NCBI RefSeq assembly: GCF_000001735.4
Contig: NC_003070.9
Location: forward strand, 620,001 to 684,000
DNA length: 64,000 nt
DNA from: Arabidopsis thaliana
Taxonomy: Eukaryota; Streptophyta; Magnoliopsida; Brassicales; Brassicaceae
Direction of reading: 5' to 3'
The position numbers and the translations under genes were made by a program. Numbering within the stretch: position 1 is the stretch's first letter; the number at the start of each line of letters is the position of its first letter. Below the pieces are notes generated by a model. It did no database searches. It saw nothing but the letters and a program-made list of their open reading frames with translations, and was not told the DNA's origin. Below are positions 1 through 64,000 of this stretch, piece after piece.

Positions 1-333
1 GATCTTGTTTCGAGTAACTATACAGTTAAAACGTATTTGGGTCGACCGTGGAAAGAGTATTCAAGGACGGTTTACATGCAATCGTACATTGATGGTTTCG
101 TTGAACCGGTTGGTTGGAGAGAATGGAACGGTGATTTTGCGTTAAGTACATTGTACTATGCAGAGTATAACAATACCGGACCGGGCTCAAACACTACAAA
201 CCGGGTTACATGGCCTGGTTACCACGTGATTAATTCCACTGATGCAGCTAATTTCACGGTCACTGGTTTATTTATCGAAGCTGATTGGATTTGGAAGACA
301 GGAGTGCCTTACACCAGCGGTCTAATTTCATAG
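1..333 (+). CDS. Pectin methylesterase, C-terminal part (partial, runs off left edge)
   Basis: The reading frame is open from base 1 and ends at TAG 331-333, giving about 110 residues. Near the start it reads LGRPWKEYSRTV, the pectinesterase family signature that contains the substrate-binding arginine; the following WREW and WPGYHV stretches are the usual end of the catalytic beta-helix. The family removes methyl groups from cell-wall homogalacturonan outside the cell. The signal peptide, any inhibitor-like pro-region and the catalytic aspartates lie upstream of the window. From memory of gene order this is At1g02810. The family call is firm; the subtype cannot be judged from this fragment. 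Confidence 0.93.
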   Translation, partial: DLVSSNYTVKTYLGRPWKEYSRTVYMQSYIDGFVEPVGWREWNGDFALSTLYYAEYNNTGPGSNTTNRVTWPGYHVINSTDAANFTVTGLFIEADWIWKTGVPYTSGLIS

Positions 334-772
334 TAATTTGTGATTTGTTCTTAATCATTTTCTTTTATTAATTTAATTTAAAGAAACTGTATTATTTTTG
401 TTGAACTGTAATAAAACCGAAATTCAAGCTCAACGCAAAGGAAATGTAAAGCTTGGTAATGTAACTGAATAATTTTTGCGATAAATTAAGAATTTAATAA
501 AGATTATTTAACATCATGTATCATTAAACGACGTCGATGGTCCACTCTTTAACACGTGAGCATTAAGCTCATCAAATCTCAGCCGTTCATTCCTTTCACG
601 GACCGATCACAGCGTCACTAAACCCCAACTAATCCCTCATCGTTCTCTACTTATAACTAAACACACAAAGACATCCCAAAACCAACTTCTTAAACAGATT
701 CAAGGAAAATTCTTACGATTAGATTAGACACTAAACTAAGCAAAAACACAGAGATAAGTTAAAACAGAAACA
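334..772. other. Intergenic: pectinesterase 3' flank and DUF538 gene promoter
   Basis: AT-rich 3' flank with AATAAA-like signals around 410-500, then the promoter of the DUF538 gene. A G-box core CACGTG lies at 553-558, about 215 bases before the ATG. No open frame worth calling. Confidence 0.5.
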
Positions 773-1222
773 ATGTCCATTTTCATCATCTTCCTCCTTC
801 TTCTCTCTACTTCTGTATCCGTCTCCGGCCAAAAAAAGCGAAGTGTCTACCAGGTTCTCGAAAACTACACCTTACCACGAGGAATATTACCAGAAGGTGT
901 CCACGACTACGACCTAAACCGAAGAACTGGCGTTTTCAAAGTCCGTTTCAACACCACGTGTCAGTTCTCCATAGACTCGTACAAGGTCAAATACAAACCC
1001 GTAATCTCCGGCATCATAACAAGAGGACGGGTCATAAGGTTGATAGGCGTAAGCGTCAAAGTTCTTTTCTTTTGGATCAACATCTCCGAGGTGTCTCGTG
1101 ACGGCGACGACGTCGAGTTCTTCGTTGGTGCTGCTTCGGAGGAGTTCTCGAGCAAGTATTTCGTGGACAGCCCAAAGTGTGGTTGTGGGTTTAATTGTTA
1201 TAGGCCTATCTCTTCCTCTTAA
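773..1222 (+). CDS. DUF538 family secreted protein, copy 1
   Basis: Single-exon gene of 149 residues. It opens with a hydrophobic signal peptide (MSIFIIFLLLLSTSVSVSG), then the DUF538 core: YxVLENYxLPRGILPEGV, a YDLN/TGxFxVxFN stretch, a central beta segment rich in valine and isoleucine (GVSVKVLFFWINISEV), and the terminal cysteine cluster SPKCGCGFNC. DUF538 proteins are predicted small secreted beta-barrels of about 150-170 residues; their biochemical role is not settled. The start is the first ATG and sits right before the signal peptide. It is a tandem paralogue of the gene at 1637, sharing the domain order and the C-terminal CGCGF motif. Matches At1g02813 from memory. Confidence 0.9.
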   Translation: MSIFIIFLLLLSTSVSVSGQKKRSVYQVLENYTLPRGILPEGVHDYDLNRRTGVFKVRFNTTCQFSIDSYKVKYKPVISGIITRGRVIRLIGVSVKVLFFWINISEVSRDGDDVEFFVGAASEEFSSKYFVDSPKCGCGFNCYRPISSS

Positions 1223-1636
1223 AGCCCATGGGCCTTAAAGCTGTTATGATTATAATATATAAAATAAACACGGCCTCGAAGCTGTTATGATTTATGAATA
1301 TATAAAAATAAACACTACTGTTGGTTTAAGCCCAAAATTAGCCCATGTGAAGAATTTTGTTTGTTTTGAAACAAAATGACAAAAAGACACCTCATGGGCT
1401 TACTGATGACACGTGTCGAGTTGTTCGGTTAAAACGATGTCGTGTTTATGGTCGCTTGATCTGATCAGATGTGCCAGCTATACAAAAGTCTCTCACGTCT
1501 CTCCCAGAAAACTCTTATTTTATCGCCGAGAAAGTGACGGAAAACGAAATCCAAACGGGATAATAAACCTAAAACCTAAATTAGTGATTTAGCTACGACT
1601 CCTAAAGATTCAAATTTGGGTTACATCGGACGAATC
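1223..1636. promoter_or_regulatory. Intergenic promoter of second DUF538 gene, with G-box/ABRE and TGGGCY motifs
   Basis: The interval holds the 3' end of the first DUF538 gene and the promoter of the second. A palindromic GACACGTGTC (G-box, ABRE-like) is centred at 1410-1415. Several GGCCCA/TGGGCT motifs lie between 1225 and 1400, the type called site II in genes active in growing tissue. These are motif matches only. Confidence 0.5.
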
Positions 1637-2137
1637 ATGACTCTGCTTCCGATTTCAATCTTCTTCTTCTTTTTATTTTGCATTCCTTCGCCATTAATCG
1701 CCGCCGCTAACGATGACGATATACCGACGGCGTACACTCTCCTCCAAAGCTACAACTTTCCCGTCGGGATTCTTCCTAAAGGAGTGGTGTCATATGATTT
1801 AGATAAATCTACTGGTCAATTCCACGCGTATTTCAACAAATCGTGCAGTTTCGCTCTTCAAGGCTCTTACCAATTGGATTACAAATCGACAATCTCTGGA
1901 TACATATCGGAGAACAAGATCACGAAGCTTACCGGCGTGAAGGTGAAAGTTCTCTTCTTGTGGCTCAACATCGTTGAGGTTATTAGGAACGGAGACGAAC
2001 TCGAGTTCTCCGTTGGGATCACATCGGCGAACTTCGAGATCGATGAGTTTTACGAGTCGCCACAGTGTGGTTGCGGATTTGATTGCAAAACGAAGACGAA
2101 GACTTTGGGAAGAAACCCTTTTGTTTCTTCGGTTTAA
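1637..2137 (+). CDS. DUF538 family secreted protein, copy 2
   Basis: Single-exon gene of 166 residues. I start it at ATG 1637 because this codon directly precedes the signal peptide (MTLLPISIFFFFLFCIPSP); the frame is open a few codons further up but has no other ATG. The DUF538 core follows: YTLLQSYNFPVGILPKGV, YDLDKSTGQFHAYFNKSC, GVKVKVLFLWLNIVEV and the closing SPQCGCGFDC. After this come a short basic tail (KTKTKTLGRNP) and the stop at 2135-2137. It stands about 400 bases downstream of its tandem paralogue, same strand. The role is unknown beyond a likely extracellular location. Matches At1g02816 from memory. Confidence 0.9.
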   Translation: MTLLPISIFFFFLFCIPSPLIAAANDDDIPTAYTLLQSYNFPVGILPKGVVSYDLDKSTGQFHAYFNKSCSFALQGSYQLDYKSTISGYISENKITKLTGVKVKVLFLWLNIVEVIRNGDELEFSVGITSANFEIDEFYESPQCGCGFDCKTKTKTLGRNPFVSSV

Positions 2138-3932
2138 AGGTTAAGACTTCTTATTGCAGAATCTGAACTCTTTGGATGATTTATGTTCTTTCTCCAATCA
2201 TTTAATTTTTCAATCAATGCTTTGTTTGTATCTCTTCTTAGGATCGAACCGATAAGTTGTATTTATGAACCGATCAGGAATAAAACAGTGGTGGAAAAAG
2301 TTAATTCTTATGTCTAAGGAGAAGATTGGCATGAATTTGAGTTTCGTATTGGCTGATCAATGGTTTGTGTGTTGCATTCGACGAATGCTTATGAATGTCT
2401 GTATGAAACGTTAGATCTTTTGTCCATGGTTTCGGATGGATCAGTATGAGATTCTTTAGAAGTTGATTGAAGCCTAGTGATGATGAGACAATCTCTTTGG
2501 ACTCGACCAACAACTCTTAAAAGTTTTGGTTTTTACTTCAAAAGAAAATGTTGGATTCTTCAGAGATCACTGGATTCTTGAGCTTCGTGATCTGTGTTTG
2601 TTTGTGAGTCATATGCTCGAGATTCTCTGCCACTGACATGGTATTATCTTCTTCATCAAAGACTTTGCCAAAACTAAAGTAGGCAATATCCTCCATTGAA
2701 GGTACTAGGTATTAAGCTTAGACATGAATGTACTAATGAACTAGATTACAATGTTTCGAAAATATTTGTGTAAGTTCAAATTTTGGTGTTTGGAAATAAT
2801 ATTTTGAAGATGAAGTAAGGAAGATAGTTTTTTACATGTATGTTTGATGATTCTCCCGATTTTGAAAATTGGATAGTTTTTTACATGTATGTTTGATGAT
2901 TCTCTCCCGATTTTGAAAATTGGCATACATGTATTTCCTTTTCCTTATATTAAATCAAGTGATTGTGCTGAAGAAAAACAGATATTTAGCTTAAGAAGCG
3001 CCATTTAGTTAAGAATGTGAGGTACAAACTTTTCCTGTGTCTTTTTGTTGCATAATGTTGGCCTTTGGGATTTAGTGTGAGCCACTTCTTCTCAAGTCTC
3101 TCAACCATTAACACGGAAGTTATGTGGTCTTCATACCCTAAAGTTAATTTCTGAGGCTCACAAGTTAAAGCTTCTCGTCTTCTTATTTTTCTATGCTTAG
3201 ATTAAGCTTTACTTATTTCTATGATCAACATTTTCCCAACTGCAACATGGCTTGCCACGTGGTTGGATTGTTCATGGCTTTGATTTGTTAGTCTAAGGAT
3301 GACATATTTTTAAGTATGGTTTATTTTGCGATTTGTTCACACATCATTGTACTTCAATATTTTGAAGCTTAATTTTCAATATCATATTTAATGTTCGAAT
3401 TATGGAAAATAATTATAAAAAGAACGACAATTTGGATTTAAATTATTAAAGTTATCTAAATTTGATAATCTTATTGTTGGTGTACCGTATATAAAAGATT
3501 TTGTGATTCTACCGGTTTTTACCAGTTTGTTACATGATTTTTAGTCTATATAATTTATTTTTGGTAAGGAGATTTAGTCTATATTATTGTATGTATGTTA
3601 AGTAACTCCAATTTTATGCTCTTTTTATACAAAGAATAAAGGCCATGCAATGTTTTTTCTTTGTAGTTTCGTCAAAATAATATTTATACCAATTGAATTT
3701 TTTTAAAGTATTTTTTTTGTCATCACTTTGAGTCATAGCAAATCTTTGTTAATGGGAAGATGGAAGCCTTTAAAACTTCATAAATAATAAGATCAAAATA
3801 ATAAGATCAAACGATTATTACAGAAATGGTAACGGAATAAGATGGGATTCACCACAAAAGATCATAATAACCCATTTTGCTAATCTCCTCATTAAACAAC
3901 ATTGATGAATAAAAATACGGTTTTTAATAAAT
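2138..3932. other. Gene-free interval with a two-copy 50-bp repeat
   Basis: No coding sequence that I trust; short frames on both strands lack domains, good splice context or sensible composition. It holds the 3' flanks of the DUF538 gene and of the LEA gene, whose transcripts converge here. A direct repeat lies at 2823-2922 (listed separately). A G-box core inside GCCACGTGG is at about 3254-3262. The rest is AT-rich. Confidence 0.5.
2823..2922. repeat. Direct tandem repeat, two copies of about 50 bp
   Basis: Copy 1 (2823-2871) and copy 2 (2872-2922) both begin GATAGTTTTTTACATGTATG and end CCCGATTTTGAAAATTG. They differ by an extra CT in the second copy and are otherwise identical, so the duplication is recent. 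No gene overlaps it. Confidence 0.9.
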
Positions 3933-4304
3933 TTATTGCTTGTTGTTCAAGAGAATAGCTCGTAGCTCAGCCGGGTCAATCTCCTCAGAAACGGTTTCCG
4001 GTCTGTAATAACCGGTTTTAGGATCTGGAACCCATGGTGCCTTCTCGCTTGAAGCTTCCCCAGCTCTCTTCTTCATCTCCGCGGTCGAAACGCTTCCATC
4101 TAACGCCGTTTTGGCTGCGGCGGCAAACCCTCGTCTGAAGAGAATCCAAAATCCAAAACGTCAGCGTTTTGTTAAAGCGACGAGAAAACAGAGCAATACA
4201 TAACGTTTTTGTTTCAGAAACAGATGTTACCTGAAAACGGCGTTCGAGAGCTTTTCGGAGCCGAAGACGGATTGGATCTTAGCGTTAGCGAGAGAACGAG
4301 CCAT
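3933..4304 (-). CDS. LEA-3 family protein (SAG21-like), 2 exons
   Basis: Two coding exons, 4231-4304 and 3933-4134, separated by a 96-base GT-AG intron, give 91 residues. The N-terminus (MARSLANAKIQSVFGSEKL then FRRGFAAAA) looks like a mitochondrial targeting segment, as in this family. The C-terminal half carries the LEA-3 signature WVPDPKTGYYRPE, followed by acidic EEIDPAELR and the terminal LLNNKQ. LEA-3 proteins are small stress- and senescence-linked proteins, several of them shown in mitochondria. A TATA-like TATATAAA lies on this strand at 4501-4508, about 200 bases before the ATG. Matches At1g02820 from memory. Confidence 0.92.
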
Positions 4305-5144
4305 TGTGGTTTATAGGTTTTACGAGTTTTGGAGAAGAAGAAAAACAGCGCAAAAGAGAAGTTTCTCAGGTTCTTGATCTGATGACTGCTGTTACCTTTT
4401 TGCGGCAACGAGATCGAACAAACTTGGTCGTCCTATCTCTCTTGACAGATTTCAAAATGCTTTGCAGGATAGATGAGAAGGAAGAGAGATGAGAGGAGGG
4501 TTTATATAGAGGAAGCAGAGCAGATAGGCTGCGTCAATTTAGGCTTTCACCCAAAGTTATTGTTTTCTGTTTCTTTTGATTTTTTTTTTTGGGTTTAGGG
4601 TTTTAAAGTTAGTTGTAACTTATAATTAAAATTGTTTTCAAAGTCGTTTTGTATGTAATTAACAACTTGTTTTACTTATCTGGATTTAAAATTAATTAAC
4701 TCATCTAATATACAAGTATACTATAGTTTGACCAAAACCAATTTTTATCTTCTTTTTTTTGTAGTCAACCGAAAATATAAATGTTCATATATGAAATTAC
4801 CATATGTACGTATTCATAATGCTCAAAAGAAATTAATGATATATTTAGATATTTTTTTATCTCCTAAATAATTGTGATTGCATATATTTAGATATTTTTT
4901 GATCTCCTAAACTAAATTGAGTCGGAACCACTCAATTCTGCCGAACCAACACGGCCTCAAAAAGAGTCGGCCATTTAGTCACTCTTTCTTTCAGAATTTT
5001 GAAATGAACTTAGTCCTCATCCTTGTGTCAATTTTAACCACCAAAATCATACGACAGCAAAAACTTGGACAATTAATAAAGATCCGTCCTAAGCAGGAAA
5101 AATATAGACCAAGTGTAATTAAAAATGAATGAAGAAGGTCGAGC
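4305..5144. promoter_or_regulatory. LEA gene promoter and AT-rich spacer
   Basis: Holds the leader and promoter of the LEA-3 gene (TATATAAA on the minus strand at 4501-4508) and then an AT-rich spacer down to the L22 3' end. A short imperfect direct repeat around ATATATTTAGATATTTTTT occurs at about 4839-4868 and 4880-4909. No gene seen. Confidence 0.5.
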
Positions 5145-5608
5145 TTAATCTTCCTCGTAACTAGCTACTTCATCGTCAATCCTGAAGTAGCGTACCTCGT
5201 AGACATTTTTGTCTTTGTTAGATGCAATCACTCGTAGCCAATCACGGAGATTGTACTTCTTCAAATATTTCTTTGTCAGATACTTCAAGTACCTGAATTC
5301 AAAACCAGATTTTTGCAATTTAAGAGCAAGTTAGGGTTTCTAAAGACGTGTGAGAGAAGAAAAGAAGTTTACCGTTTGGAGAAATTGGAATTGGCGTTGA
5401 CATTGATCTTTCCATTATATCGGGTGATGGAGACGGAGTTACCAAGAGCACCGGCTTTACCTCTGACCTTGATTCGTTCCTGAAGAAACTTCTCAAGCGT
5501 GGCTATCTCCAAGATCGTATCATCAACTGGTTTAGAGCAGTCGATCACAAAAGAAACTCCTTTCTTCTTAGCACCAGCTCCACTCGACTTGGCCCCTACT
5601 CGAGCCAT
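5145..5608 (-). CDS. 60S ribosomal protein L22 (eL22), 2 exons
   Basis: Coding exons 5373-5608 and 5145-5292 join across an 80-base intron (SFSKR|YLKYL) to give 127 residues. The protein has the basic N-terminus of plant eL22 ([20 protein letters not shown]), the core [24 protein letters not shown], the RNA-contact region [22 protein letters not shown] and the acidic tail SYEEDD-like (ASYEED). It is a structural protein of the cytosolic large ribosomal subunit. The length is normal for the family. Its promoter holds a telo-box and a cluster of TGGGCY motifs typical of ribosomal protein genes. Matches At1g02830 from memory. Confidence 0.95.
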
Positions 5609-5730
5609 CTTCCTACAGAGATTGAATTGAATGAAACTCTCTTGCTTAGATTAGACGTTGGCTCGAAAAGATGAAAATCTTCCCGCGGCGAGGTTAGGGA
5701 TGGACTATATAAATGACCCACAAGAGTCCC

Positions 5731-5784
5731 TAGGGTTTTGTTTAGTGTTAGCCCAATGGGCTTCTTAGGCCCAATACTTGGGCT
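5731..5784 (-). promoter_or_regulatory. Telo-box plus site II cluster in the L22 promoter
   Basis: On the minus strand AAACCCTA (telo-box) is at 5731-5738. Four TGGGCY/RGCCCA motifs follow at 5750-5755, 5757-5762, 5768-5773 and 5779-5784. This pairing is well known from promoters of plant ribosomal protein genes, where TCP-type factors bind site II. The cluster sits 120-180 bases upstream of the L22 ATG. Confidence 0.75.
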
Positions 5785-6700
5785 AAGAGCTTGTCTAATT
5801 TCTGTTTGATCCGAAATGATATCAAATATTGAACCGGCCTCGGTTCAATTAATCTTTGTTCAACATCAAGAGATATTTGATCACATAAAACCTGTACCGT
5901 ATTTCATTTCCTAGAGTAGTTATCTCAGCATTTAAAAGATGTGGAGGAAACTATATCAAACACTGGTTTATTCTCTTACAATTGTACAATTATGAATAAA
6001 ACATCTATACAACTTCTCAAGGCTTTGCGATTTCGCATTGCGACTCGGAAGCAGTTTTTCATCTTAGTGGATGAAAGTCAGTCACCTGAAGAAATAACAG
6101 TGCTTTGATCGAATCTATAAGTAAAAGAATGTTATGAGTCATGGAATCAATAGCTTTGTAATCATTCCTTCTGCCTCGACGACATCTATAGTGAGATTTT
6201 TTGTCTGACAACTCTTTCTCCTCAGCACAAATCTCCTTGCTTGATTCTGTATCTGCTTAACAAATCAAAAACTTCAAAATCAGATTTCTCTAAGAGCAAC
6301 AAAGACATATCTCAAGGCAAAAGACTTTTAACTACAAACCAATTCAACAAGGTTCTTACGCCTATAATGAAAGAACAATGTCAAATTTTGGAGAGAACCA
6401 ACCCTAGTTAGTGATCAAACATGTTTTGCCATATTTGTCTTCCTAAAACTAACCTTACAATTTCTATGTTTGTAGCTGGCTATAATTAAGACGACTGACG
6501 GAGAATGACATTACTCGAACAATATAGTCTTAGAAGCATCTCCATAAAGTTGGAATGGTCACAGGCAAATGAACCTATCTAACAACAAGCCAGTTTCGGA
6601 GACATGTAATTTTTTTGTTTGTGAGAATTTTTTAAGTTGCTTTCTTTGTAATGTTTTAAGATTTTGATTAAAGCAGATAATTGAAACGTTTCTTCGCCAC
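5785..6700. other. Gene-free spacer between head-to-head L22 and SR34 genes
   Basis: No coding frame found. L22 (-) and SR34 (+) are divergent, with ATGs 1.3 kb apart. The middle part (about 6000-6480) is less AT-rich than the flanks but has no recognisable open frame, tRNA or snoRNA box pattern. Confidence 0.4.
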
Positions 6701-6707
6701 ACTATAG

Positions 6708-6781
6708 TATATAAAAGGCTCACGTGACTCACGTGACGCTCCCTTATTAACCTATATCGTTCGCCAACTTCGAAACCCTAA
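6708..6781 (+). promoter_or_regulatory. SR34: SR34 core promoter: TATA box, two G-boxes, telo-box
   Basis: TATATAAAA at 6708-6716 is a good TATA box. Two CACGTG cores follow at 6721-6726 and 6730-6735, so close that they lie at or near the expected transcription start. A telo-box AAACCCTAA is at 6773-6781. A likely leader intron runs from GT at 6829 to AG at 6911-6912, just before the ATG at 6918. Confidence 0.65.
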
Positions 6782-6917
6782 ATTCCCAAATTGCGGAGGC
6801 TGAGAGATCTCAAATCGACGACCAACAGGTGAATTTTCGCTTCCTCTGCTTCAGACATTCTTGATAAAGTTTGAATCTTGACTTTGGACTTGTGTTTTTG
6901 GATTTGATAAAGGAAGA

Positions 6918-9583
6918 ATGAGCAGTCGTTCGAGTAGAACCGTGTACGTCGGAAACCTTCCTGGCGATATCCGTGAGAGAGAGGTCGAAGATTTGTTCAG
7001 TAAGGTAAAGGATTCGTCTTTATGCTATGTAAACCTTGTTTTCGCTTACACTCGATAATAATAAGTCTCCGTAACATTTATTTCTTCCTTTTGTTTCAGT
7101 ATGGACCTGTTGTTCAAATTGATTTGAAGGTTCCTCCAAGGCCTCCTGGTTATGCATTCGTTGAGGTCAGCTTACCACCTCTTATTCTTGCAGTGACATG
7201 TGTTATGATTCTTGATGTTATTACAGTTTGGCTCTCTGTTGTTATGATTCGAGAATTTGAACTTGTTCTGACTTTTCTTCCTATTTGTGTTTCGTTAATC
7301 TGTTTAGTTTGATGATGCTCGGGATGCTGAAGATGCTATTCATGGTCGTGATGGCTATGACTTTGATGGGCATCGTTTGAGGGTTAGTTATTATTACTCG
7401 AATTTCAGATATTTAATTACAACTCTTGAGTGTTTTCGGATTGGTTTTCAATCTAATTTAACGAATGTTTGCCTTTTGTAGGTGGAATTGGCGCATGGTG
7501 GGAGGCGTTCATCAGATGATACTCGGGGTAGTTTCAATGGTGGTGGCCGTGGTGGTGGTCGCGGCCGTGGTGATGGTGGTAGTCGTGGGCCATCTAGGAG
7601 ATCAGAGTTTCGTGGTATGTAGTCATATAATTTGCATTATTCTGTCCAAAGTTGTAGGAATTGTTCCTAATTTTACTTGTTTTTCTTTTGTCCACCACAG
7701 TTCTAGTCACAGGCTTGCCTTCATCTGCTTCTTGGCAAGATCTCAAGGTGACTTCACACTGGTCAACAAAACTCCTTACTTCCCCTTGTATCTTTAAAGT
7801 TTCTGAATTCTAACATGAATCACTTTTACATTAGGATCACATGCGTAAAGGAGGCGATGTCTGTTTCTCGCAAGTGTACCGTGATGCTAGAGGTAATAAG
7901 TGTGCCCATATAATCTTGTCCATCGAAAACCAAGTTGAATGGTTTTAATCTTGGACAATCTTACTGTAGGGACAACTGGAGTTGTTGATTACACCTGCTA
8001 TGAGGACATGAAGTATGCGGTAAGCTATTTTCCCTGTTTCTCTTCTGTGGTTGAGAGTTTGTTCTACTCATCCTTAATCACTGATTAGCTCTCACTCTTG
8101 AATTTCCCCAGCTGAAAAAGCTCGACGACACAGAGTTTCGAAATGCGTTTTCGAATGGATATGTCCGGGTTAGTTGAAGCTGACTTTCCTGTGAATTGTG
8201 ATCTTTTCATTGTTGTGTTTAATATTTTGTTTCATATCTCTTTAGGTTAGAGAATATGATTCAAGGAAGGATTCTAGGAGTCCTAGCCGGGGAAGATCCT
8301 ATTCTAAGAGCCGCAGCCGCAGCCGTGGACGAAGCGTGAGCCGAAGCAGGAGCAGAAGCAGGAGCAGGAGCAGAAGTCCCAAGGCAAAGTCTTCACGTAG
8401 GTCCCCTGCAAAATCTACATCAAGATCTCCTGGCCCCCGCTCGAAGTCAAGGTCACCGTCTCCAAGAAGGTAATGATTTGATTCCTTTTCAGAATGCACC
8501 AGGCAACATTACTTAGTCGGTAGATTTTCCTGTGAAGTTTATGAAAATCTGATTAGAAAAGTCATTGTTGATGCTCAAAGTTCTTGTTGATTGAGCATAT
8601 ACTGGTTTTTTGTTGACACCTGCTGTTTGCTCGTCATTATTGTCCCTTCTTACTCCATCCTTATATTTAGATGCTTAGCCCTTTTCTGGTTAAGATTTGC
8701 GAGATTGGCCTTACATTTTTAGCATTTTTAAATATGCTCTTTTCTTTCCTGAGAAGAAAATGGTTTTGTTTCATAGATATGGATTTACATACGACTAGAA
8801 AATGGAAATTAATATCTGGATGGAAATTGATTGTTGACAAGTGTTTCGTCTAAGAGGTATGGGAAACTTTGGAATAGAGACTTTGCTTTTCGTGGCTTCC
8901 TGATATAGTATTCACTAATTTACATTGCTGCTAGATGGATAACAGTGGAGACATTGGATCACTTGGATCACAATATTATATCGGGATTTCTGTAAAACTA
9001 TATTGGCTCGATGGATTGACAATATGGAATCTGGGTTCTCTTGGGACGTCCGTGGCTCATTTGGCAACACAAGTTTTTTTGGCCACATGGCTTATAAAAC
9101 CTCTGTCCTATCACCTATGTTTTAACTAAGTAGCAGAATAGTTTGGTTTATGTTTCTTTTTTTTTATTTGTTGCAACTTCTTAATCTCTGTGAGATAGAA
9201 GGAGAGGCTCCAGGACCTTGCTGAACAGTATAAAACACAACATGTTTGGATTTTTGAATCTGAGTTTCTTTTCTTGGACTTTTGCAGATCGCGTTCAAGA
9301 TCAAGATCTCCTCTACCTTCTGTGAGTAACAAGATCCAACTTGTGACCCCTCTTTTATTTTGACATAATCTTCTGTTTTACATTGTTCGTTATCTTAATA
9401 GCTTTTCTGTATCACAGGTTCAGAAGGAAGGAAGCAAGAGCCCTAGCAAGCCAAGTCCAGCCAAGAGTCCTATCCACACTAGGAGTCCATCGAGGTACAT
9501 AATCTTTCTTAGAAATGAAACATTGCAATCTGATTTTGTTTGATAATGCGTAAATCTGAATCTGAGCTCTTGTTTGCAGGTAA
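6918..9583 (+). CDS. SR34: Serine/arginine-rich splicing factor SR34, 12 coding exons
   Basis: Coding exons: 6918-7004, 7100-7165, 7308-7382, 7482-7614, 7701-7747, 7835-7892, 7970-8019, 8112-8168, 8246-8469, 9288-9321, 9418-9494, 9580-9583; 303 residues. The first RNA-recognition motif has RNP2 VYVGNL and RNP1 GYAFVEF; a Gly/Arg-rich hinge follows ([11 protein letters not shown]); the second carries SWQDLKDHMRKGG, the hallmark heptapeptide region of SF2/ASF-type proteins; the C-terminus is an RS domain with SPSR and SPAK repeats. It selects splice sites in the nucleus with U1 and U2AF. Intron 9 (8470-9287) is far longer than the others, and retaining it adds a stop at once after SPRR, shortening the RS domain. 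Matches At1g02840. Confidence 0.97.
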
Positions 9584-10568
9584 AATGGGAGATATCCAGG
9601 TGAAAAGAGAAGAGAGAAGCATCTTCTTGCTACTCAAAACAAATTCTACTTTCTTGAAGTGGATTATATCTGAACGCTTATTGACTGTAGAAGATGCGAC
9701 AAGTTTGATTTGCACTATCATTTTGTAATATTCTTGCCATTCTTCGTCTTCTGGATCCCTTTACTTTTGAGAATGATGTTTTTTTTTGAAGATATCGTTT
9801 CTTTTCCCTCCTTCTGATTCATCCTTTTCTTAATTAACTAAAGCTCTCACTTAAACAACGTCGTGTTTAGACCTGATCCGGAATCTGACTGTATAGCCTG
9901 AACTGTACGATTCCAGTAACCGGTGAATCTTGTCTGGAGACGTCTGCTTTGAACTTGGTTTTTGTGGTGAACTCAGTCCTTTGTTCGTTTCCCTAATTTC
10001 TCATGCTCTTTTGCAATCATATCATGTTCGATTCCATCTTTATAGTTCTATATCCTTGGTATAGTAGTGCCTGATTTGGATTCTCTGTCCTCTTTAGCTT
10101 AGAGAGCTATATAAGCCTGAAGACAAAACTTGATTTTATTGGATGATATAGAACATGCAACAAAAGGCAATCAACAATCTCTTTGAAAAGTATTCGCTGC
10201 TCATTGAGAGATAATGAAAGTGTCTTTACTTAGAGAGTGTGGTACTATGGTGTTGATCACTCAATATGTTAACATGTGGGTCCAAACAAAAAAATACTAA
10301 AGCTAAGGAAACAAACAAAAAGCCTTTTGAAAGCTAATGCTGCTCCCTATTTTCTATATCGTTGGACGATTTGCTCTTTACTTCTTCATCAAACTTGTCA
10401 AAACAAGTGGACCCACTCCTAGAAGCAGACGAATGCAGTTCCGTGTTTCAACCAAACTTGTACTTGCTTGTTAAAGTACTTAAATAATCTATCACAAGGG
10501 GTTCACCGTTCGTATTTGTTCTTGCTTGCTAAAGTTTTTTTGCTCTGTACGGTGACAAGACCAGAGAG
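9584..10568. other. SR34 3' flank and BGLU11 promoter
   Basis: Contains the SR34 3' untranslated region (9584 to about 9800) and the promoter of the beta-glucosidase. No independent gene was found on either strand. Confidence 0.5.
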
Positions 10569-13085
<2,517 letters not shown>

Positions 13086-15400
13086 TCATTTGATTTCAAT
13101 GGTTATAATGCTTAGTTGTCGGAAATGCAAACCATTACTATGTTTTATTTTTGCTAAATAAAATCATTACTATGTTTTTTTCTTTATCATCTTTACAATA
13201 AATCAAGATATAAACATTGTATGTTAGAAAAAGCCAAATAGGTATTAGTCTGTTATTACAATTTCTCTTTGATAGATAAAGGTGATTATGTATTCTTCAA
13301 AACTATGTTTATCTTATGGATTAGCATAAGAGCTGGATATAGCGTGTTTGACCTATATATATAATATTGCGTATAAAGCAAGACATACGCTTTCGTATAA
13401 AAAGCCGTACTTAATACCTATAATTCCTTGAGTGTCTTTTGCATTTTAGTTACGCAAGAGACGACTGATTTCTTGTCAAATCTTAAAGGCATCAATTTAT
13501 TTACTTGTTTAATACGTTACACATCGTACATTGTTGTATTGTTAATTAGAATGTATAAGAAAATGATTGTATGCTAAGTTAGTAACCGTGTAATTCGAAA
13601 ATATTTGACTAATGCGTATTTTCTGTTTTCCTTTTGAAAACATCAAATCCCACTGGCCACTAGGCCTTAAAATGATCATAACCAGTCGAATTGTATAAAA
13701 CAAATGACCACTTGAGCAGACAAATGAATGGTGTGCCACTTTATTTTTGGAACTTTTGTCGATTCATTTGGAACTTTAAATTGATATTTTGGAGCTTTTC
13801 AAAAAGTAAATAGTGAATTGAAACGTTCAAACCTAGAACACTAGCAAGATGAAACATTATATGTTATCACATTACCTCATTATGTAGTAAGAAATAGTAC
13901 AATTCATATAGCTTTCTATTAAACATTTAAAATGCAAGGGTTTAATGCATCACTATTACACCATTCAAATAAAGCTAAAAGAAATTAAAGTTTCAAAGTT
14001 AAATTTTCTTTGCCACTAGAGCATATACCTCTAATTTGTTTTGTTTTTTTTGTAAGATGAAAAAAAAATGTAAGCAAAGAAAAAAGGACAGTGGTGGGTG
14101 ACTCTGGATGAAAAATGTTAGTGCAAAATCATGATACACATAGTAATAATTAAGGGGGTCGTAAAGTTAAAATAAACAAAATGCGCGGCTTGAAAATAAT
14201 ATAAAGCAGAGTTTTAGTGGCGAAATCCAATCCAAGTCAATTATAAGAGCATCTCCATGAGTAGTCTCTCACATAGTTTTTCATTAACTAAAAAATATAA
14301 AATAATAATAAAGTAGGAGAGAGATATGAGAGAGATTGAGAATAGTTTCTCTGCAGAGAAACTTTAGAATAATGATTGAGAGACTATGTGTATATATGTG
14401 TGTTTATTATTGGACATAAACTAAATCATAGTAAAATATTATTATATTTTTTTTTTGAGAGACTATGTGTATATATGTGTGTTTATTATTGGACATAAAC
14501 TAAATCATAGTAAAATATTTTTTTTTTTTTTTTGAGAAACTTTTAAAGTATCTTACCAATGGAAATGGCCTAAACTTCCTAAAAAAATATATTATATTCT
14601 TAAAACTATTTCCAAGTTTCTAATTTGACCCCACAAAGGAGAAAAACCAACAAAAGGGCCCTTTCTGGTGGCATCTTTATCCCAAATTACACAGTGGTTT
14701 TCATATTTTATATATTATCTTTACATCAGAGTTTTTTTTTTCCCATCAACATGTATACGTAAAAGAAAACAACAAAAATTATAGCAAAATAACCCTTCTT
14801 GAATGGTAAAATATCTCGCAGATTTTATATCATAATTTTATATAGTTTACGATAATAAAGAAATGTGAGACTAAATAAATTCAACGAATAGGATATACAC
14901 AGAATCCAGACTTTGGCATCCACGCGGCATAAAGAAATAGATCGAGTGTGATATACAACAAATCACAAATGTGCTCTCATTAATTTTAAAAAACCCAAAT
15001 CTTTAATGTATTCGTAACGAGTCTGTCACTACATTAATAATAAGTCATTGAAATTGAAATCCACCAATAGTTGCACAGAAGAATTAATATATATTTCCAT
15101 AACTCTCATAACACAAACTTCACCTTTTAACGAAGAAGAAGATATGTTCCCAAAACAAACGTTTTGACTTTTTTTTTGTTTTCTCATATTCTTTTATTTC
15201 ACAACTTGTTATTTCCGCCGACTTCACCAGTCACCACCACCTTCATTTATTCATAAATACGTCTCTGTTCTGTTTTTGTTTCTGTTTCATTTTCATACAT
15301 AATTAAGCCAACACGAGACGCAAGAGAGAGATAGGGAAAGAGATAAGAGCGACTCTGTTTTGTTGATCAAAATCCTTTTTTTTTGTTTGAGGGCTGAATT
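13086..15400. other. Gene-free AT-rich interval upstream of NLA
   Basis: About 2.3 kb with no coding frame that I trust. It contains a probable small DNA transposon remnant (14246-14575, listed separately), homopolymer runs, and the NLA promoter and leader. The leader is pyrimidine-rich and contains a miR827 target site near the ATG. Confidence 0.5.
14246..14575. mobile_element. Probable non-autonomous DNA transposon (MITE-like) with internal duplication
   Basis: The left end reads GAGCATCTCCATGAGTAGTC; the right end, reverse-complemented, reads GGCCATTTCCATTGGTAAG, an imperfect inverted match to the left end. Such GAGCATCTCCA-type ends recur in small non-coding Arabidopsis DNA elements. Inside, a 65-base block beginning GAGAGACTATGTGTATATAT is present twice, near 14376-14440 and 14455-14519, offset by 79 bases and nearly identical. 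No transposase frame. The class is uncertain and I could not fix a target-site duplication. Confidence 0.5.
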
Positions 15401-15421
15401 TGTTTGTTGATGGTCATCTAA
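15401..15421 (+). promoter_or_regulatory. miR827 target site in the NLA 5' leader
   Basis: The 20 bases at 15402-15421 (GTTTGTTGATGGTCATCTAA) are complementary to Arabidopsis miR827 as I remember it (UUAGAUGACCAUCAACAAACU), with a mismatch only at the 3'-most miRNA base. The site is 53 bases before the NLA ATG. Cleavage of NLA mRNA by miR827 during phosphate starvation is established and relieves degradation of phosphate transporters. Confidence 0.93.
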
Positions 15422-15473
15422 ATTTGTAACCTTTATCTGTTTTATTGAGTTGTGAAATTCAGAGAAAAAATAA

Positions 15474-17083
15474 ATGAAGTTTTGTAAGAAGTATGAAGAG
15501 TACATGCAAGGACAGAAGGAGAAGAAGAATCTTCCTGGTGTTGGGTTTAAGAAACTCAAGAAGATTCTCAAGAGATGCAGGAGAAATCATGTTCCTTCTA
15601 GAATTTCTTTTACTGATGCAATCAACCACAATTGTTCTCGTGAATGCCCAGGTACTGTTCGACATAATTACCCTGTGAATGAATCATCATCCCCTGCTTT
15701 TCTCCTTTTGGTTTGAGAATTCAATATTGATTTTGTAGTTTGTGATGGGACTTTTTTCCCGGAGCTTCTCAAGGAAATGGAAGATGTTGTTGGATGGTTT
15801 AACGAGCATGCTCAGAAGCTTCTTGAGCTTCATTTAGCTTCTGGTTTTACAAAGTGTCTTACTTGGCTCAGAGGCAACAGTCGAAAAAAGGACCATCATG
15901 GTTTGATCCAAGAGGGTAAAGATTTGGTTAATTACGCTCTCATCAATGCCGTCGCCATTCGAAAAATCCTCAAGAAATATGACAAGGTTGATAATCATCT
16001 ACTATTGTAAGATCCAAAGACTGATGATGGTCTTTTTAAGCACTTGTTTATTCAATATGTTTGGCATCTTTGTGTTGCAGATTCATGAGTCTAGGCAAGG
16101 ACAAGCGTTTAAGACTCAGGTCCAGAAAATGCGAATAGAAATCCTTCAGTCACCGTGGCTCTGCGAGCTTATGGCGTTTCACATCAATCTGAAAGAATCT
16201 AAGAAGGAATCTGGAGCTACTATAACTTCTCCTCCTCCTCCTGTTCATGCATTGTTTGATGGTTGCGCTTTGACTTTCGACGATGGGAAGCCTTTACTTT
16301 CCTGCGAGCTCTCTGATTCCGTCAAAGTTGACATTGACTTGACTTGTTCAATATGCCTGGTAAGAAACTTAAGAAGAATCTCAATGTAGTTGACTTATTA
16401 GTAATCTGAAATATAGAAGAAAGTATCAGCCTATAGGGATAGAGTCTTAACTTTGTCGTGTCAAGGTGTTATTCCACTCTCCTCTTGCAGGTTCCACTTC
16501 AAAGACTAAGTCTTTAGCAATGAATATTTTTAAATGTAATGCTATTAATAAGTCTTTAACTTACGGATTACAATTGATTGGCGAAAAACAGGACACGGTG
16601 TTTGATCCAATATCTCTAACCTGCGGTCACATATATTGCTACATGTGTGCTTGCTCTGCTGCATCAGTAAACGTAGTTGATGGCTTGAAAACCGCAGAAG
16701 CAACTGAAAAATGCCCGCTTTGCCGTGAGGTTAGACACATTCTCCACTGCTAATTACGACTTAGTAGTCTACTAGTCTTCCTTGTTTTATGCACTAAATC
16801 TCTGTATTTTCGCCCATTCGATATCAGGATGGGGTTTATAAAGGTGCTGTTCACTTGGATGAGCTCAATATTTTACTTAAGCGAAGGTAAATGCATATAC
16901 AACCATTCTTCTTTTAATCTTTAAAACCTGTCTCTAAAAAGACTGACTTACAATTTCCAAAACCTGCAATAATGCAGCTGCAGAGACTATTGGGAAGAAA
17001 GGCGTAAAACAGAGAGAGCAGAAAGGTTACAACAAGCAAAGGAATATTGGGATTACCAATGCCGAAGCTTCACTGGAATATGA
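15474..17083 (+). CDS. NLA: SPX-RING E3 ubiquitin ligase NLA/BAH1, 6 exons
   Basis: Coding exons: 15474-15651, 15739-15986, 16081-16359, 16592-16729, 16828-16886, 16978-17083; 335 residues. The N-terminal half is an SPX domain: [12 protein letters not shown], the basic [19 protein letters not shown] that binds inositol pyrophosphates, and the later [14 protein letters not shown] helix. The C-terminal half is a C3HC4 [24 protein letters not shown]. The protein ubiquitinates PHT1 phosphate transporters and the nitrate transporter NRT1.7 at the plasma membrane with the E2 PHO2, and was also found as BAH1, affecting salicylic acid. The neighbour at 17401 converges on it with only 317 bases between stops. 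Matches At1g02860. Confidence 0.96.
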
Positions 17084-17400
17084 TATAGTTTGATTTGTGG
17101 CTTCTTAAGTGAGATTCTTGATTTTGATAATAAGATAGTAAAAATAATCTTAATTTTGATTTGCTTTCCTCTGTGAGTGTGTTTCCTTGCACAGAGAGTG
17201 ACGATTTCTTTGTGAAAAAACTGAAAACTCTTAAGCATTAAATATGGTTTATAAGTTTGCATATGTCCTCTTCACCTCATAAAGATGCTTCTGAATAGAA
17301 AAAATACTGAATTCTGATTTATAGAAACTTCATAACCATTGTAGTGTTGTTGCAAGTTTATAACAAAATTGAACAAAGGATACAGAGATCATCATCATCA

Positions 17401-18603
17401 TCATGAAACTAAAATCGGGTTCTTGTCTTTGTAAATCTGATATCTCGTACATAGCTTTCGAAGTGTTGCAACCGAATGCTGCATCGAGTTTAGCTTCCTG
17501 TCTCGGTACATGCCCTGTTCAAAGGAATAGATGTTAGAACTTAGAAAGAGTATCATCACACAGAGCAAAAATGATAGAATCAGTAGGATTATAGATCTAA
17601 CCTCAATGTCATCACCATGTTTCTCCACCAAACGCCTTATATGTGTGCGTTGCATAGTGGTAAGCGGCTGTAAAGGAGCACTCTTTCCATCTTTTCTTTG
17701 CTTCCCCAATGCTGTCTTAAGATCTACACATCTCACAACAAAGCATTTCAACAATTAGTTACCACAAAAAGGAAACTTGCATCAACTCTGTAAATTGCTT
17801 AATAAACATAGTGATGAAAGAGTAATGAATCCAAAAGCTAATGAAGCAGATTCTTGCTTAATAACAGCTACATATAAATATTGTGTAGTTTTCATCAATG
17901 GCATCAACGTATATTCATGATTCTCTGTATATTTTGTCTACTAATATTGTAAGCTTGAGACAAGCATTTACAGAGATGATGATCAAGCAAACTAAGATTC
18001 TTCGTAGGTAAAATCAGTTTCATAGACATGAATTAGTAGAGAATCTGAAGCTTTACACAAGCATATCGTTAATGATGAACTAATGATGTTTGTTCCAAGA
18101 ACTAAGATTCTTCATAGGTATAATTAGTTCTCCCAAATTCACCACTCCAAACCCTGATTTCTGCCCTAATTTCGAATTTCCTAAATACCAACTTCGAAAA
18201 ACTAATCAATCCAGCGTGAATCTAAAATCGAATCAAAGACAGAGGAGAAAAACGTACCGTCTTCCTCAAGTTCGCTTCCAGAATCAATGGGCTCGAACTC
18301 CTTAGCAATAGGATCATCAGTCGGTGGCTCTACAGGTGGAGGAACGTTGAGGGAATCATCCTGAATCATATGGTCGGTACGAGCTCGGATACCAAGCAAA
18401 TTAGGGTTAGAGATGACGCCAAAGGATTTGTAGTTCTGGATAACGCTAGCTTGATCGTCCCATTCAGGGACATCGTCTCCCATGAGAGCGCGGAGCTTGG
18501 GAGGGAAGTTGAAAGCTGGTTTAAAGATATTAGGGTTCTTCTTAGGAAGAGCAACGCGAACTTTAGCCCTAGAGTTCCTGTACTTTCTTCTCGACCTCGC
18601 CAT
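17401..18603 (-). CDS. NOP16-like nucleolar protein, 3 exons
   Basis: Coding exons 18258-18603, 17602-17723 and 17401-17514 give 193 residues. The N-terminus is very basic (MARSRRKYRNSRAKVRVALP), then a tryptophan-centred segment (VPEWDDQASVIQNYKSFG), an acidic middle (DSGSELEEDGDLK) and a C-terminal helix-rich part ending TTMQRTHIRRLVEKHGDDIE and YRDRKLNSMQHSVATLRKLC. This order and length match the NOP16 family, which acts in 60S ribosomal subunit assembly in the nucleolus. The start is supported because MARSRRK is the family's usual beginning. It converges with NLA, so the 3' untranslated regions may overlap. Matches At1g02870 from memory. Confidence 0.87.
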
Positions 18604-19129
18604 CTCTCTCACTGATTTTTTATTTTCGCGATGGAGAAGAAAAAGCAGAGAGATGAAGTTCGCGGCGGAAAGGGTTTAACTACAAAGGGTTTACACGGTT
18701 CTCTAAAACGACGTCGTTCTGTTATTTACCTATTACAAATTATTTTAAACCGGTCGATGATATACGGTAATAGATACAATATTTGATTGGTTCAGTGGAT
18801 CTTTTATAATTTTTTCACTGTAAATTTTGAAGTAAACTTATTCCAAAGAAAAGATTCATTTTTACAAAATTCGTATTTAGTACTCAAGGTTATGTGTGGA
18901 TAAAAATCACATTCATTTATAATTTTAGATTTAACATACTCGTAAGAAGACTATTTTCTCAAAAATAATCACTCTCTAGGTAACTTTTGGTCCACAGATT
19001 CCGGTTTCGTGAAATCGTGCCTAGAGACAGAAAAAAAAGTTAGGGAGAACATAGAGCATCTCACAAACTCACTACAAGTCTACAATCGATGTGAGTGTTA
19101 TACAAAAACCAAATGTGAACTCAACAATC
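18604..19129. other. NOP16-like gene promoter and spacer
   Basis: Leader and promoter of the NOP16-like gene, including a short ACGACGTCGT palindrome near 18709, then an AT-rich spacer. No gene seen. Confidence 0.4.
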
Positions 19130-21370
19130 CTAAGGATTCAAAATTTTGTGTAAATTACACAAAAATACAATAAATATTATAAAATTTTTTTAAAATAAAA
19201 TAAAGATAAGTATTAAAAATTAAAAATTAAAATTAGATGTAAACTATATTGAACTTAAAACACCTCCTTCGAGGTTTTGATGTTATATCCAATTAGTTTA
19301 CACAAAATTTAATAATTTAACATTTATAAGAAGTTTTATTAATATAAAAATATAGTGTTAAAATCATTTTTAAATATGGATGTTGTATCCAGTTTATACA
19401 AAATTTAAAAATTTAACACTTATAAGAAAAAACCTTATAGTTTAAAAACTTTATAGTTTTAATAGTAATAATATAAAAATATAGTTTTAAAAACATTTTT
19501 AAATAAATAAAAATAAGTGTTAAAAATTTAAATTAGGTATGAACCAATGACACTTCTTAGGAGTTTGGATGTTGTGTCCAATTAGATAACACAAAATTTA
19601 AAAATTTAACACTTATAAGAAAAAACTTGATAGTTTAAAAACCTTATAGTTTTAATAGTAGTAATATAAAATATAGTTTTAAAAACATTTTTAAATAAAA
19701 TAAAAATAAGTGTTAAAAAGTTAAATTAAGTATAAACCATATTGAACCGATGACGCCTCTTAGGGGTTTGGACGTTGTGTCCAATTAGTTTACATAAAAT
19801 TTAAAAATTTAACACATATAAGAAATTATTTATAGTTTAAAAACCTTATAGTTTTAATAGTAGACTAGTAGTAATACAAAATATAGTTTTAAAAACATTT
19901 TTGAATGAAATAAAAATAAGTGTTAAAAAGTTAAATTAATTGTAAACTATATATTGAACCGATGACGCGTCTTAGGGGTTTGGACGTTGTGTCCAATTAG
20001 TTTACACAAAATTTAAAATTTTAACACATATAATAAAAAACTTTATAAAGTTTTAATAGTAGTAATACAAAATATAGTTTTAAAAACATTTTTGAATGAA
20101 ATAAAAATAAGTGTTAAAAAGTTAAATTAATTGTAAACTATATATTGAACCGATGACGCGTCTTAGGGGTTTGGACGTTGTGTCCAATTAGTTTACACAA
20201 AATTTAAAATTTTAACACATATAATAAAAAACTTTATAAAGTTTTAATAGTAGTAATATAAAATATAGTTTTAAAAACATTTTTGAATAAAATAAAAATA
20301 AGTGTTAAAAAGTTAAATTTAGTGTAAACCATATTGAACCGATGACGCCGCTTAGGGGTTTGGACGTTGTGTCCAATTAGTTTACACAAAATTTAAAAAT
20401 TTAACACATATAAGAAAAACTTTATAGTTTAAAAACCTTATAGTTTGAATAGTAGTAATACAAAATATAGGTTTAAAAACATTTTTGAATAAAATAAAAA
20501 TAAGTGTTAAAAAGTTAAATTAAGTGTAAACCATATTAAACCGATGACGCCGCTTAGGGATTTGGACGTTGTGTCCAATTAGTTTACACAAAATTTAAAA
20601 GTTTAACACATAAGAAAAAACCTTATAGTTTTAATAGTAGTAATACAAAATATAGTTTTAAAAACATTTTTGAATAAAATAAAAATAAGTGTTAAAAAGT
20701 TAAATTAAGTGTAAACTATATTAAAACGATGACGCCGCTTAGGGGTTTGGACGTTGTGTCCAATTAGTTTACACAAAATTTAAAAAATTTACACATATAA
20801 GAAAAAAATTTATAGTTTAAAAACCTTATAGTTTTAATAGTAATAATACAAAATATAGTTTTAATAGTAGTAATACAAAATATAGTTTTAAAAACATTTT
20901 TGAATAAAATAAAAATAAGTGTTAAAAGTTAAATTAAATGTAAACCATATTGAACCGATGACGCCGCTTAGGGGTTTGGACATTGTGTCCAATTAGTTTA
21001 CACAAAATTTAAAAGTTTAACACATATAAGAAAAAACTTTATAGTTTAAAAACCTTATAGTTTTACTAGTAGTAATATAAAATATAGTTTTAAAAATATT
21101 TTTGAATAAAATAAAAATAAATGTTAAAAAATTAAATTAAGTGTAAATCATATTGAACCGATGACGCCTCTTAGGGGTATGGACGTTAACACTTATAAAA
21201 GAAAAACTTATAAAATTTAAAAATTTAACACTTATAAAAATTTACACAAAAATTTAAAATTTTAACATTTATAAAAATTTACACAAAAATTTTAACACTT
21301 ATAAAAATTTAACAATTAGTTTACACAAAATTTTAAAATTTAACACTTATAAAAGAAAAACTTATAGTTT
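19130..21370. repeat. Tandem array of about 200-bp AT-rich units with a conserved dyad core
   Basis: The marker CTTAG (of CTTAGGGGTTTGGA) recurs at 19556, 19759, 19971, 20162, 20351, 20553, 20738, 20967 and 21170, a spacing of 185-229 bases, with degraded units at both ends. Each full unit has an AT-rich part (AAAATAAAAATAAGTGTTAAA, then poly-A/T tracts) and a less AT-rich core, GAACCGATGACGCC then GGTTTGGACGTTGTGTCCAA. The core holds a perfect dyad (TTGGAC/GTCCAA, 5-base loop) and is bounded by inverted GTGTAAAC/GTTTACAC. Units at 19971 and 20162 are almost identical, so the array has been homogenised or expanded lately. I do not recognise the family, and there is no coding frame. Confidence 0.85.
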
Positions 21371-23062
21371 TAGTAAGAAAATAAAAAAGGGAGAAAAACA
21401 AAAATAAGAAAGGAGGAAAGTAAAATACCTTGTTGGGCTTGGGAAGCAAAAAGGGCCCAAAAAGCAAAGTCCATTCGAAAGCCTAATGTGGGTCCACCGT
21501 TCTCTTGTAGTTGTCTTCTCTCGTCAGAATTTTTTCTGATCTTCCGCTCGAAAAGTCCATTCGAAACCCTTAGACGAAACTCTCAGAATTTTTTCCGATC
21601 TTCCTCTTGTTGATCCTCTCACTCGAGCAGATCTGACGGCGAAGGCGAAGAAGCAAACGTCCGTTACTTATGGATCGATTGCTCTCAGGCTGGTTTTCAT
21701 CGGAGTGTTGGCGTCGACATTAGCTTCGTCAGGCGATTGATAGTTTGATTATCATCTTCAGATTCTAAAATCAAATCCAGTTCAACTGAAATCGATCTCG
21801 ATTGGAGAGGGTTATTCAATCAATGATGATGAACTCGAACTCACGGCTTACTTCAATGTCGTTCGGCGAAGAGAAATAGATGAGAATGATGATAGAATTT
21901 GGCTTTCGTTTCTCGAAGAAGAAAAATAAGAAAGAAGTAGGTGAATAGAGAATTTTGATTTCTCAAGTATGAAGAAGAAGAAGAAGAAGAAGAAGAAGAA
22001 GAAGAGAATGCGTGAGAGTTTATTGATGATAATAAGCAAACAAGGTTCTTGGTTCTAACCGTTGGGATTATATTTATTAATCTAACCATTGGGATTATAG
22101 AGGAAATCTAAACTTAGATCCGATTTCCATTTTACTAATATCAATCTAAACTAAAGGAAATTTCGTTTTGGTTTATTTCCTTTTTTTATAATATATAACG
22201 GTTAGAAGAATCATCTTTTTTTATTGGTTTGTTTAAGTATGTAACTTCTTTTTGTCAATATTATTGGCCTACTAATTTTATTCCAAATGGTTCTATGCTT
22301 TCTTTTAGGATCAGGTTTATTTGTATACAAAAAACAATGTCCGTTTTGCTACAGGCAATGTTTGTTTTTGGAGCAGAAGCCAGATTCTGAGGACTTGATT
22401 GACATCAGGCTACCAATGCTACCATATCCTCACTCTTGATTCTTACCCCTATATCCACAACTCCATGGCTATGTTCAGAGGTTTCATTATCCAAACCACA
22501 TCATTGTCTTCTTTGATGTTAGTATGTATACACTCTTTAGTGCCAGTGGTCGTTGACCATTACTAAAATATAAGGAAAGCCATGGGTCTTGTTATAATAT
22601 GGAAAGAGATTAGATCTAAAGAGCTCATCCAACATAAAGAAGAGTGATTTAAAAGAACAAATAGCAAGTTTCATTTGAAGCAGAGACGATGACAAGAGCT
22701 CCATCCCTAGACAACAACCGTGTCAAGCATGGTGCCTAATGTCTGAACTATGGTTGATGACATATGCTCAATCGTAGTCATTCACCTTTTGAATTTTGTC
22801 TTTTCTCATATACCGCACAAGTAGATTCCAATATCTAACCAACATCCAGTCACAATTTTGAGTACGACAAATCAACAAAGCCCCACATAAACAATGACAG
22901 AACCAAAGAAAAAAGCATCTTAATGTATAACGACAGTAATGGTACAAGTATTATTAGCTAGTACAGTGAACAACAAATCAACACAATAATGTTGAACTAG
23001 TTCGTTGCATCAGGAACATCATAGTAGCGTATAATATACTAAAGTGTGTTTTGTTACCGGGC
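21371..23062. other. Gene-poor interval right of the array, with a possible gene fragment and a GAA microsatellite
   Basis: From 21540 to 21740 there is a 66-codon open stretch on the plus strand without an ATG, including KAKKQTSVTYGS and a hydrophobic run IALRLVFIGVLASTLA; it may be a decayed gene 5' end. A (GAA)n tract of about 35 bases lies at 21971-22005. TPK1 3' flank occupies the right end. I see no intact gene. Confidence 0.4.
21971..22005. repeat. (GAA)n microsatellite
   Basis: About eleven perfect GAA repeats, followed by GAGAATGCG. It gives poly-Glu, poly-Lys or poly-Ser/Phe frames that are not genes. Confidence 0.95.
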
Positions 23063-24485
23063 CTAAGGTGTATGGTCTTGTATGGAAAGTCCTGTTTTCT
23101 TGATGGATATAGTCCAGAGAAGATCCGAATCCGATTCGACTGTGATTTTCTCTTCTTTAACCAAGTTGGATGTACTTATCAACCCACCAAATCTCATCTC
23201 AGTGTTGCCTTAAGAAGATTATAAAAAAAGAACAGATATAAACTATAGTTAGATGATGCTGATGATGACGATTATAATGATGATGATGCAAGATGTTTAC
23301 TTACTGAGATCCCATTGAAGCCCTGAGGTTGTGGTTTTAGCAGATGGAGTTCCAATGGGTATGAGTCCACAGTGAGGCCCTTCTAGAGAAGACTGAATAT
23401 GTATTTCATGTCGATGAGTCTTTGGAAGGAGTTGGATGAGGCAATCGTCAGATAAAAGGACTATCCTTGTATCTGGATATCGATATAAGACGTTGAGATT
23501 ACCGGCTTCATGATCAAATCTTCCTCCAAGTGCTCCAGTGGCAAGAATCTGGAGCTGACAGAAGAAAAACATAAAAACAAGGTGAAAAAGTTGCAGAGAA
23601 AGAGAAGCAGAAAGCATTCCTCTGTAATAAAAAAAAAACTTACTCCGGAAGTCTCTTGATTCAAAGTAGAGTGACGGATATACAAAATGCATTTATCAAG
23701 ATCTGTGGTGTCTTGATCATGAGATTCATCTATAACCTTAGTTCCCTGGAGAGATTAAAGACACACACAAAGTAGAACAATCGAAAGCATGTTAGATCTA
23801 TCAAAGACACCACACACATAGGTTGTGATCTAATGGATAACAATTCTAAAAATGTGATCACAGACTAAGAGCTTACCAAGTTTATATAAAAGTCGAGGAC
23901 GTCACGACGTATAGAATCCATATCTCCTTTGATAACATCCGGCTTATACCTAAAATACAAGTTCTTCTTCATGAAATCTTTCTCTATGTAATATACATAA
24001 AGATAAGAAGAAGGTGAATCTATGAACTCATACAAAAAAAATATCTCCAGCTCAAATTTAGACTAATTATTCCAATAAACCATCACTAAATTTGAATAAT
24101 AATCTTCAAATCCGAAGAAAGAGTAAGAGAGCGAGAGATACAGCTTCAGAAAGTTGGACCTGTTTCGAATGGCCAAAGCGTCTTCATTAGGGAAGAAGAG
24201 AGGCAATTCGTCGTAGATGCGATTAGCGCCTCCATCAGCACAGAGACGAAGTTTTGCTGCTCTACACAGAAAATTCGAAACCAATTTTAGAATAACCCCA
24301 AGAAAACAGAGTCATATATATTCTGAAGAATAGAGCGATTCATCAGTACCATGTTCCCAGAGAAGAGGAGTGAATCGTGGCAAACTCTGGTTCAGAACAA
24401 CGAGAGCGTATCTCGTCCCTGTACTAGTTTCGTCGCAAGGGAGGAGAAAGCTTGAAGAGTGAATCATAACATCCATGGCTGACAT
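23063..24485 (-). CDS. TPK1: Thiamin pyrophosphokinase TPK1, 6 exons
   Basis: Coding exons: 24350-24485, 24160-24256, 23877-23949, 23644-23745, 23305-23554, 23063-23208; 267 residues. It transfers pyrophosphate from ATP to thiamin to make thiamin diphosphate, in the cytosol. Diagnostic segments: LRLCADGGANRIYDELP (ATP/thiamin contact), PDVIKGDMDSIR (metal-binding GDxDS), DQDTTDLDKC (the DxxxTD motif), and TGALGGRFDHEAGNLNVLY. The C-terminal thiamin-binding barrel includes TSGLQWDLSNTEMRFGGLIS. There is no chloroplast transit peptide. The start is the first ATG in frame; an alternative ATG lies nine bases on. Matches At1g02880. Confidence 0.95.
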
Positions 24486-25313
24486 CGGAGACAAGAAGAA
24501 GAAGAAGAAGAAGAAGGAATTGTGTTTCTGATAATTTTGTTGTTATGTATTGATTCATTCAATAAATCACTGTGGTTGCTGAAAAATTAAATATAGACAG
24601 TGTACGTCACCGATTGCGACCAAACGTTGACTTTTCAAAGATGGCCACGTCTCTATCTCATTAAACTAGCGTTTCGCCAAAACGTGACTTTTTTTCCAAC
24701 CACGAAAAGGTATCCTCTTTACAAGGACCAACAGAGCCAATTAAGCCAATCTACTGAAACTTTTTGAAAGTTTTCTAAAGGAAAAATCAAATCAGAGCCT
24801 AGGTATCAATCGGCAAAGCAAAAGCCCTAAAACCATGGAGGACTTGGAGATCAAAAGAGGGAGATTTAGAGATGGTATTACAAAATATTTTCAATTGTAA
24901 AAGACTTCAAAATATCACAAAATATTTAAGTTTAAAATAGAATTTATTCCTGCGTGGACCGTTGATTTCAGATCTGTCTGTTTCGCTCAACCTATTAATC
25001 AACCATTAGTATCCAGTTGAAGACATTTTATAAAAACAATAATGAATTTCACCACCAAAAACTAAAGAAGAAAGTAAATAAAATTAGGAGTATAAAAATA
25101 TCTAAACTTTATATACATTATATATATATATATAGTAACATATCACATCAAGCATTTAAATTGATTGTACATCTGATATTAGAATATTTTTTTGGAGAAA
25201 GAAAGAAAAGAATTGAGGCAGCTCCGAGCAAAACATTTTTTAGACAATTCAAGAGGGGACTGACTCTCTTCTCTCTCAATCTCTCTGTACAACATATAAA
25301 TTAGAGAGAGATT

Positions 25314-25344
<31 letters not shown>

Positions 25345-25371
25345 ACAAAACACAACCTCTCTGTTTTCTCT
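24486..25371. other. TPK1 promoter and AAA ATPase 3' flank
   Basis: Left part is the TPK1 leader (with an AAG-rich tract) and promoter. A 22-codon frame starts at 24835 in good context (AAACCATGG), preceded by CCCTAAAA, but ends quickly and is probably not a gene. The right part is the AAA gene's 3' untranslated region with (AT)n tracts at about 25117-25133 and 25314-25339. Confidence 0.45.
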
Positions 25372-31797
<6,426 letters not shown>

Positions 31798-33975
31798 ATC
31801 TCTCTCTCTAATTCTTCTTCTTCACCGCCGCCGTCTCCGCCGCTTGATTCAAAGAAGAGATTTTCACTGCAAAAGTCGGTTTTATCTTAAATAATAATAT
31901 TCAGACAAGTGCTGCAACTTTCTCTTCTTCTTATATAAAAGTTCGTATCTCCACTCTTTTTTTTTTTTTTTTTTCCTTTTTCTTTGTCATATTTCTAAAA
32001 CATTTAACAAGTTTCCATTTTTTTACTTTAAGAAACAAATTTCACCCTCGTATTAGAAACGACAAAAATTAATTAATTACAAAATCAGCACTTTTGACCA
32101 AAGCATTATAAAATGATCACAAGTAGATTTTGAGGGAATTATATTGAAGAAGTAGATTCTCTCATTCGCTTATTGGTACAGATTTAAAACCAAAAACATC
32201 CAACGGTCAATATTTAAATTTTGCCAAATATATATATAATAAAGACGAATTACAGAACTTAACATAGAGACCCAAGCATTGGAATATTTTGCTGCATGCT
32301 CTACCTGTTTTTGTGGCTGATTTTTTTAATCGTTTAATTTGTTGGGTTTACATGTTGACAACTTGACATGCGTTTTATTGCATTTCAAGTAACATTCTTA
32401 CAGCTATTTCAATACGTATTTTATCTAAACCATCACACAAGTGTGTCATATGTTTCATTGTATTTGTAATGTATTCAAATATATGGTGTTTTAGATGAAT
32501 TTCAAACTTAAAACTAAGGTCAACTGTGGTGATAATTATGGGGTAACTAAATTACCAAACTCGTTTGCAGTTAGGAACGAACCGAATGTTCTAGTATTAA
32601 GCACGTGTATTGATCCCGCCAATTATATGAGCAGTAAGTCTACTGTTCAATAGACAGAAAAATTGTAAATAGGTAAAGGCCCATTAGTGTGGTGCGGCTT
32701 TAAGACCGGCCCATTTTAAGTCGGTTGGTTCAAATCCATCACTTATTGAAAGAGGGAAAAAGAGAAAGACGAGACATTTAATGGTGGAATGGAAAATGTA
32801 TAAGAAAATATTTCAAAATTTTGTGGCCAATCATTTTTTGGGATAAGGATCAACCAAAGAAGAAGATGTTTTCTATTGTTTATAAAAAGAGAAACTCAAT
32901 CCTGAATATTATCTTCTTCTTTATTTTCGGATATTTGGGATAGCTAGGGAGAAGATTAAAAAAAATTGTAACTCATCATGTTCTTTCTTTTCTAGCGTAT
33001 GCAAGCAAACATGTTGCGAATTTTTGCCATGATTAATGAATACCTTTTAACAAACCAAAAAAAATCAAAAATCCATTATCATGGATCTTCTACCTATATT
33101 ATTGTTATTTGTAGTACCTCTATTTTCTTTCAACGATGGAACGTTTTTAAGTTTTAACTATAAAATTTTGCAAATTACATGAAAATGATTTATAAAATTG
33201 ATGTTGTTACGGATGGTTCAACTACTTGATTTAATTATTAAGATAGTGTTCTCCTGATTAGCAACTTGGCCAATTTAACCTAAAAGAAACCGTGTTAGAA
33301 CCATGTTGTCAAGCTGATGGGCGACATGTTTTATTGAGACAACCCCTAATTGATTAGACAAGAACCAAAAATGTTAGTTTGTTATAATAATGTCTGCATG
33401 TTTCACGCTTTTTGTTACTAATTCAAGTATGTTTTGTTTTGTAGTGAATTTCCTTCTATGTTTCCAAGCCCATGTTTCAGTTTCTCAAACCCTTCGAAGA
33501 GAAAAAGTGGTATCATGGATAAAACCAATTTCTTACGATCCGGTTTGGTTCAAATCGACCAATATATATAAAATATTAATTTTCAAAACAAACTAATTCC
33601 CGTAAACGCGCCGAGAGTTGGTAAGGGTTAGGTTGAGAGTTGGTCACTTGTGTGTTGCAACTTGAGACCGGTTATTCAATCCGACTGTGAAAGCGGCTGA
33701 GGTACAAACCAAACCCGGTTTGATCAAACGTAGGTAATAACTCTTTGAATACTCGTCTCTTTGTAATAATTAAAAACCAAACAACTTCATGGATCATTAA
33801 GACCATGATTATTCACATAAAATATTACAAATCAACCCAATTTGATCAAAACATAGGTCTTTACTATTGTGCAGAGACATGATGAATATTTAAAGATTTA
33901 ATTAAAATGAAAACGCTTGATGGATCAAAGAAAACATAAGTCAAGATCAAGAAGATAGCTTTCTTGTTTGTAGGT
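31798..33975. other. Intergenic: AAA ATPase promoter and RALF1 3' flank
   Basis: A TATA-like element and CTTCTT-rich leader of the AAA gene lie at 31800-31970. Two GGCCCA motifs are at about 32677-32714. A GGTTCAAATCC tract near 32727 recalls a tRNA B box but has no partner A box or cloverleaf. No coding frame with family features was seen in the remainder. Confidence 0.45.
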
Positions 33976-34338
33976 CTAACTCCTGCAACGAGCAATTTTG
34001 CTGCAACCACGACTATAAGGATTAGCCTGAGCTCCGTTCTGACAATTGTAATAAGACGCACCTCTTCTTGAACAAGGCACACTGTTCCGTTTCAAAGACT
34101 GATAGCTTATGTATTTTGTGGTCGCCAATATTCTTCTATTGATCTCTGAGTCCATTTCTTCTTCCTCCGCCCCGATACACTCTGCTATTGAACCGTGGCA
34201 GCCTGAACCATTGTCTCCAGTCGTAGCCCATGCTACACCACCGAGGTCGTTGGCGAAGCCGGCTTGGACCGGAGGTGAAGAGATGATGAAGACGACGAGA
34301 ATCGTAAGAGTTAAGAACAGAGTAAAGGACTTGTCCAT
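33976..34338 (-). CDS. RALF1: RALF1 peptide hormone precursor
   Basis: Intronless gene of 120 residues. Signal peptide MDKSFTLFLTLTILVVFIIS; an acidic propeptide (AECIGAEEEEMDSEIN) ends with the RRIL site cut by the subtilase S1P; the mature peptide begins ATTKYISYQSLKRN with the YISY motif needed for receptor binding, and has the four conserved cysteines (VPCSRRG, YYNCQNG, RGCSKIARC). RALF1 is secreted and bound by the receptor kinase FERONIA, raising apoplastic pH and checking cell growth. A minus-strand TATATAAA at 34392-34399 lies 54 bases before the ATG, a normal core promoter position. Matches At1g02900. Confidence 0.97.
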   Translation of the reverse strand: MDKSFTLFLTLTILVVFIISSPPVQAGFANDLGGVAWATTGDNGSGCHGSIAECIGAEEEEMDSEINRRILATTKYISYQSLKRNSVPCSRRGASYYNCQNGAQANPYSRGCSKIARCRS

Positions 34339-35748
34339 TTTCTTGCCTTTCTTTGGGTTCTTTTGTTTGGTTATTATTGCTTAAGTTAATGTTTATATAT
34401 ACATGGTGAGTGCGTGGACTCGATTTTTTAATTTTGTAGTTGTTGAAGATTTTTTTTTCTCTTTTTTTGTTTTGTTTTTCAAATTCTATTTTGTGTTTTT
34501 ATTAAAAGTTTCAGTATTTATTTAGAAGAATATGAGACATAGCATGACAATAACTTGTTGATTCGAATACTAGTAACATTTTCTCTTTGTTATATTAAAA
34601 TTTTGAAAATTTAACGAGCTTCTGTTTAGAATTTTTGATTTCTGTAGTTACAATAGAATTTTTTGAACTTACATTATAGTTTCGAAATTTTACTTGTGTT
34701 ATTTCGGTATTAACAGAAATGCCACTTGACAGTGAAATGAAAAAAAATGATTATGCAAATTAGTTAATTATTATTAATTGGAGAATTGTTGGGAGTGGTT
34801 GAATATTTGTTAGAGCCGACAGAAATTGAACCAAAACGATTTGGAATATTGGAGGGGTCAAGCCTTTTCTCATTATCCATTTGAATTTTTAAAATCAACA
34901 CTATCATGTTTTATGATCTGAAAGCACTGAATCTAGATGACATTATGAATTTATAATTGACTTGTTCCTTAATCTAGGATATAGTAAGTTTTTAATCACT
35001 TTTCTGTAAGGTATTTTAAAAGTCATTTTATGGATTTCGATATCTGAATTTTGGTACTTTCATTTATTAGTAAACAATGATCGTTGGCATCGACCGAGAT
35101 CAATATTAGTCATTGCAAATTACGTTTGGTACCAACTTTTAAACTACTGAATAACAAATACTCAAAAATATATTATCATAGTTCAATTTTTTAATTAAAT
35201 ACATATTCTGAAACAACGAAAAGCTATGCTTCATCTTCTCTTCCAACGACCATGAAAAATTGAAAAGAGTTGGGCCATCGTTATCCCAATAAAACAAAGA
35301 AAATAAAACCTAATCCTTCCTTAACTACAATAATCGAAAATCATGTTTTAAATAATAGATACTTCTAAAAAGCGAACCCTAATTTTCTTAGTCTCACCGA
35401 ATCAAAACGCGTTTCTCACTCTCACCGGCCTTCGTATTGTTTAGAACCACGGATGAGTCGTCTCATAAAAACATGACGACATTAATAGAGTACATAGCAA
35501 ACCAATCTAAGTAAATCGAGATCTTGGATATCATAAAAAGATAATTGGTATGTAAGACACATAAAAATTAATAGAAATATTTTCTTTTGACAATGCAAAA
35601 ACTGTGTTCACATACACAAATATCAATTTCATGGACTTCTGAACACAAACAAACAATACAGACCTTTTCTTCTCCCATGAGTTCTCTCTACTCAATTCTA
35701 AGGTTTTACGAAGATACAATATGTAAGAATTAAGAAAGCTTCACAGTT
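34339..35748. other. RALF1 promoter and LPA1 3' flank
   Basis: RALF1 TATA box at 34392-34399, then a long AT-rich stretch with T-runs and no coding frame. The right-hand part (about 35500-35748) is LPA1 3' untranslated sequence. Confidence 0.45.
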
Positions 35749-38125
35749 TCATCTTTCTAACTTGCTGAGAACGTCATCCATTGGCGGTAACTCCTTCGAT
35801 ATCTCAGCCCAATCCGGCATCCCCTGAAAAAACAGAGTTTTTATTACTTACCACAAAACCTCCTCAAAAACCAATAAGTAGATATCAAACACGAGAAAGC
35901 AAGAGAGGAAAAGGTTTCTAGATGAAACTTACTCTACCCGATCTGCGGACTCGACCATCTAACCGCAGTATGATGTACACATCATCGCCCGGGTTAACTC
36001 CTTCAGATATCTGTTGATCTCTTATCCACCTGAAACAAACAAAACCAGAGACATCTTTAAGACTCAACAACAAAGTTGCCATCTTTCTTCTATCAAACTT
36101 TGATCAGCAACAAATGGCAATGAAAGTTTCGACCTTTCCCATTCACCAGGCGAAACAGTCTCGGCCTTGAACCTGATTTCACCTTTCAGCTTCGATTGGG
36201 CTACAACCGATTGAGCCCGTGTATCAAAATCTTCCTATCAAGTTAAGAGAACATCACTGTTTTGCAAAATGAGAATATTTTGTTTGTTTTTTTCAAAGAC
36301 AGAATCTTTTCGTTACCCCAATTGAAGGAAGAGATGTAGCTGCCTTTGAAGAAGCTCCAAAACCTTTTTTCTCGATTTCCGGTGTTTTGCGTTCACCCCA
36401 TACCACAGGAACTAAGAGAACACCTCGTCTTAGGAGCTCGGTTCTGAACCTATCTGCTTTTTGCATCGCAAGTGTAACAGTCTCTTTTTTCCCAGCTAGA
36501 ATAACCTAACGACAGTGTCAATCACTACTCAGAAACTCAAAGGCTAATTCACACTCCAGGCAGTAAAAAGTAGAAAAAGAAACTCACAGGTCGAACTGTA
36601 TCCCTTAGCTGCACAAGTTCAACAACGCGGTTGGTTGACAGGCGTAGAGGCAACCGGGAAAGAGTTTCGTCTCGAGTTATTTGAACCATTTGTTCTTCCT
36701 CTTTCTTGTTTTCCCAAAGGAACAATGAAACCATAACAACAATACCTGCACATTGCTGTTCCGAAAGCTTACTCACATAACAGAGAAAAAAAGGAATTTA
36801 AGATTCAAGTGGTGTCTATGACTCACCTCCAATGTTAATTGCAGCATTTCCCGTAGTTTCCAGAAGATTTGGAGCACCATCACCGCCTCTAATTGCCTGA
36901 ACCAGTCTTGGTACGGTAAAGAACATTGAGATACCCGCTGCTGCTGCAAATGCAAAATAAAAGAATTTTCTAACGCCACGAAACGGTGCTCGTACTTCAC
37001 TGATAAGTTTCAGATCTCTCCGGAAATTATCGCCAATATCTTCCCCGCCTAACCTAGCCTGAAACAATTGGAAGAAATTTTCACCAATGAGAAAGTTTTC
37101 CTTGGGATATGAAAAAGATATACAAAAGGAGAGTGCAAGACCTCTTCTTGCAGCTCCTTAAACTCGGGTAATGCGCGAAAGGATGCTAAATCAGGATCGT
37201 TAAGAATCGTGGCAAACTTCAGATTATAATCTCTCAACGCAATTCGCAAGCAATCCACAGCTTTTTTTCCTTCGCCCCTACCTCAAATCGATAAACAATA
37301 GGATGAAATGAAAGAAAACATAATCTCATCAGGATCTTTCAAATCAGTAGATATAAGACAGTTTCATTAGTACATGGTTCGAGGTTCTTACCGGTAAGCA
37401 TGACAACATGCTTTGTTATAGTAAGCAGCTTGTGACTCAATAGGATTTGGAGCCAAACTCAGTGCAGTTTCAAACTGAACAAGAGCATCTTTCACCTGAA
37501 AGAATCCAACATGACAAATCAACTAAATCTGTTCCAAGCAAAGACTCTTTTGCTAGCTCCAAGTGTCAACATTATAACTAGTACAAGCGTATGCAGAGAA
37601 TTGCTAATTTTGTTTCCAAGTTTCAAACATTAAGATCAAGAAACTAGCAACGATCAGACAAAAAGTATCCCTTTTAAAATTACTAGCGACTGGAAAGTAA
37701 CTAAATTTTAGGGCTTACCCATTATACATAATCATACAAGCGTCGCAATAGAAGACAGGAGCAGCCAAAAAGAGTAAGACATAGAAAACCCAAAACCGAC
37801 TGAAACATATTCACCTACGACCACAAAACCATTCGAATCGAACTCTAGTACTTACCCGTCCTCTCTTAAAGAGATCAAGACCAGTATTGACGCACAACTC
37901 TGCCGTGAGATCATCCGTCGGTGAATTTGGAGACGGAGGCGACGACGACGGAGAAGAAGAAGAGGAAGCGTAAACAAACAGATGGGAATCCCAATTCCGG
38001 CGAGAATTGAAAAGGGTCGCGTCTCCTGGTGGCAGCCATGGCCTTCGTTGCTTAACTCTCGAGTAAAGGTTCGAGATGCGGCGGGGGAAATGGCGGTTTA
38101 GCGACGGAGCTGTAGCCACAGCCAT
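35749..38125 (-). CDS. LPA1: LOW PSII ACCUMULATION1 (TPR membrane protein), 9 exons
   Basis: Coding exons: 37856-38125, 37392-37495, 37142-37277, 36827-37058, 36588-36745, 36317-36505, 36134-36234, 35933-36029, 35749-35823; 453 residues. The N-terminus is a typical chloroplast transit peptide rich in Ser, Arg and Pro. Two TPR units follow (TAELCVNTGLDLFKRGRVKD, then ALVQFETALSLAP and AAYYNKACCHAYRGEGKKAV), then two membrane segments (FFYFAFAAAAGISMFFTV and NIGGIVVMVSLFLW) and a stromal domain ending DDVLSKLER. LPA1 helps insert D1 during photosystem II assembly. A copy of its first-exon region lies at 40740-41100. Matches At1g02910. Confidence 0.95.
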
Positions 38126-38885
38126 TCAATTTTCTTCTACGCTTACGGAAAAAAAACAAAACTTTTATCCGCTTTTTATTTCCTCTGTTTTATTTCGGAA
38201 ATAATATTTAACTTCCAACTTCTTTGAATATTATCTAGAAACTTATATTTGGTACGAATTAGACCCAAAGAAAAAAACATTGTTGACTTTGTCACACAAT
38301 GACACAAGGTTTGGAATCGATTAGGAAAACGAAGAAGATTAGTGATTTGATGAGTAGCATAACTAAGCTGGAGTTGGTGTTAAGATTAGTGATTGATGAG
38401 TAGCAGACCTAACTTGGAGTTAGTGTTGTGATATTTTAATAACTGAATGTGATTCTGTCTAACTATGAAGTTTAATATTCTAATTAAATTGCAAAGCATT
38501 AAAAGTCAACAGTCAATTTCTTCCTTACAATGGCAAAAATGAAGTCTCAAGTCAGCTTTCAAAAATTAGAATAATTAAGTCAACTTTCAAGAATGAGATC
38601 AACACTAATTTTCTTTTCTTTTTTTTGGTCATAAGAGATCAACACTACTTATTAGTAGCTAAACTTTAGGCTACCAAATATATTTTTATTATATATCAAG
38701 ACTCATTATTATTGAAGATTACATTCAAACCAAAAAAAAAAAACAGAGGAGACACACACAAAAAAATCACAGAGTGTATGAGAATTTGGCAATTAGGTCA
38801 TCGCCACTTTTATTGTTTATGAGAATTAGGGCAATGAGGTCATCGCCACTTTATTCAATCTTCTGATTAACAGTTTGTGAGTCAC
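38126..38885. other. LPA1 promoter and GSTF7 3' flank, within a duplicated segment
   Basis: LPA1 leader and promoter followed by GSTF7 3' sequence. Much of it is repeated, diverged, at 40870-41362. No other gene. A local near-repeat (GAGAATTNGGCAATNAGGTCATCGCCACTTT) occurs at about 38781 and 38820. Confidence 0.6.
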
Positions 38886-40107
<1,222 letters not shown>

Positions 40108-40720
40108 GCAATGTGAAGTTATTATTAGTCAAGAAGCTATTCTTTTTGAATCGTTCTTCGTAATAAATCTATCTAGAACCTTCTCTAGCTTCGCCTTGCT
40201 TGCATTCACAACCTTATAGTCCGTCTTTAGATTTAATGGATTATACCCATGTAAGTATTGATGCGAGTGGATCGAACTCATAAGTTTCAATATCCATTCA
40301 CAATGTTTGTGTTCCCATTGTTTTGTAGCTTTCGTAATTCACAAGTTATGAGCCTTTTGATCTATGGACAGACGAGATGTATTCAGATATAGCTCGAGAC
40401 TCTGAGCAAGACTAGACATATCAAAATTTTCCCGAAATCAAACTCAAAAATGTTTATCAGATCAATAGTTGCATGAGTAAGGTCAAGAGGCTAAAAACCC
40501 TAATAAGATATAACAAATATAAGCAACTGATCGTTACGTAATAATATACCCTCGTTATAACAAGTTTACTAGGTCGTCGATGACTAATCGCTAAATTAGT
40601 AAACAAAAATAGTTCAAAATAGGTCTACTTCAGTAAAGAGTTTAGAGATTAAAAGACGATCGTTCGAGCAGAAAAGACCAGTTAAATGGAAACCCTAGTT
40701 AAGACTTACATTCCGTGAAT
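40108..40720 (-). pseudogene. GSTF5-like gene fragment between GSTF7 and GSTF6
   Basis: The plus-strand sequence from about 40108 to 40430 follows GSTF5 exon 5 at 43248-43545: shared runs include TCTAGAACCTTCTCTAGCTT, ACCTTATAGTCCGTCTTTAG, TGTTCCCATTGTTTTGTAGC and ATGTATTCAGATATAGCTCG. Further on, 40683-40705 (AAATGGAAACCCTAGTTAAG) matches the GSTF5 intron at 43689-43708. The coding frame is broken by small indels, and the GSTF5 3' end is missing. It is the left-behind part of a tandem duplication that also made GSTF6/GSTF7. Confidence 0.85.
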
Positions 40721-40739
40721 ACAAGTAATCTACCTAGGA

Positions 40740-41100
40740 AATGAGAATCCTAATTCCGGCGAGAATTGAAAAGGGTCTCCGTCTCCTGGTAATAACCATT
40801 TCCGTCGTTTCTTCGCACTCGAGTAAACAGAGGTTTTGCGACAGCTATGCAATTTATTTATATGCTTTCCTAAGAAAACCCTAATTTTATCTTAAACACG
40901 CTTCCTTTTGTTCCTCTGTTTTATTTCGGAAACTAATTAACTTTCAACTTTTTTGATCTAGGAACCTTTTTTGGTGACAGTTACGCTCAAACAAATATGA
41001 ATAACATTGTTGACTTTGAAGCTTGCCATCACCACAGAAGGTTTGGAATCGATTAGGGAAAGGAAGAAGATTAGTGATTGATGAGTAGCAGAGCGACCTA
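40740..41100 (-). pseudogene. Truncated copy of LPA1 exon 1 and promoter
   Basis: The segment repeats 37981 to about 38400: AATTCCGGCGAGAATTGAAAAGGGT is shared (40751 and 37995 areas), then CTCGAGTAAA, TCCTCTGTTTTATTTCGGAAA and GGTTTGGAATCGATTAGG. Only the 5' part of the LPA1 first exon and its upstream region are present. The region of the LPA1 ATG is diverged and no useful frame remains. The left edge (about 40735) abuts the GSTF5-like fragment, marking the duplication junction. Confidence 0.85.
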
Positions 41101-41362
41101 ATTTGGAAGTCAACGTTCAAGACTTAGGAGAATGATAGTCAACTTTGAAGAATGAGATCAACATTAATTGGTAGTTAAACTTTAAGATAAGAAATATTTT
41201 ATTATATCAAGACTCATTATCGAAGATTACATTCAAATCAAACACTCGGCAGCAGAAAAACAGAGTAAACACAAAAAGAAAAACAGAGTTTATGAGAATT
41301 GGGCAATTAGGTCATCGCCACTTTTATTACATCTTCTGATCGATAAATAGTTTGAGATTCAC

Positions 41363-43078
<1,716 letters not shown>

Positions 43079-44277
43079 TTAATTCTTCTTCTTATGGTAC
43101 CAAGCCTTCACATCACATGCCCTCTTCCAAGCCGGTCTAGCTGTGATCTCAGCCACCCACCGGCGCACGCTTGGCCGGTTTACAAACATTCTCTTTGTAT
43201 GTGTGTCCATAAGGTATTGTATATTAGGAAGGTGATAAAGATCAGCCATTGTGAAGCTGTTACTAGCCAAGAAGCTAGAATTTTTGAGTCGTTCTTCGTA
43301 TATATCTAGAACCTTCTCTAGCTTCGCCTCGGTTTCATTCACAACCTTATAGTCCGTCTTTAGACCGTACATAGGCTTGATGGATTGTTCCCAGGTCAGT
43401 GTTGATGTGAGTGGATCAAACTCAAAAGATTCGATAGCCATCCACATTCTTTGTGTTCCCATTGTTTTGTAGCTTTTGTAATTCAGAAGTTGTGTGCCTC
43501 TTGATTTATGGACAGTCGCTATGTATTCAGATATAGCTCGAGATTCTGACGAAAACAAATTATATCAAAATTCATTAGATCATTAATTAGTTGAAAATGT
43601 AGTTTTAAACTCACCAGTCAACTTAAGACCCCCGTCTAGGAAAACTGGGACTTGACCAAATGGCTGCATCAATAAGAAGAGACCAATAAAATGGAAACCC
43701 TAGTTAAGACCTAACCATTAATCATGAAGCAGAGTTAGATATTTAGATGTGAAAAGTACATTGATAGCGAGAAAACTCGGCTTCTTCTGGTCACCGGCTA
43801 TCAAGTTGACGGTGATGGGATCGTAAGAGAGACCTTTCTCATGAAGAACGGCGAGGACACGCCTTGTGTTGGTTGAGTAAGGGTACCCATAAATCTTGTA
43901 CTCTGCAATTTTACATATTTCATCATGTAATACGATGAAGAAGGAGGAGAATTAAGAAACCCATCAAAACTTCTTTATTCCATCCCATTAATTAGTATAT
44001 AAATGAGTATGATTACCATCTTTACGAGCTAATTCTTGACACCATTTAAAGCATTGGCGACTACTCTCGAACGTCTGGTTACAATGATGGTAGCAAGTTT
44101 CCGGTACATGGCTCGCGTTTATGCCCATCCCTACAACGCAATTATGAATATTCAAAACCATAGCACAAGAAGAAAAGCAAACAAAAAAAATTCAAGATAA
44201 TTACATTTGAGTGGTTCATAAGAAATGGACAGCATAACCATGAGAGTAAACAAAACCAATAATATGGAGGAACCCAT
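43079..44277 (-). CDS. GSTF5: Phi-class GST GSTF5 with recruited secretory-type 5' exons, 5 exons
   Basis: Coding exons: 44205-44277, 44017-44130, 43760-43902, 43615-43663, 43079-43545; 281 residues. The last three exons are an ordinary phi GST ([20 protein letters not shown] with catalytic serine, [19 protein letters not shown]). The first two encode a hydrophobic leader [20 protein letters not shown] and a segment with four cysteines spaced CYHHC-X9-CFKWC. The codon where GSTF6/7 have their ATG reads ATT here, inside the sequence now used as splice acceptor (TTGCAG). Cytosolic GSTs normally lack such a leader, so this product could enter the secretory route. If intron 2 is retained, the first exons alone give a 71-residue peptide. 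Matches At1g02940; the exon 1-2 joining is inferred. Confidence 0.82.
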
Positions 44278-45307
44278 TTTTTCTACTCTCTCTACTCTCT
44301 ATAGTACACTCATAGAGGATAGAGCATATAAAGATGTATTTATAATTAGATAAGGTGAATCCATAACCATTATTATTTACTTTATTTCCTTTTCAAAATT
44401 TGTTAATTAATAAGTTGGATTTTTTACATGAAATTGTAGATTTCTTTCCTTTTACAGTTTTTTGTTCTTATATGAACTTTTTGCACTAGCTTATACAATT
44501 TAGCCAATCTAATTAGGTAGGATATAGCGTTGAACCAAAAAATAAAATAAAAAAATTGAGGTATAGATTTAATAGCTTATCTAATTGAGGTATATAAAGT
44601 TTAACTGTTTTTCACTCAAGTAAATTTAACACTAAGACTAAATTATATTGTTTTTTGCAAATATTTTTATTATGTAAACTATTTTTTTTATATACAAAAT
44701 ATTTTCGTTTGCAAGGTTTTTAAGTAAATAAAATAATTTTTTTACCTTTTAAATTTTCGGATTTAAAATTTTCAAATATATTTTTATTGATTTAACTAAT
44801 TTAGTACTAGGAATACCCAAATATTCAATGAAACTGGATTTTATTATTTTCAGTTTTATTATTATTATTTGAATTGAAAATAATTGAAATATTATCAAAA
44901 CCAATCCAATATGTTCAGGCACCACATCCGAGGCTGTGTGAATATAGCTTGTTTTAAAATTCCCTCCTTCTATTTGGTTACTCCAGAAGATATTGGTAGT
45001 TTTGGAGTAATGCAACTTAACATAACAAGAATGCATGAGTGTAGTGATCTATAAATTCAAAATTGGCATCGAATTATTTATATCTGCTTTTCGCATTTTC
45101 ATAATCGTAGAATCTTATCTGAATTTATCTAATTAGTTTAAATAATGCTTTTTTTGTTCTTTATTTATTTACATGAAACATATATTAACCAAACATAAAA
45201 TAAGATTCGCAAGGCAACAAACAACACGCACAAGCTTACAAACAAAGACCCAAACTCAACATACACATACACACACATTCACACGTAAAGATTACTTCTG
45301 CTTTCAG
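44278..45307. other. GSTF5 promoter and GSTF4 3' flank
   Basis: TATAAATA on the minus strand at 44337-44344, 60 bases before the GSTF5 ATG. The rest is AT-rich spacer without a gene; a CA-rich tract (ACATACACACACATTCACAC) lies at about 45262-45281, in the GSTF4 3' region. Confidence 0.5.
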
Positions 45308-46456
45308 TTAGTTCCTTGGCTTATTAAACCAAGATTTCTCTTGATCACATGCCATTTTCCAAGCCTCTCTACTCGTAATCTCATCCACCCACTTACGCAC
45401 TTTAGATCTTTTTTCGAACAATTTCTTCGTTGGAGTTCCCAAAAGGTATTGTATGTTTGGTAGGTGATGAAGATCAACCAAAGTAAAGCTATTACAAGCC
45501 AAGAATCTAGATTCTTCGAGTCGTTTCTCGTAGATATTTAGAACTTTCTCTAGAATAGCCTCGTTCTCTTTGACGATTGTTTGGTCAGTCTCTAGACCGT
45601 AGATAGGCTTAATGACTTGTTCCCAAGTGAGTTTCGATGCGGGTGGATCAAACTGATGAGCTTCGATTTCCATCCACATTGTTAGAGTTGCCATTGTCTC
45701 GTGACTTCTAAGATTCAGAAGCTGTGTGCCTCTTGAGCTATGAACATATGCGATGTATTGTGTGATGGCTCGGGATTCTAGAGGGGGAAAAGTTGATTAG
45801 AGATATAAGTATAACAAATGTTTATCATGTTGTTGTTATTAGTGTGTAAGATTAAACTCACCATACAGCTTAACACTTCCATCCTCAAAAACAGGGACTT
45901 GACCAAATGGCTGCATCAATAACACATTGTTAAAACTCGAAATCCTTGGGTGACAAGTAACCAAGACAAGCCCTAGGTGAGTATCAAAACCTAACCATAT
46001 ATAACAAATTTTTGTATATGTAGATGATTCGGCACAAAGTCAATCTATAATTAGGTGTGTAATATCTCATCCTGAAATTACTAATCATTCGATTTTGCGA
46101 TATCATTCCTTACGTTGAGAGAGAGGAAAGGTTCGGTTTTGTGTTCACCGGTTTGCAATTTGACGGTAATAGGCTCGTAAGAGAGTCTTTTCTCATGGAG
46201 AACAGCGAGGACACGCCTTGTGTTGGTGGAGAAAGGATCGCCATGAACCTTGTAACCTGCAACTTTGAATCATAGAACAAATTTCACTGAAATCAAAATT
46301 ATCTTAATTTTTGTTTGTTTGTTATAAACCTATATATTAATTAATCTTACCGAGCTTTTTAACTTCTGCCTCACGTTTCCAGTTTGGAAATAACTTGAAC
46401 ACCATCTGTAAGCAGTCCATATATACGATATAGATACACTTGTTTAATTTCTGCAT
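45308..46456 (-). CDS. GSTF4: Phi-class GST GSTF4 with novel N-terminal exon, 4 exons
   Basis: Coding exons 46351-46456, 46114-46256, 45862-45910 and 45308-45777. From ATG 46456 the product has 255 residues, which agrees with my memory of the database length; ATG 46405 ([18 protein letters not shown]) would give 238. The GST core is standard: [20 protein letters not shown] with catalytic serine, [27 protein letters not shown], and a C-terminal domain ending SWFNKPRN. The position equal to the GSTF6/7 start reads GTT-GCA-GGT-TAC: the ATG is gone and the GCAG now serves as splice acceptor. The extension has no similarity to that of GSTF5. Matches At1g02950. Confidence 0.86.
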
Positions 46457-47001
46457 GTATCCTCCATAAACCCTATTATATATACCAACTTAGTTATATG
46501 CTTTTTCTTTGCAATACAAAAGCTGAGGAACATTTTGTTTTTCCTTGACATCCACGTAAAGAGTCCACCTTTCTTGTGTATTGAGAGATGAATTGTTCCA
46601 ATGATACAATGTAAACTAGGGATCTACCGTTTTATTTCATTATTTATCCTTTCTGGTTCTTTTATTATCCTTTTTGTTCCATTATTTTAAGTGCTAATTA
46701 ATAAACAAGACGAATACTATGATTATGCTTTACTTTGAGGTTTACCAAAGCACACGACAGGAATCAAACCAACAAACAGTTCATGTATAAATAACTAAAA
46801 CGAGTTGAATCATTTGTGAGAACTGATTAACGCCTTTAATCAGTAGTAAACCCAAAGAAGAAAACACGATAAATCAAAAAACACTTTAAGCTCTGATCAG
46901 TATGATTGTTATCAATCAGAGAGCTTTAATTATCGTTTTTATACACACTGATAAAATCATTTGCAAGTTTTTTCCACATCTTGACATTTGTGTGAGTTAT
47001 A
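46457..47001. other. GSTF4 promoter and 3' flank of the next gene
   Basis: AT-rich; TATATATA-like runs near 46488 could serve GSTF4. An imperfect inverted pair TGATTAACGCCTTTAATCAG lies near 46824-46843 and TCTGATCAG..ATCAGAGAGC near 46893-46923. No gene seen. Confidence 0.4.
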
Positions 47002-49773
47002 TTACAAACTTGAGAAATATGAAGACAAAATAATCACATCATTGGTTTTCTGCACTTCCAACTCCTTCCTGTTGAAAATTGAAAAGCTAAATATCACAAA
47101 AGAGTTTAGTGACATGGGATAAGAGTCTAAAGAGTGGAATCAAAACTGACCATGGCGCATATACTCGGATAAAGTTCCCTATTTCGATATCAACATCCGC
47201 ACAAACTTTCGGACTAAAAATAATTGTTGTTTCTGTTTCTTTTGCCGCAAGAGCTTGTGTGTTCTTGAGTAATAGGGAGTCCTACAAAATCGAATGTGAC
47301 TAAATCAATTGCTTAAGGGTCTAATTAAAGGAGCAGGTTTATCAGATGCGTCAAAGAGATGGAGAGATAAACCCCAGAGAGGTCAATGACAGAGCATTTG
47401 CAGACGACAAGCTTTCCCTCCAAGTGTCTTGACATGACTTTAACATCAACATAGCCCGATGAATCTGAGTTGGGAAATTGGAACGAGTAACAGAGGTATG
47501 AACTAGATTTTGTTTATATGGGAGTTACAAAAAGAGTTACCTGCTTCTCCGATTCCGCTTTGCAATTTCCTCATGATTTCCATTTCCGTCTCTTTTTCTT
47601 GTTTCATGATCTGTTGCAGCTTGCCATACAGGCTAGAGCCACTGCAAATTGATGCAACCAAAAATGGGTTTTCATGTTAACTGATGTGTGATTTTAAGAG
47701 TGTGGTGCATAAAAGATGTTGAGAGTTTGATTACCCAGATAATTTAGGTGAACCGAACAAGAGACCTTCTTTGCTCAAAGAGGAAGCTTTTATTGCTTCA
47801 TCAAACCGGTCCCCAACAAATTGTTTCTTCTGGTTGGAAATGTTTGGCACTGAGCTTTGATAACTAGGCTATGTCACAGAACAATATAATTTGAATTTGA
47901 CTGTAAACTGAGGAGAAGGAGATTACCCAAATCACAAGAAAGGAAAAGAATAAAACCTCATCATCGCTTGATGATCCACTATCCATAGGTCCAGGAAGTT
48001 CATCATCAGTATCACTATCTTGGAAGTTAGATGAATTTCCCTTATGAGTAAATTTCCGACTTTTTGCTTCATGTCTGCTGTCCTGGAGCAGAAAGGAGGC
48101 CAAACGAATGAAACAGATGTCTGAGAGCAAAGCAGCAAATCAAATGCTAATCCACTGTATAATCAATAATACCAGTTCAGAGCTTCTTTTTATCAGTCTA
48201 ATTTTATCTAGAGGAATTTCTTGAAGCTTGGGTACCGCATCTTTAGTGCACTCGTGCAAAACTTCTCTCGACTCAGCAACAGAAACACCCTGCCTGTTTT
48301 CTGATCTTTCATCAAAACTGTTGGGGCATTCAATAATTGGATCCTCTTCTATAGCCTGATCCTCCACATCAGGCTCAAAGATTTCAGCCATGTCACTTAT
48401 CTTGGATGACGTTTCTCCATGAGTATGTGAGTTAAATGAAAATTTTGGCCTCCCATGATCTTTGAGACCTGCATATACATTAGAAACCCAACTCAGAGAT
48501 TTCAGAAAATCGTGCATACATGATCTGTTTCTTTGAGTTTTCATACGTGGTGCAACGTTCTTTAACTTGTACGGTAAAAAAATACCAAGAAGAGTTTTGG
48601 ATAAAACAGTACCATTACTACTTTTCTTGGCTCTGAAGCCAGATAGATGGGATGATGCGACTGAAGCAACACCATTCAAATGGATTAGTGACTTGGTTTC
48701 TTTACTTATAGCAGACCAAGTTGCCACTTGTTCATCATGTGTAATCTGAAGGCAACAACAATCACCATTCAAAACATAAGTAGAGGATACTGTCACCAAT
48801 TTGAAGAACTTATCAAGATGCATGAGTGAAATGGACTCCAAGATTAGAAGGTAACCTCATCATCTGACCCATTTTCCTGAGCAGATATGCATGCTAATCC
48901 AGTTCTTCTGGAAGAAGAAATATAACTCTCCTCGGGGGAGTCAGGAACTTCGACCACATCTTCAAGAGAGGATGATATCTTCCGTAGCTAAAAAGGAAAT
49001 TTCTCTCATCACCATTTGATTCCAATATTCCTCCAAAAAAGAAGCTGCACAAAAGAATTTGCAACGAAAAAGACTCACAGTTGCTTCCAGAGTTACATCA
49101 CCGGTTTCCCTAGCATAATTTAGCTCACCACAACCTGGAAACAACACAGAAGCTCTTTGTGAAACTTGACTGAAGTTAAATAGTCGTAGAAAAGGCTTGA
49201 CCGCAAAATGGATATATTATATGTACCTATGAGTTTTTCGAGCTTTGTTTGAAGTAGTAATCCTCTCTACAATATTGAAGCCAACTATGGTCAAACCACA
49301 ATCAAATTCCCTATAGCTCCTCAAAAAAAACTACTCAAGCCAACAACAATCAATTCGGCAAATCAGAAGTTGCCAAGTTCTTTCTCAAAGACAACTTCTC
49401 AGGAGTTCACAGAGAGCTTTATGCAAGCTTAACGAATCGAAAGTTGAGATTAAACATTACCTCTTGTTCCTTCGCATTCTCCTTCGGCGAAATATCATTT
49501 TCTTCTTCTTCCTCTAAAAGACCAAACAACAGCTTGAGAATCACTCGATAGACAATGAAACACAAAGATCTAAAATCGAAATTTCAGATGAAGAAAAAGA
49601 AGCAATCATCAGTCCTCACCAGATATGCTCTGATCGGAATCTGGATTCCCCTGATGATAATCCAACAAGAAAAAAGCAAAACAGAAAATCAAATCAATGT
49701 CCTGGAAAGAGAAAAAAGCAAACAATTCTCAGCGATGCATAACAGTCACCGGTAAGTTACTTCGCCGCCACAT
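47002..49773 (-). CDS. Unrecognised acidic protein with possible C-terminal OB-like domain, 14 exons
   Basis: Coding exons: 49750-49773, 49620-49650, 49461-49513, 49227-49266, 49079-49134, 48856-48987, 48613-48745, 48173-48468, 47957-48082, 47735-47868, 47541-47641, 47373-47464, 47151-47281, 47002-47068; one frame, 471 residues. The ATG is the first after an in-frame stop. The N-terminal two-thirds are acidic, Ser-rich and low in structure (EEEENDISPKENAKEQE; DTDDELPGPMDSGSSSDDE). The last 110 residues look folded and beta-rich (SSGYVDVKVMSRHLEGKLVVCKC, then IEIGNFIRVYAPWKELEVQ), with an alternation that recalls an OB fold. No function can be assigned from this. It is head-to-head with WEE1, and its 5' exons are duplicated at 51810-52674. 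Matches At1g02960 from memory. Confidence 0.82.
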
Positions 49774-51420
49774 TCGCCGTCACCGTTCAAATCGATCTTG
49801 CCGGTGTTCGCCTTTGTACCGTCGTTTGCCCGTTAGTATGCTTGGATATGGGCCCTTGTCTGAGATATTCACTTCTTCTTTTTTGTATAACTAATTGGGC
49901 TTTAACAGGCCCAATTCAATAAAACTCTTCCATGTTTTATAATTTGTTTTTTATATCCCACATTTTAGAATTAATCTACATATAGAATTTTGGGCCAAAA
50001 TATATACTATTTAGTTTTTATTTCCTACAATATCTATTTAAAAAAAATATTGTTCTAGGTCTTTTTAACGCTATTAATTTCATTCGTTATATAGAACCAA
50101 TGTAATCAGAGTGAACATCCCTATTGTTCTAAATTTATATTCTGAACTAAATATTATCATCATTAAATTACATTTAATTAATTGCTAATTTTTTAATTAA
50201 TTAAGTTTTTATAGCATAAAAATATTAAAAAGATACAAAATCGTCTTGGAAGTATATCATACAAATATTTTTGATAAAAATATAGGTCTATGGTATATCT
50301 CTTAATATGCTATTTATATATATTATATTAATTAAAATAAAAATCTTTAACCTTTTTTCGAAAATATTAAACCGAAATATACCGCGGATCAATCTCTAGT
50401 TAATAGTTATAATTAGCAAATTCCTTAATTTCACATTTTTGTACAAATACTGCTCTTCAATAATATAAGGAGAGTTATTTCATAATTTTTTGATTTTTTG
50501 ACCAATAAAAAGAAAACTTGTTAAATTAATCACAATAAACACTAATTCTAAATCGTAATTTGGAAATACATTAAAAACATTATATATTTCTTAAAAGGTT
50601 AAAGATATAAATACATACACATTGATTTTTTAGGACTCGGAATCCAAGGAACCAATGAAGTATTATTCATTTGAGTCACGGGCTTGTTCATATGTCTTTA
50701 GCATACTTTTTGAATCAATCAATCTATGATAGTCAGGTGATAATGTGAATAGTTGGCTGGTTGAGTCTCCAGTCGGGTGCACTACGACCACTTTAAATCC
50801 ATTCTCTATGAGATCTAAAATCACATCCGCAAACCCTCCATCACCCGTCATCATCGCTATAACACTTTTTCCGATTTTCTCTTCATATCATATCCTCTTT
50901 ATGTTAGAATATATAAAAAAACAAGTATAAGGTTCGCTGTCCGAATAATTTTGAGTCTCAAGAAGGTTGACAATAAGAATAACTTGTTTATCAATATTTC
51001 TTTTAGTTTAATTTTTTTTAACTTTTAAAACCAATAAAAGAATTAAAAAATTATAAATACTTTAATTTAATTTTCTAAAATTGATGTATCTATCCATAAT
51101 AACAAGTAAAAATTTGTATTATGTATAAAATGATTAAAATTATACTATAAAACAGAAAATAATTTAACTTTAAATAAATATTAAAATTTTAATTTTAATT
51201 TTAGTATTATTTATTAAATTACATGACACGCCTTCCAGAAGATCCACTGCACCTCTACTTTATCTGTAACAAAATATTACTATCCTTTCATCTAACGGTT
51301 AAATAGGAAATCCACCGTAGTCATTGATACAGCTGATTATTCCCAAGCTCGAAACGAGAAAAGACTAGAGCGCGCAAATTTTGAATATATTTATTTATTG
51401 TCTTTACTTTCCATCAAATT
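49774..51420. other. Spacer between unknown gene and WEE1-like fragment, with a gene fragment
   Basis: Promoter of the 49773 gene with TGGGCC/TGGGCT motifs at about 49847-49912, matched in the duplicate at about 52747-52804. Beyond this it is very AT-rich and holds a reverse-strand NYN-like fragment (50663-50854). The right 200 bases match the WEE1 promoter: AGAAGATCC..CTGCACCT..TACTTTATCTGTA and GAGCGCGCAAATTTTGAAT. Confidence 0.6.
50663..50854 (-). pseudogene. Fragment of an NYN (limkain-type) nuclease-like gene
   Basis: A 63-codon open stretch reads MMTGDGGFADVILDLIENGF then KVVVVHPTGDSTSQLF and ends SKSMLKTYEQARDSNE. The pattern (T/S)GDxxFxxVxxxLxxxGxxVxxxxP is that of plant NYN/limkain-b1-type endonuclease-like proteins, which form a large family in Brassicaceae. 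Nothing upstream gives the N-terminal acidic residues of the domain, and the surrounding 1 kb is AT-rich, so I read it as a lone fragment. No match to it occurs in the other copy of the spacer (52750-53200). Confidence 0.5.
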
Positions 51421-51716
51421 TTGAAGAACGAAAGAACACTGTTGGCTAAGAGGAAAACCCTAGGAACCATCAACCGAGAAGAACGAAGAAGATTCGAAAG
51501 ATGGAAGGGACATTGGAGCGACACTATTCTGCTTCAATTCGGTCAATTTTCGAAGCTTTCTTTTGAGAATCGTCCATCGTCGAATGTTGCTTCATCGGAG
51601 TTTCAGGGTCTTCTCGATTCGGACTCGTCGGAGCTCCGGAATCAGTTGGGCTCCGCTGATTCAGGTGCCAATTGCGGAGATAAGGACTTTATTCTTAGCC
51701 AAGACTTCTTCTGGTA
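51421..51716 (+). pseudogene. Partial copy of WEE1 exon 1
   Basis: The 98 open codons match WEE1 exon 1 (53408-53706): RTLLAKRKTxGTI, LLQFGQxSKxSFENRPSSNV and SSELRNQLGSADS are shared. The initiating ATG is missing, and the basic stretch KTRASKKIRKMEG has drifted to a different sequence over about 15 residues, as from compensating small indels. The donor GTAAAT is still present at 51716, but no WEE1 exon follows; sequence after 51730 is junction filler. Promoter sequence matching that of WEE1 lies upstream, so transcription is conceivable. Confidence 0.88.
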
Positions 51717-51805
51717 AATCTTCGGCATTTCCTGTAACACAATTCTGGTAAATCTTCGGCATCAAATCAGTACTTGTAAGTATCTGTAACACAATTCTGG
51801 TTTAG
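51711..51805. other. Duplication junction with patchwork filler DNA
   Basis: Between the WEE1 exon copy and the neighbour-gene copy are about 80 bases made of short repeats. CTGGTAAATCTTCGGCAT occurs at 51711-51728 and 51745-51762; CTGTAACACAATTCTGG occurs at 51732-51748 and 51784-51800. Such nested direct repeats are usual for template-switching end repair. Confidence 0.85.
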
Positions 51806-51809
51806 TTAT

Positions 51810-52674
51810 TCTGATATCTTCCGTAGCTAAAAAGGAAATTTCTCTCATCACCATTTGATTCCAATATTCCTCAGAACAAGAAGCTGCGCAAAAGAATTTG
51901 AAAACGAAAACGACTCACAGTTGCTTCCACCGTTACATCACCGGGATCCCTAGCATAATTTAGCGCACCACAACCTGAAAACAACACATAAGCTCCTTAT
52001 GAAAACACTTTCCTTAATCAGTTAATCTATGAACTGCAAGAAGGTACGGGAAACCTGACTGAAGTTAAGATAGTCATAGAAAAGGCTTGATCGCAAAATA
52101 TATACCTATGAGTTTTTCGAGCTTTGTTTGAAGTATTAATCCTCCCTACAATATTCAAGCCAACTATGGTCAAACCACAATCAAATTCACCCTATAGCTC
52201 CTCAAAACTAGTCAAGCCAACAACAATCAGGAATTGGGCAAAATCAAAAGTTCCCATGTTCTTTCTCAAAGACAAATTCTCAGGAGTTCCCAGAGAGCTT
52301 TATGCAAGCTCAAGTTGAGATTAAACATTACCTCTTCTTCCTTTGCATTCTCGCTTGGCCACATATCATTTTCTCCCAAACTAACATTGATGATCTCTTC
52401 CTCCTCCTCTAAAAGACCAAACAACAGCTTGCGAATCACTTGTTAGACAATGAGCGACCTAAACACTAAGATCTAAAATCGAAATTTCAGATGATAAAAG
52501 CAATCATCAGTTCTCACCAGAGATGCTCTGATCGGAATCTGGATTCCCCTGAAAATCCAACAAGAACAAAAGCAAAACTCAAAATCAAATTAATCCAACA
52601 ATAAAAGAAATCGCAAAAGCAAACAATTCTCAGAGATGTAGAACAGTCACCGGAAGGTTTCTTCGCCGTCACAT
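51810..52674 (-). pseudogene. Truncated copy of the 5' half of the 47002-49773 gene
   Basis: The segment repeats 48974-49773 with exons 1-5 and the start of exon 6 in the same order and the splice sites kept (for example QTKLEKLI and CGALNYARDPGDVTVEAT in exons 4 and 5). Exon 1 now reads ATG-TGA instead of ATG-TGG, so the old start is useless. Exon 3 carries an extra coding insertion (EEIINVSLGENDMW). The sequence stops within exon 6 at the filler. A transcript could still be made from the TGGGCY-bearing promoter at 52747-52804. This probably corresponds to a small locus annotated near At1g02965. Confidence 0.85.
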
Positions 52675-53407
52675 TCGCCGTCACCGTTCAAATCGATCTC
52701 GCCGGCGTGCACCTTTATACCGTCCTTGCCGTTAGTATGCTTGGATATGGGCCCTTCTCTGAGTTTACTTTCTTTTAGTATTAGTAATTGGGCTTTAATA
52801 GGCCCAATTCCCATGTTTTATATCCCACATTTTAGAATTAATCAAACATTAATCTGGCAATTCCTTAATTTCACATTCTAGTACAAATTACTGGTCTTTA
52901 GTTATAAGGATTAAGGAGAGTTAATTCATGTTTGGAAAAAAAAAAATGAGAAACTTTTTAGTTGTTTGACCAATAAAAATACAAATTGTTAAATTAATTA
53001 ACAAAAAATACTAATTCAAAATTTTAATTAGTGAATCGTAACAAAAAATATTATATTTCTTAAGAAAGTTGAATATTTAAATTAGTGAATCGTAACAAAA
53101 AAAATGCTAGTGCTATTATAGAAAAAAATATTATTTATTAAAGACCCATCAAAGCGTACATGATACGCTCTACAGAAGATCCGCTGCACCTTTACTTTAT
53201 CTGTAGCAAAATATTTCAATCCTGAAGATTGAACGGTCCAGAATTGATTATATAGGAAGTGCACCGTAGTCAGTCATGCAGATGACTATTCCCAAATTTT
53301 AGCTCGAAACTCTAAAAGACGAGAGCGCGCAAATTTTGAATTTATTAATTTATTTCAATTATTTTTCCTTAGTTGAATCACCACCCAAAGTAATAATATT
53401 CATCGTC
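52675..53407. promoter_or_regulatory. WEE1: Bidirectional-type promoter region of WEE1
   Basis: About 730 bases between the divergent copy of the neighbour gene and the WEE1 ATG. Site II motifs (GGGCCC, TGGGCTTTAATAGGCCCA) lie at 52748-52805 near the leftward gene. On the WEE1 side, GAAGATCC..TGCACCTTTACTTTATCTGTA and AGAGCGCGCAAATTTTGAAT (about 53176-53340) are the stretches conserved with the other copy at 51239-51390. Confidence 0.55.
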
Positions 53408-56127
53408 ATGTTCGAGAAGAACGGAAGAACACTGTTGGCGAAGAGGAAAACCCAAGGGACAATCAAAACCAGGGCATCGAAGAAGATTCGGAAGATGGAA
53501 GGGACATTGGAGCGTCACTCTCTGCTTCAATTCGGTCAATTGTCGAAGATTTCTTTCGAAAATCGTCCGTCGTCGAATGTTGCTTCATCGGCGTTTCAGG
53601 GTCTCCTGGATTCGGATTCTTCGGAACTCCGAAATCAGTTGGGTTCCGCTGATTCAGATGCCAATTGCGGAGAGAAGGACTTTATTCTTAGCCAAGACTT
53701 CTTCTGGTAAATCTTCGTTAACTCTGGCATTTCTTAGCTGTGTATATCTAATTCGAGATCTATCGTTATCTTCTAGGTAGTTGAATTTTGGGATTAGTTA
53801 GTATTACGATTTCAAGATCTGACTTTAGATTTGAGATGGTTTCCCTTATATTCACTTTTTAAAAATGAAAGCTAAACTTATGTCTAGCTAAAAGATGCTT
53901 GTGAGATGTTGATGAATGATGGTCTCAGCTACTAATAATTTCTTCTCTGGTTAATTTTTCCAGCACACCTGACTATATAACCCCGGACAATCAGAACTTG
54001 ATGAGCGGCTTAGATATCAGCAAGGTAAAATTGTTGATTTGGATGTTTATTTCACCAATGTCTCAAATTTAAAGTTCTTCTCTTTATTGTTTTTGTAGGA
54101 TCATTCTCCATGTCCTAGGTCTCCTGTTAAACTAAATACAGTTAAAAGCAAAAGATGTCGCCAGGGTAAGCTTTCTTTGGATTCAGATTTTGTGTTTAGT
54201 ATGAGTAAAAAGAAGATTTTCGGATGAGAAGAAAATATACGTTTCAGTTTTTGTGGTACAATTGTTATCATTATAGTTATGTTTGATCTCCTGTTTTAAC
54301 AACTGTCCAATATTGAATTCTTTATTGCTTTAAGATTCACACTAGTAGTATCTAGTGATTTCATGTTTTGGTGACAGTGTGTTCTTTGCTTAATTTTTTC
54401 ATTACTCAGTTTTGTTTGTTTTTTTTTGTGTTTGATGCAGAGAGTTTCACAGGAAATCATTCAAATTCTACCTGGTCTTCAAAACATAGAGTAGATGAAC
54501 AAGAGAATGATGATATTGACACAGATGAGGTGATGGGGGATAAACTCCAAGCTAATCAAACAGAGAGGACTGGATACGTTTCACAGGCTGCAGTTGCTCT
54601 GCGGTGTCGGGCTATGCCACCCCCTTGCCTCAAGAATCCGTATGTGTTGAATCAGTCTGAGACTGCTACTGACCCTTTTGGACATCAGAGATCAAAATGT
54701 GCAAGTAAGTTTGTTGTCCCTAAAATTCTTGCTCAAGAATTTCCTGAAGGCTTTAAAAATCAATAAGGCTTGGTTTCTTCAGTAAAACTGTACTAAATAT
54801 ACTGTTATGTAGGTTTTCTCCCTGTAAGTACAAGTGGGGATGGCTTGTCAAGATATCTCACGGACTTTCATGAAATCCGGGTAAGCGAAAGGGTCTTTTA
54901 GCTTGGAATTGTGATCATGACGGAATTATGTTGCTTCTTCTTACGTATTTTGGTTTGGTTTCTCCAGCAAATTGGTGCTGGACATTTCAGTCGGGTATTT
55001 AAGGTGTTGAAGAGAATGGACGGTTGCCTATATGCTGTGAAACACAGCACAAGAAAGTTGTATCTAGATTCAGAGAGGTATAATTTTCTCTAGTTTTCTT
55101 AGTAAGAGAAAGACACATATCTGCTGAAAATAGTTCATCTTGTTTGGATCGTTTTTGTTCAAGTAATCACAGCTGAATTTTTGCAGACGTAAAGCTATGA
55201 TGGAAGTGCAAGCTCTTGCTGCTCTTGGTCAGTACAGTCCCTTCTTTGGCCTTCTTGTTCTCAAACTATTCTGTTATTCCCTGTTTGCAAGCTAAGCTCA
55301 GTGTAGCCTTAAACCGTTTTTATCTTGTTTTGTTCGTAGGGTTTCATGAAAATATAGTAGGATATTACTCCTCGTGGTTTGAAAATGAGCAATTATACAT
55401 TCAACTGGAACTCTGCGATCACAGCTTGTCAGCTTTGCCTAAGAAATCTTCTCTTAAAGTCTCAGAAAGAGAGATCTTGGTGATTATGCATCAGGTAAAC
55501 ACTGGCTTCATTTTCATATAAAATCAAGTATAGAGATATTATTGATTCTTTGAATTCTTATATACATACCATTGTACTATGTCTCTTACAGATAGCAAAG
55601 GCATTACATTTTGTGCATGAGAAAGGAATAGCTCATTTAGATGTAAAACCTGACAATATTTACATTAAGAACGGTGTTTGCAAGCTTGGTGACTTTGGTT
55701 GTGCCACACGATTGGACAAAAGCTTACCAGTAGAAGAAGGAGATGCACGTTACATGCCTCAAGAAATTCTAAATGAAGACTACGAACACCTTGATAAAGT
55801 CGATATCTTCTCTTTAGGTGTGACGGTTTATGAGCTGATTAAGGGATCTCCTCTTACAGAATCAAGAAACCAGTCGCTCAATATCAAAGAAGGAAAACTT
55901 CCTCTCCTTCCTGGCCATTCGTTGCAGTTACAACAACTTCTTAAGGTATGTTATTTGCATTCTTACTTGTGTGTTGTCATGGCTGTCCCACGCATTGGAA
56001 CATAGCATTTAAGACAGAAATTCTGACATGTTTCTTGAAACAGACAATGATGGATCGTGATCCGAAGCGTCGGCCTTCTGCTAGAGAATTACTGGACCAT
56101 CCCATGTTTGATAGGATTCGAGGTTGA
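53408..56127 (+). CDS. WEE1: WEE1 cell-cycle checkpoint kinase, 10 exons
   Basis: Coding exons: 53408-53706, 53964-54024, 54099-54165, 54441-54704, 54813-54880, 54968-55077, 55187-55227, 55340-55494, 55592-55945, 56044-56127; exactly 500 residues. The N-terminal 240 residues are a regulatory region with many Ser/Pro sites (CTPDYITPDN, HSPCPRSPVK). The kinase domain begins FHEIRQIGAGHFSRVFKV; the ATP lysine is in LYAVKHS; HLDVKPDNIY is the catalytic loop, LGDFGCA the metal site, YMPQEIL replaces APE, and RDPKRRPSA closes the domain. It places inhibitory phosphate on CDKA;1 after DNA damage or replication stress, in the nucleus. Exon 1 has a partial duplicate at 51421. Matches At1g02970. Confidence 0.97.
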
Positions 56128-57434
56128 TTCATAGAGTCTCTCAGATGTCGAGAACTAAATTTTGTAAATTATGGTACCAATGATCGGAGGAGGGTAATGG
56201 TCCATGGCCATGCACCAGTTTTTTTTTTGTGGAAAACTATTGGCGTAAAAAGATACCATGATCTTGGTTTCGGTACAAAAGATCCGGTTAACCAACAAAA
56301 ACTGAACTGAATTAATGGCTATTGTATATTTGTGGAACTGAAATTGGGAATTGTATTTTCATGTTTCATTATAATCTCAAATGCCATTAGATTTTTATTG
56401 AGTTGAAACTGTTTGAAGAGTCTAATAGGGTAATAGGTCACACAATGGTAGAATGGTTAAAAGCAAAGCAAAATGGTGAAATCTTCACGGTAGTTTAAAA
56501 CTTGTATAGTTGATTATGATCAAAACTCAAAAGTCTAATGATTTTACACTAGCTCTAAAGGTTATTTATTTACTTTTTTCTCTCCCCAATTGCGGTTCAA
56601 TTTCTTGAAAAGGCAATATAAATTAATTAAAGAGGTGTTTAGTTTATTGCTTCATCACATGTACTATGTAAAAAAAAAAAAAAAAAAGAAGAAAAAGATT
56701 CTAGATGCTTCTGTTAAAATTTACTAATTTCCAAAATACTCTCTCTGTTCTAAAAGATTGATATTCTAGAGTTTTCACATATTAACAAACAATCATTATT
56801 TAATTATTTGTCAATCACCTTTTTAAATGAAATATTTTTTAATATCTTTGAATCAATAGTAGTATGAAATCTACAATTAATTAATATCAATCAATAAAAA
56901 TTAAGTAAAATCCTAAAATTCAATCTTTGTAGAACAAACTCAAAATACTATAACATCAGTTTATCATGATATACTTCCTTAAAAGTATTAATCTTCATAG
57001 TTATCATAATTTTATATTAATAATAAAAAAATCTATAATACCTTTTTTATCATTACCACAAGAGAAAAAAAACCAACACATATATAATTCCAAATCACTA
57101 CACCATAGAAATAGAAGAAACACATTTGTTAAGGTACATAATATTAAATGTTCATAGTTATAGAGTCCAGATTTCAACTTAAAAATGTTAATTGGTAGGT
57201 AAGTGTTTTTTCTACTTTGACCAAAAAGAAAAGGAATAAAAAAGTGTATCTACTTTCTATATATTATTTTCAAAGAAAACAATAACAAAAAACTTCACCG
57301 CCTTTCTCAAAGCCTCCTATATAATAATATCTTCTGTTTTCTCTTCTAGGCTTTAAGACACCAACTTCTCGATTCTCAGAGCTCTTCCAAATCCCTGTGA
57401 AATCGGATTCGAGTAATACTCTCGGAACCTTCTG
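56128..57434. other. WEE1 3' flank and CUL2 promoter
   Basis: AT-rich, with a 20-base A-run near 56668. No coding frame of note. CUL2 transcription should begin in the pyrimidine-rich stretch around 57310-57360. Confidence 0.45.
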
Positions 57435-57850
57435 GTACGTGACGAACCTAGGGTTTAAGATCGCACACTTTTCTCTTCACATGTCTCGATTTCGTACTCT
57501 TCTTTAGTCTTTCGCTGATTTCTTCTGTTTTTGTCACTGTTTCGCAATATCTGCTCGAGGGTTACGTCCCGTTTCTGTATGAACGATTTAGGGTTACGTT
57601 GGCTTCTTCTCTGTGCTTTGTTGATTCTCTGCGAAATACTTGATTTGATTGTTGTGTTCAAATTCCTTCTTCTTTCTCTCTTGGTGATTCATCGTGATGG
57701 ATGCGTAATATCTTCTTATCGTTGTTCTTTTGGTAGTCTGATTAGTTTTAGTTTGTGTTTTGATGATATATAAGAGTATCATAGATCTCAACAAGTAAAT
57801 TCTGTTTTAGTTATCTTGATTTCTCATCATGTCTTGTTACTTTATTGCAG
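57435..57850 (+). other. CUL2: CUL2 leader intron
   Basis: A good donor (CTG|GTACGT) at 57435 and acceptor (TTATTGCAG) ending at 57850 bound a T-rich 416-base stretch just before the ATG at 57869. Leader introns of this kind are common in plant housekeeping genes and often raise expression. Small open frames within it are not coding. Confidence 0.7.
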
Positions 57851-57868
57851 AACCTTGTTCATCTCATA

Positions 57869-60800
57869 ATGGCGAAGAAGGATTCTGTGTTGGAGGCAGG
57901 ATGGTCTGTCATGGAGGCTGGTGTTGCAAAGCTACAAAAGATTCTGGAAGAAGTGCCTGATGAGCCACCATTTGACCCGGTTCAACGTATGCAGCTGTAC
58001 ACGTATGTCTTCTTATTATAATGTTTGTTTCTTGTTTTTACTAGAGTTCCGTTAACGGTGTGGATACTAACACACAGCGATGTGAATTCACAGGACTGTC
58101 CACAATCTGTGTACCCAGAAACCTCCTAATGATTACTCACAGCAGATCTATGATCGGTATGGTGGAGTATATGTTGATTACAATAAACAAACTGTGAGTA
58201 ATATACCATGTTTGCGTTTGGGCTTTGATTCTGTAACGCTGTTCTGTACAACTTGAGCAAACGGTCTAATGTTTTTATATGTGATTAGGTGTTGCCGGCT
58301 ATACGTGAGAAGCATGGTGAATATATGTTGAGAGAGCTTGTTAAGAGATGGGCCAACCAGAAAATTCTTGTTAGATGGTTATCCCACTTCTTCGAATATC
58401 TTGACCGTTTTTATACTCGTCGGGGGTCTCATCCAACACTGAGTGCTGTTGGCTTCATATCCTTCCGCGACCTGGTTTATCAAGAGTTACAGTCCAAGGC
58501 CAAAGACGCTGTACTAGCACTTGTAAGTATCTCTAACTGAGTAGCTCTGGTTTACTTATTCTGGTTTATCTAACGCAATTTGTATTGCCAGATTCATAAA
58601 GAACGCGAGGGCGAACAGATTGATAGAGCACTATTGAAAAACGTAATAGATGTCTATTGTGGGAATGGGATGGGAGAGCTGGTTAAATACGAAGAGGATT
58701 TTGAAAGCTTCTTGCTTGAAGATTCTGCATCTTACTACTCTCGCAACGCCTCAAGGTGGAACCAGGAGAATTCTTGTCCTGATTACATGATAAAGGCTGA
58801 GGAGTCTCTAAGACTGGAGAAGGAGAGAGTCACCAACTACCTTCATTCAACCACTGAGCCGAAACTAGTTGCGGTTAGCTGAAATATATAATTATATATT
58901 TGGAATAATCATATTTTGACTGAGGGAATGTTTAAGCGTTTTGATTGTTTGTTTTTTGTTTTGGATGCAGAAAGTACAAAATGAATTGTTGGTAGTGGTT
59001 GCAAAACAACTTATAGAAAATGAGCACTCAGGATGCCGTGCATTGTTAAGAGACGACAAGGTAATCGACTTGTGTTGGTTTCTTTAATTCTTAAAGAGTT
59101 CTCTTCTAAAATTCACTCTTTGACTGAGCATTTGGATATACTTTCAGATGGATGATCTCGCCAGGATGTACAGGCTTTATCATCCAATACCGCAAGGGCT
59201 GGATCCTGTTGCAGACTTATTCAAGCAACATATTACTGTAGAGGGAAGTGCCCTTATCAAACAAGCTACCGAGGCAGCTACTGATAAGGTTTATATTCTT
59301 TGCTCATTCGAATATTAGATGTTAGTCTACTCCTTTTTTTATTGCTGAGAATTACGTACTTCCCCAGGCTGCAAGTACTAGTGGACTGAAGGTGCAGGAC
59401 CAGGTGCTTATCAGACAATTAATTGACCTACACGATAAATTCATGGTCTACGTCGATGAGTGTTTTCAGAAACACAGCCTCTTCCATAAGGTGTGTGTAT
59501 GTGTGTGTGTTCACATGTCTATCTTGTTTTCCACACTATATTATTTAATGACCATAGTTTCTTTGAATATATTGTAGGCATTGAAGGAGGCATTTGAAGT
59601 CTTCTGTAACAAGACAGTGGCTGGAGTGTCCAGTGCAGAAATTCTTGCAACGTATTGCGATAATATCCTCAAGACGGGAGGGGGAATTGAGAAGCTTGAA
59701 AATGAAGATCTTGAACTTACGCTTGAGAAAGTAGTTTTCTTCTTCCTTCATATATACTGCTAATAATGCCCTACAAATATGTCACTTTGATGCTGACTTT
59801 TTTAATTTTATTTATTACAGGTGGTTAAGTTGCTTGTTTATATAAGTGACAAGGATCTTTTCGCCGAGTTTTTCAGGAAGAAACAAGCCCGTCGGCTCTT
59901 GTTTGATCGCAACGGTAATGACTACCACGAAAGAAGTTTACTTACAAAGTTTAAAGAACTACTCGGTGCGCAGTTTACTTCTAAGATGGAGGGCATGGTT
60001 AGTCACATGAGTTTTATTTCCTTTGAAAACGGGTTGCTTATTTAGTAGTAACGAAGGTTAATAATGCTTTTTTTTTTTGTACATTCGATTTGTTTCATAT
60101 AGCTGACGGATATGACATTGGCAAAAGAACACCAAACCAACTTCGTGGAATTTTTATCAGTTAACAAGACCAAAAAGCTGGGGATGGATTTCACTGTCAC
60201 TGTACTTACTACTGGTTTTTGGCCAAGTTACAAAACAACCGACCTCAATCTACCCATTGAAATGGTAAGTCGTTTATTTTGTAAGTCTTGAAACAGAAAA
60301 GAAGAAGATTGTCTGAGCTCCAATTTTCTTTTTGTTTCAGGTCAACTGTGTTGAAGCTTTTAAGGCCTATTATGGAACAAAAACCAATTCCAGGAGACTT
60401 TCATGGATTTATTCTTTAGGAACTTGTCAGTTAGCTGGAAAATTCGATAAAAAAACAATTGAGATAGTAGTTACCACCTACCAGGTATGTTTCTGGTTTG
60501 TTGTCACTTGGTGATGATGTTTATTTGTACTTAAATATCTTGTTTTTTCTTCTGTCAGGCTGCTGTGCTTTTACTCTTCAACAACACAGAGAGATTAAGC
60601 TACACTGAGATCTTGGAGCAGCTAAACCTCGGCCATGAAGATCTTGCCAGGCTGCTTCATTCACTATCATGCTTAAAGTACAAGATTCTTATAAAGGAAC
60701 CAATGTCGAGAAACATCTCCAACACCGATACCTTTGAATTCAACTCCAAGTTCACCGATAAGATGAGGAGAATTAGGGTATGATGATATTTTCATTAGCG

Positions 60801-61212
60801 TTGTGTTGTTATTTTCATGTAAGCCCGGATCAAAAATGATGTGTTTTTCTTGAACAGGTGCCTCTGCCTCCGATGGATGAGAGGAAGAAAATTGTTGAAG
60901 ATGTTGATAAAGATAGACGCTATGCAATTGATGCAGCTCTTGTTCGGATCATGAAGAGTAGAAAAGTGTTGGGGCATCAACAGTTGGTCTCTGAATGTGT
61001 TGAGCATCTCAGCAAAATGTTCAAGGTAAATACAAAAACTCTAATTCTGTAAATGTCTTGTAATTTGTGTCCATCAAGGAAATTTACATATTGGTTTTAT
61101 TTATTTGCAGCCTGATATAAAGATGATAAAGAAACGGATTGAGGACTTGATCAGCAGAGATTACTTGGAGAGGGATACCGACAATCCCAACACTTTCAAG
61201 TATTTGGCTTAG
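57869..61212 (+). CDS. CUL2: Cullin CUL2 (CUL1-like), 14 coding exons
   Basis: Coding exons: 57869-58002, 58094-58193, 58289-58522, 58592-58873, 58971-59060, 59148-59288, 59368-59490, 59578-59730, 59821-59997, 60103-60264, 60341-60484, 60559-60777, 60858-61025, 61111-61212; 742 residues. All domains of a cullin are present: N-terminal repeats starting [18 protein letters not shown], binding SKP1-type adaptors; the cullin homology region [20 protein letters not shown] with [13 protein letters not shown] for the RBX1 RING partner; and the C-terminal winged helix with the NEDD8 site in [13 protein letters not shown] and the closing [17 protein letters not shown]. It is a scaffold for SCF ubiquitin ligases, close to CUL1. 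CDS and splice sites look intact. Matches At1g02980. Confidence 0.96.
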
Positions 61213-61723
61213 TCACAAATTGTAATAGAGAAAAGGTTTTCGGATTTTCGGTTTTGTAAATGACTCTTACATTCTTTTGTCGGATCATTGGATGGATTGG
61301 TGATTGAAACAAACAGATTTGTCTCATATTCAAGTCGCAATTACATACATACTCTGTGCGGTGATGGTGATATGAAAAGAGAGCTTGAAAATATATTCGT
61401 AATTGTCAGGAAACAATTGAGTAATTTTTGTTTCACGATCCTTGGAAGACTATTGTTAACCCTAAAGCTCTCTCATATATATATGTACAATTAATAATTA
61501 TACACACAAAACACAAGATGGTTACTTTAATCTTGAGCAAGTCTCACAAATCAAGGTCCTAAACGCTATACACTGGAGCAGTGAAGAGAGCAAAACAAGT
61601 TTACATATATAGGCCTTCTTTGTCTTCAATTTTCCAAGGTCGCTTTCCTTTCATCTCCCTGAGTATGACATGTGGGGAGTTTTGCATTTTTGATATTAGA
61701 GTGAGATGACACATAATTCATAA
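61213..61723. other. Convergent 3' ends of CUL2 and the 61724 gene
   Basis: The stop codons face each other across 511 bases. Both 3' untranslated regions must lie here and could overlap. No further gene. Confidence 0.5.
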
Positions 61724-64000
61724 TCACCGGTTTATGGATTCCATTGCAAGCCTCACCACATGCAACAGTTTCTCCATGTCCTGAAAATTGAAGTCAAGAG
61801 CCCTTTTGATGCATGTTATACCATTACTACTGTATCTCGTTTCAAACGATTTTCCCTTTGCAGCTGCTAATGCAATCTGCGCTTTTCTTGATGCTTCCAT
61901 AGCGTAGTTTACGTTTTTCGACTGCAACACCCAAAAACAAAACACATTCAACCGCACGATTGAGATTAACTTTGACTCCAGGGAAATACTTGGTATATGA
62001 TGCAAGATTGTTACGCAAAATTTGATATGTTTGATGATGGTTCCTATTCATGTTGCTCAAGCAAGCTATTATCCCACTACTTCACTAAAAACCTGTTGAT
62101 ATTTCCATAGACGGGAAATATTTAGTCGTCTAAACCCAGCCTAACTAACTGGAGCAGCTACAATGTTTTGTAAACATAAACTTAAGTAGAAATTTTTTTA
62201 CGGCACCTCATCAAATCACAAAAGTAACCTAACTGAACTTACAAATGCCAAAAGCTGTGAAAGAGAGGAATTGTTTCCTGAAGAGATAACATGGTTTCCG
62301 GTTACGCTAGGGGATGATCTCACAGTGTTGGACAAAGCAAACTTTTCCGCTGTTAATGTGTGGTTTGAATTTTCACCATCAGAAGCAAAGGAAGGAGATT
62401 CACCTGTTTCAAACCCAAACAAAATGGAAAGATAATTCATCATAATCATGCTCACAGGCAACAACATCTTTAGTCTTTATTACAATCTTGTATCTGTCTT
62501 AATCTAATGAAAGAAGTTCCTTTTTTAACAAAACAACAATCGAGCCGCCTATCTATTTGAAATTTTGTTCTGCGAAACTTGTCTTTCAACCACTAAATTA
62601 GTGGCTTTTCCTCATACGGTTTACATATATCCCATTTGTTGTAGATACGGAAACTACAAGTACTGTGATGTTTTTCTGATAATTTCACAGAATAAAGACA
62701 ATCCAAGAATCTTCCAAATTGTAATAAATACCTGAAGGAATCACTTGCAAAGCTGCTTGCAACTCATATCTGCATCTTCTTATGTTACCATGGGAGGTAT
62801 ATGTTATCCTTAGATAAGCTACTTCCATACATTTATAAGCCAGAGCAGCAGCCCCCATATCTTTATTTTTCTCGTATTCATGAGCACAGAACCTGTTACA
62901 TAAACAGTAAAAATTTCGTAACATCAGGACAGGGTTCACTAGAACATCTTAACATGCTAGAAATATCTATTGGCCACAATGCAGCAGCTGAGCTAAAATG
63001 AGAGGGCAACATGAACAAGTACCATCACAGTGAAAGGCTCCCTCTAAATAGTAAATTGGGGGACTTAATTGCGTTGACTATCAGAAGAATTCAGCTATCT
63101 CACTCCCTAGAGGTGCACAACAAATCGAGTAGAAAAAAGTCACAAATTTAGATCATGTTGAATGCCAAACTTACTCGCAAAGTTTGGCTGTGCTGCCGTA
63201 AATATCCTTGGATCTGGCAATGGTCGTGCCAGATGACTCCAAAAGGGAGGCACCATGAAGAAACTTAAGCGCTGCCTGAAAGTAAACACCTGTGCTCTCG
63301 TGATTGGACACAGCATTCTGCAAAAGGTTACTGTCAATGTTAAGCCAAGGAAGAGACAACATGCGTAACCACTGCAACATTTTCCATAAAAATGTCCAAA
63401 CCTTAAGACGATCAGCCATGTGTTTCAAGTCTGTAGCCTCTTTGATTGAGTTGGAGGCAGTCTGACTCGTGGATTCCTTTTTGAAAGGGCTTAAGCCAAC
63501 ATGATCCTTATGCCTACTTCCATTTTGCTTTTGGTTTCGCGAACCTTCATCGTGGGTCACACTGTGATTATCATTCCGCAGTCTCTGTTTCTTTGTATTT
63601 GATATCTCAGTGTCGTGACCCAAGACTTCAACTTGAGCTGGTGAAGCTGATTTATTCTTTAATTGCTCAGTGGTCACTTCCAATGGGTTGCTTTTCCCAC
63701 GAGAAGTGTTTGCTGTATCAGGTTTCTGTCGAGAAGAAAAATGACTACCACTTCTATCTAGCTTAGTATTAGGATCTTGATATTCCCTTGAGTCTTCTTT
63801 ATTACACTCCATAGACACTTTTCTAGCAGGTCTTTTCTTGCTCCTGCTTTCTTTTGTTTTTACTTTAACAGCAGTGCCAAGATCTTGCACGTTATTCACC
63901 AGACCCCAGTTATTATCTTTCGAAGGTGCAGATGACTCCTCTTCTCTACTCTTTTGCTTAGAGTCACCCTCTATGCAATTTTCACCAGGATATCTCCCTG
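61724..64000 (-). CDS. Large nuclear-type protein, C-terminal part (related to CW zinc finger proteins), partial
   Basis: Exons 63402-64000 (continues past the window), 63175-63317, 62732-62892, 62243-62403 and 61724-61921 join in frame to a stop at 61724-61726. The upstream part is long, hydrophilic and rich in Lys, Ser and Asp (VKVKTKESRSKKRPARKVSM, TEQLKNKSASPAQ), as in nuclear proteins. The conserved end begins EATDLKHMADRLKNAVSNHE, passes through LKFLHGASLLESS, AALAYKCMEVAYLRITYTSH and ELQAALQVIPSGESPSFASD, and finishes MEKLLHVVRLAMESINR. I recall this C-terminal module from the plant family of CW-type zinc finger proteins; the CW domain itself is not in the window. Matches At1g02990 by position. 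Confidence 0.78.

What the first reader, a model, noticed from the sequence alone, without database searches (positions are those of the whole stretch)
44017..44277. Secreted alpha-hairpinin-like segment in front of GSTF5, possibly also a stand-alone peptide
Exons 1-2 encode a strong hydrophobic leader followed by ETCYHHC-X9[11 protein letters not shown]. CX3C-Xn-CX3C is the cysteine frame of alpha-hairpinin antimicrobial peptides and vicilin-buried peptides. Reading through the donor at 44016 gives [11 protein letters not shown] and a stop, a complete 71-residue secreted peptide. The locus may therefore make a small cysteine-rich peptide, a secreted GST fusion, or both by alternative splicing. 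I know of no described plant GST with such a leader.
Basis: partly seen in the sequence, partly recalled or inferred. Interest (0 to 1): 0.82.

Follow-up and report, generated by a model that had tools for sequence, protein, structure and literature searches.

The report
Signal-peptide hairpin leader on GSTF5
A plant detoxification-enzyme gene carries two extra front exons that look like a secretion signal plus a small two-helix cysteine clasp, so the enzyme may be sent out of the cytosol; the idea that the front part is also made alone is not supported.

Summary
The sequence described is there. On the minus strand, 44277-44205 and 44130-44017 join into a hydrophobic leader plus CX3C-X9-CX3C, then in frame to a complete phi-class glutathione transferase (281 aa). 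The cysteine frame and the leader are each rare in this DNA. The open frame around the first GST exon holds no Met, so the enzyme needs a start in an upstream exon, and these exons give one. Its intron phase matches that of neighbouring GSTF4, whose front exon shows no convincing similarity. A TATAAATA box lies 67 nt before the ATG. I read GSTF5 as a chimeric gene making an ER-targeted hairpin-GST. The stand-alone 71-residue peptide is what reading into an AT-rich intron gives by chance. Membership in a named peptide family is not shown: Pfam PF24552 scores 18.1 against a cut-off of 27, and neither PDB sequence hit is a plant alpha-hairpinin. No plant genome, transcript or proteome was available, so conservation, splicing and secretion are untested. 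A review of array data puts high GSTF5 expression in early siliques/seeds; other papers report it in stressed or treated plants.

The parts
44337..44344 (-). TATAAATA box, 67 nt before the ATG of exon 1
   Evidence: Exact match; 12 such sites on both strands of 64 kb (8 minus, 4 plus). Minus-strand sites also lie about 100-110 nt before the ATGs of GSTF6 (42301) and GSTF7 (39806).
44205..44277 (-). Exon 1: hydrophobic leader [24 protein letters not shown]; possible cleavage after S19 (S at -3 and -1)
   Evidence: 15-residue Kyte-Doolittle peak 2.71; cleavage site judged by eye, no signal-peptide program available.
44131..44204 (-). Intron 1, GT...AG, 74 nt, 73% AT
44017..44130 (-). Exon 2: CX3C-X9-CX3C hairpin segment, sequons NAS and NQT, internal in-frame ATG (Met26)
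43903..44016 (-). Intron 2, phase 1, 114 nt; read-through gives [11 protein letters not shown] and a stop; alternative in-frame donor at 44025
43760..43902 (-). Exon 3: start of the GST N-terminal domain; the open frame 43718-43951 holds no Met
43615..43663 (-). Exon 4: GST N-terminal domain, [16 protein letters not shown]
43079..43545 (-). Exon 5: ESRAI motif and C-terminal domain to the stop; sequons NET and NSS
46351..46405 (-). Comparison, not part of the gene: front exon of GSTF4, which would join in the same phase before its GST domain (exon start 46256)
   Evidence: no convincing similarity to GSTF5 exon 2 (DNA p 0.087, protein p 0.56)

Best explanation
GSTF5 is one transcription unit in which a small-peptide-like front end (signal peptide exon plus hairpin exon) is joined, through a phase-1 intron, to a phi-class GST that has no start codon of its own. 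The main product would be a 281-residue protein that enters the ER, loses about 19 residues, forms a two-disulfide helical hairpin at its N terminus and carries a folded GST domain into the secretory pathway. Shown here: the open frame across the proposed exons, intron phase, missing Met in the GST exon, leader hydrophobicity, cysteine frame and intact GST sequence. Inferred: splicing, ER entry, cleavage, disulfides, glycosylation and secretion. The most likely role, inferred only, is a ligand-binding or peroxide-handling GST outside the cytosol, chiefly in young seeds, with the hairpin as a stabilising or docking module.
For: In-frame 281-aa join with GT-AG introns. No Met in the open frame of the first GST exon, so the GST needs an upstream start. 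GSTF4 has an acceptor at the same place and phase, and GSTF4-GSTF5 homology runs only about 10 bases past that splice site. TATA box just upstream. Hydrophobic leader matched by 5 of 783 ATGs, and a cysteine frame rare by chance. Helices 10-19 and 23-36 in the model, with blocks 11-20 and 21-30 at mean pLDDT 82 and 84. GST_N and GST_C far above cut-off and a close match to solved phi GSTs. Two sequons in the GST domain; over the parts joined, none in GSTF4, and one each in GSTF6 and GSTF7 that I read as an artefact of two intron residues in my crude join. Published: edits were made in exons 2 and 4 of AtGSTF5, so its annotated model has at least four exons, more than the three that carry the GST here. 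GSTF5 is reported highly expressed only in the first two silique/seed stages among the development samples.
Against: No transcript, proteome or cross-species data could be tested. Codon score of exons 1 and 2 is neutral and one wrong frame of exon 2 scores higher. The leader has no charged residue before its hydrophobic run. GST chemistry needs glutathione, thought to be scarce in the apoplast (recalled). The hairpin model comes from a single sequence, mean pLDDT 69.7, pTM 0.42, and Foldseek found no solved match. Expression reports differ: very low in wild type, leaf 40-fold above cell suspensions, and changes with flg22 and PARP inhibition, cold plus osmotic stress in mutants, and herbicide; the main text of an early-seed atlas does not contain 'GSTF'. 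A further, unseen upstream exon is not excluded.
Confidence: 0.62

Rival explanations
1. The working product is a cytosolic 256-residue GST started at Met26 in exon 2, from a downstream transcription start, so that the hairpin cysteines stay reduced and the leader is unused or used only in some tissues.
For: Met26 is in frame and leaves 256 of the 281 aa. GSTF8 is reported to use an alternative transcription start for dual targeting (passage).
Against: TATA box and the start context of exon 1 (A at -3, G at +4) point to exon 1. Four cysteines in a hairpin frame and two sequons would have no evident use in the cytosol.
Confidence: 0.2
2. A stand-alone 71-residue secreted cysteine-rich peptide is made by intron-2 retention, alone or beside the fusion.
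For: Complete open frame with leader, four cysteines and a third sequon NHT. The 71-aa reading scores slightly better against PF24552 than a 72-aa fusion start or a 61-aa truncation (18.1, 15.3 and 15.6 bits).
Against: Stop distance in the intron is chance-level; the intron has ordinary length and composition; no poly(A) evidence available.
Confidence: 0.08
3. The front exons are a chance or decaying open frame, or a separate small gene, and the join to the GST is not biologically meaningful.
For: Neutral codon score, low expression in wild type, and a GSTF5-like remnant at 40101-40428 and 40670-40708 nearby that shows decay in this cluster.
Against: Leader, cysteine frame, open frame, phase match and missing GST start coincide, and the GST domain reads intact.
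Confidence: 0.1

Closest known systems
Phi-class glutathione transferases (solved chains 5f05 'GSTF5', 5a4u 'F2', 1bx9)
   Same: GST_N and GST_C domains; aligned active-site region with Ser, and the ESRAI motif. That 5f05 is from poplar and 1bx9 is Arabidopsis GSTF2 is recalled.
   Different: A leader plus cysteine hairpin replaces the usual start; none of the eight poplar GSTFs is reported to have a targeting sequence (passage). The shared label GSTF5 of the poplar chain is numbering only.
Alpha-hairpinins and vicilin-buried peptides
   Same: CX3C-Xn-CX3C, predicted helix-loop-helix, hydrophobic leader in front, fusion to a larger protein
   Different: Single module fused to a GST; described genes carry 2-4 modules before a vicilin-like domain or 5-12 in a cassette (review PMC7191063, passages). 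No match to a plant alpha-hairpinin in the PDB sequences.
Pfam PF24552 'Defensin-like'
   Same: Only Pfam match of the 71-aa reading, residues 35-63, lost when Cys becomes Ser
   Different: 18.1 bits against a cut-off of 27; 1 of 27 cysteine-fixed shuffles also matched, at 14.1 bits. What its members are I could not see.
AtGSTF8 with alternative start
   Same: Phi GST with an N-terminal targeting extension
   Different: Chloroplast, not secretory (passage); absence of a cysteine hairpin is recalled
PDB 6ofa, 'Wasabi Receptor Toxin'
   Same: Matched at E 0.46 through the cysteine frame
   Different: Not significant; read as convergence. The other hit, 4hb1 'DHP1', reaches E 8.1e-05 only by summing four weak repeats, none passing alone, and aligns no cysteine.

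Membership tests
Alpha-hairpinin | XnC-X3-C-Xn-C-X3-C motif | tested here: met
   CYHHC-X9-CFKWC; definition from PMC7191063 passage
Alpha-hairpinin | Two antiparallel helices joined by a loop | tested here: inconclusive
   Two helices in a single-sequence model, mean pLDDT 69.7, pTM 0.42; no Foldseek match; packing not inspected
Alpha-hairpinin | Disulfides C1-C4 and C2-C3 | not testable with these tools
   Model coordinates were not in the script folder (one search lists only window.fa)
Alpha-hairpinin | Sequence similarity to a solved member (supporting, not defining: the review calls members highly heterogeneous) | tested here: not met
   phmmer of the PDB to E 10: two hits, 4hb1 and 6ofa, neither named as a plant alpha-hairpinin
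Pfam PF24552 | Score at or above the gathering cut-off of 27 bits | tested here: not met
   18.1 bits for the 71-aa reading, 12.9 for the 281-aa fusion
Phi-class GST | GST_N and GST_C domains above cut-off, closest to phi GSTs | tested here: met
   69.4 bits (cut-off 20.9) and 45.2 bits (cut-off 20.7); best PDB chain named phi class, E 4.2e-65
Phi-class GST | Catalytic serine in the N-terminal motif | tested here: met
   Ser of [10 protein letters not shown] aligns with Ser in the two best chains; that a serine here is catalytic is from a poplar passage and recall
Secreted protein | Signal peptide that is cleaved and directs export | tested here: inconclusive
   Hydrophobic leader with small residues at -3 and -1 of one site (by eye); no predictor, no localisation data

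The most novel reading that the evidence does not exclude
A crucifer phi GST has been captured by a seed peptide's promoter, signal peptide and disulfide hairpin, giving a secretory-pathway hairpin-GST used in young seeds: a new protein architecture made by joining a peptide gene to a tandem GST copy.
Probability: 0.4. Interest if true: 0.68.

Novelty: new variant of a known kind. Interest (0 to 1): 0.5.

Why it matters
Phi GSTs are generally treated as cytosolic (as in the poplar passage). If GSTF5 is exported, work that treats it as an ordinary cytosolic GST, such as the test whether it replaces TT19, would need to be read anew. The locus would also be a clear example of gene fusion giving an enzyme a new address and perhaps a new expression pattern.

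Tried and rejected
Stand-alone peptide by intron retention: set aside as chance-level.

PF24552 membership: below cut-off, so not claimed. The Cys-to-Ser change removes the hit. Of 27 cysteine-fixed shuffles (7 without the leader, 20 with it), 1 matched PF24552, at 14.1 bits, and none reached 18.1, so the excess over the bare cysteine frame is small. Single shuffles also drew weak hits to other families, Vicilin_N among them (14.9 bits), which shows how little such scores mean.

Second copy of the hairpin in the window: none found. The best tblastn hit outside the locus had E 0.11, in a repetitive His/Thr/Gln stretch (the long hit list was cut in the middle). Exon 2 DNA against the rest of the window scored 24, within the range 23-29 of 20 shuffles.

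Common origin of GSTF4's front exon and GSTF5 exon 2: not supported, though the DNA test is not far from the margin (p 0.087 in 1000 base shuffles; protein p 0.56).

Relatives in prokaryote genome contigs: 78 pattern matches, 0 confirmed, as expected for a plant gene. Viral contigs were not searched. The sigma-type promoter scan does not apply to a plant. Paper search was too broad; searches gave nothing on GSTF5 in seeds. Trypsin-inhibitor reading: the only Arg between the two CX3C motifs falls in helix 2 of the model, so not pursued.

Full report
Setting. The window looks like the tandem GSTF7, GSTF6, GSTF5, GSTF4 cluster of Arabidopsis chromosome 1. The four genes are read here on the minus strand.

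Anatomy. Exon 1 (44277-44205) encodes [24 protein letters not shown]. Exon 2 (44130-44017) adds [38 protein letters not shown]. Exons 3 to 5 (43902-43760, 43663-43615, 43545-43079) encode a complete GST. The joined frame is 281 aa, or 278 aa with an alternative donor at 44025; from Met26 it is 256 aa. Intron 1 is 74 nt and intron 2 is 114 nt, both GT-AG and over 70% AT, while exons 1 to 3 are 64, 54 and 52% AT. A TATAAATA box lies 67 nt before the ATG. All splice sites are read from sequence.

Is it more than chance? The frame CX3C-X6..15-CX3C occurs twice in six frames of the window against 0.083 expected (60 simulations). A leader as hydrophobic as this one (threshold set at its own value) is found at 5 of 783 ATGs. 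Exon 2 has a single open frame, but its codon score does not separate it from non-coding DNA: 12% of 443 overlapping null stretches reach it, and one wrong frame scores higher.

Why the front exons belong to the GST. The first GST exon lies in an open frame (43718-43951) with no Met. GSTF4 has a phase-1 acceptor at the same place, and GSTF4-GSTF5 homology runs only about 10 bases beyond it. GSTF4's own front exon ([18 protein letters not shown], 46405-46351) shows no convincing similarity to GSTF5 exon 2 (DNA p 0.087, protein p 0.56). So the two GSTs share an intron position but appear to have different front ends, as expected if GSTF5 gained its leader and hairpin by exon exchange; this history is inference. 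The published CRISPR work that cut 'exons 2 and 4' of AtGSTF5 (PMC7229025, passages) shows that the annotated gene has at least four exons, more than the three GST-coding exons here. Which exons those are I could not tell.

The hairpin. A single-sequence AlphaFold2 model of the contiguous 46-residue stretch gives helices at 10-19 and 23-36, mean pLDDT 69.7, pTM 0.42, with 82 and 84 in the blocks 11-20 and 21-30 and no residue at 90 or above. Foldseek found no match in the PDB at E 10 or better. Sequence search of the PDB gave two chains, neither named as a plant alpha-hairpinin: 4hb1 'DHP1' (E 8.1e-05 from four summed weak repeats, none passing alone) and 6ofa 'Wasabi Receptor Toxin' (E 0.46). 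Pfam PF24552 is a sub-threshold match that depends on the cysteines. The segment therefore has the alpha-hairpinin cysteine frame and possibly the fold, but I do not file it as a homologous member.

The enzyme. The GST part scores well above Pfam cut-offs and matches a phi GST of known structure at E 4.2e-65, with the active-site Ser region and the ESRAI motif kept. It carries two N-X-S/T sequons (NET, NSS). Over the parts joined, GSTF4 has none, and the single hits in GSTF6 and GSTF7 come from two intron residues left in my crude join. With NAS and NQT in exon 2 the fusion has four. This fits life in the secretory pathway but is weak evidence.

Expression in print. [quoted passage not shown] PMC7229025 (passages) reports very low expression in wild type, a strong rise in tt19 suppressor lines, and no role in restoring anthocyanins. 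PMC2556100 (passages) reports promoter methylation and silencing in cell suspensions, with leaf expression 40-fold higher. Single passages in PMC5746271, PMC5109278 and PMC8037345 report changes with flg22 and PARP inhibition, combined cold and osmotic stress in mutants, and imazethapyr. The main text of an early-seed atlas, PMC13197225, does not contain 'GSTF'. These accounts do not add up to a seed-only gene. None of the passages I saw mentions a signal peptide on GSTF5.

Novelty. Searches for GSTF5 (42 papers hold the term, many for other species' GSTF5, 40 listed), At1g02940 (7 papers), 'secreted glutathione S-transferase' with signal peptide and plant (0 papers) and signal-peptide phi GST terms (1 and 4 papers, listings only) gave no listing or passage describing this architecture. 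The library holds only open-licence papers, and two key papers on Arabidopsis GSTs that I asked for were not held, so this is not proof of absence. The poplar GSTF paper (passages) says that none of the eight poplar GSTFs has a targeting sequence, and cites GSTF8 for chloroplast targeting through an alternative start. A Brassica rapa GST survey (passages) does not use the word extracellular in its main text.

Verdict. The stand-alone peptide is not supported. Splicing, secretion, disulfides and conservation remain to be shown. In checking this report against its calls I corrected coordinates, added the 4hb1 hit, the wrong-frame codon score and the non-seed expression reports; none of these moved the odds.

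Noticed in passing
40101-40428 and 40670-40708: GSTF5-like remnant between GSTF7 and GSTF6 (81% identity to GSTF5 exon 5 with a little of intron 4, 90% to a piece of intron 3); no trace of the leader or hairpin exons was found there by blastn.
   Followed up: partly
37982-38359 and 40741-41090: Diverged direct repeat (69% identity over 398 columns) in the GST cluster, which together with the GSTF6/GSTF7 match suggests that a unit of more than one gene was duplicated.
   Followed up: no
32967-33014: Second CX3C-Xn-CX3C pattern in the window, plus strand; no ATG or leader in the stretch viewed, probably chance.
   Followed up: partly
44025: In-frame alternative donor GTAAAG nine bases before the main one; would replace RKDE by Q at the hairpin-GST join.
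   Followed up: no
46405: GSTF4's front-exon ATG directly follows an acceptor-like TTACAG, hinting at a further 5' exon.
   Followed up: no
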